Part shown: in pieces, positions 1 to 64,000 of the stretch | Position numbering within the stretch: the stretch's first letter is position 1 | How the letters are laid out: the number at the start of each line of letters is the position of its first letter | Assembly: GCA_902555185.1 (NCBI GenBank) | Contig: CACDSA010000001.1 | Span: forward strand, 47,313-111,312 | DNA length: 64,000 nucleotides | Reading direction: 5' to 3' | Source: an uncultured Pelagibacteraceae bacterium | GTDB lineage: Bacteria > Pseudomonadota > Alphaproteobacteria > Pelagibacterales > Pelagibacteraceae | Translations under genes and position numbers: made by a program | The notes under the pieces: generated by a model | Database searches by the model: none | Seen by the model: only the letters and a program-made list of their open reading frames with translations | What the model was told of the DNA's origin: nothing

Positions 1-2
1 CA

Positions 3-1718
3 ACTGAACAAGAATTAAAGAATAATACAACTCTACAAAAAGAATTCCAAAACTTACTAGAAAAAGACTTTAAGGACAGAAAGCTTAAAGAAAACGAAAT
101 TATCAAAGCTACAATTACTGAAATTACCAAAAACTTTGTAGTTGTTGATTGCAAGGCAAAAATGGAAGGTATGATTCCAATTGAAGAGTTTAAAAATGAC
201 GATGATTTTAAAAAATTAAAAGTAGGATCTCAAATAGACGTCTTCTTAGAAAGAATTGAAAGTTTTAGAGGTGAGATAGTCATTTCTAGAGATAAAGCTA
301 GAAAAATGCGAGCATGGAAAAAAATGCAAAAGTATTTTGAAACACAAGAAGAGATGACAGGCTACATAACAGGTAAGGTAAAGGGAGGTTTTATCGCTAC
401 TGTTGAGGGTCTACCATGTTTTATGCCTTCTTCCCAGATTGATGTTAGACCTCTAAAAAGGATTGATCATCTCATGAATACTCCAGTAAAAGTTATTGCT
501 ACAAGAATAGACAAAAATAGAGGAAATGTATGTGTATCAAGAAGAGCAGTACTAGAAAAAAGTAAGAATGCTGAAATATCCAAAGCACTAAAAAATATTA
601 AAGAAGGCGATATAATTGAAAATGCAATTGTTAAAGCCACAACAGATTGGGGAATTTTTTTAGACATTAATGGGATAGATGCTTTGCTTCACGTTTCAGA
701 CTTAAGTCATGGAAGAGTAAAAAAACCTGCAGATTTAGTTTCAATTGGTCAGAAAATAAAAGTCAAAATTACAAAGATAGATGAAAAAACTAATCGTGTA
801 TCTGCTTCTGTTAAGGCATTAACAGAAGATCCTTATCAGAATATTGAAAAAAAATATAAAATTGGAGAGATCTATGATGGCACTGTGACTAAAATAATGG
901 ATTATGGTTGTTTTGTTAAAATTGAAGACGGCATTGAAGGTTTAATTCATAATTCTGAATTAGATTGGTCTAATAAGAATGTTAAACCTAGTAAGATTCT
1001 ATCAGTTTCTCAAAAAATCAAATTTAAAATTGTTAGTATTGATAAGGACACAAAAAGAGTTTCTTTATCCTATAAAGCAACATTAGATAATCCATGGAAT
1101 GAACTAAGAGAAAAAATCGGGGAAAAAGTAAAGATCAAAATAAATAATATTACAGATAAAGCTATTTTTGGAGAATTGACGGACTCTAAAATCTCAGGAA
1201 TGTTACATTATAAAGAAATTTCTTATGACGAAAACGTTGAAAATCTTAAAAAATTTAAAAAGAACGACACTATCGAGGTAAAAATTCTAGATGTAAAAGA
1301 TGATAAAATTAAGTTTTCTAAAAGAGCTCTTGAAAGAGATCCTTTTGATTGGTTTAAAGAAAATAATAAAAAAATTGGGGACGTTATTACAACCAGAGTT
1401 CACGAGGTTTTAAAAACTGGAGTGAAAGTTTCGATAGACAAAGATAAAAAGCTTATTGTAACAATCCGTAAGGCTGACCTGGCTAAAGAAACCGCCGACC
1501 AAAGAGTTGATATTTTTTCTTCGGGAAATGCTCTAGATGCGAAATTAATTGAGTTAGATTATAAGTTAAGAAAAATTAAATTATCTCCAAAGGCTGCGCA
1601 GCTTGACGAGGAAAAAACGTTAATTCAAAAATTCGGAGAAAATGCCACAAAATCTGGGGCAACTTTAAAAGGTATATTTGAAAAGGCTATAGGTAAAAAA
1701 AAGAAAAAAGAAAAATAA
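3..1718 (+). CDS. rpsA: 30S ribosomal protein S1 (5' end outside window)
   Basis: Repeated S1 domains (e.g. GIFLDINGIDALLHVSDLS, GCFVKIEDGIEGLIHNSELDW); frame stays open upstream of the listed ATG to the window edge (TEQELKNNTTLQKEFQNLLEKDF...FVVVDCKAKMEG). Confidence 0.93.
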   Translation, partial: TEQELKNNTTLQKEFQNLLEKDFKDRKLKENEIIKATITEITKNFVVVDCKAKMEGMIPIEEFKNDDDFKKLKVGSQIDVFLERIESFRGEIVISRDKARKMRAWKKMQKYFETQEEMTGYITGKVKGGFIATVEGLPCFMPSSQIDVRPLKRIDHLMNTPVKVIATRIDKNRGNVCVSRRAVLEKSKNAEISKALKNIKEGDIIENAIVKATTDWGIFLDINGIDALLHVSDLSHGRVKKPADLVSIGQKIKVKITKIDEKTNRVSASVKALTEDPYQNIEKKYKIGEIYDGTVTKIMDYGCFVKIEDGIEGLIHNSELDWSNKNVKPSKILSVSQKIKFKIVSIDKDTKRVSLSYKATLDNPWNELREKIGEKVKIKINNITDKAIFGELTDSKISGMLHYKEISYDENVENLKKFKKNDTIEVKILDVKDDKIKFSKRALERDPFDWFKENNKKIGDVITTRVHEVLKTGVKVSIDKDKKLIVTIRKADLAKETADQRVDIFSSGNALDAKLIELDYKLRKIKLSPKAAQLDEEKTLIQKFGENATKSGATLKGIFEKAIGKKKKKEK

Positions 1719-2000
1719 TTGTCAAGACGAGAGCTCATTAAAAAACTTAGATATAAAAATCCAAAACTTAGTCAATCTGAAATAGAATTAGCTCTTGATG
1801 TATTTAGTAATAGTATAGAAAAAGCTCTCAAAGAGGGTAAAAATATTGAGTTAAGAGGTTTTGGAACTTTTTTTTTAAAAAAAATTAAAGAAAAATATAA
1901 AGCCAGAAATCCTAAAACTGGTGAATTAATTTATGTTCCTGAGAAAAATAAGATAAGATTTAGAGCAAGTAAAAAACTAAAAGAATTAATAAACGAATGA
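1719..2000 (+). CDS. ihfB: Integration host factor beta subunit / HU family
   Basis: SRRELIKKL..., GFGTFFLKK, ARNPKTGELIYVPEKNKIRFRASKKLKE; located after rpsA; TTG start. Confidence 0.9.
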   Translation: MSRRELIKKLRYKNPKLSQSEIELALDVFSNSIEKALKEGKNIELRGFGTFFLKKIKEKYKARNPKTGELIYVPEKNKIRFRASKKLKELINE

Positions 2001-2668
2001 AAAAACCAAATATCTTTATTGCATGTGATACAACAAGTTTAAAAAAAATTAAATTGATAATCAAGCATTCGCAGATTAAAGAGATTAATTTCGGATATAA
2101 ATTCGGCTTGGAGTTTTTAAACTCTAAAGATGGGAGAAAATTTGTATCTCGTCTTAAAAATAAGATTACTTTTGGAGATTACAAGATTGCTGATATACCC
2201 AACACGTGTGTTTCTGCGATACGAGCAGTTAAAGATTTAAAATTGAATTATATTACAATTCATATTAGTTCAGGTATGAAAGCTCTTAAAGATGCTAAAA
2301 GAGTTTCAGGCAAAACCAAATTAATTGGTGTAACAATACTTACTTCGCTTGATAACAAGTCTTTGAAAGAAATAGGGTTTGATAAAGATGTAAAGAAATT
2401 GGTGCTTAAGCAAGCAAGGCTTGCAGCAAAAGCAAAATTAGATGCCATTGTATGTAGCCCCCATGAAATAAAAATTGTAAAAAAAGTTTTTAAAAAAGAA
2501 ATAATCACTCCAGGCATTAGATTAATTGGACATAGCAAAGGTGATCAAAAAAGAGTGATGACGCCAAGACAGGCTTTTCAAAATGGGGCAACTGCCCTTG
2601 TCATGGGTAGAAGCCTCACAAGTAATATAAAAAAAAATATACAAATATTGATCAAAGAATTAAAATAA
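1997..2668 (+). CDS. pyrF: Orotidine 5'-phosphate decarboxylase
   Basis: DYKIADIPNT (D-K-D catalytic motif), TPGIRL, DQKRVMTP. Confidence 0.88.
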   Translation: MKKPNIFIACDTTSLKKIKLIIKHSQIKEINFGYKFGLEFLNSKDGRKFVSRLKNKITFGDYKIADIPNTCVSAIRAVKDLKLNYITIHISSGMKALKDAKRVSGKTKLIGVTILTSLDNKSLKEIGFDKDVKKLVLKQARLAAKAKLDAIVCSPHEIKIVKKVFKKEIITPGIRLIGHSKGDQKRVMTPRQAFQNGATALVMGRSLTSNIKKNIQILIKELK

Positions 2669-2669
2669 C

Positions 2670-3284
2670 ATGAGAGTTAAAGTTTGTGGTTTACACCCAA
2701 TCAGAGATGTTCAGCTTTGTATAGATCTAGGAATAAATTTCTTAGGTTTTGTGTTTTATGAAAAATCTCCACGAAACTTAAACCTGGAAGATGTTAAGAA
2801 ATTAAAGAACTACGATAAAAAAGATTCATTTTTTACAGCAGTAACCGTAGATCCAACTAATGATTTTATCAAAAGTGTAGTTTTAAAAAATTTTGATTAT
2901 ATCCAATTACATGGTTCGGAAACTATTGAACGAGTGAGAGAAATTAAATCTATGGGTTTAAAAATAATCAAAGCTATTAAGATAAACAAAGAGTCGGATA
3001 TCAATCATTATAAAAAATATAAGCAAGCCGATATTATCTTATTTGATACACCTGGTATGGAAAAGTCTATAGAGTTTCCTGAAAATTTGATTTCAAAACT
3101 TCCCAAAGGTGAAAAATACGCAGTTGCAGGATCAATTTCTCAAAATAATATTGAAAATATTGCGAAATTAGGAGTTACCTTTTGTGATTTGTCGAGTAGC
3201 TTGGAATTCGATACACAAATAGGATACAAAGATCATCAAAAAATAAAAAGATTTATTAAAAAAGTAAATGAGATTAAAAATTAG
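2670..3284 (+). CDS. trpF: Phosphoribosylanthranilate isomerase (divergent)
   Basis: VKVCGL N-terminus, DYIQLHGSE, position upstream of trpB; C-terminal motifs divergent. Confidence 0.8.
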   Translation: MRVKVCGLHPIRDVQLCIDLGINFLGFVFYEKSPRNLNLEDVKKLKNYDKKDSFFTAVTVDPTNDFIKSVVLKNFDYIQLHGSETIERVREIKSMGLKIIKAIKINKESDINHYKKYKQADIILFDTPGMEKSIEFPENLISKLPKGEKYAVAGSISQNNIENIAKLGVTFCDLSSSLEFDTQIGYKDHQKIKRFIKKVNEIKN

Positions 3285-4501
3285 AAAAGGTATACCGTTA
3301 ATCGATCAACACGATAAAAACTGTATGTATGGCGGTAAATTTGGTGGAAATTTTATACCTGAAACTTTAAAAAAACCCATAGACGATTTAACAAAATTAT
3401 TTACTAAGCTAAGGAAGGATAAAAAATTTCTTAAAGAAAGAGATCATTACTTCAAATCTTATGTAGGTGCTCCCACGCCTTTTATAAAATTAGAAAATTT
3501 AACAGATAGACTTGGAGGTGCTCAAATTTATGCAAAAGTAGTATCTGAGGCTAATGGTGGGGCACATAAAATTTATAACGCAACGGTACATTGTCTAATA
3601 GCTCGAAGAGCCGGACTTCGACAGATTGTGGGGGATACCCGGCGCAGGATATGCAGGCAAAATGCTTTCAATGGCAGCTAAAAAATTTGGTCTTAAATGT
3701 AAAATTTTTATGGGTGCTAAAGATATCAAAAGACAAAGACCTAACGTTGAAGCTATCAAAAAAAATGGTGCAAAAATAGTTCCTGTTACTACTGGAAGTC
3801 AAACACTAGTTGATGCTGTGAGTGAATGTATGAGATATTGGGTTTCAAATTGTGACACTGCACATATGTGTGTAGGTTCAACAGTAGGTCCTAACATATT
3901 TATTAAAATTTGTGCATGGAGTACAGCTCAAATTTCAAGAGAATTAATTAAGCAAGTTAAAGAGGAATTTGGAAGAATTCCTGATAAATTAAAATTAATT
4001 AATTGTGTGGGAGGTGGAAGTTCTGCGGCTGGTTTCTGGAATGAATTTATGGATACTAATGCTGAGTTTATTGGAGTAGAGGCTGGTGGCCCTAAAAATA
4101 GTAATTTACATGCAGCTCCACTTACTAATGGATCTAAAATAGGAATTCTTCATGGAGCTGCCCAGTATGTAATACAAGATAAAGAAGGTCAAATAGGTTC
4201 AACTGAATCAATATCTGCAGGTCTTGATTACCCTGGAATTTCTCCTCTTCATTGTTTTCTCAAAGATGCGAAAAGAGCTAAATATACATCTGCAAGTGAT
4301 GAAGAAGCTCTTAAAGCTTATCAATTAGTTTCGAAACTTGAAAATATTTCTCCTTCACTTGAGCCTTCACATGCTTTTGCTGAAGCAATTAAATTAGCTC
4401 CTAAATTAAAATCATCCGAAGTTATTATTGTAAATTCCTGCGGCGATAGTCTTAAAGATAAAGATATTATTCAACGAAAATTAGGGTCTTACGCAAGATG
4501 A
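3268..4501 (+). pseudogene. trpB: Tryptophan synthase beta chain-like, interrupted by a +1 frameshift near 3638-3640
   Basis: ORF 3268-3681 supplies the N-terminal part (ETLKKP..., GAHKIYNA, QIVGDT). ORF 3626-4501 in the +1 frame supplies the rest (GAGYAGKM..., VGGGSSAAGFW, SISAGLDYPGISP, LEPSHAFAEA). Removing one C from ccc (3638-3640) joins DT to GAGYAG. Confidence 0.8.
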
Positions 4502-5298
4502 AATCAAAAATAGTTCTTGCCTTTAATAAATGTAAAAAACTGAGAAGACCTGCCTTAATTACTTACACAGTTGCTGGAGATAACACTAAAAATAATTCTC
4601 TCAAAATTTTAAATAAAATATCTAAATACGCAGATATTCTTGAGCTTGGATTTCCGCATAATACACCCATAGCTGATGGTGGGCAAATACAAGGTAGTTC
4701 ACACCGAGCTTTAAAAAATGGAATAAAATTAAAAGATGTTTTTCAAATTGTTAAAAAATTTAAAAAAAATAATCCTGATAAACCTATTATTTTAATGGGA
4801 TATTTTAATTTAATCTATCAAAACGGTGAAGATAACTTTTTAAAAAGTTGTAAAATATCAGGAGTGGATGGATTAATTATAGTTGATCTTCCATACCCTG
4901 AAAATAAAAATTTCGCTAATAAGTGCAAAAGAAAATCAATAAATTTCATACAACTTTTATCCCCAACTACGTCTAAAGATAGAATGAAAAAAATTATCAA
5001 AGACTCACACGATATGATTTACTACATATCAATGTTATCAACTACTGGGGGGAAATTAAAAGTTTCACCAAAAAAAATTATTCAAAACTATAATGCAATA
5101 AAAAAAATCAATCCTAAAAAAAACCTTGTGATTGGATTCGGAATTACTGATAAAACTATTTCCTCCTTAAAATCAGCAAATGGACTAGTTTTAGGAAGTT
5201 ATCTATGTAAAACAATAACAAATTCACTCAAAATGAGACAAAATCCTGTCACAAAGTTAGATCAAGTAATGTATAATCTGAAGAAAAAAATTTTATGA
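4498..5298 (+). CDS. trpA: Tryptophan synthase alpha chain (divergent)
   Basis: ITYTVAGD, LELGFP, IADG, LMGYFNLIYQNG, GVDGLIIVDLPYPE, VIGFGI; overlaps trpB stop (ATGA). Confidence 0.85.
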   Translation: MKSKIVLAFNKCKKLRRPALITYTVAGDNTKNNSLKILNKISKYADILELGFPHNTPIADGGQIQGSSHRALKNGIKLKDVFQIVKKFKKNNPDKPIILMGYFNLIYQNGEDNFLKSCKISGVDGLIIVDLPYPENKNFANKCKRKSINFIQLLSPTTSKDRMKKIIKDSHDMIYYISMLSTTGGKLKVSPKKIIQNYNAIKKINPKKNLVIGFGITDKTISSLKSANGLVLGSYLCKTITNSLKMRQNPVTKLDQVMYNLKKKIL

Positions 5299-6209
5299 AT
5301 TGGATAACAAAATTTATTAAACCTAAAATAAAATCCCTTTTTGAAAAAAAATCTTCTAAAGTTGAGGAGAATCTTTGGACTACATGTAGCTGTAAAAACT
5401 TAATTTACAAGGAGGATATGTATACAAATCTTATGGTTTGTCCAAAATGTGGGGCACATCATAAATTGACCTGCATGGATAGGTTTAATATTTTTTTTGA
5501 TAATAAAAACTTTGAAATAATTGAAACGCCTCTTCCTAAAGATGATCCTTTAGGATTTGAAGATAAAAAAAAATATACTGAGCGTTTAAAAACTGCAAGA
5601 AAGCTAACCGGACAAGATGATGCTGTATTAATTGCAGTGGGTAGAGTTCAAGGACTAGATGTAATTGTTGGCGCTCAAGATTTCAGATTTATTGGAGGCT
5701 CTCTAGGTGCAGCAAGTGGTGAAGCATTTATAGCGGGAGCACAAAAGGCTTTGGAAAAAAATATCCCTTATATTTTTTTTAGTAGCTCTGGTGGAGCTCG
5801 TATGATGGAGTCAATGATAAGCTTGTCACAAATGAGTCGAACTTCACTGGCAGTACATGAACTAAGAAAAAAAAATATTCCATTCGTCTCTGTATGTTGT
5901 ATGCCAACAACAGGTGGAGTTACAGCCAGCTATGCTATGCTAGGTGACTTTATAATTTCGGAACCAGGTGCAACTATTGGTTTTGCGGGTCGCAGAGTTA
6001 TTCAAGATACAGTAAGAGAAACTTTACCAGACGATTTTCAAACCTCAGAATGGGCTCGAGATGTAGGACAAATAGATTTGGTAGTTGAGAGACAATATTT
6101 AAATTCAACTATTTCTACTTTACTAAAAGTTTTATTGAAAAAGGCAGAAGCTCAATCTAAACAAGAGTCTAATGTCACAATCGATAAATCTATACAAACA
6201 GCTAGCTAA
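5295..6209 (+). CDS. accD: Acetyl-CoA carboxylase carboxyltransferase beta subunit
   Basis: VCPKCGAHH zinc-finger remnant, SSSGGARMMES, PTTGGVTASYAMLGD, EPGATIGFAG. Confidence 0.92.
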   Translation: MNWITKFIKPKIKSLFEKKSSKVEENLWTTCSCKNLIYKEDMYTNLMVCPKCGAHHKLTCMDRFNIFFDNKNFEIIETPLPKDDPLGFEDKKKYTERLKTARKLTGQDDAVLIAVGRVQGLDVIVGAQDFRFIGGSLGAASGEAFIAGAQKALEKNIPYIFFSSSGGARMMESMISLSQMSRTSLAVHELRKKNIPFVSVCCMPTTGGVTASYAMLGDFIISEPGATIGFAGRRVIQDTVRETLPDDFQTSEWARDVGQIDLVVERQYLNSTISTLLKVLLKKAEAQSKQESNVTIDKSIQTAS

Positions 6210-7434
6210 TCATAAGCTTTTTAATAAATCTGTAATTTTTGGCCTTAAGAGAATAAAGCAAGCGCTTAATTTGTTAGGACATCCAGAAAGAAAACTTAAA
6301 AATGTAATTTCGGTCATAGGTGAGTCAGGAAAATTTTCCACATTATTTACTTTGAAGTCATTTATTGAAGCAAATAATCAAAAAGTGACTGCTCATATTT
6401 CCCCTTCACTGCGAGACATAAGTGAAAGATTTTACATGGGTAATAAATACTTGACCCATTCAGAAATTAAAAAAACTATAAAGCAGATAGAAAAATTAAA
6501 TATTCCTCTAACAGTTTTTGAGTGTCTTACGTTGGTTTACGTTATTAATGCTTCAAAAATAAACGCCGATTACAATATACAAGAAACTGGAGCTCTCTGG
6601 AGGTTAGACTCAAATAATATCAATGACTTTCCGAAAATTCAGATTTGTACAAATATCAATAAACAACATTTAAATTTTTTAAAAAGAAAAACTTTAGATG
6701 AAGTAATTAAAGAAGATGTGGGGTTTCTAAGTAATTTTACAAATATTTATATAGGTAAACAATCACCATATGTTTTAAGAAAAATTAAGATGCAATTAAA
6801 AAATAATACAAGTAAAATTATTTACCCAAGCTCTTGGAAATTAATTAAAAAAGGTAAACAGTATTACTATCAAGATAGAAAATTTAAAATAAAGCTTAAT
6901 ACCAAAAATGTTCATTCTAAAGGAATGTTTGAAAATGTTTGTCTAGCCATTAAGGTAGCTCTTGATCTTAATATAGATAAGAGAACTATTCAAAAGGCCT
7001 TACCTTTGCTCTCTTTTGAGGGACGTTTTCAATACCTTAGTAAAGGCAAAATTAAAAATAAACTGAATAGAAATGAAATCATCATGATTGACGGCGCACA
7101 TGCTATTGCTGATGCACGAAACCTTGCAAAATATTTAAAAAATATAAAAATTCCTAAATATGGAATTTGGGCTATGACTAAAAACAAAGACCCAGATTTA
7201 TTTATCAAAAAACTGAAAGGAGCATTTAAAAAAATTGTTACGATGCCCATCGAAAATGAGTTCAACTCTGTCTCGGCAAATGAACTTTATAAAGTAGCAG
7301 TTAAAAATAAATTACTAGTAGAAAAAAGTAATAATTTCACAGAAGCATTAAAAAAAATAAGTAGTAAAGAAAAAAAACTAATTGTTTGTTTTGGTAGCCT
7401 TTATAACTGTGGAAATATTTTAAATAAAAATTAA
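6172..7434 (+). CDS. folC: Bifunctional folylpolyglutamate/dihydrofolate synthase-like protein (divergent)
   Basis: Position after accD; GESGKFST in place of GTNGKGS, ETGALWRLDSNN in place of EVGLGGRLDATN, DGAHAIADARNL in place of DGAHNP. Confidence 0.7.
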   Translation: MSQSINLYKQLANHKLFNKSVIFGLKRIKQALNLLGHPERKLKNVISVIGESGKFSTLFTLKSFIEANNQKVTAHISPSLRDISERFYMGNKYLTHSEIKKTIKQIEKLNIPLTVFECLTLVYVINASKINADYNIQETGALWRLDSNNINDFPKIQICTNINKQHLNFLKRKTLDEVIKEDVGFLSNFTNIYIGKQSPYVLRKIKMQLKNNTSKIIYPSSWKLIKKGKQYYYQDRKFKIKLNTKNVHSKGMFENVCLAIKVALDLNIDKRTIQKALPLLSFEGRFQYLSKGKIKNKLNRNEIIMIDGAHAIADARNLAKYLKNIKIPKYGIWAMTKNKDPDLFIKKLKGAFKKIVTMPIENEFNSVSANELYKVAVKNKLLVEKSNNFTEALKKISSKEKKLIVCFGSLYNCGNILNKN

Positions 7435-7748
7435 ATATGAGGTTTAATAAATTCTAGCATATCTTTTTCGCTTGAAGCACCAACTTTCGTTCCTAAAAGT
7501 TTTCCCTCTTTAAATAAAAGAATTGTTGGCACACCTCTCACTGAATATTTAGTTGGCTCATTAGGCTGACTTTCAATGTCATGATAATAACAATCAATTT
7601 TATCTGACATGTCATTTGAAATTTTTTCTATTATCGGTTTAAGCTGCTGACATGGCGAACACCATGAAGCTGAAAATTGTATCAATGAAAGTTTGCTCCC
7701 ACCTATTTGATCACCAAATTTTTCGTCAGTAGAATCTTTAAATGCCAT
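7431..7748 (-). CDS. trxA: Thioredoxin
   Basis: FSASWCSPCQQLKPIIE active site, VRGVPTILLFKEGK. Confidence 0.92.
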   Translation of the reverse strand: MAFKDSTDEKFGDQIGGSKLSLIQFSASWCSPCQQLKPIIEKISNDMSDKIDCYYHDIESQPNEPTKYSVRGVPTILLFKEGKLLGTKVGASSEKDMLEFIKPHI

Positions 7749-7782
7749 AACCTTTAAATAAGTGTTTTTGAATTTTTGTCAA

Positions 7783-9204
7783 CTACGCAGATGAATAAAA
7801 TTTTTCTAAATCTTCAACGTACGCGTTAATATCATCTAATATTTTTAGTTTTTCTGGTTGGTTTTCTTTTTCAAATTTGGCTCTTAAAGTGTCTATCTCT
7901 GAATAAGTTCTAGGTATTGTATTCCAGTTTTCATTATTAGTGCTTAAAAGTTTTTTTGAGATGTCTTTATGAATTAAATTAAAGTCAGATTTAGATAAAA
8001 TCTCAGGTTTTTCCATGTAAAGAAGTTTTTTTCCAAAGTATTGTAACCTCTCATCTTTAAATTTAGAGATAACCTGAAGTTTTTTATTCCAATCAACACT
8101 ATGAAACTCTGGCATTATCTTATTATCCTCTATTGAGGTAAATTTAACGTAAATACTTTCCTCATTGTATAAATCCTCTTGTGATTTTGTTTGTTCTTTT
8201 TCATCAATTTCAGATCGTTTAACTGAAGTGATTTTTTCCGCAAAACCTTTGTTATCTTTTATCATTTTAGCTCTTTCCTCTAATTTTTTTATTCCAATAA
8301 GTTTGTACTCATCAAATTGATTTCCATACGAAGGATTCATGATAACTGGATGTTTATTGTGTCTAACAGTTCTAATAAATTTTGGCTGCTTTTTCATCGC
8401 TGCGGTTAATTCTGATATTGGCATGTCTAAATAAGGAGAAGGATCATGTCTTAAATCAAAACATAATGGCCATTGATATTGAGGATGCTGACAAATAAAT
8501 GTTTGAACATATGGTCTGCTTCTTCCATAAAAATATTCATTCGTACAAAAAAGTAATTCTTTTTTTATTAGCTCTAAAGACTGATTTTTATCCATAGTTA
8601 ACATGCTTGCTTTCCAAACATTTGGAGCTTTTTTTGAAATTAATTTTGCTATTCCAATAGTTGCTATCACATCGCCAATTGCGCTATGTGCATCTCCATG
8701 TTCAATTCCGTTCAAAGGTGCCATTTGATCTAATTTGTAAACATCATTTCCTTTTTCATTTACAGAATTTTTAAGTGTATTTGGGTAATATAAGTTAGCG
8801 GCTCTTGCTAAACTTAAGATGTCTCCTCTAGTATTTCCGTTTGTGCTAGTAATGTAAGGATATTCCAATGTTTGAAATAAAGTGCACCTTAAAAATTCCT
8901 CATCAAACTCAATACTATTGAACCCAATATAAGTAGCCTTGCCCCATCTTTTAAGTGTTTCAACAAACTGCCTAATCATTTCATAATGAGAGAGGTTGGA
9001 TTTTTTAAGCATCGAGGGTGAGGTCTTATTCACGATTAGCGCCATGGCTTCTGGAATTATTCCAGGACTTAATCTACACCTAGCATCAAAACGATCTAGT
9101 TCATCTAAATTGTCATTAGTTAATACAGCACCAATTTGAATTATTTGGCCCCAATACTTGTTAGATGAACTGGTCTCAAAATCGTAAAAGACAAAGTTAG
9201 ACAT
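7783..9204 (-). CDS. sbcB: Exodeoxyribonuclease I
   Basis: FVFYDFETSS exonuclease motif, GFNSIEFDEEFLR, HGDAHSAIGDVIATI; ExoI-like length and C-terminus. Confidence 0.9.
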   Translation of the reverse strand: MSNFVFYDFETSSSNKYWGQIIQIGAVLTNDNLDELDRFDARCRLSPGIIPEAMALIVNKTSPSMLKKSNLSHYEMIRQFVETLKRWGKATYIGFNSIEFDEEFLRCTLFQTLEYPYITSTNGNTRGDILSLARAANLYYPNTLKNSVNEKGNDVYKLDQMAPLNGIEHGDAHSAIGDVIATIGIAKLISKKAPNVWKASMLTMDKNQSLELIKKELLFCTNEYFYGRSRPYVQTFICQHPQYQWPLCFDLRHDPSPYLDMPISELTAAMKKQPKFIRTVRHNKHPVIMNPSYGNQFDEYKLIGIKKLEERAKMIKDNKGFAEKITSVKRSEIDEKEQTKSQEDLYNEESIYVKFTSIEDNKIMPEFHSVDWNKKLQVISKFKDERLQYFGKKLLYMEKPEILSKSDFNLIHKDISKKLLSTNNENWNTIPRTYSEIDTLRAKFEKENQPEKLKILDDINAYVEDLEKFYSSA

Positions 9205-9213
9205 AATTTATGT

Positions 9214-10242
9214 TTACTTGAGAACTTTTATCTTTTCTGGATTTTCTTTCAAGGAGTCTGTTACTTGTTCTGGATCTTTTATATTTCCAAGCGTATTCAT
9301 TATAGATCTAGCATCTCTTCCAAAACCGTCGGTTGCAGTCATTGCTTGCTCTAATTTCTTTCTTAAGTCTTTAATCCCGTCAAAATGTTTTTCAAATCTA
9401 GAGCTTATATTTCTTAAATCACTATAGATTTGAGTTGCATGTTGTTGAACTTTTAGTGTTTGAAATCCTAAATGATAAGATTGCAACAAAGCAGATAAAG
9501 TATTAGGACCTGACACTGTAACTTTATATTTTGTTCTAAGCTCTTGTAATAATAGTTCTTTTGTTTTTGGGTCTCTGTAACTGGAAAGTTCTGCAAACAA
9601 ACCTTCTGTGGGCACATACACTATTGCAAAGTCTGTACTTTTTGGTGGGGCAATATATTTTGAGTTCACTGTTTTTGCTTTTAGTCTAAAAGCAGCAGCT
9701 AAATCTTTCCTAGCCTCAGCTTGAGCCTCTTTATCATTTGCGTTATAGGCATCATCAATAGCTTTATATTTTTCAACTGGCCAGTGACTATCGATAGGTA
9801 AAAGAACATCCTGAAGTCTAATAGCAAATTCAACTGTCTCTGAGGTATCATCTTTCATTTTTGCATTAGCGATAAATTGAGAAGCTGGTAATAAATCTTT
9901 TAAAAGAGCTCCTAATCCAAATTCAGCAAGAGTACCGTAACTCTTCACTCCGCTCAAAATTCGAGTAAAATTATCTTGGCTTTTATTTAATTCAGAAACT
10001 TGTTGATTAAATACAGATACTTTTTCATCTACTCGCGTTAAAGCCCCGGTCATATCTTTAGCAACTTCTTTGCTCATATTGCTAAAAGACTGACTAAAAG
10101 TCTCTTTTAGGCCACCTATATCCTCTTTAATTTTTAATAATTCATTATCATCTTCCTTTTTCGGTTGGCTTTTTAATTTTAAGAAAAATAAAATATTTAC
10201 CCCTAATAAAATAACTACTAAAACTAAAACAATTATATCCAT
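9214..10242 (-). CDS. rmuC: DNA recombination protein RmuC
   Basis: N-terminal TM, coiled coil, LLPIDSHWPVEKY, DFAIVYVPTEGLFAEL. Confidence 0.9.
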   Translation of the reverse strand: MDIIVLVLVVILLGVNILFFLKLKSQPKKEDDNELLKIKEDIGGLKETFSQSFSNMSKEVAKDMTGALTRVDEKVSVFNQQVSELNKSQDNFTRILSGVKSYGTLAEFGLGALLKDLLPASQFIANAKMKDDTSETVEFAIRLQDVLLPIDSHWPVEKYKAIDDAYNANDKEAQAEARKDLAAAFRLKAKTVNSKYIAPPKSTDFAIVYVPTEGLFAELSSYRDPKTKELLLQELRTKYKVTVSGPNTLSALLQSYHLGFQTLKVQQHATQIYSDLRNISSRFEKHFDGIKDLRKKLEQAMTATDGFGRDARSIMNTLGNIKDPEQVTDSLKENPEKIKVLK

Positions 10243-10243
10243 A

Positions 10244-10549
10244 TTACCCTTCGTATTTTTTTAATTCTGCTTCAAGAACTTCTATTTCTTTTAAAATTTT
10301 ACGACAATTAAATACACCAATCATATATCTTAAATATCTTAAGACATCAGTAGGTAAATTTAAAAGACTAACAAGAATAAAAAGTATTTTTTTATCTCTA
10401 TAGAACTCTTTCTGCACTTTGTTGTGAAAATTAATACTTCTAAGGTATGCATTGGTATCGTTTAAGTAATCTTTAGCGTATTCAAGTCTATTTTGTAAAA
10501 TATAATAAAAATGATCTTTATACATTCTCCTCATCTTAAATTGCTCCAT
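10244..10549 (-). CDS. Small hypothetical protein at the 3' end of the Vsr/MORC operon
   Basis: 101 aa ORF overlapping the vsr-like ORF by 14 nt; no recognised family. Confidence 0.6.
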   Translation of the reverse strand: MEQFKMRRMYKDHFYYILQNRLEYAKDYLNDTNAYLRSINFHNKVQKEFYRDKKILFILVSLLNLPTDVLRYLRYMIGVFNCRKILKEIEVLEAELKKYEG

Positions 10550-10904
10550 TAATGATTCGCTCTAGATTTTTAAAAGTTTGTGCTTTAGCTTTTTCATCAT
10601 TAAGCACACATTCCCAAATATTTATAATCTTATATCCTAAAGCTTTTAACTTTTTAGTATTTTCGTAATCTCTGGCTTTATTTTTTTCAAATACACTTAA
10701 CCAATAATTAGTATTTTTTTCAGGAATTCTTGAATGAACACATCCATGATTGTGCCAAAAACATCCATGAATATTAATTATTAGATTATAATCCTTATAG
10801 TAAAAATCAGCTTTATAAGGCAAGTCTTTGACTTGATAAGTATAATTAATTAATTGTTTGTCCAAAAATTCTTTAAATATTTTTTCAGGATTGCTTATTT
10901 TCAT
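10536..10904 (-). CDS. Vsr-like very-short-patch-repair-fold endonuclease
   Basis: LPYKADFYYKDYNLIINIHGCFWHNHGC...NTNYWLSVFEKNKARDYENTKKLKALGYKIINIWECVL matches the Vsr signature (D, HGCFWH.H.C, W..KF..N..RD, W.CE). Confidence 0.9.
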   Translation of the reverse strand: MKISNPEKIFKEFLDKQLINYTYQVKDLPYKADFYYKDYNLIINIHGCFWHNHGCVHSRIPEKNTNYWLSVFEKNKARDYENTKKLKALGYKIINIWECVLNDEKAKAQTFKNLERIINGAI

Positions 10905-11590
10905 TAATTTCGGACTGGCTTAGGCCTTTGCTCCTTAATGTAATTTATTTCTGTTTTAAATTTATTTTTAAAAACTTCTTGAGATTCTATTAGTAATTTT
11001 AGCTGCTTATCATTGATTCCGTTTCTATCCCCAATAATAATATTCTTTCTTTTTTCTTTTTTCATTTCTTCTTTTAATTGCTTTAACCAAGTATCTACCT
11101 GACTTATTTTTTCAATGAGATCGGGGTATGTAACTGAATTTGAAATTTTCCAGAATCGACTAACATCGTCAAAATCTAAATCATCTATACTATTATTTTG
11201 TAATATAGTTTTTGTAATTTTATTTTCTAAAAATTCTTTTAATTTGTTTGTTTCTTGTCTTCCTAAATTTATTTTAAATTTTTTGTTATCTTTTTCTCCT
11301 TGATTTAAATTATTTTCTACATGACTTATCCCTGTGCTGCTAATTTTATATTGTTTTTCTCCAATTTTTTTTATGTAACCATTTTTTATCAAGGCAGCGT
11401 TCTGGCCCATGACAAATGTATAAACTTTATTTGAATTAGGATGATTCTTATAACCTGCCAAACAAAAATCTTCGGGGAATTCCTGCCAACTTTTTACAGC
11501 TAAATCTTCAGCTGAAAAAACTTCCTTGTCTTGCAGCATTCTGTATGCTGATATTAAAGCTTTATCAGATTGTGATATTTTAATTTTCAT
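10904..11590 (-). CDS. Hypothetical protein with winged-helix-like N-terminus, Vsr/MORC system component
   Basis: 228 aa; N-terminal segment (SAEDLAVKSWQEFPEDF...ALIKNGYIKKIGEKQYKISSTG) resembles a winged helix; overlaps both neighbours. Confidence 0.65.
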   Translation of the reverse strand: MKIKISQSDKALISAYRMLQDKEVFSAEDLAVKSWQEFPEDFCLAGYKNHPNSNKVYTFVMGQNAALIKNGYIKKIGEKQYKISSTGISHVENNLNQGEKDNKKFKINLGRQETNKLKEFLENKITKTILQNNSIDDLDFDDVSRFWKISNSVTYPDLIEKISQVDTWLKQLKEEMKKEKRKNIIIGDRNGINDKQLKLLIESQEVFKNKFKTEINYIKEQRPKPVRN

Positions 11591-13967
11591 CTCTTTTTGT
11601 AAAATCTATGCTTAAAATCTTTTCCATATGTGGCTTCATCAATTGATCAAAATCAACTAGTTGGTTATCAATAAAAGCTAAATACTCTGCAACAGAAGCT
11701 GGTGGTGTTTCATTATTCTTTATGTTTACTCTTGCTAATATTTCTAGCCAATTCATAAGCATATACATTTTAAATTCTTTTGATTTTTCTCCTGCCTGGT
11801 AGTTTTTGCTTAATCCTTTTCTTTTATAAATTTTTGATGCAATCGCAGTTTGTAAATTAATCCACCAAATACCTTTCTCAACATCTTGTAATCTTTGATA
11901 AATCTTTGGATTTTTTTCTTTAAGATAAAAAGGTTTATCAGACCCTTCGATTAAAGGATCGGCATCAATGCCACTTATTAAAACTTTTGGAAAACCACCT
12001 CCTTTTCCTTTTTTTTTATCACTTTTGATAACATCTATTTTCAAATCGTCGCTTTCACAATCATTTGTCATACATTTTATTTTTGTTTCTCCTAAATTTA
12101 ATCCATAAATTTGACCTATACTTGATGTTGCAACTATATCGTTGTCATCAGCTATACATAATAGATAACATCCATTTATTTGTTTACCTGTGTTGTCAAT
12201 TATTTTAGGCATCAAATTTAATTTTGATCCTTCCGGTAGTTTTAATAGTTTTTTTGATAAGGAAATTTTTGAGATTTGAATGACATTTAACTGTACTGTA
12301 TTGGATGAAATTTTTGTTTTTAAATCTTTAGAGGTAACTTTAATTTTAACTGTTCCAGGATTTTTAGAAAATAAGAGATTTAAGGATTTTTCATGTTCTT
12401 CAATTATATTTTCATCAGATATTTCAAAATTTATTGCTGGGTTATTTACTTCATTTTCTTTAACCTGATTCTCTAAACCTTTTTTGTTATAAGATTTAAT
12501 ATTTGGTCTAAAAGTTACTCCTAATCCGCAATAGTCATATGTGAGATTGAGTACAATTTGTTCAACTTTATTTGACTTCTCAGATTTAGGTTTTTTTCTT
12601 CCACCTTCACCACCCGTGCCCTTTCCCGAAACTCCACCTTTGTAAAAATTTTTTATAAAGTTATTTTTTGAGAATAAATCTTCAAGATTTTTATTGAATT
12701 TATTAATTTCTTCTTGAGCTTTTTTTTCCATTGCATCCTGTGCCGATTTATCATGTTCTTGTGCAATTTTATCAAGATGTTCACCTATAAAGCTTTGAAT
12801 AGCTCTAATTTCTTTGCTATCAGAAAATTCTTGCCTTGTTACAGAAGCGTATTTCCATAGTTCATCGTAAAAAAATTCTCCGTATAAATGTTTTGGAAAT
12901 GCACTATATTGAGATGTGCAGTTTCTTGGATGTATGTAACCATAATATTTTTGAATACCTTCTGAAGACTTTCCTCTAAATTTAAATCTATCTTTAAATC
13001 TCGAATTAGACATATCTAATTCGCAAGATTTTATTAGTAAATATTTTTCTTTAGAATTTTTAAGTGAAACCATTTCTTTGGTTGTTCTATCGTATAATTC
13101 ATCAGGTATTGGAATCTTTTTTGGTTCAATGAAATCCTTATGCGGCTTTATAACTTCAGGTTTATGCTCATATATATTGTTAATTTTTTCTTTTATATGT
13201 TCGCCTTCTGAGTAAACATGAAGATCTAATTTTTCTAAAGGTTCTAGTGACTCAGTGTCTCTTAAAAGAGCTTCTAAAAGTTCAGATCTTTTAATATTTT
13301 TTTGGAAACCCTCTGGGTTTTTTCCAATAAAAAAGGTAAAATTCCCATTGTTTTTTTTTAGTTTTGCTTGAGCTGCTTTTGGTAAATCAGAAAATTTAAC
13401 ATTAAATTGTTTTAAAAATTTCTCTAATTTGTTTTTAATTGGATTAGTAACATTTTCTTCATTTTTCATCCACCAACTATTATTTTTTATATCTTTTGTG
13501 GTAACATAGCTTGAAACATAACCGCCCTCATTAAATTTGTTATTAAAGCAACTATGCCACATTCCACTATCAAATAATTTAATCGCATAAATTTTACCTC
13601 CATTTCCATGACCTCCCCAAACATCTTCTTTTTTTACTGTGCTATCTATTGCAGCATTTTGATCATTTAGTTTTTTCATGGTGATCATCCGCTTTCTAGT
13701 CATACCAACAAAATCCAGTAAACCAATTAAACTTGGTGAATTTTTTGTTTTATTTTTAAGTAAAAGAATTACTTCTTTTCCTTCATCCATTTTATTTTCT
13801 CTTATTAGAGCTGAGCCAGAATTTTTAATCAATTCTCTAATTCCTTCGTGGTGGTCATGAAGATTTTGTATTAATAATAAAACTGTTCCCTCGTAAGAAA
13901 TATCTTTTGTTAGGGTGTAGTCTGATTTATTTATGTTATTTCCAGGATTAATATTTATAGTTTCCAT
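11580..13967 (-). CDS. GHKL (HSP90/MutL/MORC-like) ATPase with internal Big_2-like Ig domains
   Basis: N box IRELIKNSGSAL, G1 box LLDFVGMTRK (DxGM), G2 box WGGHGNGGKIYAIKLF. Later ISLSKKLLKLPEGSKLNLMPKI...DNDIVATSSIGQIYGLNLGETKIKCMTND resembles bacterial Ig-like group 2. Confidence 0.85.
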   Translation of the reverse strand: METININPGNNINKSDYTLTKDISYEGTVLLLIQNLHDHHEGIRELIKNSGSALIRENKMDEGKEVILLLKNKTKNSPSLIGLLDFVGMTRKRMITMKKLNDQNAAIDSTVKKEDVWGGHGNGGKIYAIKLFDSGMWHSCFNNKFNEGGYVSSYVTTKDIKNNSWWMKNEENVTNPIKNKLEKFLKQFNVKFSDLPKAAQAKLKKNNGNFTFFIGKNPEGFQKNIKRSELLEALLRDTESLEPLEKLDLHVYSEGEHIKEKINNIYEHKPEVIKPHKDFIEPKKIPIPDELYDRTTKEMVSLKNSKEKYLLIKSCELDMSNSRFKDRFKFRGKSSEGIQKYYGYIHPRNCTSQYSAFPKHLYGEFFYDELWKYASVTRQEFSDSKEIRAIQSFIGEHLDKIAQEHDKSAQDAMEKKAQEEINKFNKNLEDLFSKNNFIKNFYKGGVSGKGTGGEGGRKKPKSEKSNKVEQIVLNLTYDYCGLGVTFRPNIKSYNKKGLENQVKENEVNNPAINFEISDENIIEEHEKSLNLLFSKNPGTVKIKVTSKDLKTKISSNTVQLNVIQISKISLSKKLLKLPEGSKLNLMPKIIDNTGKQINGCYLLCIADDNDIVATSSIGQIYGLNLGETKIKCMTNDCESDDLKIDVIKSDKKKGKGGGFPKVLISGIDADPLIEGSDKPFYLKEKNPKIYQRLQDVEKGIWWINLQTAIASKIYKRKGLSKNYQAGEKSKEFKMYMLMNWLEILARVNIKNNETPPASVAEYLAFIDNQLVDFDQLMKPHMEKILSIDFTKRDEN

Positions 13968-14194
13968 GTTTTTTTCTTTTTGCTTTCTTGTGCATTAAGC
14001 TTAGATTTAATTAAGTTTAATTCCTCAGATATATCGTTTAAAATTTTCTTAAATTCACTGCTGTCATAGCTGTAATTGTTTTTATTTGTCATATTCCCAA
14101 CCAATCTGAGATGTTTAAGAACATTGTTGACCCTGATAGGAGCCAAATCTGTAAATCTTTTTCTTTTATTAACATTCTTCTTTTTTTCTTCCAT
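13955..14194 (-). CDS. Small basic protein, first gene of the Vsr/MORC operon
   Basis: 79 aa, KRFTDLAPIRVNNVLKHLRLVGNMTNKNNYSYDSSEFKKILNDI; overlaps ATPase ORF by 13 nt. Confidence 0.6.
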   Translation of the reverse strand: MEEKKKNVNKRKRFTDLAPIRVNNVLKHLRLVGNMTNKNNYSYDSSEFKKILNDISEELNLIKSKLNAQESKKKKTWKL

Positions 14195-14207
14195 TTCTTC
14201 CTTTCTT

Positions 14208-14250
14208 AGGCTAACTAATATCGAAAGGAGTAATACATACTAGTTAGCCT
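14208..14250. repeat. Inverted repeat AGGCTAACTA...TAGTTAGCCT in the divergent promoter region
   Basis: Perfect 10-bp arms at 14208-14217 and 14241-14250. Confidence 0.8.
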
Positions 14251-14314
14251 TTAATTGCTTAAGCTATGAACAACTTAAAATTAGTAAAAAAAACCAAAAA
14301 TTACCAATTTATGC

Positions 14315-14345
14315 TGTATTTTACAAATGTATCTTGTAATATACA
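14315..14345. promoter_or_regulatory. Operator-like inverted repeat TGTATTTTACAA-N7-TTGTAATATACA
   Basis: 12-bp arms with one mismatch, 7-nt spacer, between the ATPase-operon start and the methyltransferase start. Confidence 0.6.
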
Positions 14346-14405
14346 AATAATCTTTGTTGTTCACATAGCCCTTATATAGTAATATATGGCGAAGTCAACA
14401 AAAAA

Positions 14406-15413
14406 ATGAAGAAAAATAAAAAAAAATTTCTTAAGCCTAAAAAGCCTAATGGGGGCATTATTTACAATGAAAATTCATATGATTTAATAAGAGAGAAGAG
14501 TTTTCTAAAGAAATATGAGGGTAAGATAAACTTAATATTAACCTCGCCTCCATTTGCGCTAAATAATCAAAAAAGTTACGGTAATCATGAAGGGAATTCT
14601 AGACCCAACGCTTCAAATGAAAAAGGCGGTGCTAAATCTTATATTAAATGGTTTTCAAACTATGCAGAGCCATTAGCCAAACTCTTAACTAAAGATGGTT
14701 CAATAGTTGTTGAACTTGGCAATTCTTGGACGCAGGGCGAACCCACTATGTCTCTAACTAGTTACGAGGCTTTAAAAACTTTTATGGAAAAAGGTAAGCT
14801 AAAACTTTGTCAAGAATTCATTTGGAACAATACTGCTAAACTTCCTGGACCCGCACAATGGGTAACAAAAAAAAGATTAAGAGCTAAAGACTCGTTCACG
14901 AAGATATGGTGGTTTTCAAAAACTGCTTACCCTAAAGCTGATAATAGAAAAGTATTAGTTCCATATAGTAAAGGAATGGAAAAACTTTTAAGAAAGCAAA
15001 AATATAATGCTGGTAAAAGGTCATCAGGTCATAGAATTAATGCTGAGAGTTTTTTAAGTAGAAATAATGGTGCTATTCCCCCGAATGTATTAAATGAAAA
15101 ATTTTTATACAAGAGTTTACCAAGCGTAATTGAGGTATCTAATACTCAAACCACCAAATATGCAATATATTGTAAAAACGAGAAAATAAAAACACATGAT
15201 GCTAGAATGCCATTACATATAGTAAGTTTCTTTGTAGATTTCCTTACAGACGAGGGAGATACAGTTCTAGATCCTTTTGCAGGATCAAATACAACTGGTT
15301 ATGTATCTTCATTAAAAAAAAGGAAATGGATTTCTATAGAACTAGATAGAGAATATATAAAAGGCAGTTTAGGTTGGTTTAAAAGTAAAAGGTATTTTTC
15401 ACAATTTAAGTAA
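14406..15413 (+). CDS. Beta-class DNA methyltransferase (N4-cytosine or N6-adenine)
   Basis: Motif IV TSPPF near the N-terminus, motif I-type VLDPFAGSNTTGY near the C-terminus (order IV-TRD-I = beta class); SPPF favours N4C. Confidence 0.88.
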   Translation: MKKNKKKFLKPKKPNGGIIYNENSYDLIREKSFLKKYEGKINLILTSPPFALNNQKSYGNHEGNSRPNASNEKGGAKSYIKWFSNYAEPLAKLLTKDGSIVVELGNSWTQGEPTMSLTSYEALKTFMEKGKLKLCQEFIWNNTAKLPGPAQWVTKKRLRAKDSFTKIWWFSKTAYPKADNRKVLVPYSKGMEKLLRKQKYNAGKRSSGHRINAESFLSRNNGAIPPNVLNEKFLYKSLPSVIEVSNTQTTKYAIYCKNEKIKTHDARMPLHIVSFFVDFLTDEGDTVLDPFAGSNTTGYVSSLKKRKWISIELDREYIKGSLGWFKSKRYFSQFK

Positions 15414-16346
15414 TTTTTTTGCCTGTTTAGTTTTTTTTATCCAATCTTTTGGAATATCTTTTGTTCCCTTTAAAGCTGCAAAGTAAGCCCCAGCAAAATT
15501 TGCTCGCGAGCAGTTACATCCACCGGCTTTAATAGTTTTAATAATTGCTGACTTATAATTACTTGAAGAAATAATACTATGAGTTGCACTAAGGAAATTT
15601 CCGGGATCTGAACACGCTTTTCCTAGCTTTCTAACTAAAGTTATGTGGTTTTGTTTTTTAAGTCTAAATACTTTTTTTATATTCATTATTACTTCTTTAA
15701 AATATCTATTTTTCTTATTTATTTTAATGAATTTTTGAACAGGATACTGTTCTCCCTTATTAGCTAAATCTATAATCTTTAACCTGGCTAATCCATAAAC
15801 TACATTAATTTTAGAATTGGCAACAGTTCTAATAACCTTTTTTACCTCTTTTTCTTTTTTGCTCACTAAAAAATAATAAGGCAAGGCTGCACAAAAACCA
15901 TCGCTCTCATTTACTTTTGTTCCACCAGTAATACTTTTCTTGTCTTTAATATTTTTAATAGTTTCAATAAAATTTTGGTGTATCCATGGACCATTTAATG
16001 GCTTTTTCCATTTAATCTTCTTATATTTCTGTCTTTGTTTTAAACTCTTCCAGTAATCCGAACCGGGTCCAAAGTACTTTATTATATTATTTTTGAATTT
16101 TTTAAGAATATCAGATTTTTTCTTTGAAGAAAGCAAAGTCTTAAACATCACCTGTCCAACGTCATTATATCCTGAGACATTTCCAGTTTTAATATTATAA
16201 AAAGGACTTCTGTTTTTTTTCAAAAAAGCAATTTCTTTTTTTCCCTTGATATATTTCCTCATTTTTTTTGGATCGTATACCCAATGCAGAGGTCTAGTCG
16301 CTGCGTCCGCAACTGTTGCACCTAAAAAAATATGTAAATTATCCAT
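15399..16346 (-). CDS. ADP-ribosylglycohydrolase-fold protein, J1-crystallin/SelJ-like
   Basis: GATVADAATRPLHWVYD N-terminus and AGGCNCSRANFAGAYFAAL...IPKDW C-terminus. Confidence 0.75.
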   Translation of the reverse strand: MDNLHIFLGATVADAATRPLHWVYDPKKMRKYIKGKKEIAFLKKNRSPFYNIKTGNVSGYNDVGQVMFKTLLSSKKKSDILKKFKNNIIKYFGPGSDYWKSLKQRQKYKKIKWKKPLNGPWIHQNFIETIKNIKDKKSITGGTKVNESDGFCAALPYYFLVSKKEKEVKKVIRTVANSKINVVYGLARLKIIDLANKGEQYPVQKFIKINKKNRYFKEVIMNIKKVFRLKKQNHITLVRKLGKACSDPGNFLSATHSIISSSNYKSAIIKTIKAGGCNCSRANFAGAYFAALKGTKDIPKDWIKKTKQAKKLLKL

Positions 16347-17430
16347 TAAGTATAGCTTTACTATTCGCTAGTGATCCACAAGATGCATTTATGTCTCTAC
16401 CTCTACTTCTTCTAAATAGAGAAAGAAAACCTGCATCTTGAATTGTCTTAGAAAACTTATCAATATTTTCTTGGGTTGCTGGTTTAAAATCTTTATTTGA
16501 TAAAGGATTAAACTCAATCAAATTTAATTTTGAAGGAACTTTTTTCATAATCTTTATTAATTCTTTAGCGTGATCATCTGTTAAATTCTCATCTAAACAT
16601 ATCCACTCAATAAAAATAGGTAATTTTGTTTTTTCATAATACTTTTTTAGTTGTGGTAATAATGAATTAATTGAATATTTATCATTTATTGGCATTAATT
16701 CTGATCTGTGTTTTGGTATTGAGCTATGTAAGCTCCATGCAAGATAAACATCTAATTCATTTGCAGCCCACTCTATTGCATCTAAATTATCTTTTTTAAT
16801 TCCTACTCCTACTGTGCTTACTGTAATTCTAGTTCTTCCGTACTCCAAGCCATCTTTATTTTTTGAATTGTCTATAGCAACTTTTACATTATCTAAATTC
16901 AGAAAAGGCGAGCCTTCACCCATCAAAACTTGATTGGTTATTTTTTTCTGAGTTGACCAATCATTAATATAATCTTTACTTAAAATTATTTGCGAAATTA
17001 TTTCTCCAGGTGATAAATTCCTTACCAATTTTTTAGAAATTTGAGCTGTTGCACAGAATTCGCAAGAGAGATAACAGCCCACTGATACAGATAAACAAAT
17101 TGTATATCTGCTTTGGGATTTATCCGGAATAAGGACTGTCTCAACATTACGTTTATCTTTAAGCTCTAAAAGAAATTTTATAGTCCCATCCTTTGATTTT
17201 TGAACGTCTATAATTTTTGGTTTTTCTAAACTAATCAAATTTTTGATCTTGCCTCTAAGCTCAACTCCAAATGTTGTTAGCTCATCAAAACTTTTAATAT
17301 TTTTTTTATAAACTGCATTAAAAAGTTGTTGAGACCTCATCTTTGCTTTTTTTGGCTCAACCTCTCCTTTTTCAATTAAAAAAGTTTTTAGTTGATCAAA
17401 ATTAAGATCATAAAAATTTTTTTTTTCCAT
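16339..17430 (-). CDS. rlmN: 23S rRNA (adenine2503-C2)-methyltransferase (radical SAM)
   Basis: SVGCYLSCEFCATAQ (CxxxCxxC), LMGEGSPFLN, WSLHSS, RRSRGRDINASCGSL. Confidence 0.93.
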   Translation of the reverse strand: MEKKNFYDLNFDQLKTFLIEKGEVEPKKAKMRSQQLFNAVYKKNIKSFDELTTFGVELRGKIKNLISLEKPKIIDVQKSKDGTIKFLLELKDKRNVETVLIPDKSQSRYTICLSVSVGCYLSCEFCATAQISKKLVRNLSPGEIISQIILSKDYINDWSTQKKITNQVLMGEGSPFLNLDNVKVAIDNSKNKDGLEYGRTRITVSTVGVGIKKDNLDAIEWAANELDVYLAWSLHSSIPKHRSELMPINDKYSINSLLPQLKKYYEKTKLPIFIEWICLDENLTDDHAKELIKIMKKVPSKLNLIEFNPLSNKDFKPATQENIDKFSKTIQDAGFLSLFRRSRGRDINASCGSLANSKAILNG

Positions 17431-17485
17431 TAGGAGGATATTAAAGACTTGAGTGGGGATTTTAAAGTCCCCACCCTATAAAAGT

Positions 17486-17677
17486 TTAAAGCTGATTTTT
17501 ATCGGTTTTTAAATGCTTCAAAATTTTTCCGGAATTTTTTCCGTTTTTAACCAAATAACCAGCCGTTCCATTGGCGTTAGCCTCGGGGGCTTTTTGGTTT
17601 TTACTTAACTGCATTGAGAGTTTCTGCTCAGCTTTTTTAACGGCAGAATTTCCATACAGTTTGCTAAATCTATTCAT
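17486..17677 (-). CDS. Small hypothetical protein
   Basis: MNRFSKLYGNSAVKKAEQK...; internal ATG preceded by AAAGGAG SD (AAAGGAGTTGCTATG). Confidence 0.55.
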   Translation of the reverse strand: MNRFSKLYGNSAVKKAEQKLSMQLSKNQKAPEANANGTAGYLVKNGKNSGKILKHLKTDKNQL

Positions 17678-17798
17678 AGCAACTCCTTTCATTTCTACCG
17701 ACTTTGCAACCCTTTATAGGTCCGGCATGTCGAATGCCGAGTCTTTTTTCCCATGACATATGGGTAAGTAAACTTTAATATAAGGTTTATATTTGTCA

Positions 17799-17954
17799 AT
17801 GGATAATAAGCTTTTAGGAGTAATCATTATAGGTTTTGGTCTATTAGTTCTTTTCAGCGAACAAGAATACTCGTGGGTTATATCAGCCATTGGAGTGGGG
17901 ATAGGTTCGGGATTTCTAATACGAAAAAATGAAAAAAATGATATAGACAAATAA
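17799..17954 (+). CDS. 51-aa single-TM hypothetical protein (not in ORF track)
   Basis: Manual translation MDNKLLGVIIIGFGLLVLFSEQEYSWVISAIGVGIGSGFLIRKNEKNDIDK; stops 2 nt before the next CDS. Confidence 0.5.
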   Translation: MDNKLLGVIIIGFGLLVLFSEQEYSWVISAIGVGIGSGFLIRKNEKNDIDK

Positions 17955-17956
17955 AG

Positions 17957-18535
17957 ATGTCAAAAAAAATTTTTATTGTTTACGGCCATCATGACATAAA
18001 AAAATCATTTAATGCTTCAGTAAGAGATACTTTTATCGAAGAAGCAAAAAAATTAGGTTATCAAATTGATTTAATTAATTTACATGAGGAAAAACCGATC
18101 CCTTTTTTTGATGGTTCTGGCCCTAATAATCAAATTCTAGATTATAGAAAAAGACTAGAAGCTAGTGATGTATTATTTATGATTTCACCTTGTTATAATT
18201 TGAGAGCAACTGCAATTTTAGAAAATTGGATTGATTTAACTTTAGCTCCTAAATGGTTTTTCTCTTTTAAAAGACTTGTTGGCAATTGGGGTTACCCTGT
18301 TGCAGGTGCGATGAAAGGTAGAAAAGCTATAATGTCGATGTCTTACGGTGGAAATTGGTTTTCAATTCAAACCTGGTTTCAAAATATTCCATTTAGAAGA
18401 ATTAAAGCAGGAGTTTTAAAGCTTGGTGGAATGGAAACAACCTACATAAGATTTTATGAGGTTTTACCAGGTATGAAACAGGAAAAATTTAATTTACATA
18501 TGGAAAAAGTAAGAAAACTAGTGCGAAATTTATAA
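17957..18535 (+). CDS. NAD(P)H dehydrogenase (quinone)/flavodoxin-fold family
   Basis: IFIVYGHHDIKKSFNASVRDTF..., SPCYNLRATAILENWID. Confidence 0.8.
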   Translation: MSKKIFIVYGHHDIKKSFNASVRDTFIEEAKKLGYQIDLINLHEEKPIPFFDGSGPNNQILDYRKRLEASDVLFMISPCYNLRATAILENWIDLTLAPKWFFSFKRLVGNWGYPVAGAMKGRKAIMSMSYGGNWFSIQTWFQNIPFRRIKAGVLKLGGMETTYIRFYEVLPGMKQEKFNLHMEKVRKLVRNL

Positions 18536-18573
18536 TAATTTAAATTTCAATTTAAAAAGTATATAAGGCAGTT

Positions 18574-19020
18574 ATGGAAAGTTTTAAAAATTGGATGACT
18601 GAAGCAGCTAATATCATGTTTGATGATAGTAAAAACGACTTAAGAAGCTTGCCAAAGTCTGTAAGGCTTCAAATTTTAATTGTTTTATCTTTTGTTTGGT
18701 CCACTGTGTTTAGCCTCTATGTATTTAGTGTAACCTCTTTTATTTTTGGTTGGGCTGGAGTAGTCATGGCGCATATTGGATTAATTATAGCAGTTTACTT
18801 AACATTCAAATTTTTTCATAAAAAACAAGAGCAACCAGTCAGTGTTTTTCAATCCGGTAATTATAACCCTGCAAAAATATTTGCAGTCTTTTTTATTGTT
18901 TTTTTTATCTTTATTTTTACTAAAGGAATAGATGTTCTAACGAGGACTAATAGTTACGAAACCCCATACTCTGGACCTGAAACGACTACTGAGGAAAGAA
19001 TCAAAAGATTTGTAAAATAG
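18574..19020 (+). CDS. Hypothetical membrane protein
   Basis: Three hydrophobic segments; clean ORF between oriented genes. Confidence 0.6.
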   Translation: MESFKNWMTEAANIMFDDSKNDLRSLPKSVRLQILIVLSFVWSTVFSLYVFSVTSFIFGWAGVVMAHIGLIIAVYLTFKFFHKKQEQPVSVFQSGNYNPAKIFAVFFIVFFIFIFTKGIDVLTRTNSYETPYSGPETTTEERIKRFVK

Positions 19021-19044
19021 AGATTCCAATACTAAAATTAATTA

Positions 19045-19881
19045 ATGAAATTATTAAGAGTTGGTGAGTTAGGAAGTGAAATTGTTGCTGCCATAGACAG
19101 TAATAATATCATCAGGGATTTATCAGGTCACATTAAAGATTTAAATCCTCAGACAATTAATGAAGAAACATTAACTAAATTAAAAAGAATAAAATTATCT
19201 GAACTGAAGGAAATTAACTCAAATATTAGAATTGGAGCTTGCATTTCAAATCCTGTAGATTTTTTGGCAATAGGTTTAAATTACAAAGCACATGCAGAAG
19301 GCACCAAATCAAAATTACCAACTGAACCAATTGTTTTTAATAAAAGCTCTGGATGTATTCAGGGTCCTAATGATCAAATAGTAAAACCTAAATCTGCTGG
19401 TAAAATGGATTACGAGGTTGAAGTTGGAATGATTATTGGTCGAGAAGGTAAATATATTAAAGAAGAAAATGCTCAAGATTACGTATTTGGCTATTGTATC
19501 GTCAATGACATATCTGAAAGATCTTGGCAAAAAGAAAGAGGTGGTCAATGGATCAAGGGTAAATCTATAGCAGGACCAACAGGGCCTTACCTTGTGACAA
19601 AAGATGAGATAAAAAACTTAAATAATATTAATTTAGCTTTAGATGTAAATGGCAACAGAAGACAAACTGGAAATACAGAAAGAATGATTTTTAATTTCAA
19701 TTTTTTAATTTCTCACTTAAGTCAATTTATGACTTTATATCCTGGCACAATTATCACTACCGGGACACCTGCGGGCACGGCAATGGAAATGGAAAAACCT
19801 GAATTTTTAAAGGCAGGTGACAAACTTCACTTAAAAGTAGATGGACTAGGTGAACAATTTCATGAAATAATAGAGGAATAA
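19045..19881 (+). CDS. Fumarylacetoacetate hydrolase family protein
   Basis: IGLNYKAHAEG, MDYEVEVGMIIGREGKYI, GTIITTGTPAGTAM. Confidence 0.9.
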   Translation: MKLLRVGELGSEIVAAIDSNNIIRDLSGHIKDLNPQTINEETLTKLKRIKLSELKEINSNIRIGACISNPVDFLAIGLNYKAHAEGTKSKLPTEPIVFNKSSGCIQGPNDQIVKPKSAGKMDYEVEVGMIIGREGKYIKEENAQDYVFGYCIVNDISERSWQKERGGQWIKGKSIAGPTGPYLVTKDEIKNLNNINLALDVNGNRRQTGNTERMIFNFNFLISHLSQFMTLYPGTIITTGTPAGTAMEMEKPEFLKAGDKLHLKVDGLGEQFHEIIEE

Positions 19882-19883
19882 TT

Positions 19884-19994
19884 ATGTCAAAAAGATATTC
19901 GGGTAAAAGTCAAAAAGATAGAAGCTTTATGAAAAAAGCAAAGTTATCTTTAAAAGAAAAGAGAAAGCTTAAAAGAGAGAGAAAAAATAAATAA
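19884..19994 (+). CDS. 36-aa Lys/Arg-rich small protein (not in ORF track)
   Basis: Manual translation MSKRYSGKSQKDRSFMKKAKLSLKEKRKLKRERKNK; its TAA overlaps the next ATG (TAATG). Confidence 0.5.
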   Translation: MSKRYSGKSQKDRSFMKKAKLSLKEKRKLKRERKNK

Positions 19995-20620
19995 TGTGTG
20001 GAAGATATAGCATTCGAAAACCAGTTACTAAAACCGCCGATTTGGTAAAAACAAACATCAAGGTTGAGGATACAGATAATTATAATGCACACCCAACCCA
20101 AAAGTTACCTGTAATAAAATCCTATTCAAATGGTAAGGCTCTTGAGCTTTATGAGTGGGGATTAGTACCGAGTTGGTCTAAAAAATTAGACAAATTTTCT
20201 CCTCTTATCAATGCAAGAAGAGAAACCCTTATGGAAAAGGTTACTTTTAAGAATCTTATCCAGACTTCAAGATGTATTATTCCAGCTGATGGGTATTATG
20301 AATGGAAAAGAGAAAATAAAACAAAAACTCCCTATTATTTTTCAAAAGAGAATGATGAATTGATGTTTTTTGCTGGGATATATCAGAATGACCAATTTTG
20401 TATAATTACAAGAGAAGCAACTGAAAAAATTAGTACCATTCATCACAGAGAACCAATGATTATTAATCAAAGCCAGATAAATAATTATTTGAACATTAAA
20501 AAAGATGCTATGGAAATATTAAACTCTATAAAACCACCCAATTTAAAGTTTCATGAAATTTTAAAAGATGTTAATAATCCAGTAAATAATGACCCTGCTT
20601 TAATTAAACCTTTGAACTAA
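19994..20620 (+). CDS. SRAP domain protein (YedK/HMCES-like abasic-site DNA-protein crosslinker)
   Basis: MCGRYSI (Cys2), NARRET, CIIPADGYYEWKR, HHREPMI. Confidence 0.92.
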   Translation: MCGRYSIRKPVTKTADLVKTNIKVEDTDNYNAHPTQKLPVIKSYSNGKALELYEWGLVPSWSKKLDKFSPLINARRETLMEKVTFKNLIQTSRCIIPADGYYEWKRENKTKTPYYFSKENDELMFFAGIYQNDQFCIITREATEKISTIHHREPMIINQSQINNYLNIKKDAMEILNSIKPPNLKFHEILKDVNNPVNNDPALIKPLN

Positions 20621-21430
20621 ATGAATTTATCTATCTCACCGGGAAAAAATAATGTTGGAGCTTACATCAACGACATTAATTTAAAATCCCTAAATCAAGA
20701 TCAGGCAATAGAAATAAAAAAGATTTTAAACAAGTATGGAGTTATATTTATAAAAGAACAAAATCTTGATCCTGAAACCTATCAAAATTTTGCAAAGAAT
20801 ATAGGTCAACCCGTAGTATATCCAAGACTTAAAGGTTTAGATGAAAAATTTCCATTTATAAATGTAATTGAGAGAAAGCCTGATGATAAAAATTTAAGTT
20901 TCGGTTCTAGCTGGCTTCATCAGGATACAAGTTATTTAGCTAACGATAGACCTAGATATACAATGTTAATGGGTATTGAAATACCAGTTGGCCAAGGCAA
21001 TACTATATTCTCATCTGGCTTTAATGCTTATGATAAATTACCAAACGACATTAAAGAAAAAATTAAAGACGCTACTGGAGTTTTTTCATCGGCAGGTCCT
21101 ATAGCAGTAACAAGACTTGAACGAGAAAAAGAAATGGGAATAAAATCTTCAGAAAGTATGGAAGCCGAACATCCGATAGTTATTACTGTAGATGGAAAGA
21201 AAACTCTTTATATATCTCCAGGACATTTAATAAAGATTAAAAATGTAAAGGAAGACGAAGCTGAATATTTAAAAAATTATTTAATAGATCACGTAAATAA
21301 AGAAGACTTTATATTTTCATATGAGTGGACGAAAGGCGATATCTGTCTTTGGGATAATTTAAGTATTCTGCATATGGCTAGTGAAATAAAGAACTGCAGA
21401 AGAGTTATGCATAGAATAACAATTAAATAA
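20621..21430 (+). CDS. TauD/TfdA-family alpha-ketoglutarate-dependent dioxygenase
   Basis: SSWLHQDTSYL (HxD), GDICLWDNLSILHMA. Confidence 0.85.
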   Translation: MNLSISPGKNNVGAYINDINLKSLNQDQAIEIKKILNKYGVIFIKEQNLDPETYQNFAKNIGQPVVYPRLKGLDEKFPFINVIERKPDDKNLSFGSSWLHQDTSYLANDRPRYTMLMGIEIPVGQGNTIFSSGFNAYDKLPNDIKEKIKDATGVFSSAGPIAVTRLEREKEMGIKSSESMEAEHPIVITVDGKKTLYISPGHLIKIKNVKEDEAEYLKNYLIDHVNKEDFIFSYEWTKGDICLWDNLSILHMASEIKNCRRVMHRITIK

Positions 21431-22474
21431 TTATTTTTTTAAAACCGTAAGGTGTCCCATTTTTCTTTTATCTTTAATTGATTTTTTCCCGTAATCATAA
21501 AAAAATTCATTTTTATTAAATGTTTTGGATCTATAAGTTTCGATGTCTTTTCCCAAGACATTAAACATTTCAGCGTTAGAAATTTTTTCAACTTTTTTTA
21601 CACCAAGATTACACACAGCTGCAACATGTCCAGAAAATTGGCTTATGGAAAACGCATTTATTGTTAAGTGACCTGAATTATGGACTCTTGGAGCAATTTC
21701 ATTGACTAACAAATTATCGTCTTGATCAATGAAATATTCAACACACATCGTGCCAACATAATCTAATTTTTCTGAAATAAGTTTTGCATTTCTCTGTGCT
21801 TTAATAAAAATTTCTTTATTTATATCTGCAGGAATTTTTGAATGATTTAAGATTTGGTCTTTATGAATATTTTCTATAGGCTCATAAATATAAATTTCAC
21901 CATTTAAATATCTTGTTATTACAACTGATATCTCTTTTTTTAAATTTACCTTTTTTTCTAAAATATAATCAGCAGTAAAACACCAATTTTTTTTTACATC
22001 ATCAAGAGAGTTTAAAACATATTGTCCATGTCCATCGTAACCAAGTGTATTTGATTTTAAAATTCCGGGTAATAAGTTTTTATTCTTCTCGACATCTCCG
22101 GTCTGTTTGATAAAGGCCCAGTCTGTAGTTTTAATACCTAAATCATTGATGAAAGTTTTTTCTAATTTTCTGTTTTGAATTATTCTATTTATTTCAGGTT
22201 TAGGTAAGACTTTTTTTTCTTTGTCGATCTCATTTAAAATATTTATTGGAATGTTTTCAAACTCATAAGTAATAATATCGACTTTGCTTACAAACTCTTT
22301 TATCTTTTCTTTGTTGTCGTATTGTGAGTAGATAAATTCACCCGAATAATTTTGAGCAGGTCCATTTTCATCATCTGATATTACTACAGTTTTAATATTA
22401 AGTTTTTTTGCAGCCTGACAAAGTAATGATCCAAGTTGACCTGAACCAATGATCCCTAAGGTGCTTATTGTCAT
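21431..22474 (-). CDS. purK: 5-(carboxyamino)imidazole ribonucleotide synthase
   Basis: LGIIGSGQLGSLLCQAA, LVNEIAPRVHNSGHLTINA. Confidence 0.95.
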   Translation of the reverse strand: MTISTLGIIGSGQLGSLLCQAAKKLNIKTVVISDDENGPAQNYSGEFIYSQYDNKEKIKEFVSKVDIITYEFENIPINILNEIDKEKKVLPKPEINRIIQNRKLEKTFINDLGIKTTDWAFIKQTGDVEKNKNLLPGILKSNTLGYDGHGQYVLNSLDDVKKNWCFTADYILEKKVNLKKEISVVITRYLNGEIYIYEPIENIHKDQILNHSKIPADINKEIFIKAQRNAKLISEKLDYVGTMCVEYFIDQDDNLLVNEIAPRVHNSGHLTINAFSISQFSGHVAAVCNLGVKKVEKISNAEMFNVLGKDIETYRSKTFNKNEFFYDYGKKSIKDKRKMGHLTVLKK

Positions 22475-22478
22475 CGAA

Positions 22479-22964
22479 TTATGGTTTTTTTTTAATGGAT
22501 TTGGTTTGTAAACGTTTCCACTTTTCTAAATTTGATTTAATTTTTTCATCAAAATTTCCAATTATCGAGGCAGCAAGTAACCCCGCATTCATAGATCCAT
22601 TAATTGCCATTGTGGCCACGGGACAACCACGTGGCATTTGTACTATTGATAACAAACTATCTAAACCCTTAAGTTTTTTTGTTTCTATCGGGACTCCTAT
22701 TACCGGTAAGGAAGATAAAGATGCCACCATGCCAGGCAAATGTGCTGAGCCCCCTGCTCCAGCTACAATAACACCAAAACCGTTTTTTGAGGCTGATTCT
22801 GCAAATTCAAACATTCTTTTTGGTGTTCTGTGCGCACTAACTATTGAAATTTGATATTTAATTTTGAGAGTCTTTAAAATTTTAGCGCATTCTTTCATTA
22901 TGGAATGATCCGATTGAGATCCCATAATAATTGCTACTTTATTATTCAGTTTATTACGCTTCAC
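22479..22964 (-). CDS. purE: 5-(carboxyamino)imidazole ribonucleotide mutase
   Basis: VAIIMGSQSDHSIM, SAHRTPKRM, AGAGGSAHLPGMVAS. Confidence 0.96.
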   Translation of the reverse strand: MKRNKLNNKVAIIMGSQSDHSIMKECAKILKTLKIKYQISIVSAHRTPKRMFEFAESASKNGFGVIVAGAGGSAHLPGMVASLSSLPVIGVPIETKKLKGLDSLLSIVQMPRGCPVATMAINGSMNAGLLAASIIGNFDEKIKSNLEKWKRLQTKSIKKKP

Positions 22965-23040
22965 AGATTAATTTAACAATTATTGATATAAAAACAATGG
23001 CCTAATTAGATTAAGCCACTGATTTATTTAGGAGGAAAGA

Positions 23041-23163
23041 TTATGCTCGAACTCTAAAATTTAGAAATTTTGCACTATTTTGTAGTTCGAAGAGAGAGAT
23101 TTTTTTGAATTTCTTATTAATATTAGTTTTTAACTTGTTTTTTTTTAGTTGTTTAATTCTCAT
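23041..23163 (-). CDS. 40-aa basic small ORF (not in ORF track)
   Basis: Manual translation MRIKQLKKNKLKTNINKKFKKISLFELQNSAKFLNFRVRA; upstream AAAAGGAATT could be an SD. Confidence 0.35.
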   Translation of the reverse strand: MRIKQLKKNKLKTNINKKFKKISLFELQNSAKFLNFRVRA

Positions 23164-23275
23164 AATTCCTTTTAGTTTATTTTTAACTCTATGAGTATTG
23201 CTGAATTTGCAAACTTGAGTTGAGTATATTTTATAACGAAAATTTAGGCAGATATTAGGCGTTTCTTAGCCAAAT

Positions 23276-23668
23276 TTAAATTTTTGCAAAAAAATCTTTG
23301 GAAAGTTTTTTTATTGACCCACTTCGATCTACCACTGCTAGTTCCACTTCTGCACTGACAAGAACTTCCCCACCTCTTTTAACCTCTTGAAGCAAGTTTA
23401 ATCTAACGTTAGTTTTTTTTAAAACAGCTGTTTCAACGCTTAAATTGTCTTCAAAAACTGCTGATTTTAGATATTTAATGTTGCATTCCCTTACGACAAA
23501 CATTACATCGTGCTCGTTCATAAGTTGAGTTAAAGAAAGACCAAATTTTTCGTGTATTAACTCCGTTCTAGCTCTCTCGATATACTGAAGATATCTAGAG
23601 TAAAATACTCGACCAAAGTCAATGTCTTCAACAAAAACTTTCAATTCATAAATGTGGCTTTTAGACAT
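23276..23668 (-). CDS. ybgC: Acyl-CoA thioester hydrolase, YbgC family
   Basis: VFVEDIDFGRVFYSRYLQYIERARTE; start chosen at MSKSHIYELKV rather than the longest ORF start. Confidence 0.85.
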   Translation of the reverse strand: MSKSHIYELKVFVEDIDFGRVFYSRYLQYIERARTELIHEKFGLSLTQLMNEHDVMFVVRECNIKYLKSAVFEDNLSVETAVLKKTNVRLNLLQEVKRGGEVLVSAEVELAVVDRSGSIKKLSKDFFAKI

Positions 23669-23776
23669 AATTTCAATCATAAAGCTAAATTTTATCTTAT
23701 TCAATAAAGTTTCAATTTCTTTTTTCGGTCCAAATTATGCCAAGCAAAACACAGACTCTCTCTTTAAATTTAAATC

Positions 23777-23980
23777 ATGAAAATATTATCTACTTTTATA
23801 TTGTTGCTTATGTTGACCAATTGTGCTGGAAGTAACATGGCCAAAGTAAAATTTGGTAAAAGATGCACAGCTGCCGATGAAAATGGTTTAAAAGAAAGCT
23901 CGTATGTTTGGGTCATTTCAAAAGAAGCACTTAAATCATTTGATAAGAGAATAAATAAATCTAATTGTTCAGATATTTAA
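23777..23980 (+). CDS. Small lipoprotein
   Basis: Signal peptide with lipobox LTNCAG. Confidence 0.65.
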   Translation: MKILSTFILLLMLTNCAGSNMAKVKFGKRCTAADENGLKESSYVWVISKEALKSFDKRINKSNCSDI

Positions 23981-23997
23981 TTTCCTTTTAAATTTAA

Positions 23998-25101
23998 TTG
24001 TCTGTGCTAATAAGGGGTATGCGAATACCCCTTATTCTGTGTACATTATTTTCATTAAGTATTAGTTTAAATGCTATGGAAAAAAAACCTTATCATCATA
24101 TTTATAAAGACGGAAAATTATATGCTTTTAGAAACCTTGAGGGAGGTCCTAAAAGGGATCCTAATTTTAAATGGGATTGGAAAGTTTTTAGGGAGGAAAA
24201 AAAGAAACTTAAAATTGATTATCCACCTGAACATGTAATTGATAAAAAAATAGTTTTAAAAAATCTTGAAAAACATAATTCCGACTCATATGTAATGTGG
24301 CTTGATCACGCGAGCTTTATAATTAAACTCGGAAACACTACAATTATTACTGATCCAGTTTTCGAAAAGAATTATGGGCCTATGATATTTGGGCCCAAGA
24401 AATACATAGAATCTCCTTTAACTCTTAAAGAACTTCCGAAAATAGATTTATTTTTGCTGACACACAATCATTATGATCACATGAGTATTCGTACAATAAA
24501 AAACTTTCCTTATAAGAATACTAAAGTTCTTGTGCCTCTCAAGCTTGGGAAATATTTCACAAAAAATGGATATAAAAAAGATACTGTTAAAGAAATGGAT
24601 TGGTTTGATAAAATTAAGATTAATGATGAAGTCACAGTAACAATGCTTCCAAGTCAACATTGGTCCAAACGATGGATCTGGGGAGATGGAAATACAAATA
24701 GATCACTTTGGGGGAGTTTTTTAATTGAATATAAAGATAAAAAAATCTTTTTTGCTTGTGATACTGGACCAGCACCATTTTACAAGGAATTAGGAAAAAA
24801 ATTTGGTCCTATTGATTTGGGTTTTGGAAATTTGGGTGCTTATAATTTCTATCCACTGGTTCCGGTTAAGGATAAATCTACAGCTCACGCAAATCCTGAA
24901 GAGCTTTTATCTTTAATGAAAGATTTAGAAGTAAAAAAAGTTATAGGAATGCATTGGGGAACAGCAATATTAAGTTTGGAGCCAATCTGGGAACCACCCG
25001 TAAGGTTTAAAGAAAATGCTGAAAAGTTCGGATATCAAAAAGACGAAGCTATTTTATTCAAAATTGGTGAGATTAAAAAATTAAAAGACCTTATCAACTA
25101 A
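23998..25101 (+). CDS. MBL-fold metallohydrolase (NAPE-PLD/UlaG-like)
   Basis: MWLDHASFIIKLGNTTIITDPVF, LLTHNHYDHMS, GMHWGTA; exact start uncertain. Confidence 0.82.
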   Translation: MSVLIRGMRIPLILCTLFSLSISLNAMEKKPYHHIYKDGKLYAFRNLEGGPKRDPNFKWDWKVFREEKKKLKIDYPPEHVIDKKIVLKNLEKHNSDSYVMWLDHASFIIKLGNTTIITDPVFEKNYGPMIFGPKKYIESPLTLKELPKIDLFLLTHNHYDHMSIRTIKNFPYKNTKVLVPLKLGKYFTKNGYKKDTVKEMDWFDKIKINDEVTVTMLPSQHWSKRWIWGDGNTNRSLWGSFLIEYKDKKIFFACDTGPAPFYKELGKKFGPIDLGFGNLGAYNFYPLVPVKDKSTAHANPEELLSLMKDLEVKKVIGMHWGTAILSLEPIWEPPVRFKENAEKFGYQKDEAILFKIGEIKKLKDLIN

Positions 25102-26305
25102 CTTTTTTTTTATTTCTTTCTTTATCAAGCAATTTAGTAAGCGAGTCCACCATAAGATCTGAAGCTCTAAATATTTCTGTTGGTTTAAATTCATAGGAGT
25201 TATGTTTTTCTGGATTTGATTTATCTTCAATTATAATCCCTTCGTCAGGTGAATTATTTTTGATGTATATTAAAATTAACCAATCATCCTCTACCGTATC
25301 ATCCCATTTTATAAATATTTCACCAGTCTCAAATCTTCGATCAACTACCCTCATAATACTCAAATATTTTGGAATATATCTTTTATTTATTTGAAAGCAT
25401 AAACTATGAGCAGATCTATAAAAGCTTTCTAAAGCATACTCAATTTTTTCTCGTTCCTGATTGTAAATTCTCTCTTTTTCTAATAAAGTTTCCTTATTAT
25501 CTGTATCTTCAATTTTAATTCCTAGTTGAGCAACTCTTTCTCTGATTGCTTCATTAACTTTTTGTTCTCTTAAAGATCTATATTTTTCTTTAATTATTTC
25601 TATGCGCTGTTGAACTTCTTTGTAGGACTCTCTTTGTTGGCTTAGTACATATTTCTCCAAATTTTTTATTTCTAAAGCTTCTCTTTTTCTAAATTGCTCT
25701 ATCTTTTTTTCTAAAGCAATTTGTTCTAAAAATTTTCTCTGCTTCTCTGCTCGCTCTTTTCTAAGTTCGGCTTGCTCCAATCTTATAAATTTCTGCAATT
25801 CTATCTTTCTCTCGCGGCCTAATTTTTCTTCCTCTCTAAGTTCAAGTGCTTTAGCTTTAATTGCAAGCTCTTCTTGTTGTTTGAAACGTTTTTGCGCTTC
25901 TAATTTCTCCCTCTGCATTGCTTGAATTTTAATCTTTTTTTGTTTTTCTCTTTCCTCTTGAATAACTTTTTTTATATTTGAAACTCGATTAGAAATACCT
26001 TGAAAGAATTTCTGCAGAGATTTATCTAGATTAAAATTAAATCTGAGCATTGATCTCAATTTATCGCTTAAACTTAAAATTCCTGATACAACCGCTCTTG
26101 TTTTTTGGATTTTTTTATATTTGAATTTAGACGGAATAAATTTTTTTTTTCGTGACTTAGTTTTTCTTGCCTTTTTTTTAAGAATTCTTTTTATTTTTGA
26201 TTTTCTTTTGGTAATTTTTTTTCGTCTTTTAGCACTTTTTTTCGATTTGAATTTTTTTGATTTTATTGACTTAATTTTTTTAAGTTTTTTTTTTTTTCTT
26301 TTCAT
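25094..26305 (-). CDS. Lys/Arg-rich coiled-coil hypothetical protein
   Basis: N-terminus MKRKKKKLKKIKSIKSKKFKSKKSAKRRKKITKRKSKIKRILKKKARKTKSRKKK, then long Glu/Lys/Gln coiled coil and a globular C-terminus. Confidence 0.7.
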   Translation of the reverse strand: MKRKKKKLKKIKSIKSKKFKSKKSAKRRKKITKRKSKIKRILKKKARKTKSRKKKFIPSKFKYKKIQKTRAVVSGILSLSDKLRSMLRFNFNLDKSLQKFFQGISNRVSNIKKVIQEEREKQKKIKIQAMQREKLEAQKRFKQQEELAIKAKALELREEEKLGRERKIELQKFIRLEQAELRKERAEKQRKFLEQIALEKKIEQFRKREALEIKNLEKYVLSQQRESYKEVQQRIEIIKEKYRSLREQKVNEAIRERVAQLGIKIEDTDNKETLLEKERIYNQEREKIEYALESFYRSAHSLCFQINKRYIPKYLSIMRVVDRRFETGEIFIKWDDTVEDDWLILIYIKNNSPDEGIIIEDKSNPEKHNSYEFKPTEIFRASDLMVDSLTKLLDKERNKKKVS

Positions 26306-26329
26306 ACTGTTATTTTATTTAATAACAGT
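26306..26329. repeat. Perfect inverted repeat ACTGTTATT-TTATTT-AATAACAGT
   Basis: 9-bp perfect arms, 6-nt spacer, fills almost the whole gap between the cfa stop and the next start codon. Confidence 0.8.
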
Positions 26330-26331
26330 TT

Positions 26332-27537
26332 TTATGAATATATATAGTCTCTTGTTCTACGAGCAGAATGAAAGTTCTTGACAATTTGTAATTGAAAAAC
26401 AACAAGATCGCGGTATCTGAAAGCTGCCGCACAGCTTGCTAAATAAAATTCCCACATTTTACAAAATTTTTCATCAAACAAATCTTTTATCTCATTCCTT
26501 TTTGCTAAAAATCTTTCTAGCCAAGCCTCAAGCGTTTTATCGTAGTGTCTTATTAAAGTTTCTGTGTCAGCAACGATTAGTCCAGTTTTCTCTATTGGTT
26601 TTATTAGCTGACTCAGTGAGGGACATACACCCCCTGGGAAAATGTATTTATTTATGAATTGATTTGGAGCAGAAGGTTTGTCCACAACACCAATTAGATG
26701 AAATAGGAAATTTCCATTTTCATTTAAAAGACTGTTAATTTTCTTAAAAAAAGTGTTATAGAACTTTACTCCTAAGTGTTCCCCAAAACCTACTGACACA
26801 ATACGATCGTAGTTTCCATTTACTAATCTATAATCTATTAATTCGAATTTAACTTGATTTTCCAAACCTAACTTCTTGGCCTTCTCTTTACAGTAATTTA
26901 TTTGATTAGTGCTTAATGAAATTCCAGTTACTTCACAGTCATACTGTTTTGCTATCTCAAAACAAAGACCGCCCCACCCGCAACCAATATCTAAAACTCT
27001 TTGATTTTTTTTAATATCAAGTTTTTTTATTATATGTTGAATTTTATTTTCTTGTGCCTCTTCTAAAGTTTTAGTTTCATCTTTCCAGTAACCACAGCTA
27101 TATTGGCGATGGTGCTTATCAAGCATCACATCGTAAAGAATTTCACCTTTTCTTCCGCCAATATCATAGTGGGCCTCAACATTTTTTTTTGATTTACCTG
27201 GAAAATTGAAATTAGTAATAAATCTCCATGCTTGATAAACTTTTTTAAAAAAAATACTTGTTGTGCTAACTTCACTTCTTCCAAGATTTTTTAGAACTTC
27301 CATTAAAAATTCTTTCAATGAGGCATTTTCAATGACTATATCTCCTCTCATAAAACCTTCAGGAAATTCAAGTTCAGGATTGAGTAAAATTTTCCAATTT
27401 AAATCTTTTTTCAAAAGTTTTAAAGTTATAGGGTTTATTTGTCTTGGTGAACCACAAATATATTTTTGATTTTCAGAGTCAATTAGTATTATTCCACCCT
27501 CTTTGAAAATTTTTGTAAATAATTTTGCTAAAATCAT
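26332..27537 (-). CDS. cfa: Cyclopropane-fatty-acyl-phospholipid synthase
   Basis: AHYDIGGRKGEILYDVMLDKHHRQYSCGYWKDETKTLEEAQENK, VLDIGCGWGGLCFEIA. Confidence 0.93.
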   Translation of the reverse strand: MILAKLFTKIFKEGGIILIDSENQKYICGSPRQINPITLKLLKKDLNWKILLNPELEFPEGFMRGDIVIENASLKEFLMEVLKNLGRSEVSTTSIFFKKVYQAWRFITNFNFPGKSKKNVEAHYDIGGRKGEILYDVMLDKHHRQYSCGYWKDETKTLEEAQENKIQHIIKKLDIKKNQRVLDIGCGWGGLCFEIAKQYDCEVTGISLSTNQINYCKEKAKKLGLENQVKFELIDYRLVNGNYDRIVSVGFGEHLGVKFYNTFFKKINSLLNENGNFLFHLIGVVDKPSAPNQFINKYIFPGGVCPSLSQLIKPIEKTGLIVADTETLIRHYDKTLEAWLERFLAKRNEIKDLFDEKFCKMWEFYLASCAAAFRYRDLVVFQLQIVKNFHSARRTRDYIYS

Positions 27538-27540
27538 AAA

Positions 27541-28425
27541 TTACGCTGCTAGGTTTTTTTCACTAATAAATTTTAGTTTATTCAATTTTTCAATAAGTTC
27601 TTTCAGTTTTTGCTCACCTAACAAAGTAAGTGGAGGTAATATATTCTTATAATTTTCATCTTTTATCGAATGAAAACTGTGCAAAGCTGATATTAAATTA
27701 TAGCCGTCGAAGGTTTCACGAACACGTATTAATTGATCATTTTTTGTTTGTGGCATCTTATTTTCAAAATCATCAAATACTTTTCTAGCTAAAGAGTGCG
27801 TTGAGTTAGTTACTGCACTTATAACACCGCTAGATCCCTTTTCTAATCCTTTGAGTAGTTTAGCCTCGCTACCAGGAAATATTAAAAAATTTTTAATTTT
27901 TAAATTTTCATACAAATTGTAAGATGAATCTTTAACTCCAATTATATTTTTAGGAAATGACTCAACTAATTTTGTAATTGCGTCAATTGAAAAAATATAA
28001 CCGGATAATTTTTGAAAATTATAAATTACAATTCTAATTTTTGGACATGCTAAAATTATTTTTTTGTAAAACTCAAATACTCCTTCGTCAGAATTTCCAA
28101 CATAGTATGCGCTTGGCATTAACAAAATCGTATTAAAATCAAACTCGCTAGCATATTTTATTAACTCGATATTTTCATTAAGACTGTTACAGCCTGTACC
28201 TAAATAAAAGTGTTTTCTTTGTTTGTGTGTAGAAATTTTCGAAATTAGCTCCATTTTTTCATTTTTAGAAATTAGTTGTGACATTCCAGTGCTTCCAAAA
28301 AAGAAACATCCATGTAGTCCGTTTTTGATTAGGTTCTCAGCATGAGAAATAGTAGCCTCGACATTTAACGTTAAGTCTTTATTTAAAACACTTAAACTTG
28401 CTGCGTATACGCCTCGTTTCATCAT
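27541..28425 (-). CDS. Dihydrodipicolinate synthase (DapA) superfamily protein
   Basis: GCFFFGSTGMSQLISKNEKMELI, IRIVIYNFQKLSGY, NIIGVKDSS. Confidence 0.85.
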   Translation of the reverse strand: MMKRGVYAASLSVLNKDLTLNVEATISHAENLIKNGLHGCFFFGSTGMSQLISKNEKMELISKISTHKQRKHFYLGTGCNSLNENIELIKYASEFDFNTILLMPSAYYVGNSDEGVFEFYKKIILACPKIRIVIYNFQKLSGYIFSIDAITKLVESFPKNIIGVKDSSYNLYENLKIKNFLIFPGSEAKLLKGLEKGSSGVISAVTNSTHSLARKVFDDFENKMPQTKNDQLIRVRETFDGYNLISALHSFHSIKDENYKNILPPLTLLGEQKLKELIEKLNKLKFISEKNLAA

Positions 28426-28472
28426 CTTATTGTCCCAATTTATTGAAATAAATTATAATATAAGTTTCAAAA

Positions 28473-29435
28473 ATGAAAGTTCTGATTCTAATAAATAAAG
28501 TTGGGCTAGGAGACTGTATAATTCACCTAAATTTTATACATGAAATATCGAAAAAATATGAAAAACCAGTTTCAATATTAGCCAAAGAAAATACTAGGGC
28601 GAAAGAGCTTTTTCAAGACGATCCTCATATCAAGGAAGTGATAACATTAGATCGCTTAGAGGATAATACCGGTAGCCACGACGGTTTAAATGGATTTATT
28701 AAGTTGATAAGAGATATTAAAGAAAAAAAATTTGATAAAGTATTCATATTTAATAGTTCAGTAAGATATTTTTTAGTTTGTAAATTTGCAGGTATCAAAA
28801 AAATTGCTCAATATCCTCTATTTAAAAAAAAGGGGCAGCATATTGTCAATACAGCAAAAATTTTTACTGAGAATGAAATTGATAAAATTGTATCAACACA
28901 ACCAAAACTCTTTGTCAATCAGGAAAAGATACTAAAAGCTCAAAAAAATATGTCATTGAATTATAAATGTATTGTATTAGGTATTAGTGCATCCGGACCA
29001 ACTAAACGCTGGGAAATAAAAAATTTTATTAAATTATGTGAAAAAATAAATCAAAAATTTCCATCGAAATTTTATTTAGCAGCTGGAAGAAATGACCAGC
29101 CTTTGATAAATGAAATATCAAATTCAAATATAGGATCTAATTGTATTTCTTTAAATAATTTTAAAATAAATGAAATGCTTCCAATTATAGCAAATTGTAA
29201 TTTATACTGCGGAAATGACACAGGTTTTATGCATATCAGTGCCGCTCTAAATTTAAAAACTGTAGCCTTATTTATGGATAGTCCAGTTCTAGCTTATGGA
29301 AAGTACTCAAAAAATATTAATGTAGTTATTCCAGAAGGTGAGACCGAAGAAACAACAACCCATGATACTTTGGGTTCAGACAAAATCTCTTTTGATAAAG
29401 TTTATAATAAATGTATTGAGCTTTTGACTAACTAA
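28473..29435 (+). CDS. Glycosyltransferase family 9 (ADP-heptose:LPS heptosyltransferase-like)
   Basis: NKVGLGDCIIHLNFIHEI, SGPTKRWEIKNF, CGNDTGFMHISAALNLKTVALF. Confidence 0.87.
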   Translation: MKVLILINKVGLGDCIIHLNFIHEISKKYEKPVSILAKENTRAKELFQDDPHIKEVITLDRLEDNTGSHDGLNGFIKLIRDIKEKKFDKVFIFNSSVRYFLVCKFAGIKKIAQYPLFKKKGQHIVNTAKIFTENEIDKIVSTQPKLFVNQEKILKAQKNMSLNYKCIVLGISASGPTKRWEIKNFIKLCEKINQKFPSKFYLAAGRNDQPLINEISNSNIGSNCISLNNFKINEMLPIIANCNLYCGNDTGFMHISAALNLKTVALFMDSPVLAYGKYSKNINVVIPEGETEETTTHDTLGSDKISFDKVYNKCIELLTN

Positions 29436-29940
29436 AATCAGTTTTTAATATTTTTTCTTTTGCCTCATTTACTAGTTGACTCAATCTAGAACTGTCTACA
29501 TTGCGGTTCATATCAGGGTGAATTTTTTTTTGTAATTGATTAGCTGCTTTTAAAACTTCTTCTTTGCTTGCACCCTTTTTTAATCCTAGCAATTTATAGG
29601 CCTCTTCTGATGTAAGACTTGATGATCCTGGAGTTTGGCCAAACTGACCTTGAGAAAATCTTCCAGCGTTATTTTTCATGAATTGGATTAATCTCCATAA
29701 TTGATACATTTGCAGTGCAGTAAATCCTTTAATCTTAAGCCCTGAGAGCAGAATCAACCACATTGGAAGACTGAAAATGAATTTGCCGCCAATTGTAAAT
29801 AGTACAGCTAAAATCAATGATATATAAATTGCAATTTTTTTTATAGTTGTAGCTATCTTTTTTGAACTAGCCCTAGCGAACCAATTAAGAAAAAGGTAGA
29901 TTACGACGAAAATGATAATACCCAACAAAAACAAATTCAT
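29428..29940 (-). CDS. Membrane protein with C-terminal DnaJ-like domain
   Basis: N-terminal TM segments; SSLTSEEAYKLLGLKKGASKEEVLKAANQLQKKIHPD (degenerate HPD). Confidence 0.82.
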   Translation of the reverse strand: MNLFLLGIIIFVVIYLFLNWFARASSKKIATTIKKIAIYISLILAVLFTIGGKFIFSLPMWLILLSGLKIKGFTALQMYQLWRLIQFMKNNAGRFSQGQFGQTPGSSSLTSEEAYKLLGLKKGASKEEVLKAANQLQKKIHPDMNRNVDSSRLSQLVNEAKEKILKTDFS

Positions 29941-29953
29941 ATAATTTTCTATT

Positions 29954-32038
29954 ATGAATATACCAAAACTTAAGAAAATAAAGACTACGAAAAATTACCA
30001 CGGAATACCACTAGAAGATGATTACTCTTGGGTTGATCAGCCAAATATCCTTGAGGTTTTAAAGGACCCAAAAAAGTTAAACAATGAAGTTAAGGATTAC
30101 ATAGAAGCTAACAACAAAATAACTGAAGACTACTTCAAAAACGTTAAAGAATTACAGAAAAATTTATTTAACGAAATCAAAGGAAAAATTAAATTAGATG
30201 ATACTGGATTAAAATATAAAGATAAAAGATATTATTACTGGTCAAAAACAGAAGCTAAGGGTAATTACGGTAAGAGAATGAGGCAACTCATTGATGGTTC
30301 TAAATCCGAAGAAGTTTTTTTTGATGGTGATTTGGAAAAGAAAAAATCTGGTTCAGAGTATTTTGGAGTTGGAACTGTGAGCACTTCTCATTGTGATAAT
30401 TTTATTGCTTATTCCCTAGATTTAAAAGGATCAGAATATTATACAATTTATTTGAGAGATCTCAGAACCGGAAAAAATGAAAAAGATATAATTGAAAATA
30501 CTAGTGGCGGTGTTACTTGGGCCTTAGATAATAAAAGCTTTTTCTATTCAAAATTAGATCAATATCATAGACCAAGACAGATATTTAAACATGTCCTTGG
30601 AACATCAACCGATCAAGATCAGCTAATTTTTGAAGAAAAAGATCCTACTTTTACTGTGGGAATTGGTATTACCTCAGATGAAAAATATTTCATTATTGGA
30701 ACTTCCGATCACATCACAACTGAAGAATATTTTTTTCCCACTGATGCTAAAGAAATTAATCCCACTCTTTTTCAAAAAAGAAAAAATGATGTTCGTTATT
30801 CAATAGACTCTTGGCAAGGTTATTTTTATGTTCATACTAATGAAGATGCTCGGGATTATAAGGTGCTCAGATGTAAGACTAATCAGATAGATAAATTTGA
30901 AGTTTTTATACCCGCAAAAAAAGAAACTGTTATTGGTGGATTAGAGTTTTTAGACGATTATATCCTTAGATCAGAAAAGTCTGATGCTATACCAAAGCTT
31001 TTTGTAAGAAATATTAAAACTAACAAAGAAGAAGAAATTAAAATTTCAGATGAATCAATAGGCGTTCCCGGAGTTTCTTTAATGCAAAGAGATACAAATA
31101 CTACAATGATAAGAGTTGGTTGGGAGAGTATGGCGACTCCAGGGAGAGTTTATGAGTATGATATCGTCACTAAAGAAAAAAAATTAGTTAAAGAAACAGA
31201 AATTCCATCTGGTCATGATGCTAGTAAATATGTGGTGGAAAGAATTAAAGCCAAGTCCCATGATGGTCGAATGATTCCGATTAGTTTAGTAAGATTGAAA
31301 GACGCAAAGCAAGATGGAAAATCAAAGGTCCTTCTCTATGCTTATGGTGCTTACAAACATAGCGTCTCTCCATCCTTTAGTGCATCAAGGTTTTGTTTGG
31401 TTGATAGAGGAATTACTTATGCAATTGCACATGTTAGAGGTGGCGGCGATGTTTCAGATGCCTGGCACACAGAGGGTAAAAAAAAATTTAAGAAAAATAC
31501 CTTTTTAGATTACATTGCATGTGCAAATCATTTAATAGAGCAAAGATATACTTATAAAGGTGGAGTTTGTTTCTATGGTGGGTCAGCTGGAGGTCTTACA
31601 GGTGGGGCGGTAGCTAATTTGTCTCCAGATTTATTTTTTGGAATGCTTTTATTAGTACCTTTCGTAGATACTATGACTACTATGTTAAATGACAAATTGC
31701 CTTTAACTCCAGGTGAATGGGAGATGTGGGGAAATCCAATTAAAAGTAAAGAGTACTTTGAATATATTCTATCTTACTCACCTTATAATAATATTGAGAA
31801 AAAAGATTACCCGCCGATGCTTATAACCACGTCTTTGTTTGACAATCGAGTTCTTTACTCTGAACCAGTTAAATATATTGCGAAACTTAGAGAGACAAAA
31901 ACTGATAACAATACTCAATTATTAAAATGCAAAATGGAAGCAGCAGGTCATGGAGGAATGTCTGGACGCGACAATGCAATCACGGAACTAGCAGAAGAAT
32001 ATTCTTTTATTTTAAAATCTGCAAAAATTTTTAAATAA
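29954..32038 (+). CDS. ptrB: Prolyl oligopeptidase family serine peptidase (oligopeptidase B-like)
   Basis: ITYAIAHVRGGGDVSDAWHTEGKKKFKKNTFLDYIA, GGSAGGLTGGAVAN, AAGHGGMSGR. Confidence 0.9.
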   Translation: MNIPKLKKIKTTKNYHGIPLEDDYSWVDQPNILEVLKDPKKLNNEVKDYIEANNKITEDYFKNVKELQKNLFNEIKGKIKLDDTGLKYKDKRYYYWSKTEAKGNYGKRMRQLIDGSKSEEVFFDGDLEKKKSGSEYFGVGTVSTSHCDNFIAYSLDLKGSEYYTIYLRDLRTGKNEKDIIENTSGGVTWALDNKSFFYSKLDQYHRPRQIFKHVLGTSTDQDQLIFEEKDPTFTVGIGITSDEKYFIIGTSDHITTEEYFFPTDAKEINPTLFQKRKNDVRYSIDSWQGYFYVHTNEDARDYKVLRCKTNQIDKFEVFIPAKKETVIGGLEFLDDYILRSEKSDAIPKLFVRNIKTNKEEEIKISDESIGVPGVSLMQRDTNTTMIRVGWESMATPGRVYEYDIVTKEKKLVKETEIPSGHDASKYVVERIKAKSHDGRMIPISLVRLKDAKQDGKSKVLLYAYGAYKHSVSPSFSASRFCLVDRGITYAIAHVRGGGDVSDAWHTEGKKKFKKNTFLDYIACANHLIEQRYTYKGGVCFYGGSAGGLTGGAVANLSPDLFFGMLLLVPFVDTMTTMLNDKLPLTPGEWEMWGNPIKSKEYFEYILSYSPYNNIEKKDYPPMLITTSLFDNRVLYSEPVKYIAKLRETKTDNNTQLLKCKMEAAGHGGMSGRDNAITELAEEYSFILKSAKIFK

Positions 32039-32042
32039 TTAT

Positions 32043-32070
32043 CTTGAAAAAATAAAAATAATTCCCATAT
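32043..32070 (+). promoter_or_regulatory. Sigma-32 (RpoH)-type heat-shock promoter
   Basis: CTTGAAA-N14-CCCATAT, upstream of hsp20. Confidence 0.6.
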
Positions 32071-32127
32071 CTAAGTTGTCGGTTGCCAAATGGAACTGAC
32101 ATTAACCTTGCTAACAAAGGAGGATAT

Positions 32128-32571
32128 ATGACAAGTAAGGATCTATCGATCTTTAATTCACTAAGACCTTTTAGCATTGGATTCGATGACATGTTTAATC
32201 AATTCGAGTCGATGTTAGGAAATGGCAGTCTTGCTGTGCAAAGCAATTACCCGCCATACAACATCCGAAAAGCAGGCAAAGACAAGTATGCTATTGAAGT
32301 GGCAGTTGCTGGCTTTAACAAAGATGATGTTGAAGTTGAATATGAAGATAATCTTTTAACTGTGAAAACAAAAGATGTTAAAAGAAATGAAGTAAAAGAG
32401 AGTGATGAGGTTATTCATCGAGGAATATCGCAAAGATCTTTTGCTAGATCGTTTACAATTGCAGATGATGTAAAAGTGAATGGTGCCGAGCTTAAAGATG
32501 GTTTGCTGACTATTTCTTGTGAAAAAATCATCCCAGAAATAAAGAAAAAAAGACTTATTGAGATAAAATAA
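32128..32571 (+). CDS. ibpA: Hsp20 family small heat-shock protein
   Basis: MTSKDLSIFNSLRPFSIGFDDMFNQFE..., YAIEVAVAGFNKDDVEVEYEDNLLTV; start at 32128 preceded by AAAGGAGGATAT SD. Confidence 0.92.
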   Translation: MTSKDLSIFNSLRPFSIGFDDMFNQFESMLGNGSLAVQSNYPPYNIRKAGKDKYAIEVAVAGFNKDDVEVEYEDNLLTVKTKDVKRNEVKESDEVIHRGISQRSFARSFTIADDVKVNGAELKDGLLTISCEKIIPEIKKKRLIEIK

Positions 32572-32583
32572 GTTTGCCTTACT

Positions 32584-32603
32584 TGCGGAGTATTTACTCC
32601 GCA
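32584..32603. terminator. Bidirectional hairpin TGCGGAGTA-TT-TACTCCGCA between convergent genes
   Basis: Perfect 9-bp stem between hsp20 and a convergent lipoprotein gene. Confidence 0.55.
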
Positions 32604-32608
32604 GGTAA

Positions 32609-32914
32609 TTAAAAGCAGTTTTTACTACTGAAACCAACCACAATATTCCTAGGATTTACCTCAAACTTACGCTCACACTTAATTTTATATTTTTCAGTAA
32701 TATAAACATAATTTCGATTTCTTGTTTTTAAGAATTCAACTTTATCAGGTTGGCCATAAAAACTTTTAAGATCTTCTTCAGACTTATTTAACCATTTACT
32801 TAATTCCTGCTCTTCTTTGGTGGCCGTATCTTCAATTTTTTTTGTGACAGATTGACAACCAATCAATGAAATAAAAAATAATGTGTATAAAATTGTAAAT
32901 AAAAATTTTTTCAT
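32609..32914 (-). CDS. Small lipoprotein
   Basis: Signal peptide, lipobox LIGCQS. Confidence 0.7.
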   Translation of the reverse strand: MKKFLFTILYTLFFISLIGCQSVTKKIEDTATKEEQELSKWLNKSEEDLKSFYGQPDKVEFLKTRNRNYVYITEKYKIKCERKFEVNPRNIVVGFSSKNCF

Positions 32915-33049
32915 CCTTATCCTTATTTTATAACGAAAAGTTATAAACAGATATATTTACCATTGGTTGAATCTAAGTAGCTATGTCAGAATTAGATAAG
33001 ATTTTGATACATATTTAGAGTAATAAACTCAGAATGGAGGTTTAATTTT

Positions 33050-34360
33050 ATGATGGAAAAATATTTTGAATATAGGAAACATAAAACAAATTTTAAAACA
33101 GAGGTAATTGCCGGTGTAACGACTTTTCTTACTATGGCTTACATAATGTTTTTAAATCCTTTCATCTTGTCTGGTGAATTTGCTGGAACAGAAAAGGGTT
33201 TTTTTGATTTTGGTGCGGTATTCACCGCAACAATTTTAGCAACAGCACTTGCTTGTTTCATAATGGCTTTTTATGGAAAAACTTGGCCAATCGGCTTAGC
33301 CCCTGGAATGGGTATTAATGCCTTTGTTGCTTACGGAGTAGTAGCTGGAATGGGTTATACGCCCCAAGCTGCATTGGGAGCAGTTTTAGTCGCTGGAATA
33401 ATCTTCTTAGCAATTTCACTTACTCCTTTAAGAGCATGGTTAATAAACTCAATACCAAGAAGTTTGAAACTTGGAATTGGAGCAGGCATTGGATTATTTC
33501 TTGCAATAATTGGTTTAGAAATAATGGGAGTGGTAGGAGATCACCCAGTCACACTTGTTACTCTTGGTGATATTAAAAATCCTTTAGTGCTTCTAGGGTG
33601 TTTAACTTTTGTTTTCATGATTGTTTTAGAAAAAATGAAAATTAGAGGGAATATTATAATAGGTATCCTTTTATTTAGTATAATTGCTTGGGCTACTGGT
33701 TTAGCTAAGTTTAATGGAGTAGTTGGATCTATTCCTCCAATGACTTACTTATTTGAGTTTGATCTCAAAGCTGCACTAACAGCTGGTATGGCTTCGATAG
33801 TTTTTACTTTGTTGTTTATAGATTTTTTCGATACAGCAGGGACACTAACTTCTGTTGCAAACGTAGCTGGTAAAGTTGATAAAAAAGGTAAAGTGCAAGA
33901 TATAAATAAAGCTATGCTCTCTGATAGTGTTGGTACGGTTGCTGGTGCAATGATGGGTACTACAACGGTCACGAGCTATGTAGAGTCTGGGGCAGGAGTA
34001 AAAGCAGGTGGAAGAACAGGAATGACTTCCCTAGTGATAGGTGTCTTATTCTTAGCATGCTTATTTTTCTCACCGTTAGCTACAAGTCTGCCGAAAGAAA
34101 TAGATGGAGCAGCACTATTGTATGTGGCTATATTGTTTGTCAGAAATATAACTGATATTGAATGGGATGACATTGCGGAGTCAGGGCCTGCAGTTGTAGC
34201 TATGATAACTATGCCGCTAACTTACAGTATTAGCAATGGTATTGCTTTAGCGTTCATCTCTTATGCTTTGATCCAAATATTTACTGGTAAATTTGGAAAA
34301 ACTTCACCCGCTATTTGGGTTATTGCAGTATTTAGCGTAATTAGTTTTTACGTAGCTTAA
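33050..34360 (+). CDS. AzgA/PbuG-type purine permease (NCS2 superfamily)
   Basis: TNFKTEVIAGVTTFLTMAYIMFLNP, GMGINAFVAYGV, DFFDTAGTLTSVA, TTTVTSYVESGAGVKAGGRTG. Confidence 0.92.
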   Translation: MMEKYFEYRKHKTNFKTEVIAGVTTFLTMAYIMFLNPFILSGEFAGTEKGFFDFGAVFTATILATALACFIMAFYGKTWPIGLAPGMGINAFVAYGVVAGMGYTPQAALGAVLVAGIIFLAISLTPLRAWLINSIPRSLKLGIGAGIGLFLAIIGLEIMGVVGDHPVTLVTLGDIKNPLVLLGCLTFVFMIVLEKMKIRGNIIIGILLFSIIAWATGLAKFNGVVGSIPPMTYLFEFDLKAALTAGMASIVFTLLFIDFFDTAGTLTSVANVAGKVDKKGKVQDINKAMLSDSVGTVAGAMMGTTTVTSYVESGAGVKAGGRTGMTSLVIGVLFLACLFFSPLATSLPKEIDGAALLYVAILFVRNITDIEWDDIAESGPAVVAMITMPLTYSISNGIALAFISYALIQIFTGKFGKTSPAIWVIAVFSVISFYVA

Positions 34361-34367
34361 AAATCTT

Positions 34368-34389
34368 AGGGCCAGTAAACTCTGGCCCT
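34368..34389. terminator. Hairpin AGGGCCAG-TAAACT-CTGGCCCT between convergent genes
   Basis: Perfect 8-bp GC-rich stem at the 3' end of the permease gene. Confidence 0.65.
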
Positions 34390-34916
34390 TAAATCTTCTG
34401 ATGTTTCTTAATTAAATCTTCAACTTTTATTTCCTCATAATGTTCAAATGGTTGAACAATCCAAGGATTGTTAACTAATCTTTGCGCACAAAAATCAGGT
34501 TCAAAAGTAGAATCTTTTTTTTTCCAGAGAACTGCAGTTTTAATTTCTTTTATATTTCCTTTTAAAGGAGGATATTTTTTTAACCAGTCAATACTTTTAT
34601 TAAGTGTAACTCCCGTATCAGATAAATCATCACAAAGAAGAATATTACCTCTCATATCTTGAACTGTAGAACTCATTTCCCTAGAAAAAACTAAATCTCC
34701 TTGTTGATCCTCTACGCCCTCACCAGAGTAGGATTCTACTGCTAAATAAGCACATTTTAATTTAAATACACGGCTTAATACATCGATAATCGGTGCACCG
34801 CCCCTCATAATTCCAATTAACAAACTAGGCTTAAATCCACTTTTATGAATCTGTATTGCTAATTTTTCAACGATTTGATTGTACTCTTTCCAATCAATGA
34901 TAAGTTTATCTGCCAT
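34389..34916 (-). CDS. Purine phosphoribosyltransferase (Gpt-like)
   Basis: LLIGIMRGGAPIIDVLSR, ILLCDDLSDTGVTL (PRPP loop). Confidence 0.85.
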   Translation of the reverse strand: MADKLIIDWKEYNQIVEKLAIQIHKSGFKPSLLIGIMRGGAPIIDVLSRVFKLKCAYLAVESYSGEGVEDQQGDLVFSREMSSTVQDMRGNILLCDDLSDTGVTLNKSIDWLKKYPPLKGNIKEIKTAVLWKKKDSTFEPDFCAQRLVNNPWIVQPFEHYEEIKVEDLIKKHQKI

Positions 34917-34949
34917 GAAGAAAGCTAAATTATTTTAACGGAGTTGTAA

Positions 34950-35237
34950 ATGAAAGGATATGTTGTTTGTGTTTATAAAAATATAATTAACGAGGATAAG
35001 TTGGAAGAATATGCAATTAAGGCTAGAGCAGCAGTTGAAAAATACAAAGGAAAATTTTTGATAAGAGGGGGAAGATCAACTTCGAATGAGGGTGAAAAAT
35101 CTCCTAGAACAGTTGTAATTGAGTTTCCATCCTATAATGAAGCTAATAAGTTTTACAATTCAAAAGAATATCAAGAAGCGCACTCTATTCTCAAGGGTTA
35201 CGCAGAACGTCAACATCAAACGATTGAAGGTTCTTAA
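34950..35237 (+). CDS. DUF1330 domain protein
   Basis: GKFLIRGGRSTSNEGEKSPRTVVIEFPSYNEANKFYNSKEYQEA. Confidence 0.87.
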   Translation: MKGYVVCVYKNIINEDKLEEYAIKARAAVEKYKGKFLIRGGRSTSNEGEKSPRTVVIEFPSYNEANKFYNSKEYQEAHSILKGYAERQHQTIEGS

Positions 35238-35857
35238 TACTGTATAGGCTCATCATCTATTGATCTCCAAAGATACCACGTCGCAACAGAACAATAAGGA
35301 GAAAACTTTTTATAAAGTTTGTTTAAAAAAGTTTTAGGGGGAAAATACTTTTTTTTATAATTATTTGATATTGCTCTAAGCAAACCTATATCCTGTAATG
35401 GCCAAATATTTGATCTATTAAAAGTAAAAAGCAAAATCATTTCAGCAGACCATCTACCAATTTGTCTTAAATTAGATAAATACTCGATGGCCTCTTCATC
35501 AGTCATGTTTTTTATCAAATGAGGTTTAAATTCTTTTGTAATAATTTTTTTTGCTAAATCCTTTATTCCTTTCACTTTTTGCCTGCTTAATCCGCACCTT
35601 TTTAAAGTTTGAGAAGATAATTTATTAACGTTTCTTGTAGTAATTTTCCCTTTGCAACTTTTCTTAAATTTTGAAAAGACTGAATTGGCTGCAGCTACGC
35701 TTATTTGCTGGCCAATAATACTTTTGCAGAGGGAGAAAAAGACATCATTTCTTGTCACAAGTGCACCATCTTTGTAAGTGTTAATTAATTTTTTCATTAC
35801 TTTATCTTTTTTGGACAAAATAGATTTTGCCTTATTCCAATAGCTCGGCTTTCTCAT
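35234..35857 (-). CDS. alkA: DNA-3-methyladenine glycosylase II (HhH-GPD)
   Basis: SIIGQQISVAAANSVF, LRQIGRWSAEMILLF, PLQDIGLLRA. Confidence 0.88.
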   Translation of the reverse strand: MRKPSYWNKAKSILSKKDKVMKKLINTYKDGALVTRNDVFFSLCKSIIGQQISVAAANSVFSKFKKSCKGKITTRNVNKLSSQTLKRCGLSRQKVKGIKDLAKKIITKEFKPHLIKNMTDEEAIEYLSNLRQIGRWSAEMILLFTFNRSNIWPLQDIGLLRAISNNYKKKYFPPKTFLNKLYKKFSPYCSVATWYLWRSIDDEPIQY

Positions 35858-36735
35858 GCTCTTGGATTAACTATTTGTTTTTTGAGTTGGGACTCTCTTA
35901 TAAATATTATTAATGAACTTGTAATGACTAATAGTGCGCCAAATAATGTTAAAATCTTAGGTACCTCACTCCATATTAAAAATCCAAATACAATTGCAAA
36001 GACAAGACTTAAATATTTAATTGGTGTAACTAATGATGCTTCGGCTAGTCTATAACTTTGAGTTAGAAGAAGATTTGCTATACTTCCACATAAACCCATG
36101 ATTAAAAAAATAATAAAATCAATTAATGTTGGCATTTTCCACTCCACAAAAAATATTGAACCAAGACCAAGTAAAGTACAAAGAAAAGTAAAATAAAATG
36201 CAATTGTGTAATTTGGCTCTGTTTTTGATAAAGCCCTTACACTAATTGCAACGCAAGCAAAGAAGATACAAAACACTATTGGTGTAATGTAGAAATAATT
36301 TAAATCTATAAAAGCAGGCTGCACTATCAATAACATTCCAATAAAACCTAAAAATACTGCAGACCATCTTTTTATTCCAACTTTTTCTGATAGAAAAAAA
36401 ATTGAAGCCACTGTAACGAATATTGGTCCCCCAAAAGTTAAAGATACAACATCTGCTAATGGCAATTCTCTTAATCCTATGAATAATGCAATTATAGCTG
36501 CTGCTCCTGAAAGAGCTCGAAATGCATGAAGACCGGGTCTTGATGTTTTGTAAAAACTAAATAATTTATCTCTTGGGATAATAAAAAAAATCGGAATAAA
36601 CCCTATAAAAAATCTTAAAAATAAAACTTGTCCAACTGGATAATAATCAAGCCATTTCACACAGATATCCATGATTGAAAAGCAGATAACGCTTCCTACC
36701 ATGTACAATACGCCTATTTGATTTTGTGTTAACAA
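35854..36735 (-). CDS. EamA/DMT-family transporter
   Basis: Ten-TM pattern, two EamA repeats (PLADVVSLTFGGPIFVTVAS). Confidence 0.87.
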   Translation of the reverse strand: MLTQNQIGVLYMVGSVICFSIMDICVKWLDYYPVGQVLFLRFFIGFIPIFFIIPRDKLFSFYKTSRPGLHAFRALSGAAAIIALFIGLRELPLADVVSLTFGGPIFVTVASIFFLSEKVGIKRWSAVFLGFIGMLLIVQPAFIDLNYFYITPIVFCIFFACVAISVRALSKTEPNYTIAFYFTFLCTLLGLGSIFFVEWKMPTLIDFIIFLIMGLCGSIANLLLTQSYRLAEASLVTPIKYLSLVFAIVFGFLIWSEVPKILTLFGALLVITSSLIIFIRESQLKKQIVNPRA

Positions 36736-36774
36736 TTTACTATCCTTTCTTCTTCAAAATATATTAAATAACTT

Positions 36775-37221
36775 ATGCAGAAATGTACACTCGCACTTGG
36801 ATGTTTTTGGAAACCTGAGGAAAACTTTAAAAGCAAACCAGGAATATTAAAAACCGAAGTAGGTTACGCAGGAGGAAGTAGCGCTAAAACAACCTATGAA
36901 GAAGTATGTACTGGCAACACTGGACATGCTGAAGTTGTAAGGCTTACCTTTGATGAAAGTAAAATTTCGTTTAAAAAAATATTAGATTTATTTTTCAAAA
37001 TGCATGATCCAACACAAAAAGATATGCAATTTCCAGATGTTGGGACTCAATATAGAAGTGAGATTTTTTATGAAGATGAAAAGCAAAAACAAGACGCTTT
37101 GGAAGTTCTAAAAGAATTTAACAAAAAATTAGATGGTAAAATTCAGACAAATATTTCAAAAATTAAAAACTACAATAAAGCTGAAGAATATCATCAAAAA
37201 TATATTGAAAAAAACAGGTAA
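36775..37221 (+). CDS. msrA: Peptide methionine sulfoxide reductase A
   Basis: ALGCFWKPEENF, TEVGYAGG, GHAEVVRLTFD, GTQYRSEIFY. Confidence 0.92.
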   Translation: MQKCTLALGCFWKPEENFKSKPGILKTEVGYAGGSSAKTTYEEVCTGNTGHAEVVRLTFDESKISFKKILDLFFKMHDPTQKDMQFPDVGTQYRSEIFYEDEKQKQDALEVLKEFNKKLDGKIQTNISKIKNYNKAEEYHQKYIEKNR

Positions 37222-38033
37222 TGAATCAATTAGTAACTACAGACTGGTTAGATAAGAATATTGAAAAAGTAAAAATTTTAGATGCTAGCTGGCATCTTCC
37301 AAATGCTAATAGAAATTCATTTGAAGAGTACAAAACAGAGCATATCATTAACTCTATATTCTTTGATATAGATAAAAATTCAAATCAAAAAACTAATCTT
37401 CCACATATGCTTCCGTCTAAAGAAGATTGGGAAATGATTGTATCTAGTTTAGGAATATCTAATTCAGATCACATAATCGTCTATGACAACTCAGATGTTT
37501 TTAGTTCTTGTAGGGTTTGGTACTCTTTTTTGTATTTTGGCCATGACCCAAAACTTATCTCAGTATTAGATGGAGGTTTTAAAAAATGGAGAAATGAAAA
37601 ACGTCCCACTACTAAAGAAATAGTTAGCTTTGACAAATCTAAATACATTGCAATTGAAAATACATCTCTTGTAATAAATAAAGATGAAGTAAACAAAAAT
37701 ATTACTAATAATAAATTTCAACTGCTAGACGCCAGAGGGGAGCAAAGATTTTTAGGCTTACAGCCTGAACCTCGAAAAGAACTTAAAAGCGGAAATATTA
37801 AAGGATCAATTAACCTACCTTTCCAAAAACTTTTAAGAGAAGATAGAACTTTAAAAAAAAAAGAGGACTTAATTGAGATTTTCAAATCAAAAAAAGTATC
37901 GATTGAAAAAGAAATGGCTTTTACATGTGGTTCTGGAGTTACAGCATGCATTTTAGGTCTAGCTAATTCTATTATAAGTGGTAAAAAACCTATTATCTAC
38001 GACGGTTCATGGGCAGAGTACGGATTAGATTAA
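37221..38033 (+). CDS. sseA: 3-mercaptopyruvate/thiosulfate sulfurtransferase (two rhodanese domains)
   Basis: VTTDWLDKN, LDASWHLP, LLDARGEQRFLG, active site CGSGVTA. Confidence 0.9.
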   Translation: MNQLVTTDWLDKNIEKVKILDASWHLPNANRNSFEEYKTEHIINSIFFDIDKNSNQKTNLPHMLPSKEDWEMIVSSLGISNSDHIIVYDNSDVFSSCRVWYSFLYFGHDPKLISVLDGGFKKWRNEKRPTTKEIVSFDKSKYIAIENTSLVINKDEVNKNITNNKFQLLDARGEQRFLGLQPEPRKELKSGNIKGSINLPFQKLLREDRTLKKKEDLIEIFKSKKVSIEKEMAFTCGSGVTACILGLANSIISGKKPIIYDGSWAEYGLD

Positions 38034-38039
38034 AAAAAT

Positions 38040-38912
38040 ATGACAACTTCATCAAAAATTAAAACTTTTCTAATAATTTTTTTTATAGCTATTTTTGCAA
38101 TTGTTACAGCGAGGCACTTTATAGGTCTTCATTTTAAAAAAAAATTTAGCGTGAGACCAGCTCCAGGTGTAATCGTTTCTACAGTTGAAAAATCGCTTTT
38201 TTATAAAAGTATTGAAACTTTTGGTACCGCTATTGCTCAGAACTCAAAAGCCTATAGAGTTCAAGCAAGTAATATTAATGGAAAGTTTAATCTAGAAAAT
38301 AGATTCGTAAAAAAAGGAGAAAAAATACTTACATTAAAAGATGGTGGAAGCTTAATAGCAGATTTTGCTGGCAAGGTAGGGAAGAGGGAAATAGCTCAAG
38401 GCGTCTTAGGTTCAGAAAGTTTAATTATTACACTTGATGATCTTAAGAAAATTGTAATTGATATAAAAGTTCCTGAAAATTATGTAGGTGTTCTTAAAAC
38501 AGGGCTAAAAGCTGAGGTTACTAGTTCTGCTTACAAAAAAATTTTTAAGGGTAAAATAGAAACAATAAGTTCTCGTATTGACCCTTCTACAAGATCGATA
38601 CTTTCAAGAATAATAGTCGATAATTCGAATTTTGAAATTATTCCAGGTCAACTAATGACTGTAAAGATTATTTATGATGAAAAAAATCAAATTGGTGTAC
38701 CGGAAAGCGCTGTAACAATCCAAGGAAATACAGCATTCGTTTATACTGTAAATGAAGACACCGCTGAAAAAAAGAATATTGAAATTGGTAAAAGAAATTT
38801 TGGTAAAGTTTCTATTATATCTGGATTAAATGAAGGTGATCTTGTGATCAGCGAAGGTATTTCTAAAGTAAGAGATAAAGGTAAAATAAAAATTATTACT
38901 TCAACAAAATAA
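38040..38912 (+). CDS. RND efflux periplasmic adaptor
   Basis: Membrane fusion protein layout upstream of RND pump; NEGDLVISEGISKVRDKGKI. Confidence 0.87.
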   Translation: MTTSSKIKTFLIIFFIAIFAIVTARHFIGLHFKKKFSVRPAPGVIVSTVEKSLFYKSIETFGTAIAQNSKAYRVQASNINGKFNLENRFVKKGEKILTLKDGGSLIADFAGKVGKREIAQGVLGSESLIITLDDLKKIVIDIKVPENYVGVLKTGLKAEVTSSAYKKIFKGKIETISSRIDPSTRSILSRIIVDNSNFEIIPGQLMTVKIIYDEKNQIGVPESAVTIQGNTAFVYTVNEDTAEKKNIEIGKRNFGKVSIISGLNEGDLVISEGISKVRDKGKIKIITSTK

Positions 38913-41900
38913 ATGTTTTTAACTGACCTTTCAATCAAAAGACCTGTTGTAGCCTCAGTAATGAGTTTGGTTTTAGTTATATTTGGTTTAGTTACTTTTC
39001 AAGAAATACCAACAGATGAATTGCCTGATGTGCAGCCACCAGTTGTAACAATTCAAACTGAATATAGAGGGGCTTCGGCTGAAATAGTTGATACACAAAT
39101 TACACAAAAAATTGAAGATTTTGTTGGTGGAACTCCAGGATTAGAGACTATTGACTCTTTCAGCGAAGATGAGAGTTCAAGAATTACTCTAACTTTTGAA
39201 ACTGATTTAGATTTAGATGATGTTACTAACGATGTAAGAAGTTCTGTGTCTAGAGTTTTAGATAACTTACCAGAAGGAGCTGAACAACCAGAAATATTTA
39301 AACAAAGTGCAGGTATGCGTACAACAATGTGGTTATCTTTTAATTCTGAAACTATGTCTGACTTAGAGCTAACTGACTACGCAGACAGGTATTTAACGGA
39401 TACATTTTCTACAGTTGATGGAGTAGGTCGAGTTAGACTTGGTGGTCAAAGAGAATTATCACTAAGGATTTGGTTGGACCCTATTGCACTTGCTGCAAGA
39501 GATTTAACTACTGAAGAAGTTGAAAATGTACTAAGAAAAGAAAATGTAGAATTTCCGGCAGGGAGAATAGAATCAAAAGATATTGATCTAACTATTAAAT
39601 TAAATAAAGCCTACAGTAATTTAGAAAATTACAAAAATTTACCCCTTAAAAGAGCAACTGATGGATCAATTATTACACTTTCTGATGTAGCAAGAGTAGA
39701 GCTTGGTGCAGAGTCCACACGTACTTTATTTAAAGGAAACGGAAAGCAAGTAGTAGGAATAGGAATTTACCAGCAATCAGATGCTAACACTATTGCCGTT
39801 GCTGATGGAATTAAAAAGAAAATTAAAGAGCTCAAACCTAGCTTACCCCAAAATACAACTTTAGAAGTTTCATTTGATAGAAGTAATTATATTAAAGCTG
39901 CAGTTAAAGAGGTTTATAAAACTCTTTTTATTGCTTTAATTTTAGTAACTATAATTATTTACCTTTTTTTGGGAAATATAAGAGCCCTGGTGGTTCCTTT
40001 AGTAGCTTTACCTGTTTCATTAATTTCAACTTTTTTAGCAATTTATATTTTTGATTTTTCAATCAATCTCTTTACTCTTATGGCTTTAGTGTTAGCCATT
40101 GGAATTGTTGTAGATGATGCGATTGTAATGTTAGAAAACATTGTAAGAAGAATAGAGTTAGGAGACACTCCTCTTGTTGCGGCATTTAAAGGAGCTAAGC
40201 AAGTTTCATTCGCAATTATCGCGACAACAGTTGTTTTAGTTGCTGTCTTTGTTCCCTTAATTTTTATTAAAGGAATTACAGGTGTGCTATTTACACAAAC
40301 TGCAATCACACTTGCAGCCGCTGTCATTATATCAAGTTTTGTGGCTTTATCTTTGAGTCCAATGTTGGCGAGTAAATTTCTTAAGCATAATATGAATAAG
40401 TCAAAAATAGTTTTAAAATTTGAGAAATTTTTAAAGAATTTAACTTATTTATATAAAGTATCTTTGCTAGGTTGGATCAAAAAAAGAACAACAATAACAA
40501 TCTTTCTATTAGCAACATTAGCTTTAACTCTATTTTTTTTCAATTTTACAAAAAAAGAATTAATTGCTCCTGAAGACAGAGGGGCGTTCTTTGTAATCGT
40601 AAAAGCACCTCAAGGTTCCGGCTTTAATTTTACGAAGGATAGAGCTGAGGAAATTGAAGGTCTTTTATTACCTAATGTAGGTAAAGGTGAATACAGAAAA
40701 TTGATTATGAGAGTGCCAGGGTTTGGTAAATCTGCAAAACAAGTAAATAGCGGTTTTATTATTGTACTACTTGAGCCTTGGAAAAAAAGGGATCGTCACG
40801 GTGTTCAAATAATGAGAGAATCTTTTGGGGAAATTTCAAAAGTACCAGGTGTATTAGCTTTTCCAATTATGCCTCAAGGAATAAGAACAGGAGGAATTGA
40901 AAGCCCTGTGCAATTTGTTATTTTAGGAAATACTTACGATCAACTTATTGAATGGAAAGAAATCATTAAAAAAGAGGCAAGAAAAAATCCAGGACTCACT
41001 TCGATAGAAGATGACTTCGATCTAAACAAGCCTCAATTAAATGTTAAAATTGATCAAAAGAAAGCTGCTGACCTTGGAGTTTCAACGGAGGATATAGGCA
41101 AAACCATTGAAACAATTTTCGGATCAAGAAGGGTTACAAATTTTTCTAGAGACGGTAAAGAATATTCTATTATTCTTCAAGGAGATATTAAAGATAGACA
41201 GGAGCCTGATAGCATAAGTAAAGTTTTTGTTAGATCAAAGAACAATAATAAACTTGTATCGATCTCTAATCTAGTAGCATATGACGAGGAAGGTCAATCG
41301 CCTTTCCTTGCAAGATATAATAGGCAAAAGGCTGTAACTATTTCAGCAAGATTAGTTGGTGACTATTCACTGGATGAAGCGCTTAAATTTTTAGTTGGAG
41401 TAGTTGAACAAAATACTCCTCAAGCCAAAATAGCTTACAAGGGTGAAAGCGAGGAATATAAAAAGACTAATACTGAATTGTATGTAATTTTTGCACTTGC
41501 TTTGATAACTGCTTATCTCGCAATGAGCGCACAGTTTGAAAGTTGGAAACATCCATTTACAATAATGTTAACTGTGCCAATGGCTATACTTGGTGGTTTA
41601 CTGGGTTTACTAGTGGTCGGTTCATCTCTAAACGTTTATAGTCAAATAGCTCTTATAATTCTCATAGGATTGTCCGCAAAAAATGGAATTCTAATTGTCG
41701 AATTTGCAAATCAATTAAGAAAAGAAGGTAAAAATATAGAAGTTGCTGTATTTGAAGCAGCAGCAATAAGATTAAGACCTATACTTATGACAAGTTTATC
41801 TACAATCATAGGAGTCTTGCCTTTAATCCTTGGAACAGGCCCGGGTGCAGCAAGTAGACTTACGGTAGGGATAACTATATTTGGTGGAATGCTTTTTTCT

Positions 41901-42008
41901 ACTTTCTTTACACTTTATGTAATTCCCACTATTTATACGATTATCGGAAAGAATACTAAGAGAATTGATGCTGTTGAGATAGATCTGATTAAGCAACTTA
42001 AAAAATAA
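38913..42008 (+). CDS. RND efflux inner-membrane transporter (AcrB/MexF-like)
   Basis: SIKRPVVASVMSLVLVIFG, VLAIGIVVDDAIVMLENIVRR, IALIILIGLSAKNGILIVEFA. Confidence 0.95.
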   Translation: MFLTDLSIKRPVVASVMSLVLVIFGLVTFQEIPTDELPDVQPPVVTIQTEYRGASAEIVDTQITQKIEDFVGGTPGLETIDSFSEDESSRITLTFETDLDLDDVTNDVRSSVSRVLDNLPEGAEQPEIFKQSAGMRTTMWLSFNSETMSDLELTDYADRYLTDTFSTVDGVGRVRLGGQRELSLRIWLDPIALAARDLTTEEVENVLRKENVEFPAGRIESKDIDLTIKLNKAYSNLENYKNLPLKRATDGSIITLSDVARVELGAESTRTLFKGNGKQVVGIGIYQQSDANTIAVADGIKKKIKELKPSLPQNTTLEVSFDRSNYIKAAVKEVYKTLFIALILVTIIIYLFLGNIRALVVPLVALPVSLISTFLAIYIFDFSINLFTLMALVLAIGIVVDDAIVMLENIVRRIELGDTPLVAAFKGAKQVSFAIIATTVVLVAVFVPLIFIKGITGVLFTQTAITLAAAVIISSFVALSLSPMLASKFLKHNMNKSKIVLKFEKFLKNLTYLYKVSLLGWIKKRTTITIFLLATLALTLFFFNFTKKELIAPEDRGAFFVIVKAPQGSGFNFTKDRAEEIEGLLLPNVGKGEYRKLIMRVPGFGKSAKQVNSGFIIVLLEPWKKRDRHGVQIMRESFGEISKVPGVLAFPIMPQGIRTGGIESPVQFVILGNTYDQLIEWKEIIKKEARKNPGLTSIEDDFDLNKPQLNVKIDQKKAADLGVSTEDIGKTIETIFGSRRVTNFSRDGKEYSIILQGDIKDRQEPDSISKVFVRSKNNNKLVSISNLVAYDEEGQSPFLARYNRQKAVTISARLVGDYSLDEALKFLVGVVEQNTPQAKIAYKGESEEYKKTNTELYVIFALALITAYLAMSAQFESWKHPFTIMLTVPMAILGGLLGLLVVGSSLNVYSQIALIILIGLSAKNGILIVEFANQLRKEGKNIEVAVFEAAAIRLRPILMTSLSTIIGVLPLILGTGPGAASRLTVGITIFGGMLFSTFFTLYVIPTIYTIIGKNTKRIDAVEIDLIKQLKK

Positions 42009-42597
42009 TATACTTATTTTTATCTAAATTTTTCTTACAAAGTTTTAATTGTTTTCTATATTTGTTTGCCATATCCTTAACTGATTTTGCATAGATAATA
42101 GCTTTCTCGTCTTTTGAATAATTTTTATAATCACCCCAGCCTTTATAATAAGCTAAATACTGCCTATATGGATCCTTCTTAGAAATTTTTAAGATCTTAT
42201 TAGTTTTATGAATATACCAACCAATAAAATCAACGGAGTCTTTAAATCTTGCTCTTGTTGCTAATGGGCTATTTGTTTCTCGTTTATATTGTTCCCATGT
42301 TCCTTTTACTGCTTGTGAGTAACCAAATGAACTTGAAGGTCTTTTGAAAGGAATAACTTTAAATAATTTTTTTCGTGGTGGCTTAGCCAACCAATTGAAA
42401 TCACTTTCTTTTTTGACAAAGGCTAATTGTAAATGAATAGGTGCTCCCCATCTTTCATACGAAGCTTTTGAATGTTTATACCAAAGATATCTTTCCTCAA
42501 AAATTGCGCAACTATTTTGCGTATTTTTTGGAATCGAAGAGCATGCGCTAAGAATAAATAAAATTAAAATTAATATAATTTTTTTAAAATGAATCAC
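41998..42597 (-). CDS. SLT-like lipoprotein (putative lytic transglycosylase)
   Basis: Lipobox LSACSS; FVKKESDFN, SSFGYSQAVKGTWEQYK. Confidence 0.72.
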   Translation of the reverse strand: MIHFKKIILILILFILSACSSIPKNTQNSCAIFEERYLWYKHSKASYERWGAPIHLQLAFVKKESDFNWLAKPPRKKLFKVIPFKRPSSSFGYSQAVKGTWEQYKRETNSPLATRARFKDSVDFIGWYIHKTNKILKISKKDPYRQYLAYYKGWGDYKNYSKDEKAIIYAKSVKDMANKYRKQLKLCKKNLDKNKYIIF

Positions 42598-42617
42598 TTA
42601 TTAATTTATACTAGAAA

Positions 42618-43121
42618 TTAATTAAGCTTTCTCCACTTTTCTGGCATCATAAAAGATCCTTCCCATAAGCCGAGCTTATTTTCTTTTGCGTAAGCCTCAT
42701 CTCTCACATAATCCTTTGAATATCTTTTATACGCTACTGCATTACCGTTCCTTACCATCCATTTGTTAAGGTTAATTTTATCTTTATAACAAGTGGCTAA
42801 AAATCTTTTGTACCTATCTTTTGATGAAGTTATACATTTTATTTTTGAATAATTAATTTTATCTATTAATTTTTTTTTTGCTATGACGCCACATAAATAA
42901 TTTTTATTAAATTCAAAACCAATTATTGCTGAAATTTTTAAAAATGGTTTTTTACATTGTTGTTTAATTTCTGGGGCATCAATACCTTCCAGCCTTATTT
43001 TTTTATTATTAATATGCACAGTGTCACCATCAATTATTTTTGGTACTCCATAAATTTCTGTGCTGTTTAACGTTTGGGCTAAGAAAAACGTTATAATTAA
43101 TATTAAAGATGTTTTCGCCAT
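42618..43121 (-). CDS. Staphylococcal-nuclease-like thermonuclease
   Basis: KIIDGDTVHINNKKIRLEGIDAPEIKQQC, signal peptide. Confidence 0.87.
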   Translation of the reverse strand: MAKTSLILIITFFLAQTLNSTEIYGVPKIIDGDTVHINNKKIRLEGIDAPEIKQQCKKPFLKISAIIGFEFNKNYLCGVIAKKKLIDKINYSKIKCITSSKDRYKRFLATCYKDKINLNKWMVRNGNAVAYKRYSKDYVRDEAYAKENKLGLWEGSFMMPEKWRKLN

Positions 43122-43498
43122 TTTATAAAATAATTAATTAATAAAATTATAACCACTCCAATAAAATTAGCTATTAAATCATACAATTCAAAAGCCCTAT
43201 TAGGAACTATTAAGTGAAAAATTTCTAATATGCAGGAAATAAATAGAATAGATAGATAATTAGTAAAAATATTTTTAATTCTTAATCTGACTATTATTAC
43301 TAATACAGTAATATAAGAGAAAAAAATTAAATGGTTTATGGATGTTCCAATTGGATTGGTTATTAAATTTGGTTGTTGGCCTAAGTCGCCATATAAAAAA
43401 TATCCTATTAAACTTCCAGGAAATAAATACAGAATAAGTAAAACTAATAATGAAAAATAGTAAACATACTCTGTTAATTTAAATATAGTATTTTTCAT
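43103..43498 (-). CDS. VanZ-like membrane protein
   Basis: Four TM pattern, HLIVPNRAFELYDLIANFIGVVI. Confidence 0.65.
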   Translation of the reverse strand: MKNTIFKLTEYVYYFSLLVLLILYLFPGSLIGYFLYGDLGQQPNLITNPIGTSINHLIFFSYITVLVIIVRLRIKNIFTNYLSILFISCILEIFHLIVPNRAFELYDLIANFIGVVIILLINYFIKWRKHL

Positions 43499-43538
43499 TA
43501 ATGATTAAATATAGTACATAATAGCTATTTTAACTATT

Positions 43539-44258
43539 ATGACTAAATTAATTCTCACAAGACATGGACAAAGTATTTGGAATGCAGAAAATAGGTTTAC
43601 AGGTTGGGTAGATGTAGATCTTTCACATAAAGGGGTCCAGGAAGCAGAAAAATCAGGTCAGATTATAAAAGATTTAAACATTAACATAGATATCTCTTAT
43701 ACGTCGTATTTAAAAAGGGCGATTAAAACTCTAACAACTATTCTTAAAAAAAATAACCTAGAACTTAAATTCAATACTGCTTGGCAACTTAATGAAAGGC
43801 ACTATGGATCTTTAACGGGTTTAAACAAAGAAGAAACAAAGAATAAAATTGGTGAAGTACAATTCAAAAAGTACAGGAGATCCTGGGATGTAGCTCCTCC
43901 TCCAATGGAGGAAAAAAGTGAATACCTAAATTTATTCAGTCCACTGAATGCTAGTATACCTGTGGGAATGACCCCATTTACTGAGTCCTTAAAAAGTACA
44001 TATGACAGGGTGGTACCTTTTTATGAAGATGAAATTAAGAAAAATCTTTTAGAAAATAAGAATATTTTAATTTCAGCTCATGGAAACTCTCTAAGAGCTT
44101 TATGTAAATATTTATTTAATATTTCGGATACAAAAATAAATGAATTGGAAATACCAACAGGTAATCCGCTGTTAATTGAATTTGGTGATAATTTAAAAAT
44201 TGAAAAATATTATTACTTAGACAAGTCCAGAGCTAGGGATATAATTTTTAATCAATAA
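43539..44258 (+). CDS. gpmA: 2,3-bisphosphoglycerate-dependent phosphoglycerate mutase
   Basis: LILTRHGQSIWNAENRFTGWVDVDLS, NERHYGSLTGLNK, ISAHGNSLRAL. Confidence 0.95.
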   Translation: MTKLILTRHGQSIWNAENRFTGWVDVDLSHKGVQEAEKSGQIIKDLNINIDISYTSYLKRAIKTLTTILKKNNLELKFNTAWQLNERHYGSLTGLNKEETKNKIGEVQFKKYRRSWDVAPPPMEEKSEYLNLFSPLNASIPVGMTPFTESLKSTYDRVVPFYEDEIKKNLLENKNILISAHGNSLRALCKYLFNISDTKINELEIPTGNPLLIEFGDNLKIEKYYYLDKSRARDIIFNQ

Positions 44259-44946
44259 TATTAAGACTTTGAATTTTCTTATACATATCATAAGTGTTTA
44301 AGTGGTAAAATTTTTGATTACTTTCTAAACCCAGTAAGTTTTTATCTTTTATTAATTTATTCCATACTTTGTTCATTGAAAAAACTTCTGATTTTTCATT
44401 CGTGAAAACATTTCTATTAATAATTTGCAATCCAGTAAAAATGAATTGATTTTCACTATCCTTGGAAATTTTTTCATTATCTAAATTAAAATCTCCTTTA
44501 AAGGAAGGATCAATGGATAATTTCTTGTTCACTAAAAGTAACGTCGGTTTATTATTCTTTAAATAAATAACCTCTAGATTCTTTAATTCTGCAAGGTAAT
44601 GTTTACTCCAAACAGTATCTGGATTAATTACAAAAAAAGGATTATTGCCAAAATTTTGTGTACCTTTAAGTACACCTCCGCCTGTGTCTAATAATAAATT
44701 TTCTTCATTGGAAATTGTGATCTTAGCTTTGAATTTCTGTCTGTTGATAAATGATTTAATCTGATCAGGAAGATAATGAACATTAATACTTATTTCTTTC
44801 ACACCATGGCTGATCAATAAATTTATCGCTCTTTCTAATAATGTATAATTATTTATTTCTAATAATGGTTTAGGAGTTTTAATTGTTAAAGGCTGCATCC
44901 TTTTTCCTAGTCCAGCCGCTAAAATCATTCCATATTTAATTTTCAT
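44248..44946 (-). CDS. murU: Sugar-1-phosphate nucleotidyltransferase (MurU-like)
   Basis: GMILAAGLGKRMQPLTIKTPKPLLEI; adjacent to AmgK-like kinase. Confidence 0.82.
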   Translation of the reverse strand: MKIKYGMILAAGLGKRMQPLTIKTPKPLLEINNYTLLERAINLLISHGVKEISINVHYLPDQIKSFINRQKFKAKITISNEENLLLDTGGGVLKGTQNFGNNPFFVINPDTVWSKHYLAELKNLEVIYLKNNKPTLLLVNKKLSIDPSFKGDFNLDNEKISKDSENQFIFTGLQIINRNVFTNEKSEVFSMNKVWNKLIKDKNLLGLESNQKFYHLNTYDMYKKIQSLNIID

Positions 44947-45911
44947 ATTTTATTTAGTTTTTTAAGTTTTTTAATAGACAAGTGTTTATAAAATAATAAT
45001 TTTAAGTTTTTGAGTGCTGGGTTTTGTAATCTTTTTTCTATGAGCGTCCATGTGTAAGGTAAAAATTTAAGATAGTTATCTTTGTTATCTCTTTTATATA
45101 AACGTACAAATATGCCTAATATTTTTAAATTTCTTTGGATCGATAAAATATCAAAATCATTTTTTAATTTTTCAACGTGATCGATTTTCAGTTTTGAATT
45201 CTTATGATAAAAATCTAATAATTGATTTTGTAATTTGTTTGATAATTTTATCCTCACATCATCAATTAAAGATGATACATCATACAAAGGATTTCCAATA
45301 ATTGCATCTTGGCTATCGATTATTCCTAATTTGTTTTTATTAATCATTACATTTGAAATATGAAAATCTCTATGTACGAATGTATTATTTTTGTAATTTA
45401 ATTTTTTATACGCTTTATTTAATTCAGATCTAAGAATTTTCTTAATCTTACTAATTTTTTTGTTTTTGATAAAATATTTTAAGTACCAATCAAAAAACAA
45501 ATCTGACTCTTTGTGAAGATTTGATAATGTATAATTTGGTATTTTAATTTTAAACTTTTCAAATTTATAAAGTTTTTTTACTTTTATATTTTGCATCTTA
45601 ATTAATAATTTTATTAGCAATTTATAGCTATTAAGTTTATTTTTTTTTGAAATTACGTGATCGTAGAAAGATTTTTCTCCTAAATCAGATATCTCGATCA
45701 TATCGTTTTTATAATGATTACTTAATAATTTTGGGGCATTAATCCTGTTATTGTTAAGAATATTATTTATCACTGCATATACTGCGAGATTTTTAAATTT
45801 TTCTTTTTTAGCAGAGACAATGATTGAGGTTTTGTTATTTTTTTTTAATCTATAAAATTCTCTAAATGAAGCATCTCCTGAAATTTTTTTCAATTTATAT
45901 TTCATTTTCAA
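44943..45911 (-). CDS. amgK: Aminoglycoside-phosphotransferase-fold kinase (AmgK-like)
   Basis: SGDASFREFYRL, FVHRDFHISNVM, GIIDSQDAIIGNPLYDVSSLIDD. Confidence 0.82.
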   Translation of the reverse strand: MKMKYKLKKISGDASFREFYRLKKNNKTSIIVSAKKEKFKNLAVYAVINNILNNNRINAPKLLSNHYKNDMIEISDLGEKSFYDHVISKKNKLNSYKLLIKLLIKMQNIKVKKLYKFEKFKIKIPNYTLSNLHKESDLFFDWYLKYFIKNKKISKIKKILRSELNKAYKKLNYKNNTFVHRDFHISNVMINKNKLGIIDSQDAIIGNPLYDVSSLIDDVRIKLSNKLQNQLLDFYHKNSKLKIDHVEKLKNDFDILSIQRNLKILGIFVRLYKRDNKDNYLKFLPYTWTLIEKRLQNPALKNLKLLFYKHLSIKKLKKLNKI

Positions 45912-46347
45912 AATCTTTCCATTTGTTTACCCCATTTATTTTCATTTTTCTTTCCTTATCATTTTCTCCGTACTCTAAATGAATTTCTAATTTATTAGTC
46001 AATGGTGTTTTAATTAAGTCTGGCCATTCTATAATTTTAATTGTTTTTTCATTTTCTGAAAAAATACCAAGATGATCTAATTCATTGACTTTTTTAATTC
46101 GATAAAGATCATAATGCATAATCTTAAGATCTTTAATTTCATATTCATAAAGTAAGTTAAATGTAGGACTCAACACTTCTGTTTCTTTAAGTCCCTTTTG
46201 AATTTGTAAGTTATTAATTAAATATCTTGTGAACGTAGTTTTTCCTACACCGATTTCTCCAATCAAGAAGATACAATCTCCATTTTTTAATTTTTTTGAA
46301 ATTTTTTTAGATATTTGATTTAAATGGTCTAAAGATTTAATAATCAT
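45895..46347 (-). CDS. tsaE: tRNA threonylcarbamoyladenosine biosynthesis ATPase
   Basis: FLIGEIGVGKTTFTRYLI, SPTFNLLYEYE, IMHYDLYRI, IIEWPD. Confidence 0.92.
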   Translation of the reverse strand: MIIKSLDHLNQISKKISKKLKNGDCIFLIGEIGVGKTTFTRYLINNLQIQKGLKETEVLSPTFNLLYEYEIKDLKIMHYDLYRIKKVNELDHLGIFSENEKTIKIIEWPDLIKTPLTNKLEIHLEYGENDKERKMKINGVNKWKDFENEI

Positions 46348-46356
46348 TAGCTACAA

Positions 46357-47646
46357 CTAGTAGCGATAAGTATCCGGCTTAAATGGTCCTGATGGTTTAA
46401 CGCTAATATAATCGGCTTGCTCTTTCGACATCTTTGTTAGTTTAGCACCTACTTTTTCTAAGTGAAGCATCGCAACTTTTTCATCAAGATGCTTTGGAAG
46501 TACATAAACCTTCTTCTCATATTTATCTGAATTGTTCCATAATTCAATTTGAGCAATTACTTGATTTGTAAATGAAGCACTCATCACAAAACTAGGGTGA
46601 CCCGTAGCACATCCTAAGTTAACCAGTCTTCCTTCTGCTAAAAGAATAATTCTTTTTTTACTAGGTAATTCAATTTCATGAACTTGAGGTTTTATTTCAT
46701 CCCACTTATAATTTTTCAACGCTTCAACTTGAATTTCATTGTCAAAGTGACCAATGTTACAAAGTATTGCTCTGTCTTTCATGTTCCTCATATGATCCGC
46801 TGTGACTATATCTTTGTTACCTGTAGCAGTTACAACTATATCGGCATCTTTAATAGCTTCATCCATAACAACCACTTCGTATCCTTCCATAGCAGCTTGT
46901 AACGCACATATTGGGTCTGTCTCGGTTACCATTACTCTTGCACCTGCTTGACGTAATGAAGCTGCGCTTCCTTTGCCAACATCACCGAATCCAGCTACAA
47001 TAGCAACTTTACCTGACATCATTATATCTGTTGCTCTTTTTATACCATCTACTAAACTTTCTCTACAACCATAGAGGTTGTCAAATTTAGATTTTGTAAC
47101 TGAGTCATTTACATTTATAGCAGGAATTAATAATTCATTATTAGACTCCATTTTTTTAAGTGCTAAAACTCCTGTTGTAGTTTCTTCTGAAACTCCCTTA
47201 ATATCTTTTAATAAATTTTTATATTCTTTATGCATTAAAGCTGTAAGATCGCCACCATCATCTAAAATCAAATTTGGTTTCCAATCTTTTTTTCCCTCAA
47301 TAGTTTGTTTAACACACCACCAGTATTCTTCTTCGGTCTCCCCTTTCCAAGCAAATACAGGAATACCTGCCTTAGCTATTGCTGCTGCTGCGTGATCTTG
47401 TGTAGAGAATATGTTGCAAGATGACCATCTTACCTCTGCTCCTAACTCTACTAGAGTTTCAATTAAAACTGCAGTTTGAATTGTCATATGAAGACAACCT
47501 AGGATTTTTGCACCCTTTAAAGGTTTTTTACCTTTATATTCTTTTCTCAAAGCCATAAGTCCTGGCATTTCTGTCTCTGCTAGAGAAATTTCTTTTCTAC
47601 CAAACTTTGCCTGGGAAATATCTTTTACTTTATAATCTTGTGTCAT
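46357..47646 (-). CDS. ahcY: Adenosylhomocysteinase
   Basis: [47 protein letters not shown]-terminal KPDTYRY; start at MTQDYKVKD. Confidence 0.96.
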
Positions 47647-47694
47647 ATTGAAGGAGTTATTATCAACATAAATAAACCATAGCAAGAAATAATG

Positions 47695-49215
47695 TTAGGA
47701 TAATTTAGGAAGTAAAACTTCAACCTGTGCTCCTTTTGCATTAAGTCTATTTGAAGCTGCTATTGTACCTTTATGTAATTGGACAATATTTTTTACAATA
47801 TTTAAACCTAAGCCAGAATGTTTTCCAAAACTCGTAGGCCTATTGCTATAAAAACGCTTAAAAATTTTCTGAGGGGATGTTTCAGCAAAACCAGGTCCCT
47901 CATCTTTTATTGATAGTAATAAATTACTAGATGTTTCTTCAAGGCTAATTTCAATTTTTTGATTATTCTCACTAAAAGAAATAGAGTTATCTAATAGGTT
48001 TGCAATAACTTGTTCTAATCTATTGCTTATACCAAATATAAAATAACCATTTTTACTTTTAATTTTATTTATAACTTTTATCTGAATTTTTTTATTTTGG
48101 TTAATAAGATCTTGATTAAAATCTTCTACTACACCATTTACAATTTCAATCAAATTAATCTTACTCATTTTCTCACGAGATAAAGATGCTTCATCTTTAA
48201 GCATTTGCGTATAATCAGTTATTAATCTCTCTATTCGTTCAACATCATGATTTATTATTTTAAGAAGTTTTTCACCCTCATTTTTTTCAGTAGTTTTATC
48301 TAAAAGTTCTGAAGCACTTTTTAAAGATGCTAGTGGATTTCTAATTTCATGAGCTAAATCATTTGAAAATGTTTCCGCTCTATTAGTTCGTTGTTGCAAT
48401 TCTTTGGTCATTTCATCAATTGATTGAGTTAATTTCCCAATTTCATCGTTTCTTATAAAAACTTTATTTATATCAATGGTCTGATTCGATTTTTTTTTAA
48501 TTCCATCACTAAATTTAACCAGCAGACCAATTGGTTTTAAAATATATTTATTTAAAAATAGAGAAAAAATTAAAATAACGATCACAACAGCGATCATAGT
48601 TCTTATGATAAAAGCTTTTCTCTCTTTAACAGCAATGGTGATATCATTTGCTTGTTCAGATACAACTATGTATCCAATGTCATTATTTTGAAATTTTATT
48701 TTGCTAAGTGTGCTTACAAAAAAATTATTTTTTTCATCATTTGTAAGTGTCATTATTTCATCATTATATTTATTCGTAATTATATCCTTAATTTCATCTT
48801 TTTGTTCCTCTTCAAGTCTTTCTTCAATCTCTGGTGTAATTATTTCAGTTCCTAAAGCTTCTTCAAAAATTATGTCTGATCCCGTAAAAACACTTTGATC
48901 CAAGTCTAAAATATTTGTATCACCTATAAGATTTCCAGATAAATCATAAAATTGCACACGATCTAAGCTTTGAAATAAAAATCTAGTGGAGAGTAAGAAA
49001 TCTCTAATTCCCTCTTTTGTGTACTCTATATTTAGTCTTTCAAGATTTTCTTTAGTATTATTAATAACAATTTTGTGGTTATCTGATCTTTCTTTAACTA
49101 ACGTTGGCTGGATTGCTTCAAGGTATATAATTGTAAAAAGTCCTAAGACAGAAAAGACTGTAAGATTAATTATTAAAAACTTCTTTAGAATAGAAGCTGA
49201 TTTTTTTTGTTTCAT
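47695..49215 (-). CDS. chvG: ChvG-type sensor histidine kinase
   Basis: HAMP, DLAHEIRNPLASLKSASELL, GLGLNIVKNIVQLHKG; paired with response regulator. Confidence 0.9.
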   Translation of the reverse strand: MKQKKSASILKKFLIINLTVFSVLGLFTIIYLEAIQPTLVKERSDNHKIVINNTKENLERLNIEYTKEGIRDFLLSTRFLFQSLDRVQFYDLSGNLIGDTNILDLDQSVFTGSDIIFEEALGTEIITPEIEERLEEEQKDEIKDIITNKYNDEIMTLTNDEKNNFFVSTLSKIKFQNNDIGYIVVSEQANDITIAVKERKAFIIRTMIAVVIVILIFSLFLNKYILKPIGLLVKFSDGIKKKSNQTIDINKVFIRNDEIGKLTQSIDEMTKELQQRTNRAETFSNDLAHEIRNPLASLKSASELLDKTTEKNEGEKLLKIINHDVERIERLITDYTQMLKDEASLSREKMSKINLIEIVNGVVEDFNQDLINQNKKIQIKVINKIKSKNGYFIFGISNRLEQVIANLLDNSISFSENNQKIEISLEETSSNLLLSIKDEGPGFAETSPQKIFKRFYSNRPTSFGKHSGLGLNIVKNIVQLHKGTIAASNRLNAKGAQVEVLLPKLS

Positions 49216-49913
49216 TAGCTAACATTCCATCTATACCCGCTTCCATATCTAGTTTCAATTGCAGAAAACTTTTCATCTACCTTTTTAAACTTTTTTCTTA
49301 TTCTTTTTACATGACTATCAATAGTTCTATCTTCAATTTCTGTATTTTCCTTATAGGCAATATCCATTAAATGTGCTCTTTCTTTTATCACACCTGGTCT
49401 TTTAGCTAATTCTTTGACAATTAAAAATTCAGTAGTTGTCAATTTATCTGGTAAGGCTTTTCCGTTCCACTCGCACTCTAACTGAGCAGGATCTAATTTT
49501 AACTTACCATGGCTAATTATATTTTTTGTGTCATCGACAGTGCTAGTTTTTTTTCTTAGTTGAACTCTTATTCTCTCTATTAAAACTTTGGTTGAAAAAC
49601 CACCAGATTTTTTAACAAAATCGTCAGCGCCTAACTTTAAACCAAGGAGTTCGTCAACCTCATCATCTTTTGATGTTAAAAAGATTATTGGAATTGACAT
49701 TTTTTTTTTAAGTTTTTTTAGCAACTCTTCTCCATCCATTCTTGGCATTTTAATATCTAGAATTGCTAAATCAGGTGGATTTCTAGTCAATCCAATTAAA
49801 GCAGACTCTCCGTCAATATAAGTTTGGACTTTAAAACCTTCTCTTTCTAACGCCATGCTTATACTTGTTAGTATATTTCTATCATCATCTACTAAAGCAA
49901 TTGTTTGGGTCAT
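49215..49913 (-). CDS. chvI: ChvI-type response regulator
   Basis: IALVDDDRNILTSISMALE, LDIKMPRMDGEELL, winged-helix output domain. Confidence 0.92.
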   Translation of the reverse strand: MTQTIALVDDDRNILTSISMALEREGFKVQTYIDGESALIGLTRNPPDLAILDIKMPRMDGEELLKKLKKKMSIPIIFLTSKDDEVDELLGLKLGADDFVKKSGGFSTKVLIERIRVQLRKKTSTVDDTKNIISHGKLKLDPAQLECEWNGKALPDKLTTTEFLIVKELAKRPGVIKERAHLMDIAYKENTEIEDRTIDSHVKRIRKKFKKVDEKFSAIETRYGSGYRWNVS

Positions 49914-49952
49914 ATTTTTATTCTCTTGATTATGATGTCAAAATTTAGGCGT

Positions 49953-52718
49953 TTAATGGGCTTCTCCCCAATTGTTTCCTGAGTTAACACTAACTTCTAA
50001 GGGTATAGAAAACATATGATGATCCGAACTTGAAACTGAAGTCATTGCCTCTTTTACTATCTTCTTTACTTCATTCTCATCTTTTTTTAAACACTCAAAA
50101 ATAAGTTCATCGTGTATTTGCAAAAGCATTTTTGCATTCTTTTTTTCTTCAAGAACCTTATCAATTTTTATCATTGCCAATCTAATAATATCTGCAGCTG
50201 ATCCTTGTATTGGAGCATTAATGGCTGCTCTTTCTTGAAAAGCTCGTACACTAAAATTTTTATCATTAATTCCTCTTAAATGAATTCTTCTTCCAAAAAT
50301 ATTTGTAACAAAACCCTGCTTCCTGCAAGTTTTAATCGTAGTGTTCATATAATCTTTTATCTCAGGGAATTTCCTAAAATATGAATTAATAAAACTTAAA
50401 GCTTCTTCGTTTGATACAGATATTTGTTTTGCTAATCCATATTGTGTTATTCCGTAAATAATTCCAAAATTAATAGCCTTTGCTTTTCGTCTAAAATCAT
50501 CTGTCACTTTTGCAATTGGAATATCAAAAACTTGGCTTGCTGTTAAAGAATGGATATCTTGATTATTTTTAAAAGCTTTCTTTAGTTCTTTTACATCAGC
50601 CATATCGGCAAGAATTCTCATTTCTATTTGATTATAGTCTGCTGAAATAAGTAAATTATTTTTATCAGCTACAAATGCTTTCCTAATCTCTTTGCCATCC
50701 AAAGTTTTTATAGGAATATTTTGTAAATTTGGATCACTCGAGGCTAGCCTGCCAGTATTAGTTGCTGCTAGTAAGAAAGAAGTGTGAACTCTTTTTGTTT
50801 TTTTACTTATATGATCTTGCAAAGCGTCTGTGTAAGTGCTTTTTAGTTTTGAAACCTGCCGCCATTCTAAAACCAAATTAGGAAATTTATGTCCTGTGGA
50901 AGCTAAATCTTCTAAGATTTTAGCACTCGTAGCTAAACTGCCTTTTTTTGTTTTTTTTAACTTAGCTATCTTTAGGTCATTGTAAATTATTTCTCCTAAT
51001 TGTTTTGGTGATCCGATATTGAATTTTTTACCTGATATTTTGTAAATTTCTTTTTCAATAGTTATTAATCTTTCCTCAAATTTCTTAGAAAGCTTTTTAA
51101 GATAAGCATCATCAACTTTTATGCCGTTCATCTCAAGCCTTGAAAGGATTTTGATCATTGGTTTTTCAAACTCCTCATAAACTCTTTCTAACTTTTCCTC
51201 AGATACTCTTTCAGATAAAACTTCATATAATCTTAGAGTTATGTCTGCATCTTCAGCAGCATATTCAGTGGCAGGTTTAATATCTACATCTGCAAAATTT
51301 AATTGTTTTTTTCCAGTGCCTACCAAATCTTTATACGAGATAGTTTTATGGCCAAGGTGCAATTCAGATAGAGTATCCATGTTATGTCTATTATTTCCAG
51401 CATCTAATGTATACGAAAGTAACATCGTGTCTTCTATTGAGCTTAATTCGATGCCGTTATTTTTAAATATAATAAAATCGTATTTAATATTTTGGCCGAC
51501 TTTTTTTATACTTGGATCTTCTAAAATTGGTTTAAGTTTTTTTAAAACTATATCCTTTTTTAATTCCGTTCTATCTTTATGACCTACTGGAATATAAAAG
51601 GCCTGGTTAGCCTCATAACATAAAGATATACCCACTAGATCTGCTTCTTGTGGATTTAGAGAAGAAGTTTCAGTATCAATCGCTATAACTGCTTTTTCAT
51701 CTAGTTTTTTTATTAATTCGTCAAGTTGTTTTTCTTTTGAAATAGTTTTGTAGATCTTGGTATTTATCTTATTATTTTTTTTTACTAGAGTTTTGTTGTT
51801 AAAATCTTTATTTGATGGTTCGCCATAAAAACTAATTGCTTTGCTTAGCAGTCTATTAAACTCCATTTCTCTTAAAAAATCATACAATCTATCTCTATCT
51901 ATATCTTTAATGATGAAATCAGCAGCATCATTCTTGAGTGGGACATCATTTTTCAAAGTAACTAATTGCTTACTAATCATGGCTTTATCTTTGTTAGATA
52001 GCAATGTTTCTCTTCTTTTATTTTGAGGTATTTCTGATGCCTTTTTTAATAAATTTTCTAACGTTTTGTATTTATTTATAAGTTCTGATGCTGTTTTAAT
52101 GCCAATGCCGGGAACTCCTGGGACGTTATCTGAGCTGTCTCCAGCAAGTGATTGCACGTCTATTACTTGATCTGGTTTAACTCCAAATTTTTCGATTACT
52201 TCTTTTTCACCTATTACTTTACTTTTCATAGGATCAAATAGTCTGACTTTATTTGATACTAACTGCATCAAATCTTTATCAGATGAAATTACGGTTACCT
52301 TTGCTCCTGCTTCTGTAATTTTTTTTGCATAAGTTGCTATAAGGTCATCTGCTTCATAATTTGAAAGTTCAATTGATGGTAAATTGAAAGCTTCAACAGA
52401 TTTTCTTATATATTCAAACTGAGGGGCTAAATCATCAGGTGCTTCTGCCCTGTTTGCTTTATAATCACTGTATATTTCATTTCTAAAATTTTTTCTAGCT
52501 GAGTCAAATATAACAGCAAAATGAGTAGGTTTGTTTTTAGAATCATCTGATCTAGCATCCTCTAAAAGTTTAAAAAGCATCGAACAAAAACCACTAACAG
52601 CTCCTGTGGGCAGACCGTCACTTTTTCTAGATAAAGGCGGTAAAGCGTAATAAGCTCTGAATATATAGCCTGAACCATCTATTAAATAAAAATGATCTGT
52701 TTTTTTTATTGAACTCAT
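49953..52718 (-). CDS. polA: DNA polymerase I
   Basis: YLIDGSGYIFRAYYALP, DTETSSLNP 3'-5' exonuclease, SADYNQIEMRILADMA, QIHDELIFE. Confidence 0.97.
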   Translation of the reverse strand: MSSIKKTDHFYLIDGSGYIFRAYYALPPLSRKSDGLPTGAVSGFCSMLFKLLEDARSDDSKNKPTHFAVIFDSARKNFRNEIYSDYKANRAEAPDDLAPQFEYIRKSVEAFNLPSIELSNYEADDLIATYAKKITEAGAKVTVISSDKDLMQLVSNKVRLFDPMKSKVIGEKEVIEKFGVKPDQVIDVQSLAGDSSDNVPGVPGIGIKTASELINKYKTLENLLKKASEIPQNKRRETLLSNKDKAMISKQLVTLKNDVPLKNDAADFIIKDIDRDRLYDFLREMEFNRLLSKAISFYGEPSNKDFNNKTLVKKNNKINTKIYKTISKEKQLDELIKKLDEKAVIAIDTETSSLNPQEADLVGISLCYEANQAFYIPVGHKDRTELKKDIVLKKLKPILEDPSIKKVGQNIKYDFIIFKNNGIELSSIEDTMLLSYTLDAGNNRHNMDTLSELHLGHKTISYKDLVGTGKKQLNFADVDIKPATEYAAEDADITLRLYEVLSERVSEEKLERVYEEFEKPMIKILSRLEMNGIKVDDAYLKKLSKKFEERLITIEKEIYKISGKKFNIGSPKQLGEIIYNDLKIAKLKKTKKGSLATSAKILEDLASTGHKFPNLVLEWRQVSKLKSTYTDALQDHISKKTKRVHTSFLLAATNTGRLASSDPNLQNIPIKTLDGKEIRKAFVADKNNLLISADYNQIEMRILADMADVKELKKAFKNNQDIHSLTASQVFDIPIAKVTDDFRRKAKAINFGIIYGITQYGLAKQISVSNEEALSFINSYFRKFPEIKDYMNTTIKTCRKQGFVTNIFGRRIHLRGINDKNFSVRAFQERAAINAPIQGSAADIIRLAMIKIDKVLEEKKNAKMLLQIHDELIFECLKKDENEVKKIVKEAMTSVSSSDHHMFSIPLEVSVNSGNNWGEAH

Positions 52719-52760
52719 ATATACATATTACATTGAATTCTTAACTAAGATTAAAAAATT

Positions 52761-53690
52761 ATGTCTAATAATGCTTTAACTGTTGAAAATCTTAATAAAA
52801 CCTATTCAAATTCCAAAACAAAAAAAGAAACTAAAGCTATAACTGATTTAAATTTTGAAGTTAAAGAGGGAGAAGTTTTCGGACTGCTTGGGCCGAATGG
52901 TGCTGGCAAAACAACTTTTTTAAGTATTTTAGGAGGAACAGTTACTAAAACATCCGGATATGTTAATGTTTGGGGTTTCGATCTAGACAAAAACCCAAGG
53001 CAAGTTAAAGCTTCGATAGGAATAGTTCCGCAGGAAGTAAACTTAGATGCTTTTTTCAGTCCAAAACAATTACTAGAACTTCAAGCTGGTCTTTATGGAA
53101 TAGCCAAAAGAGATAGAATAACAGACTTAATACTTCAAATGGTTTCCTTGGAAAGTAAGGCTAACGCGTATTCAAGAAGTTTATCTGGTGGTATGAAAAG
53201 AAGACTTTTAATTGCAAAAGCAATGGTTCACCAGCCTCCAATATTAATTTTGGATGAGCCAACAGCAGGAGTGGATGTGGAGCTTAGAAACAACCTTTGG
53301 AATAATGTAAAAAAACTTAATAAAGAGGGTGTAACAATAATTTTAACAACTCACTATCTTTTGGAGGCGCAAGAAATGTGTGATCGTATAGCTATCATTG
53401 ATAAAGGTAATTTAGTTGCTTTAGATACAACAGAAAAACTTTTAGAGAGAATTAAAACTAAAAAAATCAATTTCAAGGTTAAAAATGTAAATTTAAATCT
53501 CCCCCTAATTATGAAAGGTATTAAGTTTAAAATCATTTCAAAAAATCAAATTACTGCAATATATGAAAAAAATTCATTAAATTTTGGTGAAATAATTAAT
53601 TATTTTAAGCAAAATGACTTAAAAATTGAGGACATTTCCACAGATGATGGTGACTTGGAAGATGTATTTATACAATTAACAAAGCACTAG
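52761..53690 (+). CDS. ABC transporter ATP-binding protein (ABC-2 type)
   Basis: LLGPNGAGKTTFLSILGG, SLSGGMKRRLLIAKAM, LILDEPTAGVD. Confidence 0.93.
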   Translation: MSNNALTVENLNKTYSNSKTKKETKAITDLNFEVKEGEVFGLLGPNGAGKTTFLSILGGTVTKTSGYVNVWGFDLDKNPRQVKASIGIVPQEVNLDAFFSPKQLLELQAGLYGIAKRDRITDLILQMVSLESKANAYSRSLSGGMKRRLLIAKAMVHQPPILILDEPTAGVDVELRNNLWNNVKKLNKEGVTIILTTHYLLEAQEMCDRIAIIDKGNLVALDTTEKLLERIKTKKINFKVKNVNLNLPLIMKGIKFKIISKNQITAIYEKNSLNFGEIINYFKQNDLKIEDISTDDGDLEDVFIQLTKH

Positions 53691-53721
53691 ATTTTAATGA
53701 AAAAAATGTTTATTTAATTGT

Positions 53722-54273
53722 ATGGAATTAGTAAAAAATTTAAAACAATCAAAAATATTAAAATATGTTTTCCTAGCTTTAATTGGAAGCATAGTCTTAG
53801 CTATTTCTTCAAAAATTAAAATTCCTTTTTATCCTGTTCCAATGACGATGCAAACATTTGTGATTTTAGTAATAGGTATTGGTTTTGGTTGGAAATTAGG
53901 ATTGGCAACTGTATCTTTATATTTATTCGAAGGAATTATTGGATTACCTGTTTTTTCAGGAACTCCGGAAAAAGGTATAGGATTAATTTATTTTACTGGT
54001 CCTACAATGGGTTATCTCTTGGGTTTCTTAGTTGCAGTCTATATTTCTGGAAAATTTACTTATGATAGTAATGTAATAAAAAACTTTTTAAAACTTTTGC
54101 TTGCAACAAGTTTTATTTATTTTTTAGGAATGTCTTGGTTGGGGAATTTAATTGGCTGGGATAAACCAATTTATCAGTTGGGTGCACATCCTTTTTTACT
54201 TGCAGAACTTTTCAAAATACTAATTGCTACCTTTGCAATTAATCAAATCAAAAAAATTAAAAAATTAATTTAG
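53722..54273 (+). CDS. bioY: Biotin transporter BioY
   Basis: ISSKIKIPFYPVPMTMQTFVILVIGIGFGWKLGLATVSLYLFEGIIGLPVFSG. Confidence 0.93.
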   Translation: MELVKNLKQSKILKYVFLALIGSIVLAISSKIKIPFYPVPMTMQTFVILVIGIGFGWKLGLATVSLYLFEGIIGLPVFSGTPEKGIGLIYFTGPTMGYLLGFLVAVYISGKFTYDSNVIKNFLKLLLATSFIYFLGMSWLGNLIGWDKPIYQLGAHPFLLAELFKILIATFAINQIKKIKKLI

Positions 54274-54275
54274 TT

Positions 54276-54875
54276 TTATCTTGGAGACCTTTTAGAAAGA
54301 ATTCTTTGAAGGGTTCTTCTGTGCATTTTAAGTCTTCTTGCTGTCTCAGAAACATTTCTATTACATAATTCGAAGACTCGGTGTATATGTTCCCATTTTA
54401 CTCTATCGGCAGACATTGGGTTTTCAGGTGGTTTTGCTTTTGACTCAGGTGAAGCCAATAAAGCCGCCTCAACGTCATCTGCATCTACAGGTTTAGCTAT
54501 ATAATCGATTGCGCCTTCTTTCACTGCAGCTACAGCCGTAGGTAGATTCCCGTATCCCGTTAACATTACAATTCTGCTATCTTTTTTATTTTTTGAAAGT
54601 TCTTTAACAACATCCAATCCATTGCCATCTTCAAGCCTAAGATCAATTACAGCAAAGGCTGTAGGAGCTGTTTTAGCAATATTAAGACCCTCAGCTACTG
54701 ATTTGGCCTCTTTAATTTGAAATCCTTTCTTTTCCATGGCTCTTGCAAGCCTACCCCTTAAAGGATCATCATCATCAAGGATTAATAGCGATTTATCAGC
54801 AAAGTCTGCTAATTTTAGCTGCTCTGGGGCGTTTTTTTGCGATCTCATATAGAGCCATATAGGTACTGTTGACAA
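54276..54875 (-). CDS. regA: RegA/PrrA/ActR-type redox response regulator
   Basis: LLILDDDDPLRGRLARAMEKKGF, VIDLRLEDGNGLDVV, Fis-type HTH NVSETARRLKMHRRTLQRILSKRSPR. Confidence 0.92.
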   Translation of the reverse strand: MSTVPIWLYMRSQKNAPEQLKLADFADKSLLILDDDDPLRGRLARAMEKKGFQIKEAKSVAEGLNIAKTAPTAFAVIDLRLEDGNGLDVVKELSKNKKDSRIVMLTGYGNLPTAVAAVKEGAIDYIAKPVDADDVEAALLASPESKAKPPENPMSADRVKWEHIHRVFELCNRNVSETARRLKMHRRTLQRILSKRSPR

Positions 54876-54920
54876 AATTTCAACACGACAAAAATGTCCT
54901 TTTTTTCTTTACATAGAGTT

Positions 54921-54958
54921 AAAAAAACCTTAAACGCGAAATAAATAAGGTTTTTTTT
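54921..54958 (+). terminator. Terminator-like hairpin with U tract upstream of the decarboxylase gene
   Basis: aaaaaaacctt-N15-aaggtttttttt; about 50 nt before the ODC-like start codon. Confidence 0.45.
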
Positions 54959-55007
54959 ATTAAATTTTTTAAAAAATCTTTGTGTAATTAAACGAGGGAC
55001 ACATGAA

Positions 55008-56189
55008 ATGGGAAAATTTAAAACAGTTAACGAATTAGTTAACTCATTACAACCAGATTACCCCGTATATTGTATACGGCTAAACGAGATTAAAAAATCC
55101 GTAAAATTTTTTAAAGATAATTTTCCTGGAGAAATACTCTACGCTGTTAAGACGAATCCAAACGAAAAAATTATTAAACAGATTATTGCTAATGGTGTTA
55201 ATGAATTTGATGTTGCCTCTCTAAATGAAATTAAGCTCCTAAATAAAATTAAGTCAGATGCGAAATTACATTTTATGCATACTATTAAAAGTAAAGAAAG
55301 TATATCATCGGCTTACTTCAATTATGGTGTTAAAAGCTTTTCTCTTGATAGTAAAGATGAGTTAAGGAAAATTCTAGAAGCTACTAATCAAGCAAAAGAT
55401 TTAGAATTATTTGTAAGAATTGCAATTTCGAATGAACACGCTGAAATAGATCTATCTAGAAAATTTGGTGCGCTTCCCTCTGAAGCTTTAGGATTAGTAA
55501 GATTATGTAAGGAACATTCAAAAAAACTTGGCATAAGTTTTCACGTTGGCTCTCAATGTATGCATAAAATTTCTTACTCAAAAGGAATTCGTGAAATTGG
55601 AAATATTATTAAAAAAACAAAAATAGTACCAAATACAATTAATGTTGGCGGGGGATTTCCATCTATATATCCAGATCTCAATCCTGAACCATTAATTAAT
55701 TATATGGATGAAATTAAAAAAGAGCTAAATAACTTGAAATTAAATAAATTACCAGAAATCATATGTGAACCAGGAAGAGCTCTTGTAGCAGAAAGTGGAT
55801 CTACAATTGTGAAAGTTATTTTAAGAAAGAAAAATAATCTTTACATAAATGACGGAACGTATGGATCTTTATTTGATGCTGGAGCACCAAACTTTGTTTT
55901 ACCATCAAAGATGATTACAAGCGGAAGAATTCAGTCTAAAAAACTAACTGCTTTTAGTTTTTTTGGACCAACTTGTGATGGATTAGATTACATGAAAGGA
56001 CCTTTTTTGTTACCAAATAATATTAAAGAGGGTGACTATATAGAGTTAGGTCAGTTAGGAGCTTACAGTCTTACTTTCAGAACAAACTTCAACGGTTTTT
56101 ATTCAAATGATATTCACGAATTAAGTGACAAACCAATTATATCAATGTACGATAATGTTAATGATAAAGTTGGTTCTTTAGTAGCTTAA
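55008..56189 (+). CDS. Fold-type III PLP ornithine/diamino acid decarboxylase
   Basis: ILYAVKTNPNEKII, FHVGSQC, INVGGGFPS, EPGRALVAESG, FFGPTCDGLDYM. Confidence 0.9.
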   Translation: MGKFKTVNELVNSLQPDYPVYCIRLNEIKKSVKFFKDNFPGEILYAVKTNPNEKIIKQIIANGVNEFDVASLNEIKLLNKIKSDAKLHFMHTIKSKESISSAYFNYGVKSFSLDSKDELRKILEATNQAKDLELFVRIAISNEHAEIDLSRKFGALPSEALGLVRLCKEHSKKLGISFHVGSQCMHKISYSKGIREIGNIIKKTKIVPNTINVGGGFPSIYPDLNPEPLINYMDEIKKELNNLKLNKLPEIICEPGRALVAESGSTIVKVILRKKNNLYINDGTYGSLFDAGAPNFVLPSKMITSGRIQSKKLTAFSFFGPTCDGLDYMKGPFLLPNNIKEGDYIELGQLGAYSLTFRTNFNGFYSNDIHELSDKPIISMYDNVNDKVGSLVA

Positions 56190-57238
56190 TGAATAAAAAA
56201 AATAGTCCAAATATCGGACACAATAAAAAATCTTTGCTTAATTCCCCGGTTGAACACATCGATATCAAGTCTTTTGATGCTCGTAAAATTATTGATGGTA
56301 TGAGTAAGATGTCTTTTACTTCTAGAGATACAGCCAAAGCGGCAGCTATTTATAATGAAATGCTTGCAGATAAAGATTGTTCAATTTTTTTAACTTTAGC
56401 AGGCTCAACTTCAGCAGGTGGATGCATTGATTTATACACTGATTTAGTAAAACATAACATGGTTGATGCTATTGTGGCCACAGGGGCCTCGATTATAGAC
56501 ATGGATTTTTTTGAAGCTTTAGGCTTCAAACATTATCAAGGTTCTCAGTTTCAAGATGATACTGAACTAAGAAATAACTATATAGATAGAATTTATGATA
56601 CCTATATAGATGAGGAAGAACTACAAGCATGTGACCAAACTATTTGTGATATTGCAAATACATTAAAACCTAAAACTTATACCTCAAGAGAATTCATATT
56701 AGAGTTAGGAAAATATCTTAAATCTAATTCTAAAAAAAAAGGTTCTTTAATTGAGACTGCATATGATAATGATGTTCCAATATTTTGCCCAGCTTTCACT
56801 GATAGCTCTGCAGGTTTTGGGCTTGTAATGCATCAAGAAAAGAATCCTGATAAACATATTACAATTGACTCCATAAGAGAATTTAGAGAGTTGACTGAAA
56901 TTAAGCTTCGATCAAAGCAATCAGGACTGCTGATGATTGGGGGAGGAGTGCCTAAAAATTTCATTCAGGACACAGTTGTTTGTGCAGAATTGTTAGGCAA
57001 AAAGGTCGATATGCATAAATATGCTATACAAATAACTGTTGCTGATACTAGAGATGGTGCTTGCAGTAGTTCTACATTAAAAGAAGCTAGCTCATGGGGG
57101 AAAGTTGATATTACAAAAGAACAAATGGTATTTGCTGAAGCTACGAGTGTATTGCCATTAATTGCAAGTGATGCATATCATAGAGCTAATTGGAAAAAGA
57201 GAACAAAAAGAAATTTTTCACAAATATTTCAGTCTTAA
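56189..57238 (+). CDS. Deoxyhypusine synthase-like protein
   Basis: TLAGSTSAGGCIDLYTDLVKHNMVDAIVATGASIIDMDFFEAL, MIGGGVPKNFIQD, EASSWGKVDITKEQMVFAEATSVLPL. Confidence 0.88.
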   Translation: MNKKNSPNIGHNKKSLLNSPVEHIDIKSFDARKIIDGMSKMSFTSRDTAKAAAIYNEMLADKDCSIFLTLAGSTSAGGCIDLYTDLVKHNMVDAIVATGASIIDMDFFEALGFKHYQGSQFQDDTELRNNYIDRIYDTYIDEEELQACDQTICDIANTLKPKTYTSREFILELGKYLKSNSKKKGSLIETAYDNDVPIFCPAFTDSSAGFGLVMHQEKNPDKHITIDSIREFRELTEIKLRSKQSGLLMIGGGVPKNFIQDTVVCAELLGKKVDMHKYAIQITVADTRDGACSSSTLKEASSWGKVDITKEQMVFAEATSVLPLIASDAYHRANWKKRTKRNFSQIFQS

Positions 57239-58120
57239 ATGAATTACTTAGACCAAAAAAAAGGTTTTTTGGGATTTGATGCAAATCACAAATCTGAATC
57301 GCAAGTAGTTGTGGTGCCTTTCGGTTTAGAAAAAACTGTGAGCTATGGTAGCGGATGTAAGAATGGACCAAAAGAAATAATTAAGGCTTCTCATCAAGTT
57401 GAGTTATTTGACGAAGAGTTAAACAAAGAGCCATACAAAGAAATCGGTATTCAAACTTTAAAACCGTTTAAGATAAAAAATAAATTAAATGATGCTTTAA
57501 ATCAATTATCAGAAATTAATGAAAAGATACTTTCTGAGAATAAATTTCCGCTAATTCTAGGAGGAGAACACTCTATTACTCCAGGATCAATTAAACCATT
57601 TGCTAAAAGACATAAAGAGTTAATTCTTCTTCATTTTGATGCTCATGCCGATCTAAGAGAAAGTTATCAAGGAGAAAAGTTTTCTCATGCTTCTGCAATT
57701 AAAAGATGTCTAGATTTTAAAAATTTAAAAGTTGTGTCTTTTGGAATTAGAAATCTCTCAAAATCTGAAATGAATTTTTATAATAAGAATAAAGATAGGA
57801 TAGAAATTTTTTGGGCTAAAGATAAAAAGAATTGGGATCTTCAGAGATTAGATAATTTATTTGAAAATAAACAAGTTTATATTACTTTTGATGTAGATGG
57901 TTTTGACGCAAGTATTATGCCAGCAACTGGAACCCCAGAACCAGGTGGATTATTTTGGGACGAAGTTTTGCCAATTATAAAGAAAGTCTGCCAAATATCA
58001 AATATAGTTGGCGCGGACATTAACGAGCTAGCACCAATAAAAAAATTTGACTCATATAACTTTTTAGTCGCAAAATTAGCTTATAAGATCCTTTCATATG
58101 CTTTTGAATTTAAGCGTTAA
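57239..58120 (+). CDS. speB: Agmatinase/ureohydrolase family
   Basis: ILGGEHSIT, LLHFDAHADLRESYQG, ITFDVDGFDASIMPATGTPEPGG. Confidence 0.9.
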   Translation: MNYLDQKKGFLGFDANHKSESQVVVVPFGLEKTVSYGSGCKNGPKEIIKASHQVELFDEELNKEPYKEIGIQTLKPFKIKNKLNDALNQLSEINEKILSENKFPLILGGEHSITPGSIKPFAKRHKELILLHFDAHADLRESYQGEKFSHASAIKRCLDFKNLKVVSFGIRNLSKSEMNFYNKNKDRIEIFWAKDKKNWDLQRLDNLFENKQVYITFDVDGFDASIMPATGTPEPGGLFWDEVLPIIKKVCQISNIVGADINELAPIKKFDSYNFLVAKLAYKILSYAFEFKR

Positions 58121-59399
58121 TTAAAATATTTTTTGGTGACCAACTTATAACTACCGAAGCACCACCTAAATTTTTATCATCTTTAAACATCAATTTTGCG
58201 TTTTGTCTCTCCAATAAAGTTTTACCTAAGAAAGTTCCAAGACCTAGACCTGAGTTTGAATTTAATTCTAATGATCTGGATCTTATGTATGGTTCACCCA
58301 ATTTTTGAATTATATCTTTAGGGAACCCTGGCCCATCATCATTCACTGTGATTTTTATTTCTTTATCATTGCTAGTTAGAAAAACGTTAACTCTAGTTTT
58401 TGAAAATTTAATCGCATTACCTATAAAATTTCTCAATCCATAGATCATTTCCGCTGATCTTTGAATATCAATTTTATTTTTATCATTATCAGATACCAAG
58501 ATAATTTCTTTTGAAGAAGTTTCTTTAAACGAATTTATAATTTCCTCAAGTAAATTTTCTAATTTTGTTGAACTAAAAAATTTATCCTCCTCAATCTGTT
58601 TTTTTGAAATTCTTTTTAAGATCTCACTACATCTTTTAGATTGGCTAATTAATAGATCAATATCTTTTGATAGTTCATTATTGTCTCCAATTTCTTTTTT
58701 TAATTCTTTTGCAACTACACTTATTGTAGCTAATGGTGTTCCTAGAGAATGTGCTGCTGCTGCAGCTTGCCCCCCTAAAGACTCTAATTCGTACTCCTTA
58801 TAAATCACCTCTTGAAGTTTTTTAAAAGCTTCCTCTGTTTTCTTTTTTTCACCAGAGAAACGAATACCAAAATAACTTAAAAATATTAAACCAATTAATA
58901 TAGAGATTATTATTCCAATTTTGTAAAAATTTGGAAAGTGTAATAAGTTCATGTCCTCCCCTGGTAAAGGTAAATGAAAAAATGATATAGTTAACAAAAG
59001 TAATGACGTTATTAATCCTAAAATAATTGTTGTACCCATACTTAAAAATGTTGAGGAAACAATGGCTGGGATCACTAGGAGAAAAGAAAAAGGATTAAAA
59101 ATTCCTCCCGTCAGATAAAGAAGAGCACTTAATTGAATTAAATCGATCAGTAGGAATGGAGCTGCATAGAAATCTTTTAATTGATTGATTTTAATACCAA
59201 ATTGAAGATACAAATTTGTTGCTAAACCCAGTGAAATGATCAAATAACTTTCTATAATAGGGAACGGTAAATTTAAGTAATAAAAAACTATACTAATTGC
59301 TAAAATTTGACCAATAATAGCTATATATCTTAAAATTGTTAATGTATTTTTATCTAAGCTTAAGTTCTCTTTTGTTCGAAAAAGAGTGGAAAGGTTCAT
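58110..59399 (-). CDS. regB: RegB/PrrB/ActS-type sensor histidine kinase
   Basis: Six TM segments, AAAAAHSLGTPLATISVVAKEL H-box, GPGFPKDII, GLGLGTFLGKTLLERQNA. Confidence 0.9.
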   Translation of the reverse strand: MNLSTLFRTKENLSLDKNTLTILRYIAIIGQILAISIVFYYLNLPFPIIESYLIISLGLATNLYLQFGIKINQLKDFYAAPFLLIDLIQLSALLYLTGGIFNPFSFLLVIPAIVSSTFLSMGTTIILGLITSLLLLTISFFHLPLPGEDMNLLHFPNFYKIGIIISILIGLIFLSYFGIRFSGEKKKTEEAFKKLQEVIYKEYELESLGGQAAAAAHSLGTPLATISVVAKELKKEIGDNNELSKDIDLLISQSKRCSEILKRISKKQIEEDKFFSSTKLENLLEEIINSFKETSSKEIILVSDNDKNKIDIQRSAEMIYGLRNFIGNAIKFSKTRVNVFLTSNDKEIKITVNDDGPGFPKDIIQKLGEPYIRSRSLELNSNSGLGLGTFLGKTLLERQNAKLMFKDDKNLGGASVVISWSPKNILINA

Positions 59400-59406
59400 T
59401 ATCTAA

Positions 59407-61464
59407 TTAAATGTCTAGGTTGATAACATCTAAAGCATTATTAGTAATAAAATCCTTTCGCGGAGCGACTTCATCACCCATCAAAATTTCAATCATTTTT
59501 TGATCTTCTTTTGATTTGTCTTTAGTGCCTTTTGTGTACTGAACTCTTAACATGGTTCTATTATCAGGATTTAATGTTGTTTCCCACAATTCTTCAGGAT
59601 TCATTTCACCTAAACCTTTAAATCTTTGGATAGAAAGTTTTTCCTTCTGCTCTTGTAAGTATTTTTTAAATTCTGTAGTTCCTTTTTTAATCTTTTTATC
59701 TTTAGTTTCAGATTTTAAAATATAATTTTCCAATTCTTTCTCGTCTTTAATATAAACACTTTTATTTGCTTTAGTTACTTTAAATAATGGTGGTTGAGCT
59801 AAATATACATGACCATTTTCTATAAGTTGATTGAATGGGTAATTATTAAAAAAAGTAAGAAGAAGAGTTCTTATATGAGATCCATCAACGTCCGCATCCG
59901 TCATAATTACAATTTTATCATAACGAAGATTTTCTATATTAAAGTCTTTTGAACCAGTTCCTAAAGCATTAATCAACGTGACGATTTCACTTGATGACAT
60001 CATTTTGGATAAAGCTTTGGTTGATTGATCTTCCCCATTTTTTTTTCCATTTACAAAAGTATTTAAAATTTTACCTCTTAAAGGTAATACAGCTTGAAAC
60101 TCTCTTACTCTACCTTGTTTTGCCGAGCCACCAGCTGAGTCACCCTCTACTATAAATAACTCTGTACCTTCTCTTTTTTGGATTTGGCAGTCCGCAAGTT
60201 TACCCGGTAAGCCTGAAAGTTCAAAAGTTCCTTTACGCCTAACGCTATCTCTTGCTTTTCTGGCTACATCTCGCGCCATAGCTGCTTGAGTAATTTTTTC
60301 TATAATAACTTTAGAGATAGACGGATTTTGATCAAACCAGGTAGAAACTTTTTCACCAATTATATTCTCTACAATGTTTCTTATTTCGGAAGATACTAAT
60401 TTATCTTTTGTTTGTGACGAAAATTTTGGGTCAGGCATTTTTATTGAAAGAACTGCAGTCAAACCCTCTTTTATATCTTCTCCAGATAATGTTAATTTAT
60501 TTTTTTTATTATTTCTATCGTTTGCATATTTATTTATCACCCTCGTTAGCGCGCTTCTAAATCCTAATAAATGCGTCCCTCCATCTTTTTGGGGAATATT
60601 GTTAGTAAAAGGTAAAACTTCCTCTGAATAGCCTGCATTCCATTCAAAAGAACATTCTACTACAACATTATTTTTAGAAGAGTTGACGTAAATAGGTTTT
60701 TTGAAAACTTCTTTATCATTTTTGTTTGTTAAAACTGGCTTTTTATTGTTTATATGTTTTACAAACTCAACAATCCCTCCATCATATTTGTGTAAATATT
60801 CTTTTGTTTTTTTTGAAGAATTGTCAATTAAAGAAATTGATATACCTTTATTTAAGAAAGCTAACTCTCTGATTCTTTTTTCTAGAATATTGCTACTAAA
60901 TTTTATCGATGAAAATATATTTTTTGACGGTAAAAATGTGATTCTTGTACCTCTTTTTTTTGTTTTTCCGACCTGTTTTAATGGTTTAGAAGAGTTTCCG
61001 TCTTTAAAGATAACTTCATATTCTTTTCCATCTCTAAAAATTTTTAATTCCAGCTTTTCTGATAGTGCATTTACCACTGATACTCCTACGCCATGTAAAC
61101 CACCTGAAACTTTGTAAGATTCATGATCAAATTTTCCACCTGCGTGCAATTGGGTCATAATTACCTCTGCAGCTGAAATTTTTTCACCCTTGTGCATATC
61201 CACTGGGATTCCTCTTCCATCATCTTCGATACTAACAGTATTATCTTGATTTATTGTAACAATGATATTTTTACAATGTCCCGCTAATGCTTCGTCAATA
61301 GAATTATCGATCACTTCAAAAACCATATGATGTAAACCAGAGCCATCATCTGTGTCTCCAATGTACATTCCAGGTCTTTTTCTTACTGCATCTAGTCCTT
61401 TAAGAACTTTAATGGCATCCGCGCCATAAGATTGGTTATTAATTAACTCTTTTTTTTTTGACAT
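59407..61464 (-). CDS. gyrB: DNA gyrase subunit B
   Basis: VRKRPGMYIGDTDDGSGLHHMVFEVIDNSIDEALAG, ELFIVEGDSAGGSAKQGR, QRFKGLGEMNPEELWETT. Confidence 0.97.
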   Translation of the reverse strand: MSKKKELINNQSYGADAIKVLKGLDAVRKRPGMYIGDTDDGSGLHHMVFEVIDNSIDEALAGHCKNIIVTINQDNTVSIEDDGRGIPVDMHKGEKISAAEVIMTQLHAGGKFDHESYKVSGGLHGVGVSVVNALSEKLELKIFRDGKEYEVIFKDGNSSKPLKQVGKTKKRGTRITFLPSKNIFSSIKFSSNILEKRIRELAFLNKGISISLIDNSSKKTKEYLHKYDGGIVEFVKHINNKKPVLTNKNDKEVFKKPIYVNSSKNNVVVECSFEWNAGYSEEVLPFTNNIPQKDGGTHLLGFRSALTRVINKYANDRNNKKNKLTLSGEDIKEGLTAVLSIKMPDPKFSSQTKDKLVSSEIRNIVENIIGEKVSTWFDQNPSISKVIIEKITQAAMARDVARKARDSVRRKGTFELSGLPGKLADCQIQKREGTELFIVEGDSAGGSAKQGRVREFQAVLPLRGKILNTFVNGKKNGEDQSTKALSKMMSSSEIVTLINALGTGSKDFNIENLRYDKIVIMTDADVDGSHIRTLLLTFFNNYPFNQLIENGHVYLAQPPLFKVTKANKSVYIKDEKELENYILKSETKDKKIKKGTTEFKKYLQEQKEKLSIQRFKGLGEMNPEELWETTLNPDNRTMLRVQYTKGTKDKSKEDQKMIEILMGDEVAPRKDFITNNALDVINLDI

Positions 61465-61599
61465 TTTATTTTTTTAAGAAATTTCAATATATCATTTTTT
61501 TTTGACAATATAAAACGTATGTGCAACTAGATGTTCTAAAAGTATTCAGTACCAACAGTTTTGATCGAAAAATAAAAAAAAAATCTAATTTTTATATTT

Positions 61600-62715
61600 T
61601 TAGATTTTCATTGGCATAATTACATAATAACTATTCTTATCTGATAAATCCTCAATGAGAACGGGGGATACGGAGTCTTTAAAATTCATTTTTAAATTTT
61701 TATCCTCAATCTCGGAAGCAATATCAATTAGATATTTAGAATTGAAACTGATATTTAAATTATCAGAACTAAATTTAGCATTAATTATCTCGTTTCCCTC
61801 TCCCGAGTTTGCGCTATTAACAGAAAGCTGAATTTTATCTTTATTAATTGCTAATTTTACTCCTTCTTTTCTATCCAAAGAAACACTAGCCACTCTTTCA
61901 ATTGAAGATATAAAATCTTTTGAGGAAACTAATAATGATTTGTCATTTTTTTCAGGAACAACTTTTTTATAATCTGGAAATTTACCATCAATAACTTTTG
62001 AAATGAATCTAATTGTGCCTAAAGTAAATTTTATTCTATTTTCATCAACTTGCATGGTTAGTGGTTCAGTATTTTCTGATAAAAGCGCACATAACTGATA
62101 AACAGATTTTCTAGGTATAATCAAAGAGGGAAATTTATCAATATTTTTTATCTCTAAACTGCTTGACGACAATCTATGACTATCTGTTGCAACGCCAGTT
62201 AAAAAATTTCTGCCGTGTGCTTCGGTTAAATGTAAAAAAATTCCATTTAGATAATGTCTCGTATCATCATTTGATATAGATATTCTAGCTTTATTTAGAA
62301 GTTTTAAAAATTTACTATTTTCTAAATCTATTTCGGAGCCTTCAAAATTGTCAGCAAAAGTTGGAAAGTTATCTGTTGGTAGACATAAAAGATTGAAATC
62401 TGAATTTTCACTTTTAAGACTGAGTCTGTTTTCAGACTTTAATTCAAAACTCAATTCTGAATTAAGAGAAATTTTCCTTAATATGTCAAAAAGTATTGCA
62501 GCAGAAGTTGTGGTGCTACCATCTTTGATAATTTTTACATCATTAATTTCGTCAAAAAAAACAATATCCAAATCAGTCGCAACTATCGAAAGTTTCCTGT
62601 CTTTTAATTGAAGTAAAACATTTGAAAGTATTGGTAAGGTATTCTTTTTTTCAACCACACCTTGAACAAAATTTAAGGATTTTAAAAGAGTATCTCTTTT
62701 TACTTTAAATTGCAT
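61600..62715 (-). CDS. dnaN: DNA polymerase III subunit beta
   Basis: RDTLLKSLNFVQGVVEKKNTLPILSNVLLQ, C-terminal YYVIMPMKI. Confidence 0.95.
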   Translation of the reverse strand: MQFKVKRDTLLKSLNFVQGVVEKKNTLPILSNVLLQLKDRKLSIVATDLDIVFFDEINDVKIIKDGSTTTSAAILFDILRKISLNSELSFELKSENRLSLKSENSDFNLLCLPTDNFPTFADNFEGSEIDLENSKFLKLLNKARISISNDDTRHYLNGIFLHLTEAHGRNFLTGVATDSHRLSSSSLEIKNIDKFPSLIIPRKSVYQLCALLSENTEPLTMQVDENRIKFTLGTIRFISKVIDGKFPDYKKVVPEKNDKSLLVSSKDFISSIERVASVSLDRKEGVKLAINKDKIQLSVNSANSGEGNEIINAKFSSDNLNISFNSKYLIDIASEIEDKNLKMNFKDSVSPVLIEDLSDKNSYYVIMPMKI

Positions 62716-62719
62716 TTTG

Positions 62720-64000
62720 TTATTGTTCTAACAATAAACTTTTAATCTGATTTATATTTTTTTTCATTTCGTCATCTTGTTCAGATAGTCTAGTAATGGT
62801 TTTAACAGCATGTATCACTGTTGTATGGTCCCTATTAGCAAATCTTCTACCTATTTCAGGTAGTGATCGACTTGTCATTTTTTTTGCTAAGTACATTGCA
62901 ATTTGTCTTGGTCTTGCTAAAGGTCTTGACCTTCGTTGAGACAGCATATCACTCAATAGAATATTGTAATAATTTGAAACTATATTTTGAATTTTATCAA
63001 TTGTAATGACTCTAATTTGGCTAAAAACATCTTTTAGAATATTTTTACAATCTGAAATATTAAGAATTTTATTGTGCACCCTGCTAAAAGCAATTACTCT
63101 GTTCAAAACACCTATTAACTCTCTTATATTTGTTTTACTTTCCTGGGCTATATAATTAATTACTTCATCATTTAATTTTATACTTTCTTTAAATTGATTT
63201 TGAATTTCTTCTATTTTCATTTTTATAATTTTTATTTTTAGCTCTTGATCCGGGGCTTCTATGTCTACTACTAGGCCTCCAGCTAATCTTGACTTGATTC
63301 GTTCTTGTACCCTATCTAATTTCATTGGTGATCTGTCTGAAGAAATTATAATCTGTGATCCTTTATCCATAAGACTATTGAAAGTATGAAAGAACTCTTC
63401 TTGGAGGCTGTCTTTTCCGCTTATAAACTGAATATCATCAATTATAAAAACCGAGGATTTTCTAAAAAAATCTTTAAAGTTTACCATATCGTTTTTTTTG
63501 ATAGATTTAATAAAATGATACATAAATCTCTCAGCAGATATAAACATCACATTATTGTCATTTTGAAGCTCTAGTCCAATTGCATTTAAAAGATGAGTTT
63601 TCCCTAAACCCACACCGCCACAAATATAAAGTGGGTTGTAACGTGATAGATGTTCGCAAACCTTTTTGGAGTATGAAAGTGCAATGTCGTTACTCTTTCC
63701 CTGAATGAAATTACTGAAGTTCAAATTTGGATTTAACCTATTATAATTAAGAATAGAGTCTTTTATTTCGGTAACTTTGTTGAGCTCGCTAATTTTAATA
63801 AATTCCTGGTTTTGCTTATTTTCTTCAATAATTTTAAATTCAATTCTATTTAGACTTAATTTGAAGTTTTTAACTTGTTCTAATATTTTGTCTAAATACC
63901 TTGAAACAATCCAATCTCTAAAAAATCTTGTTGGGACCCCTAAAATTAAGTAATCATTAAATTCTTTGACTAAAGATATTTTTTGCAACCAGCTATTGTA
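62720..64000 (-). CDS. dnaA: Chromosomal replication initiator DnaA (5' end beyond window)
   Basis: NLNFSNFIQGKSNDIAL, YICGGVGLGKTHLLNAIG, FIIDDIQFISGK, NRDHTTVIHAVKTI; frame open to the window end (YNSWLQKISLV). Confidence 0.95.
   Translation of the reverse strand, partial: YNSWLQKISLVKEFNDYLILGVPTRFFRDWIVSRYLDKILEQVKNFKLSLNRIEFKIIEENKQNQEFIKISELNKVTEIKDSILNYNRLNPNLNFSNFIQGKSNDIALSYSKKVCEHLSRYNPLYICGGVGLGKTHLLNAIGLELQNDNNVMFISAERFMYHFIKSIKKNDMVNFKDFFRKSSVFIIDDIQFISGKDSLQEEFFHTFNSLMDKGSQIIISSDRSPMKLDRVQERIKSRLAGGLVVDIEAPDQELKIKIIKMKIEEIQNQFKESIKLNDEVINYIAQESKTNIRELIGVLNRVIAFSRVHNKILNISDCKNILKDVFSQIRVITIDKIQNIVSNYYNILLSDMLSQRRSRPLARPRQIAMYLAKKMTSRSLPEIGRRFANRDHTTVIHAVKTITRLSEQDDEMKKNINQIKSLLLEQ

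Follow-up and report, generated by a model that had tools for sequence, protein, structure and literature searches.

Genes and site of the inserted cassette

The window, that is, the whole stretch of 64,000 nucleotides analyzed here from an uncultured Pelagibacteraceae bacterium, carries an inserted cassette of 5.2 kb between rmuC and an ADP-ribosylglycohydrolase gene (Table 1), two genes that lie 10-44 bp apart in eight congeners. Five genes of the cassette are encoded on the minus strand and overlap by 1-14 bp, their order being that of a 79-aa protein, a GHKL ATPase with Ig-like domains, a 228-aa protein, a Vsr-type nuclease, and a 101-aa ORF. A DNA methyltransferase gene diverges from them at a distance of 211 bp. 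The rmuC/ADP-ribosylglycohydrolase spot is an insertion hotspot (loci L089, L090, and L091) holding other defense-type genes in two further genomes, namely an AAA ATPase with HerA/NurA-like genes in G018, and a C5 methyltransferase with a 215-aa putative restriction gene in G023. The last ORF of the operon is also weakly similar to a 105-aa ORF that G023 carries beside exonuclease-like and RmuC-like genes.

Table 1. Positions in the window of the cassette, its genes, and the domains of the GHKL ATPase.
Feature	Position	Strand	Basis or remark
Inserted cassette, rmuC to ADP-ribosylglycohydrolase gene	10243..15398	.	Empty sites in eight relatives
101-aa ORF, last in overlapping operon	10244..10549	-	Overlaps vsr by 14 bp
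Vsr-type endonuclease, 122 aa, short N-terminus	10536..10904	-	Pfam and E. coli Vsr structures
228-aa protein, probable winged-helix N-terminal half	10904..11590	-	Homologues and weak structure match
GHKL ATPase with Ig tandem, 795 aa	11580..13967	-	Invariant motifs, Foldseek matches
C-terminal domain (residues 658-795)	11583..11996	-	Presumed partner-binding tail, putative function
Ig-like domain 2, Big_2-type (residues 565-648)	12024..12275	-	phrog_341, Pfam in L029/L030, PDB matches
Ig-like domain 1 (residues 466-564)	12276..12572	-	AlphaFold model and 7z47 profile match
Long helix and low-complexity linker (residues 384-465)	12573..12818	-	AlphaFold model
Middle S5/transducer-like domain (residues 226-383)	12819..13292	-	Foldseek; approximate boundaries, no sequence motif
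GHKL (Bergerat) ATP-binding domain (residues 23-225)	13293..13901	-	Invariant motifs and fold matches
79-aa small partner	13955..14194	-	Motif RVN..K..L.G(N)..N..NYSY
DNA methyltransferase, M.PvuII-like (N4-cytosine)	14406..15413	+	Pfam, structure, motif

The first-pass annotation regarded the partner genes of the ATPase as DNA-acting, in agreement with the methyltransferase and the Vsr-type nuclease of the cassette. The former matches N6_N4_Mtase (E=3e-31) and, along nearly its full length, M.PvuII (1boo, E=5e-59), contains a TSPPF motif, and is 43% identical to its counterpart from Ensifer. The latter scores 42.4 bits with the Pfam Vsr model (cut-off 27), aligns with E. coli Vsr structures at E=4e-20, and retains the D and HGCFWHxHxC motifs, its score of 83.8 with NCBIfam TIGR00632 being below the cut-off of 97.85. 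Vsr is classically devoted to repair after 5-methylcytosine deamination. Since a search of the host genome, which is 78% complete, detected no C5 methyltransferase, this usual mismatch-repair job has no visible substrate here. The 228-aa protein gave a weak match to the structure of a metal-dependent regulator (E=0.006). In PADLOC-DB only the Vsr-type protein and the methyltransferase match a model, the GHKL, 228-aa, and 79-aa proteins matching none.

The Ig-like tandem within the GHKL ATPase

Searches with the GHKL protein of the window alone against Pfam, NCBIfam, PADLOC, and PDB produced nothing informative, and no relative was detected among the genome contigs of an 85,462-species collection. 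Its first relative is encoded on an Ensifer adhaerens plasmid (20% identity across the full length), and a profile of these two sequences retrieved six further homologues on viral contigs, identities of the window protein to its relatives ranging from 17 to 26%. A match in G172 (E=3e-4) was set aside as a short piece with in-frame stops. The N-box, DxxG, and GxGxGGK-type motifs that characterize the GHKL superfamily are all found in the window protein, and the corresponding E45..K48N49, D85F..G88, and GHGNGGK (119-125) are invariant in the alignment of seven homologues. In agreement with this, Foldseek matches the full-length AlphaFold model to MORC3/4, MORC2, SMCHD1, TopoII, and Hsp90, with MORC and TopoII ATPase alignments of ~300-330 columns, a length that fits the N-terminal half. 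This half is followed in the model by a helix (residues 385-434) and a low-confidence linker, and, at the other end of the protein, the C-terminal domain keeps its P..L and W-(I/L)-N motifs in all homologues, including one from a viral contig (L031) that has no Ig-like domains. Domain edges are approximate due to the 17-26% identity and the low confidence of the model. The first-pass annotation saw no signal peptide, and we concur, because the N-terminus lacks any hydrophobic stretch (maximum 19-residue Kyte-Doolittle mean of 0.51 within the first 40 residues); no membrane segment was seen in the protein either.

Tandem bacterial Ig-like segments had been proposed from the sequence for positions 12030-12571 of the minus strand, equivalent to residues 466-646 of the ATPase, and homologue Big_2 scores, profile-PDB comparison, and Foldseek together confirm that this region consists of two bacterial Ig-like domains. 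Modules of the Big_2 kind usually belong to the surface of cells or to phage particles. The window protein alone stays below the curated cut-off of Pfam Big_2 (PF02368; 22.8 bits) and has no significant Pfam match, its best one being a NUP210 Ig domain at a non-significant E=0.2, and for this reason Big_2 was evaluated through its relatives. Two full-length homologues, L029 and L030, each 26% identical to the window protein, exceed the cut-off (28.0 bits, E=2e-6, and 29.5 bits, E=7e-7, respectively), and in the family alignment these matches fall on the second Ig-like domain of the window protein. Thus, the Big_2 pattern earlier read in the second block holds at that position in the two homologues, but the window protein taken alone does not reach the threshold. 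Its residues 557-648 additionally match phrog_341, a major tail protein family (E=3e-5). By sequence, the Big_2 label applies to Ig2 only; Ig1, undetected by Pfam, is assigned as Ig-like from its predicted secondary structure and from the match to PDB entry 7z47.

Profiles built on the family converge on the same region. When the seven-sequence profile was run against 399 genomes it recovered, besides the query, five places in three genomes, all confined to Ig columns 494-629, and both of the translated proteins among them display tandem Ig-like repeats. Against PDB, the Ig region matches Ig-like chains only (best E 9e-6), and the match to 7z47 covers both domains (E 1e-4). The full-length AlphaFold model is weak (mean pLDDT 57), with nearly all of residues 470-646 in beta conformation; Ig1 appears as all-beta with pLDDT mostly of 70-86, and Ig2 ranges between 39 and 77. 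With this model, the top Foldseek match in PDB is the part of LigA that holds tandem Ig-like domains (8gyr, E 1.8e-9, 191 columns), at a low TM-score by target of 0.41, such low values being expected for a tandem that sits in a weak model, and BIG2 and tail proteins are the matches in a viral library. The Ig slice modeled alone was poor (49.5) and had no significant structural match. No S5- or transducer-like fold, an outcome that would have spoken against the original proposal, appears in the Ig region, the MORC/TopoII/Hsp90-like part lying upstream of it. The fold is claimed because sequence profiles and model agree, as the model by itself would be insufficient.

The Ig block also behaves as a module. 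L031 lacks it cleanly and conserves the ATPase, middle, and C-terminal domains, suggesting that it can be acquired or dropped in one piece. Where two homologues are moderately diverged, the Ig domains and the remaining parts of the protein evolve at similar rates, with identities of 55% and 56% versus 58%, 56%, and 57% for the L029-L030 pair, and of 41% and 49% versus 49%, 53%, and 62% for the pair formed by the Ensifer protein and L033. Net charges are +1 for Ig1 and 0 for Ig2, compared with +11 for the ATPase domain. L029 and L030 versus L031 constitute a natural with/without pair in which the role of Ig-like domains inside a cytoplasmic defense motor might be addressed.

Relatives of the operon and the small partner

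Genes for the GHKL protein, the 228-aa protein, and the methyltransferase occur together in the window, in Ensifer, and in five viral contigs. A 228-aa homologue adjoins the GHKL gene in all seven loci with full context, and a search with nothing but the 228-aa profile brought up these five viral contigs and no others. The nucleases around this core vary. In Ensifer and L029, the neighborhood of the GHKL-Ig operon (L003:3884-6867 and L029:9015-12839) encodes a McrB-like AAA_5 protein, split over two ORFs in L029, and a protein of 410-416 aa whose VVEVK motif is PD-(D/E)xK-like. In L031 (positions 5144-9620) the Ig-less GHKL homologue is followed by a C5 methyltransferase-Vsr fusion, and no recognized nuclease adjoins the operon in L030.

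The window, the Ensifer operon (32% identity), and L032-L034 each encode the 79-aa partner, which was not seen beside L029, L030, or L031. Its profile was found in 10 of the 399 genomes, in 15 plasmid records, and in six viral contigs, and the family has no Pfam entry and no PADLOC match. In 22 of the 26 loci examined, the partner gene is immediately followed by an ORF of 250 aa or longer, and 19 of these 22 ORFs contain an N-box-like or GHGNGGK motif. The GHKL-type ORFs group into four clusters that share no sequence similarity with one another, with one more ORF left unassigned. HMM-HMM comparison of the window family with the three other clusters was not significant (probability about 0.3-2%), nor was that of the three among themselves (up to 5%), and the four are consequently not claimed as one family. 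The assignment of those three clusters to GHKL proteins is putative, since it derives from N-box-like motifs, accompanied in two of them by weak Pfam HATPase matches. Many of the partner loci adjoin methyltransferase, Vsr, or type II restriction genes.

Considered on its own, this family of ~75 aa (RVN..K.I.LIGNLSN..Y) is encoded directly upstream of at least four dissimilar GHKL-type ATPase families, its hosts belonging to Proteobacteria, Bacillota, Actinomycetota, and Deinococcota (window; L014-L028, L040-L047). On the plasmids L040, L041, L042, L043, and L045 the 75-aa partner and its GHKL-type ORF recur with two gene sets, either a ~280-aa protein plus DUF6339, or an ATP-binding protein plus a UvrD-like helicase, often adjoining dcm, vsr, and type II restriction genes. 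Being recurrent and having neither Pfam nor PADLOC match, the ~75-aa partner could help to find GHKL defense systems that have escaped annotation. Tentatively, and as a possibility we would not yet favor, these loci might represent an undescribed and widespread class of methyltransferase-linked defense, in which the ~75-aa partner works with at least four GHKL families and with interchangeable nucleases, the tandem Big_2 arm of the window branch coupling an ATP-driven clamp to the effector.

Possible role of the tandem and relation to known systems

The cassette probably destroys foreign DNA. The interpretation we prefer, to which we grant about an even chance, sees the Ig tandem as one module of a GHKL ATPase that resembles MORC/paraMORC proteins and works in a restriction-modification-type defense cassette; the tandem would act as a spacer or docking arm. 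In such a mechanism the PvuII-like methyltransferase would mark host DNA with N4-methylcytosine, and unmodified DNA would be read by the winged-helix-like protein together with the 79-aa partner. The GHKL protein would then dimerize on ATP and clamp DNA in the manner of MORC, MutL, and topoisomerase II, its C-terminal domain being kept off the clamp by the two Ig domains, which would serve as rigid spacer or docking arm. The C-terminal domain might recruit or license the nuclease, which would be Vsr in the window cassette and the McrB-like motor with the PD-(D/E)xK-like protein in some relatives. Among the functions initially suggested for the tandem (binding of phage structural proteins, binding of DNA, or rigid spacing), the last fits best, because L031 lacks the block and keeps the other domains, and DNA binding is disfavored by charge. 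The spacer role is argued from modularity, rate, and charge in a small set of homologues, and the block may serve a purpose beyond spacing, given that the Ig-less L031 also has a different methyltransferase.

An alternative is that the tandem senses the invader, binding a foreign protein, such as a structural protein of a phage, and thereby triggering ATPase and nuclease. The closest Ig matches are indeed phage BIG2 and tail proteins, Ig-Ig contacts are conceivable since BIG2 domains occur in many tail and capsid proteins of phages, and the Ig-like domains of BREX PglZ and DndH have been proposed to recognize invaders (PMC12839542, PMC10853773). Nonetheless, such similarity may merely reflect the abundance of BIG2 in phages, L031 manages without the block, and the Ig region is not clearly faster-evolving than the ATPase, unlike the PglZ and DndH domains, which makes a hypervariable phage sensor less likely; overall, we regard sensing as unlikely. 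Direct binding of the tandem to DNA, through the sugar-phosphate backbone or modified bases, might instead help the clamp to find or hold its substrate, as the neighbors are DNA-acting and backbone binding has been suggested for DndH beta-sandwich domains (PMC10853773). The near-zero net charge of both Ig domains, in comparison with the strongly positive ATPase domain, and the existence in the cassette of a separate winged-helix-like protein make this quite unlikely.

A different objection concerns the cassette as a whole, which might be a unit for DNA repair or modification maintenance, resembling very short patch repair, rather than for defense. Vsr and MutL-type ATPases cooperate in that pathway (PMC2292703), and the ATPase of the cassette is a GHKL protein. 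The methyltransferase is, on the contrary, of the m4C type in a host genome, 78% complete, where no C5 enzyme was found, the site is a hotspot that holds other defense-type genes, and a McrBC-like pair replaces Vsr in relatives, all of which renders a repair unit quite unlikely. Least credible is that the beta-rich segment has no true Ig fold and that its matches arise by chance from low-complexity AT-rich sequence. The missing Pfam Big_2 match of the window protein alone and the poor model of the Ig slice could be read in this way, but the scores of homologues exceed the Big_2 threshold at the corresponding position and independent profile and fold searches concur, so we consider a chance match extremely improbable.

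Returning to the preferred reading of the tandem as a spacer or docking arm, its individual elements have precedents: MORC/paraMORC ATPases in restriction-modification systems, Ig-like domains in cytoplasmic defense proteins, and a GHKL-nuclease anti-phage protein are already known. By contrast, the open-access papers searched described no Ig-like domains in GHKL defense ATPases, and neither a GHKL ATPase joined to a Big_2-type tandem nor the recurrent 75-aa partner was found in them. Regarding the methyltransferase, the system resembles PvuII, for which the match is nearly full-length, but no PvuII-type restriction enzyme was recognized in the cassette, Vsr and the GHKL complex taking its place. 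The m4C system of D. radiodurans is unrelated, as it uses a GIY-YIG enzyme (PMC10855626). VcSduA, a GHKL-type Shedu protein (PMC12137116), likewise couples a GHKL ATPase to a nuclease against phages, but its nuclease is fused (DUF4263, with no Pfam match in the window protein), whereas that of the window is separate. The paraMORC-related HEF_HK / Response_reg_2 pairs (PMC8011034) share with the cassette a HATPase and restriction-modification methyltransferase and Vsr neighbors; however, a Pfam search of the window proteins that admitted matches up to E=10 detected neither domain (PF19191 / PF19192).

With respect to the Ig-like domains, beta-sandwich domains of this kind are described in DndH, BREX PglZ, BREX-related DUF499 ATPases, and CoCoNuT McrC (PMC10853773, PMC12839542, PMC11090510), all of them cytoplasmic proteins of defense against DNA or RNA with Ig- or FnIII-like domains, which in DUF499 are also two in tandem. 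They are, nonetheless, different enzymes, and the PglZ and DndH domains are described as evolving fast, unlike those of the window. Concerning the ATPase, the nearest precedent is provided by the MORC/paraMORC GHKL ATPases of restriction-modification systems (Iyer et al. 2008, PMC2292703). The window protein differs from them in that the MORC S5 motif GhXhhpXXRhl is absent in all seven family sequences, as are the paraMORC2 ExxxH, the paraMORC5 HxH, and the conserved ExK nuclease tail of paraMORC3, and in that no TIR domain, a paraMORC4 feature, was seen by Pfam in it; moreover, its system has no adjoining SFII helicase and adds the Ig tandem and the small conserved partner. Shared with MORC and paraMORC1-5 are the GHKL plus S5-like ATPase encoded with a DNA methyltransferase and Vsr (PMC2292703), a scattered and laterally mobile distribution, and the presence of MORC structures among the best fold matches. 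What the window protein brings to the MORC/MutL-type restriction ATPases is a tandem of Ig-like domains that looks like a removable module.
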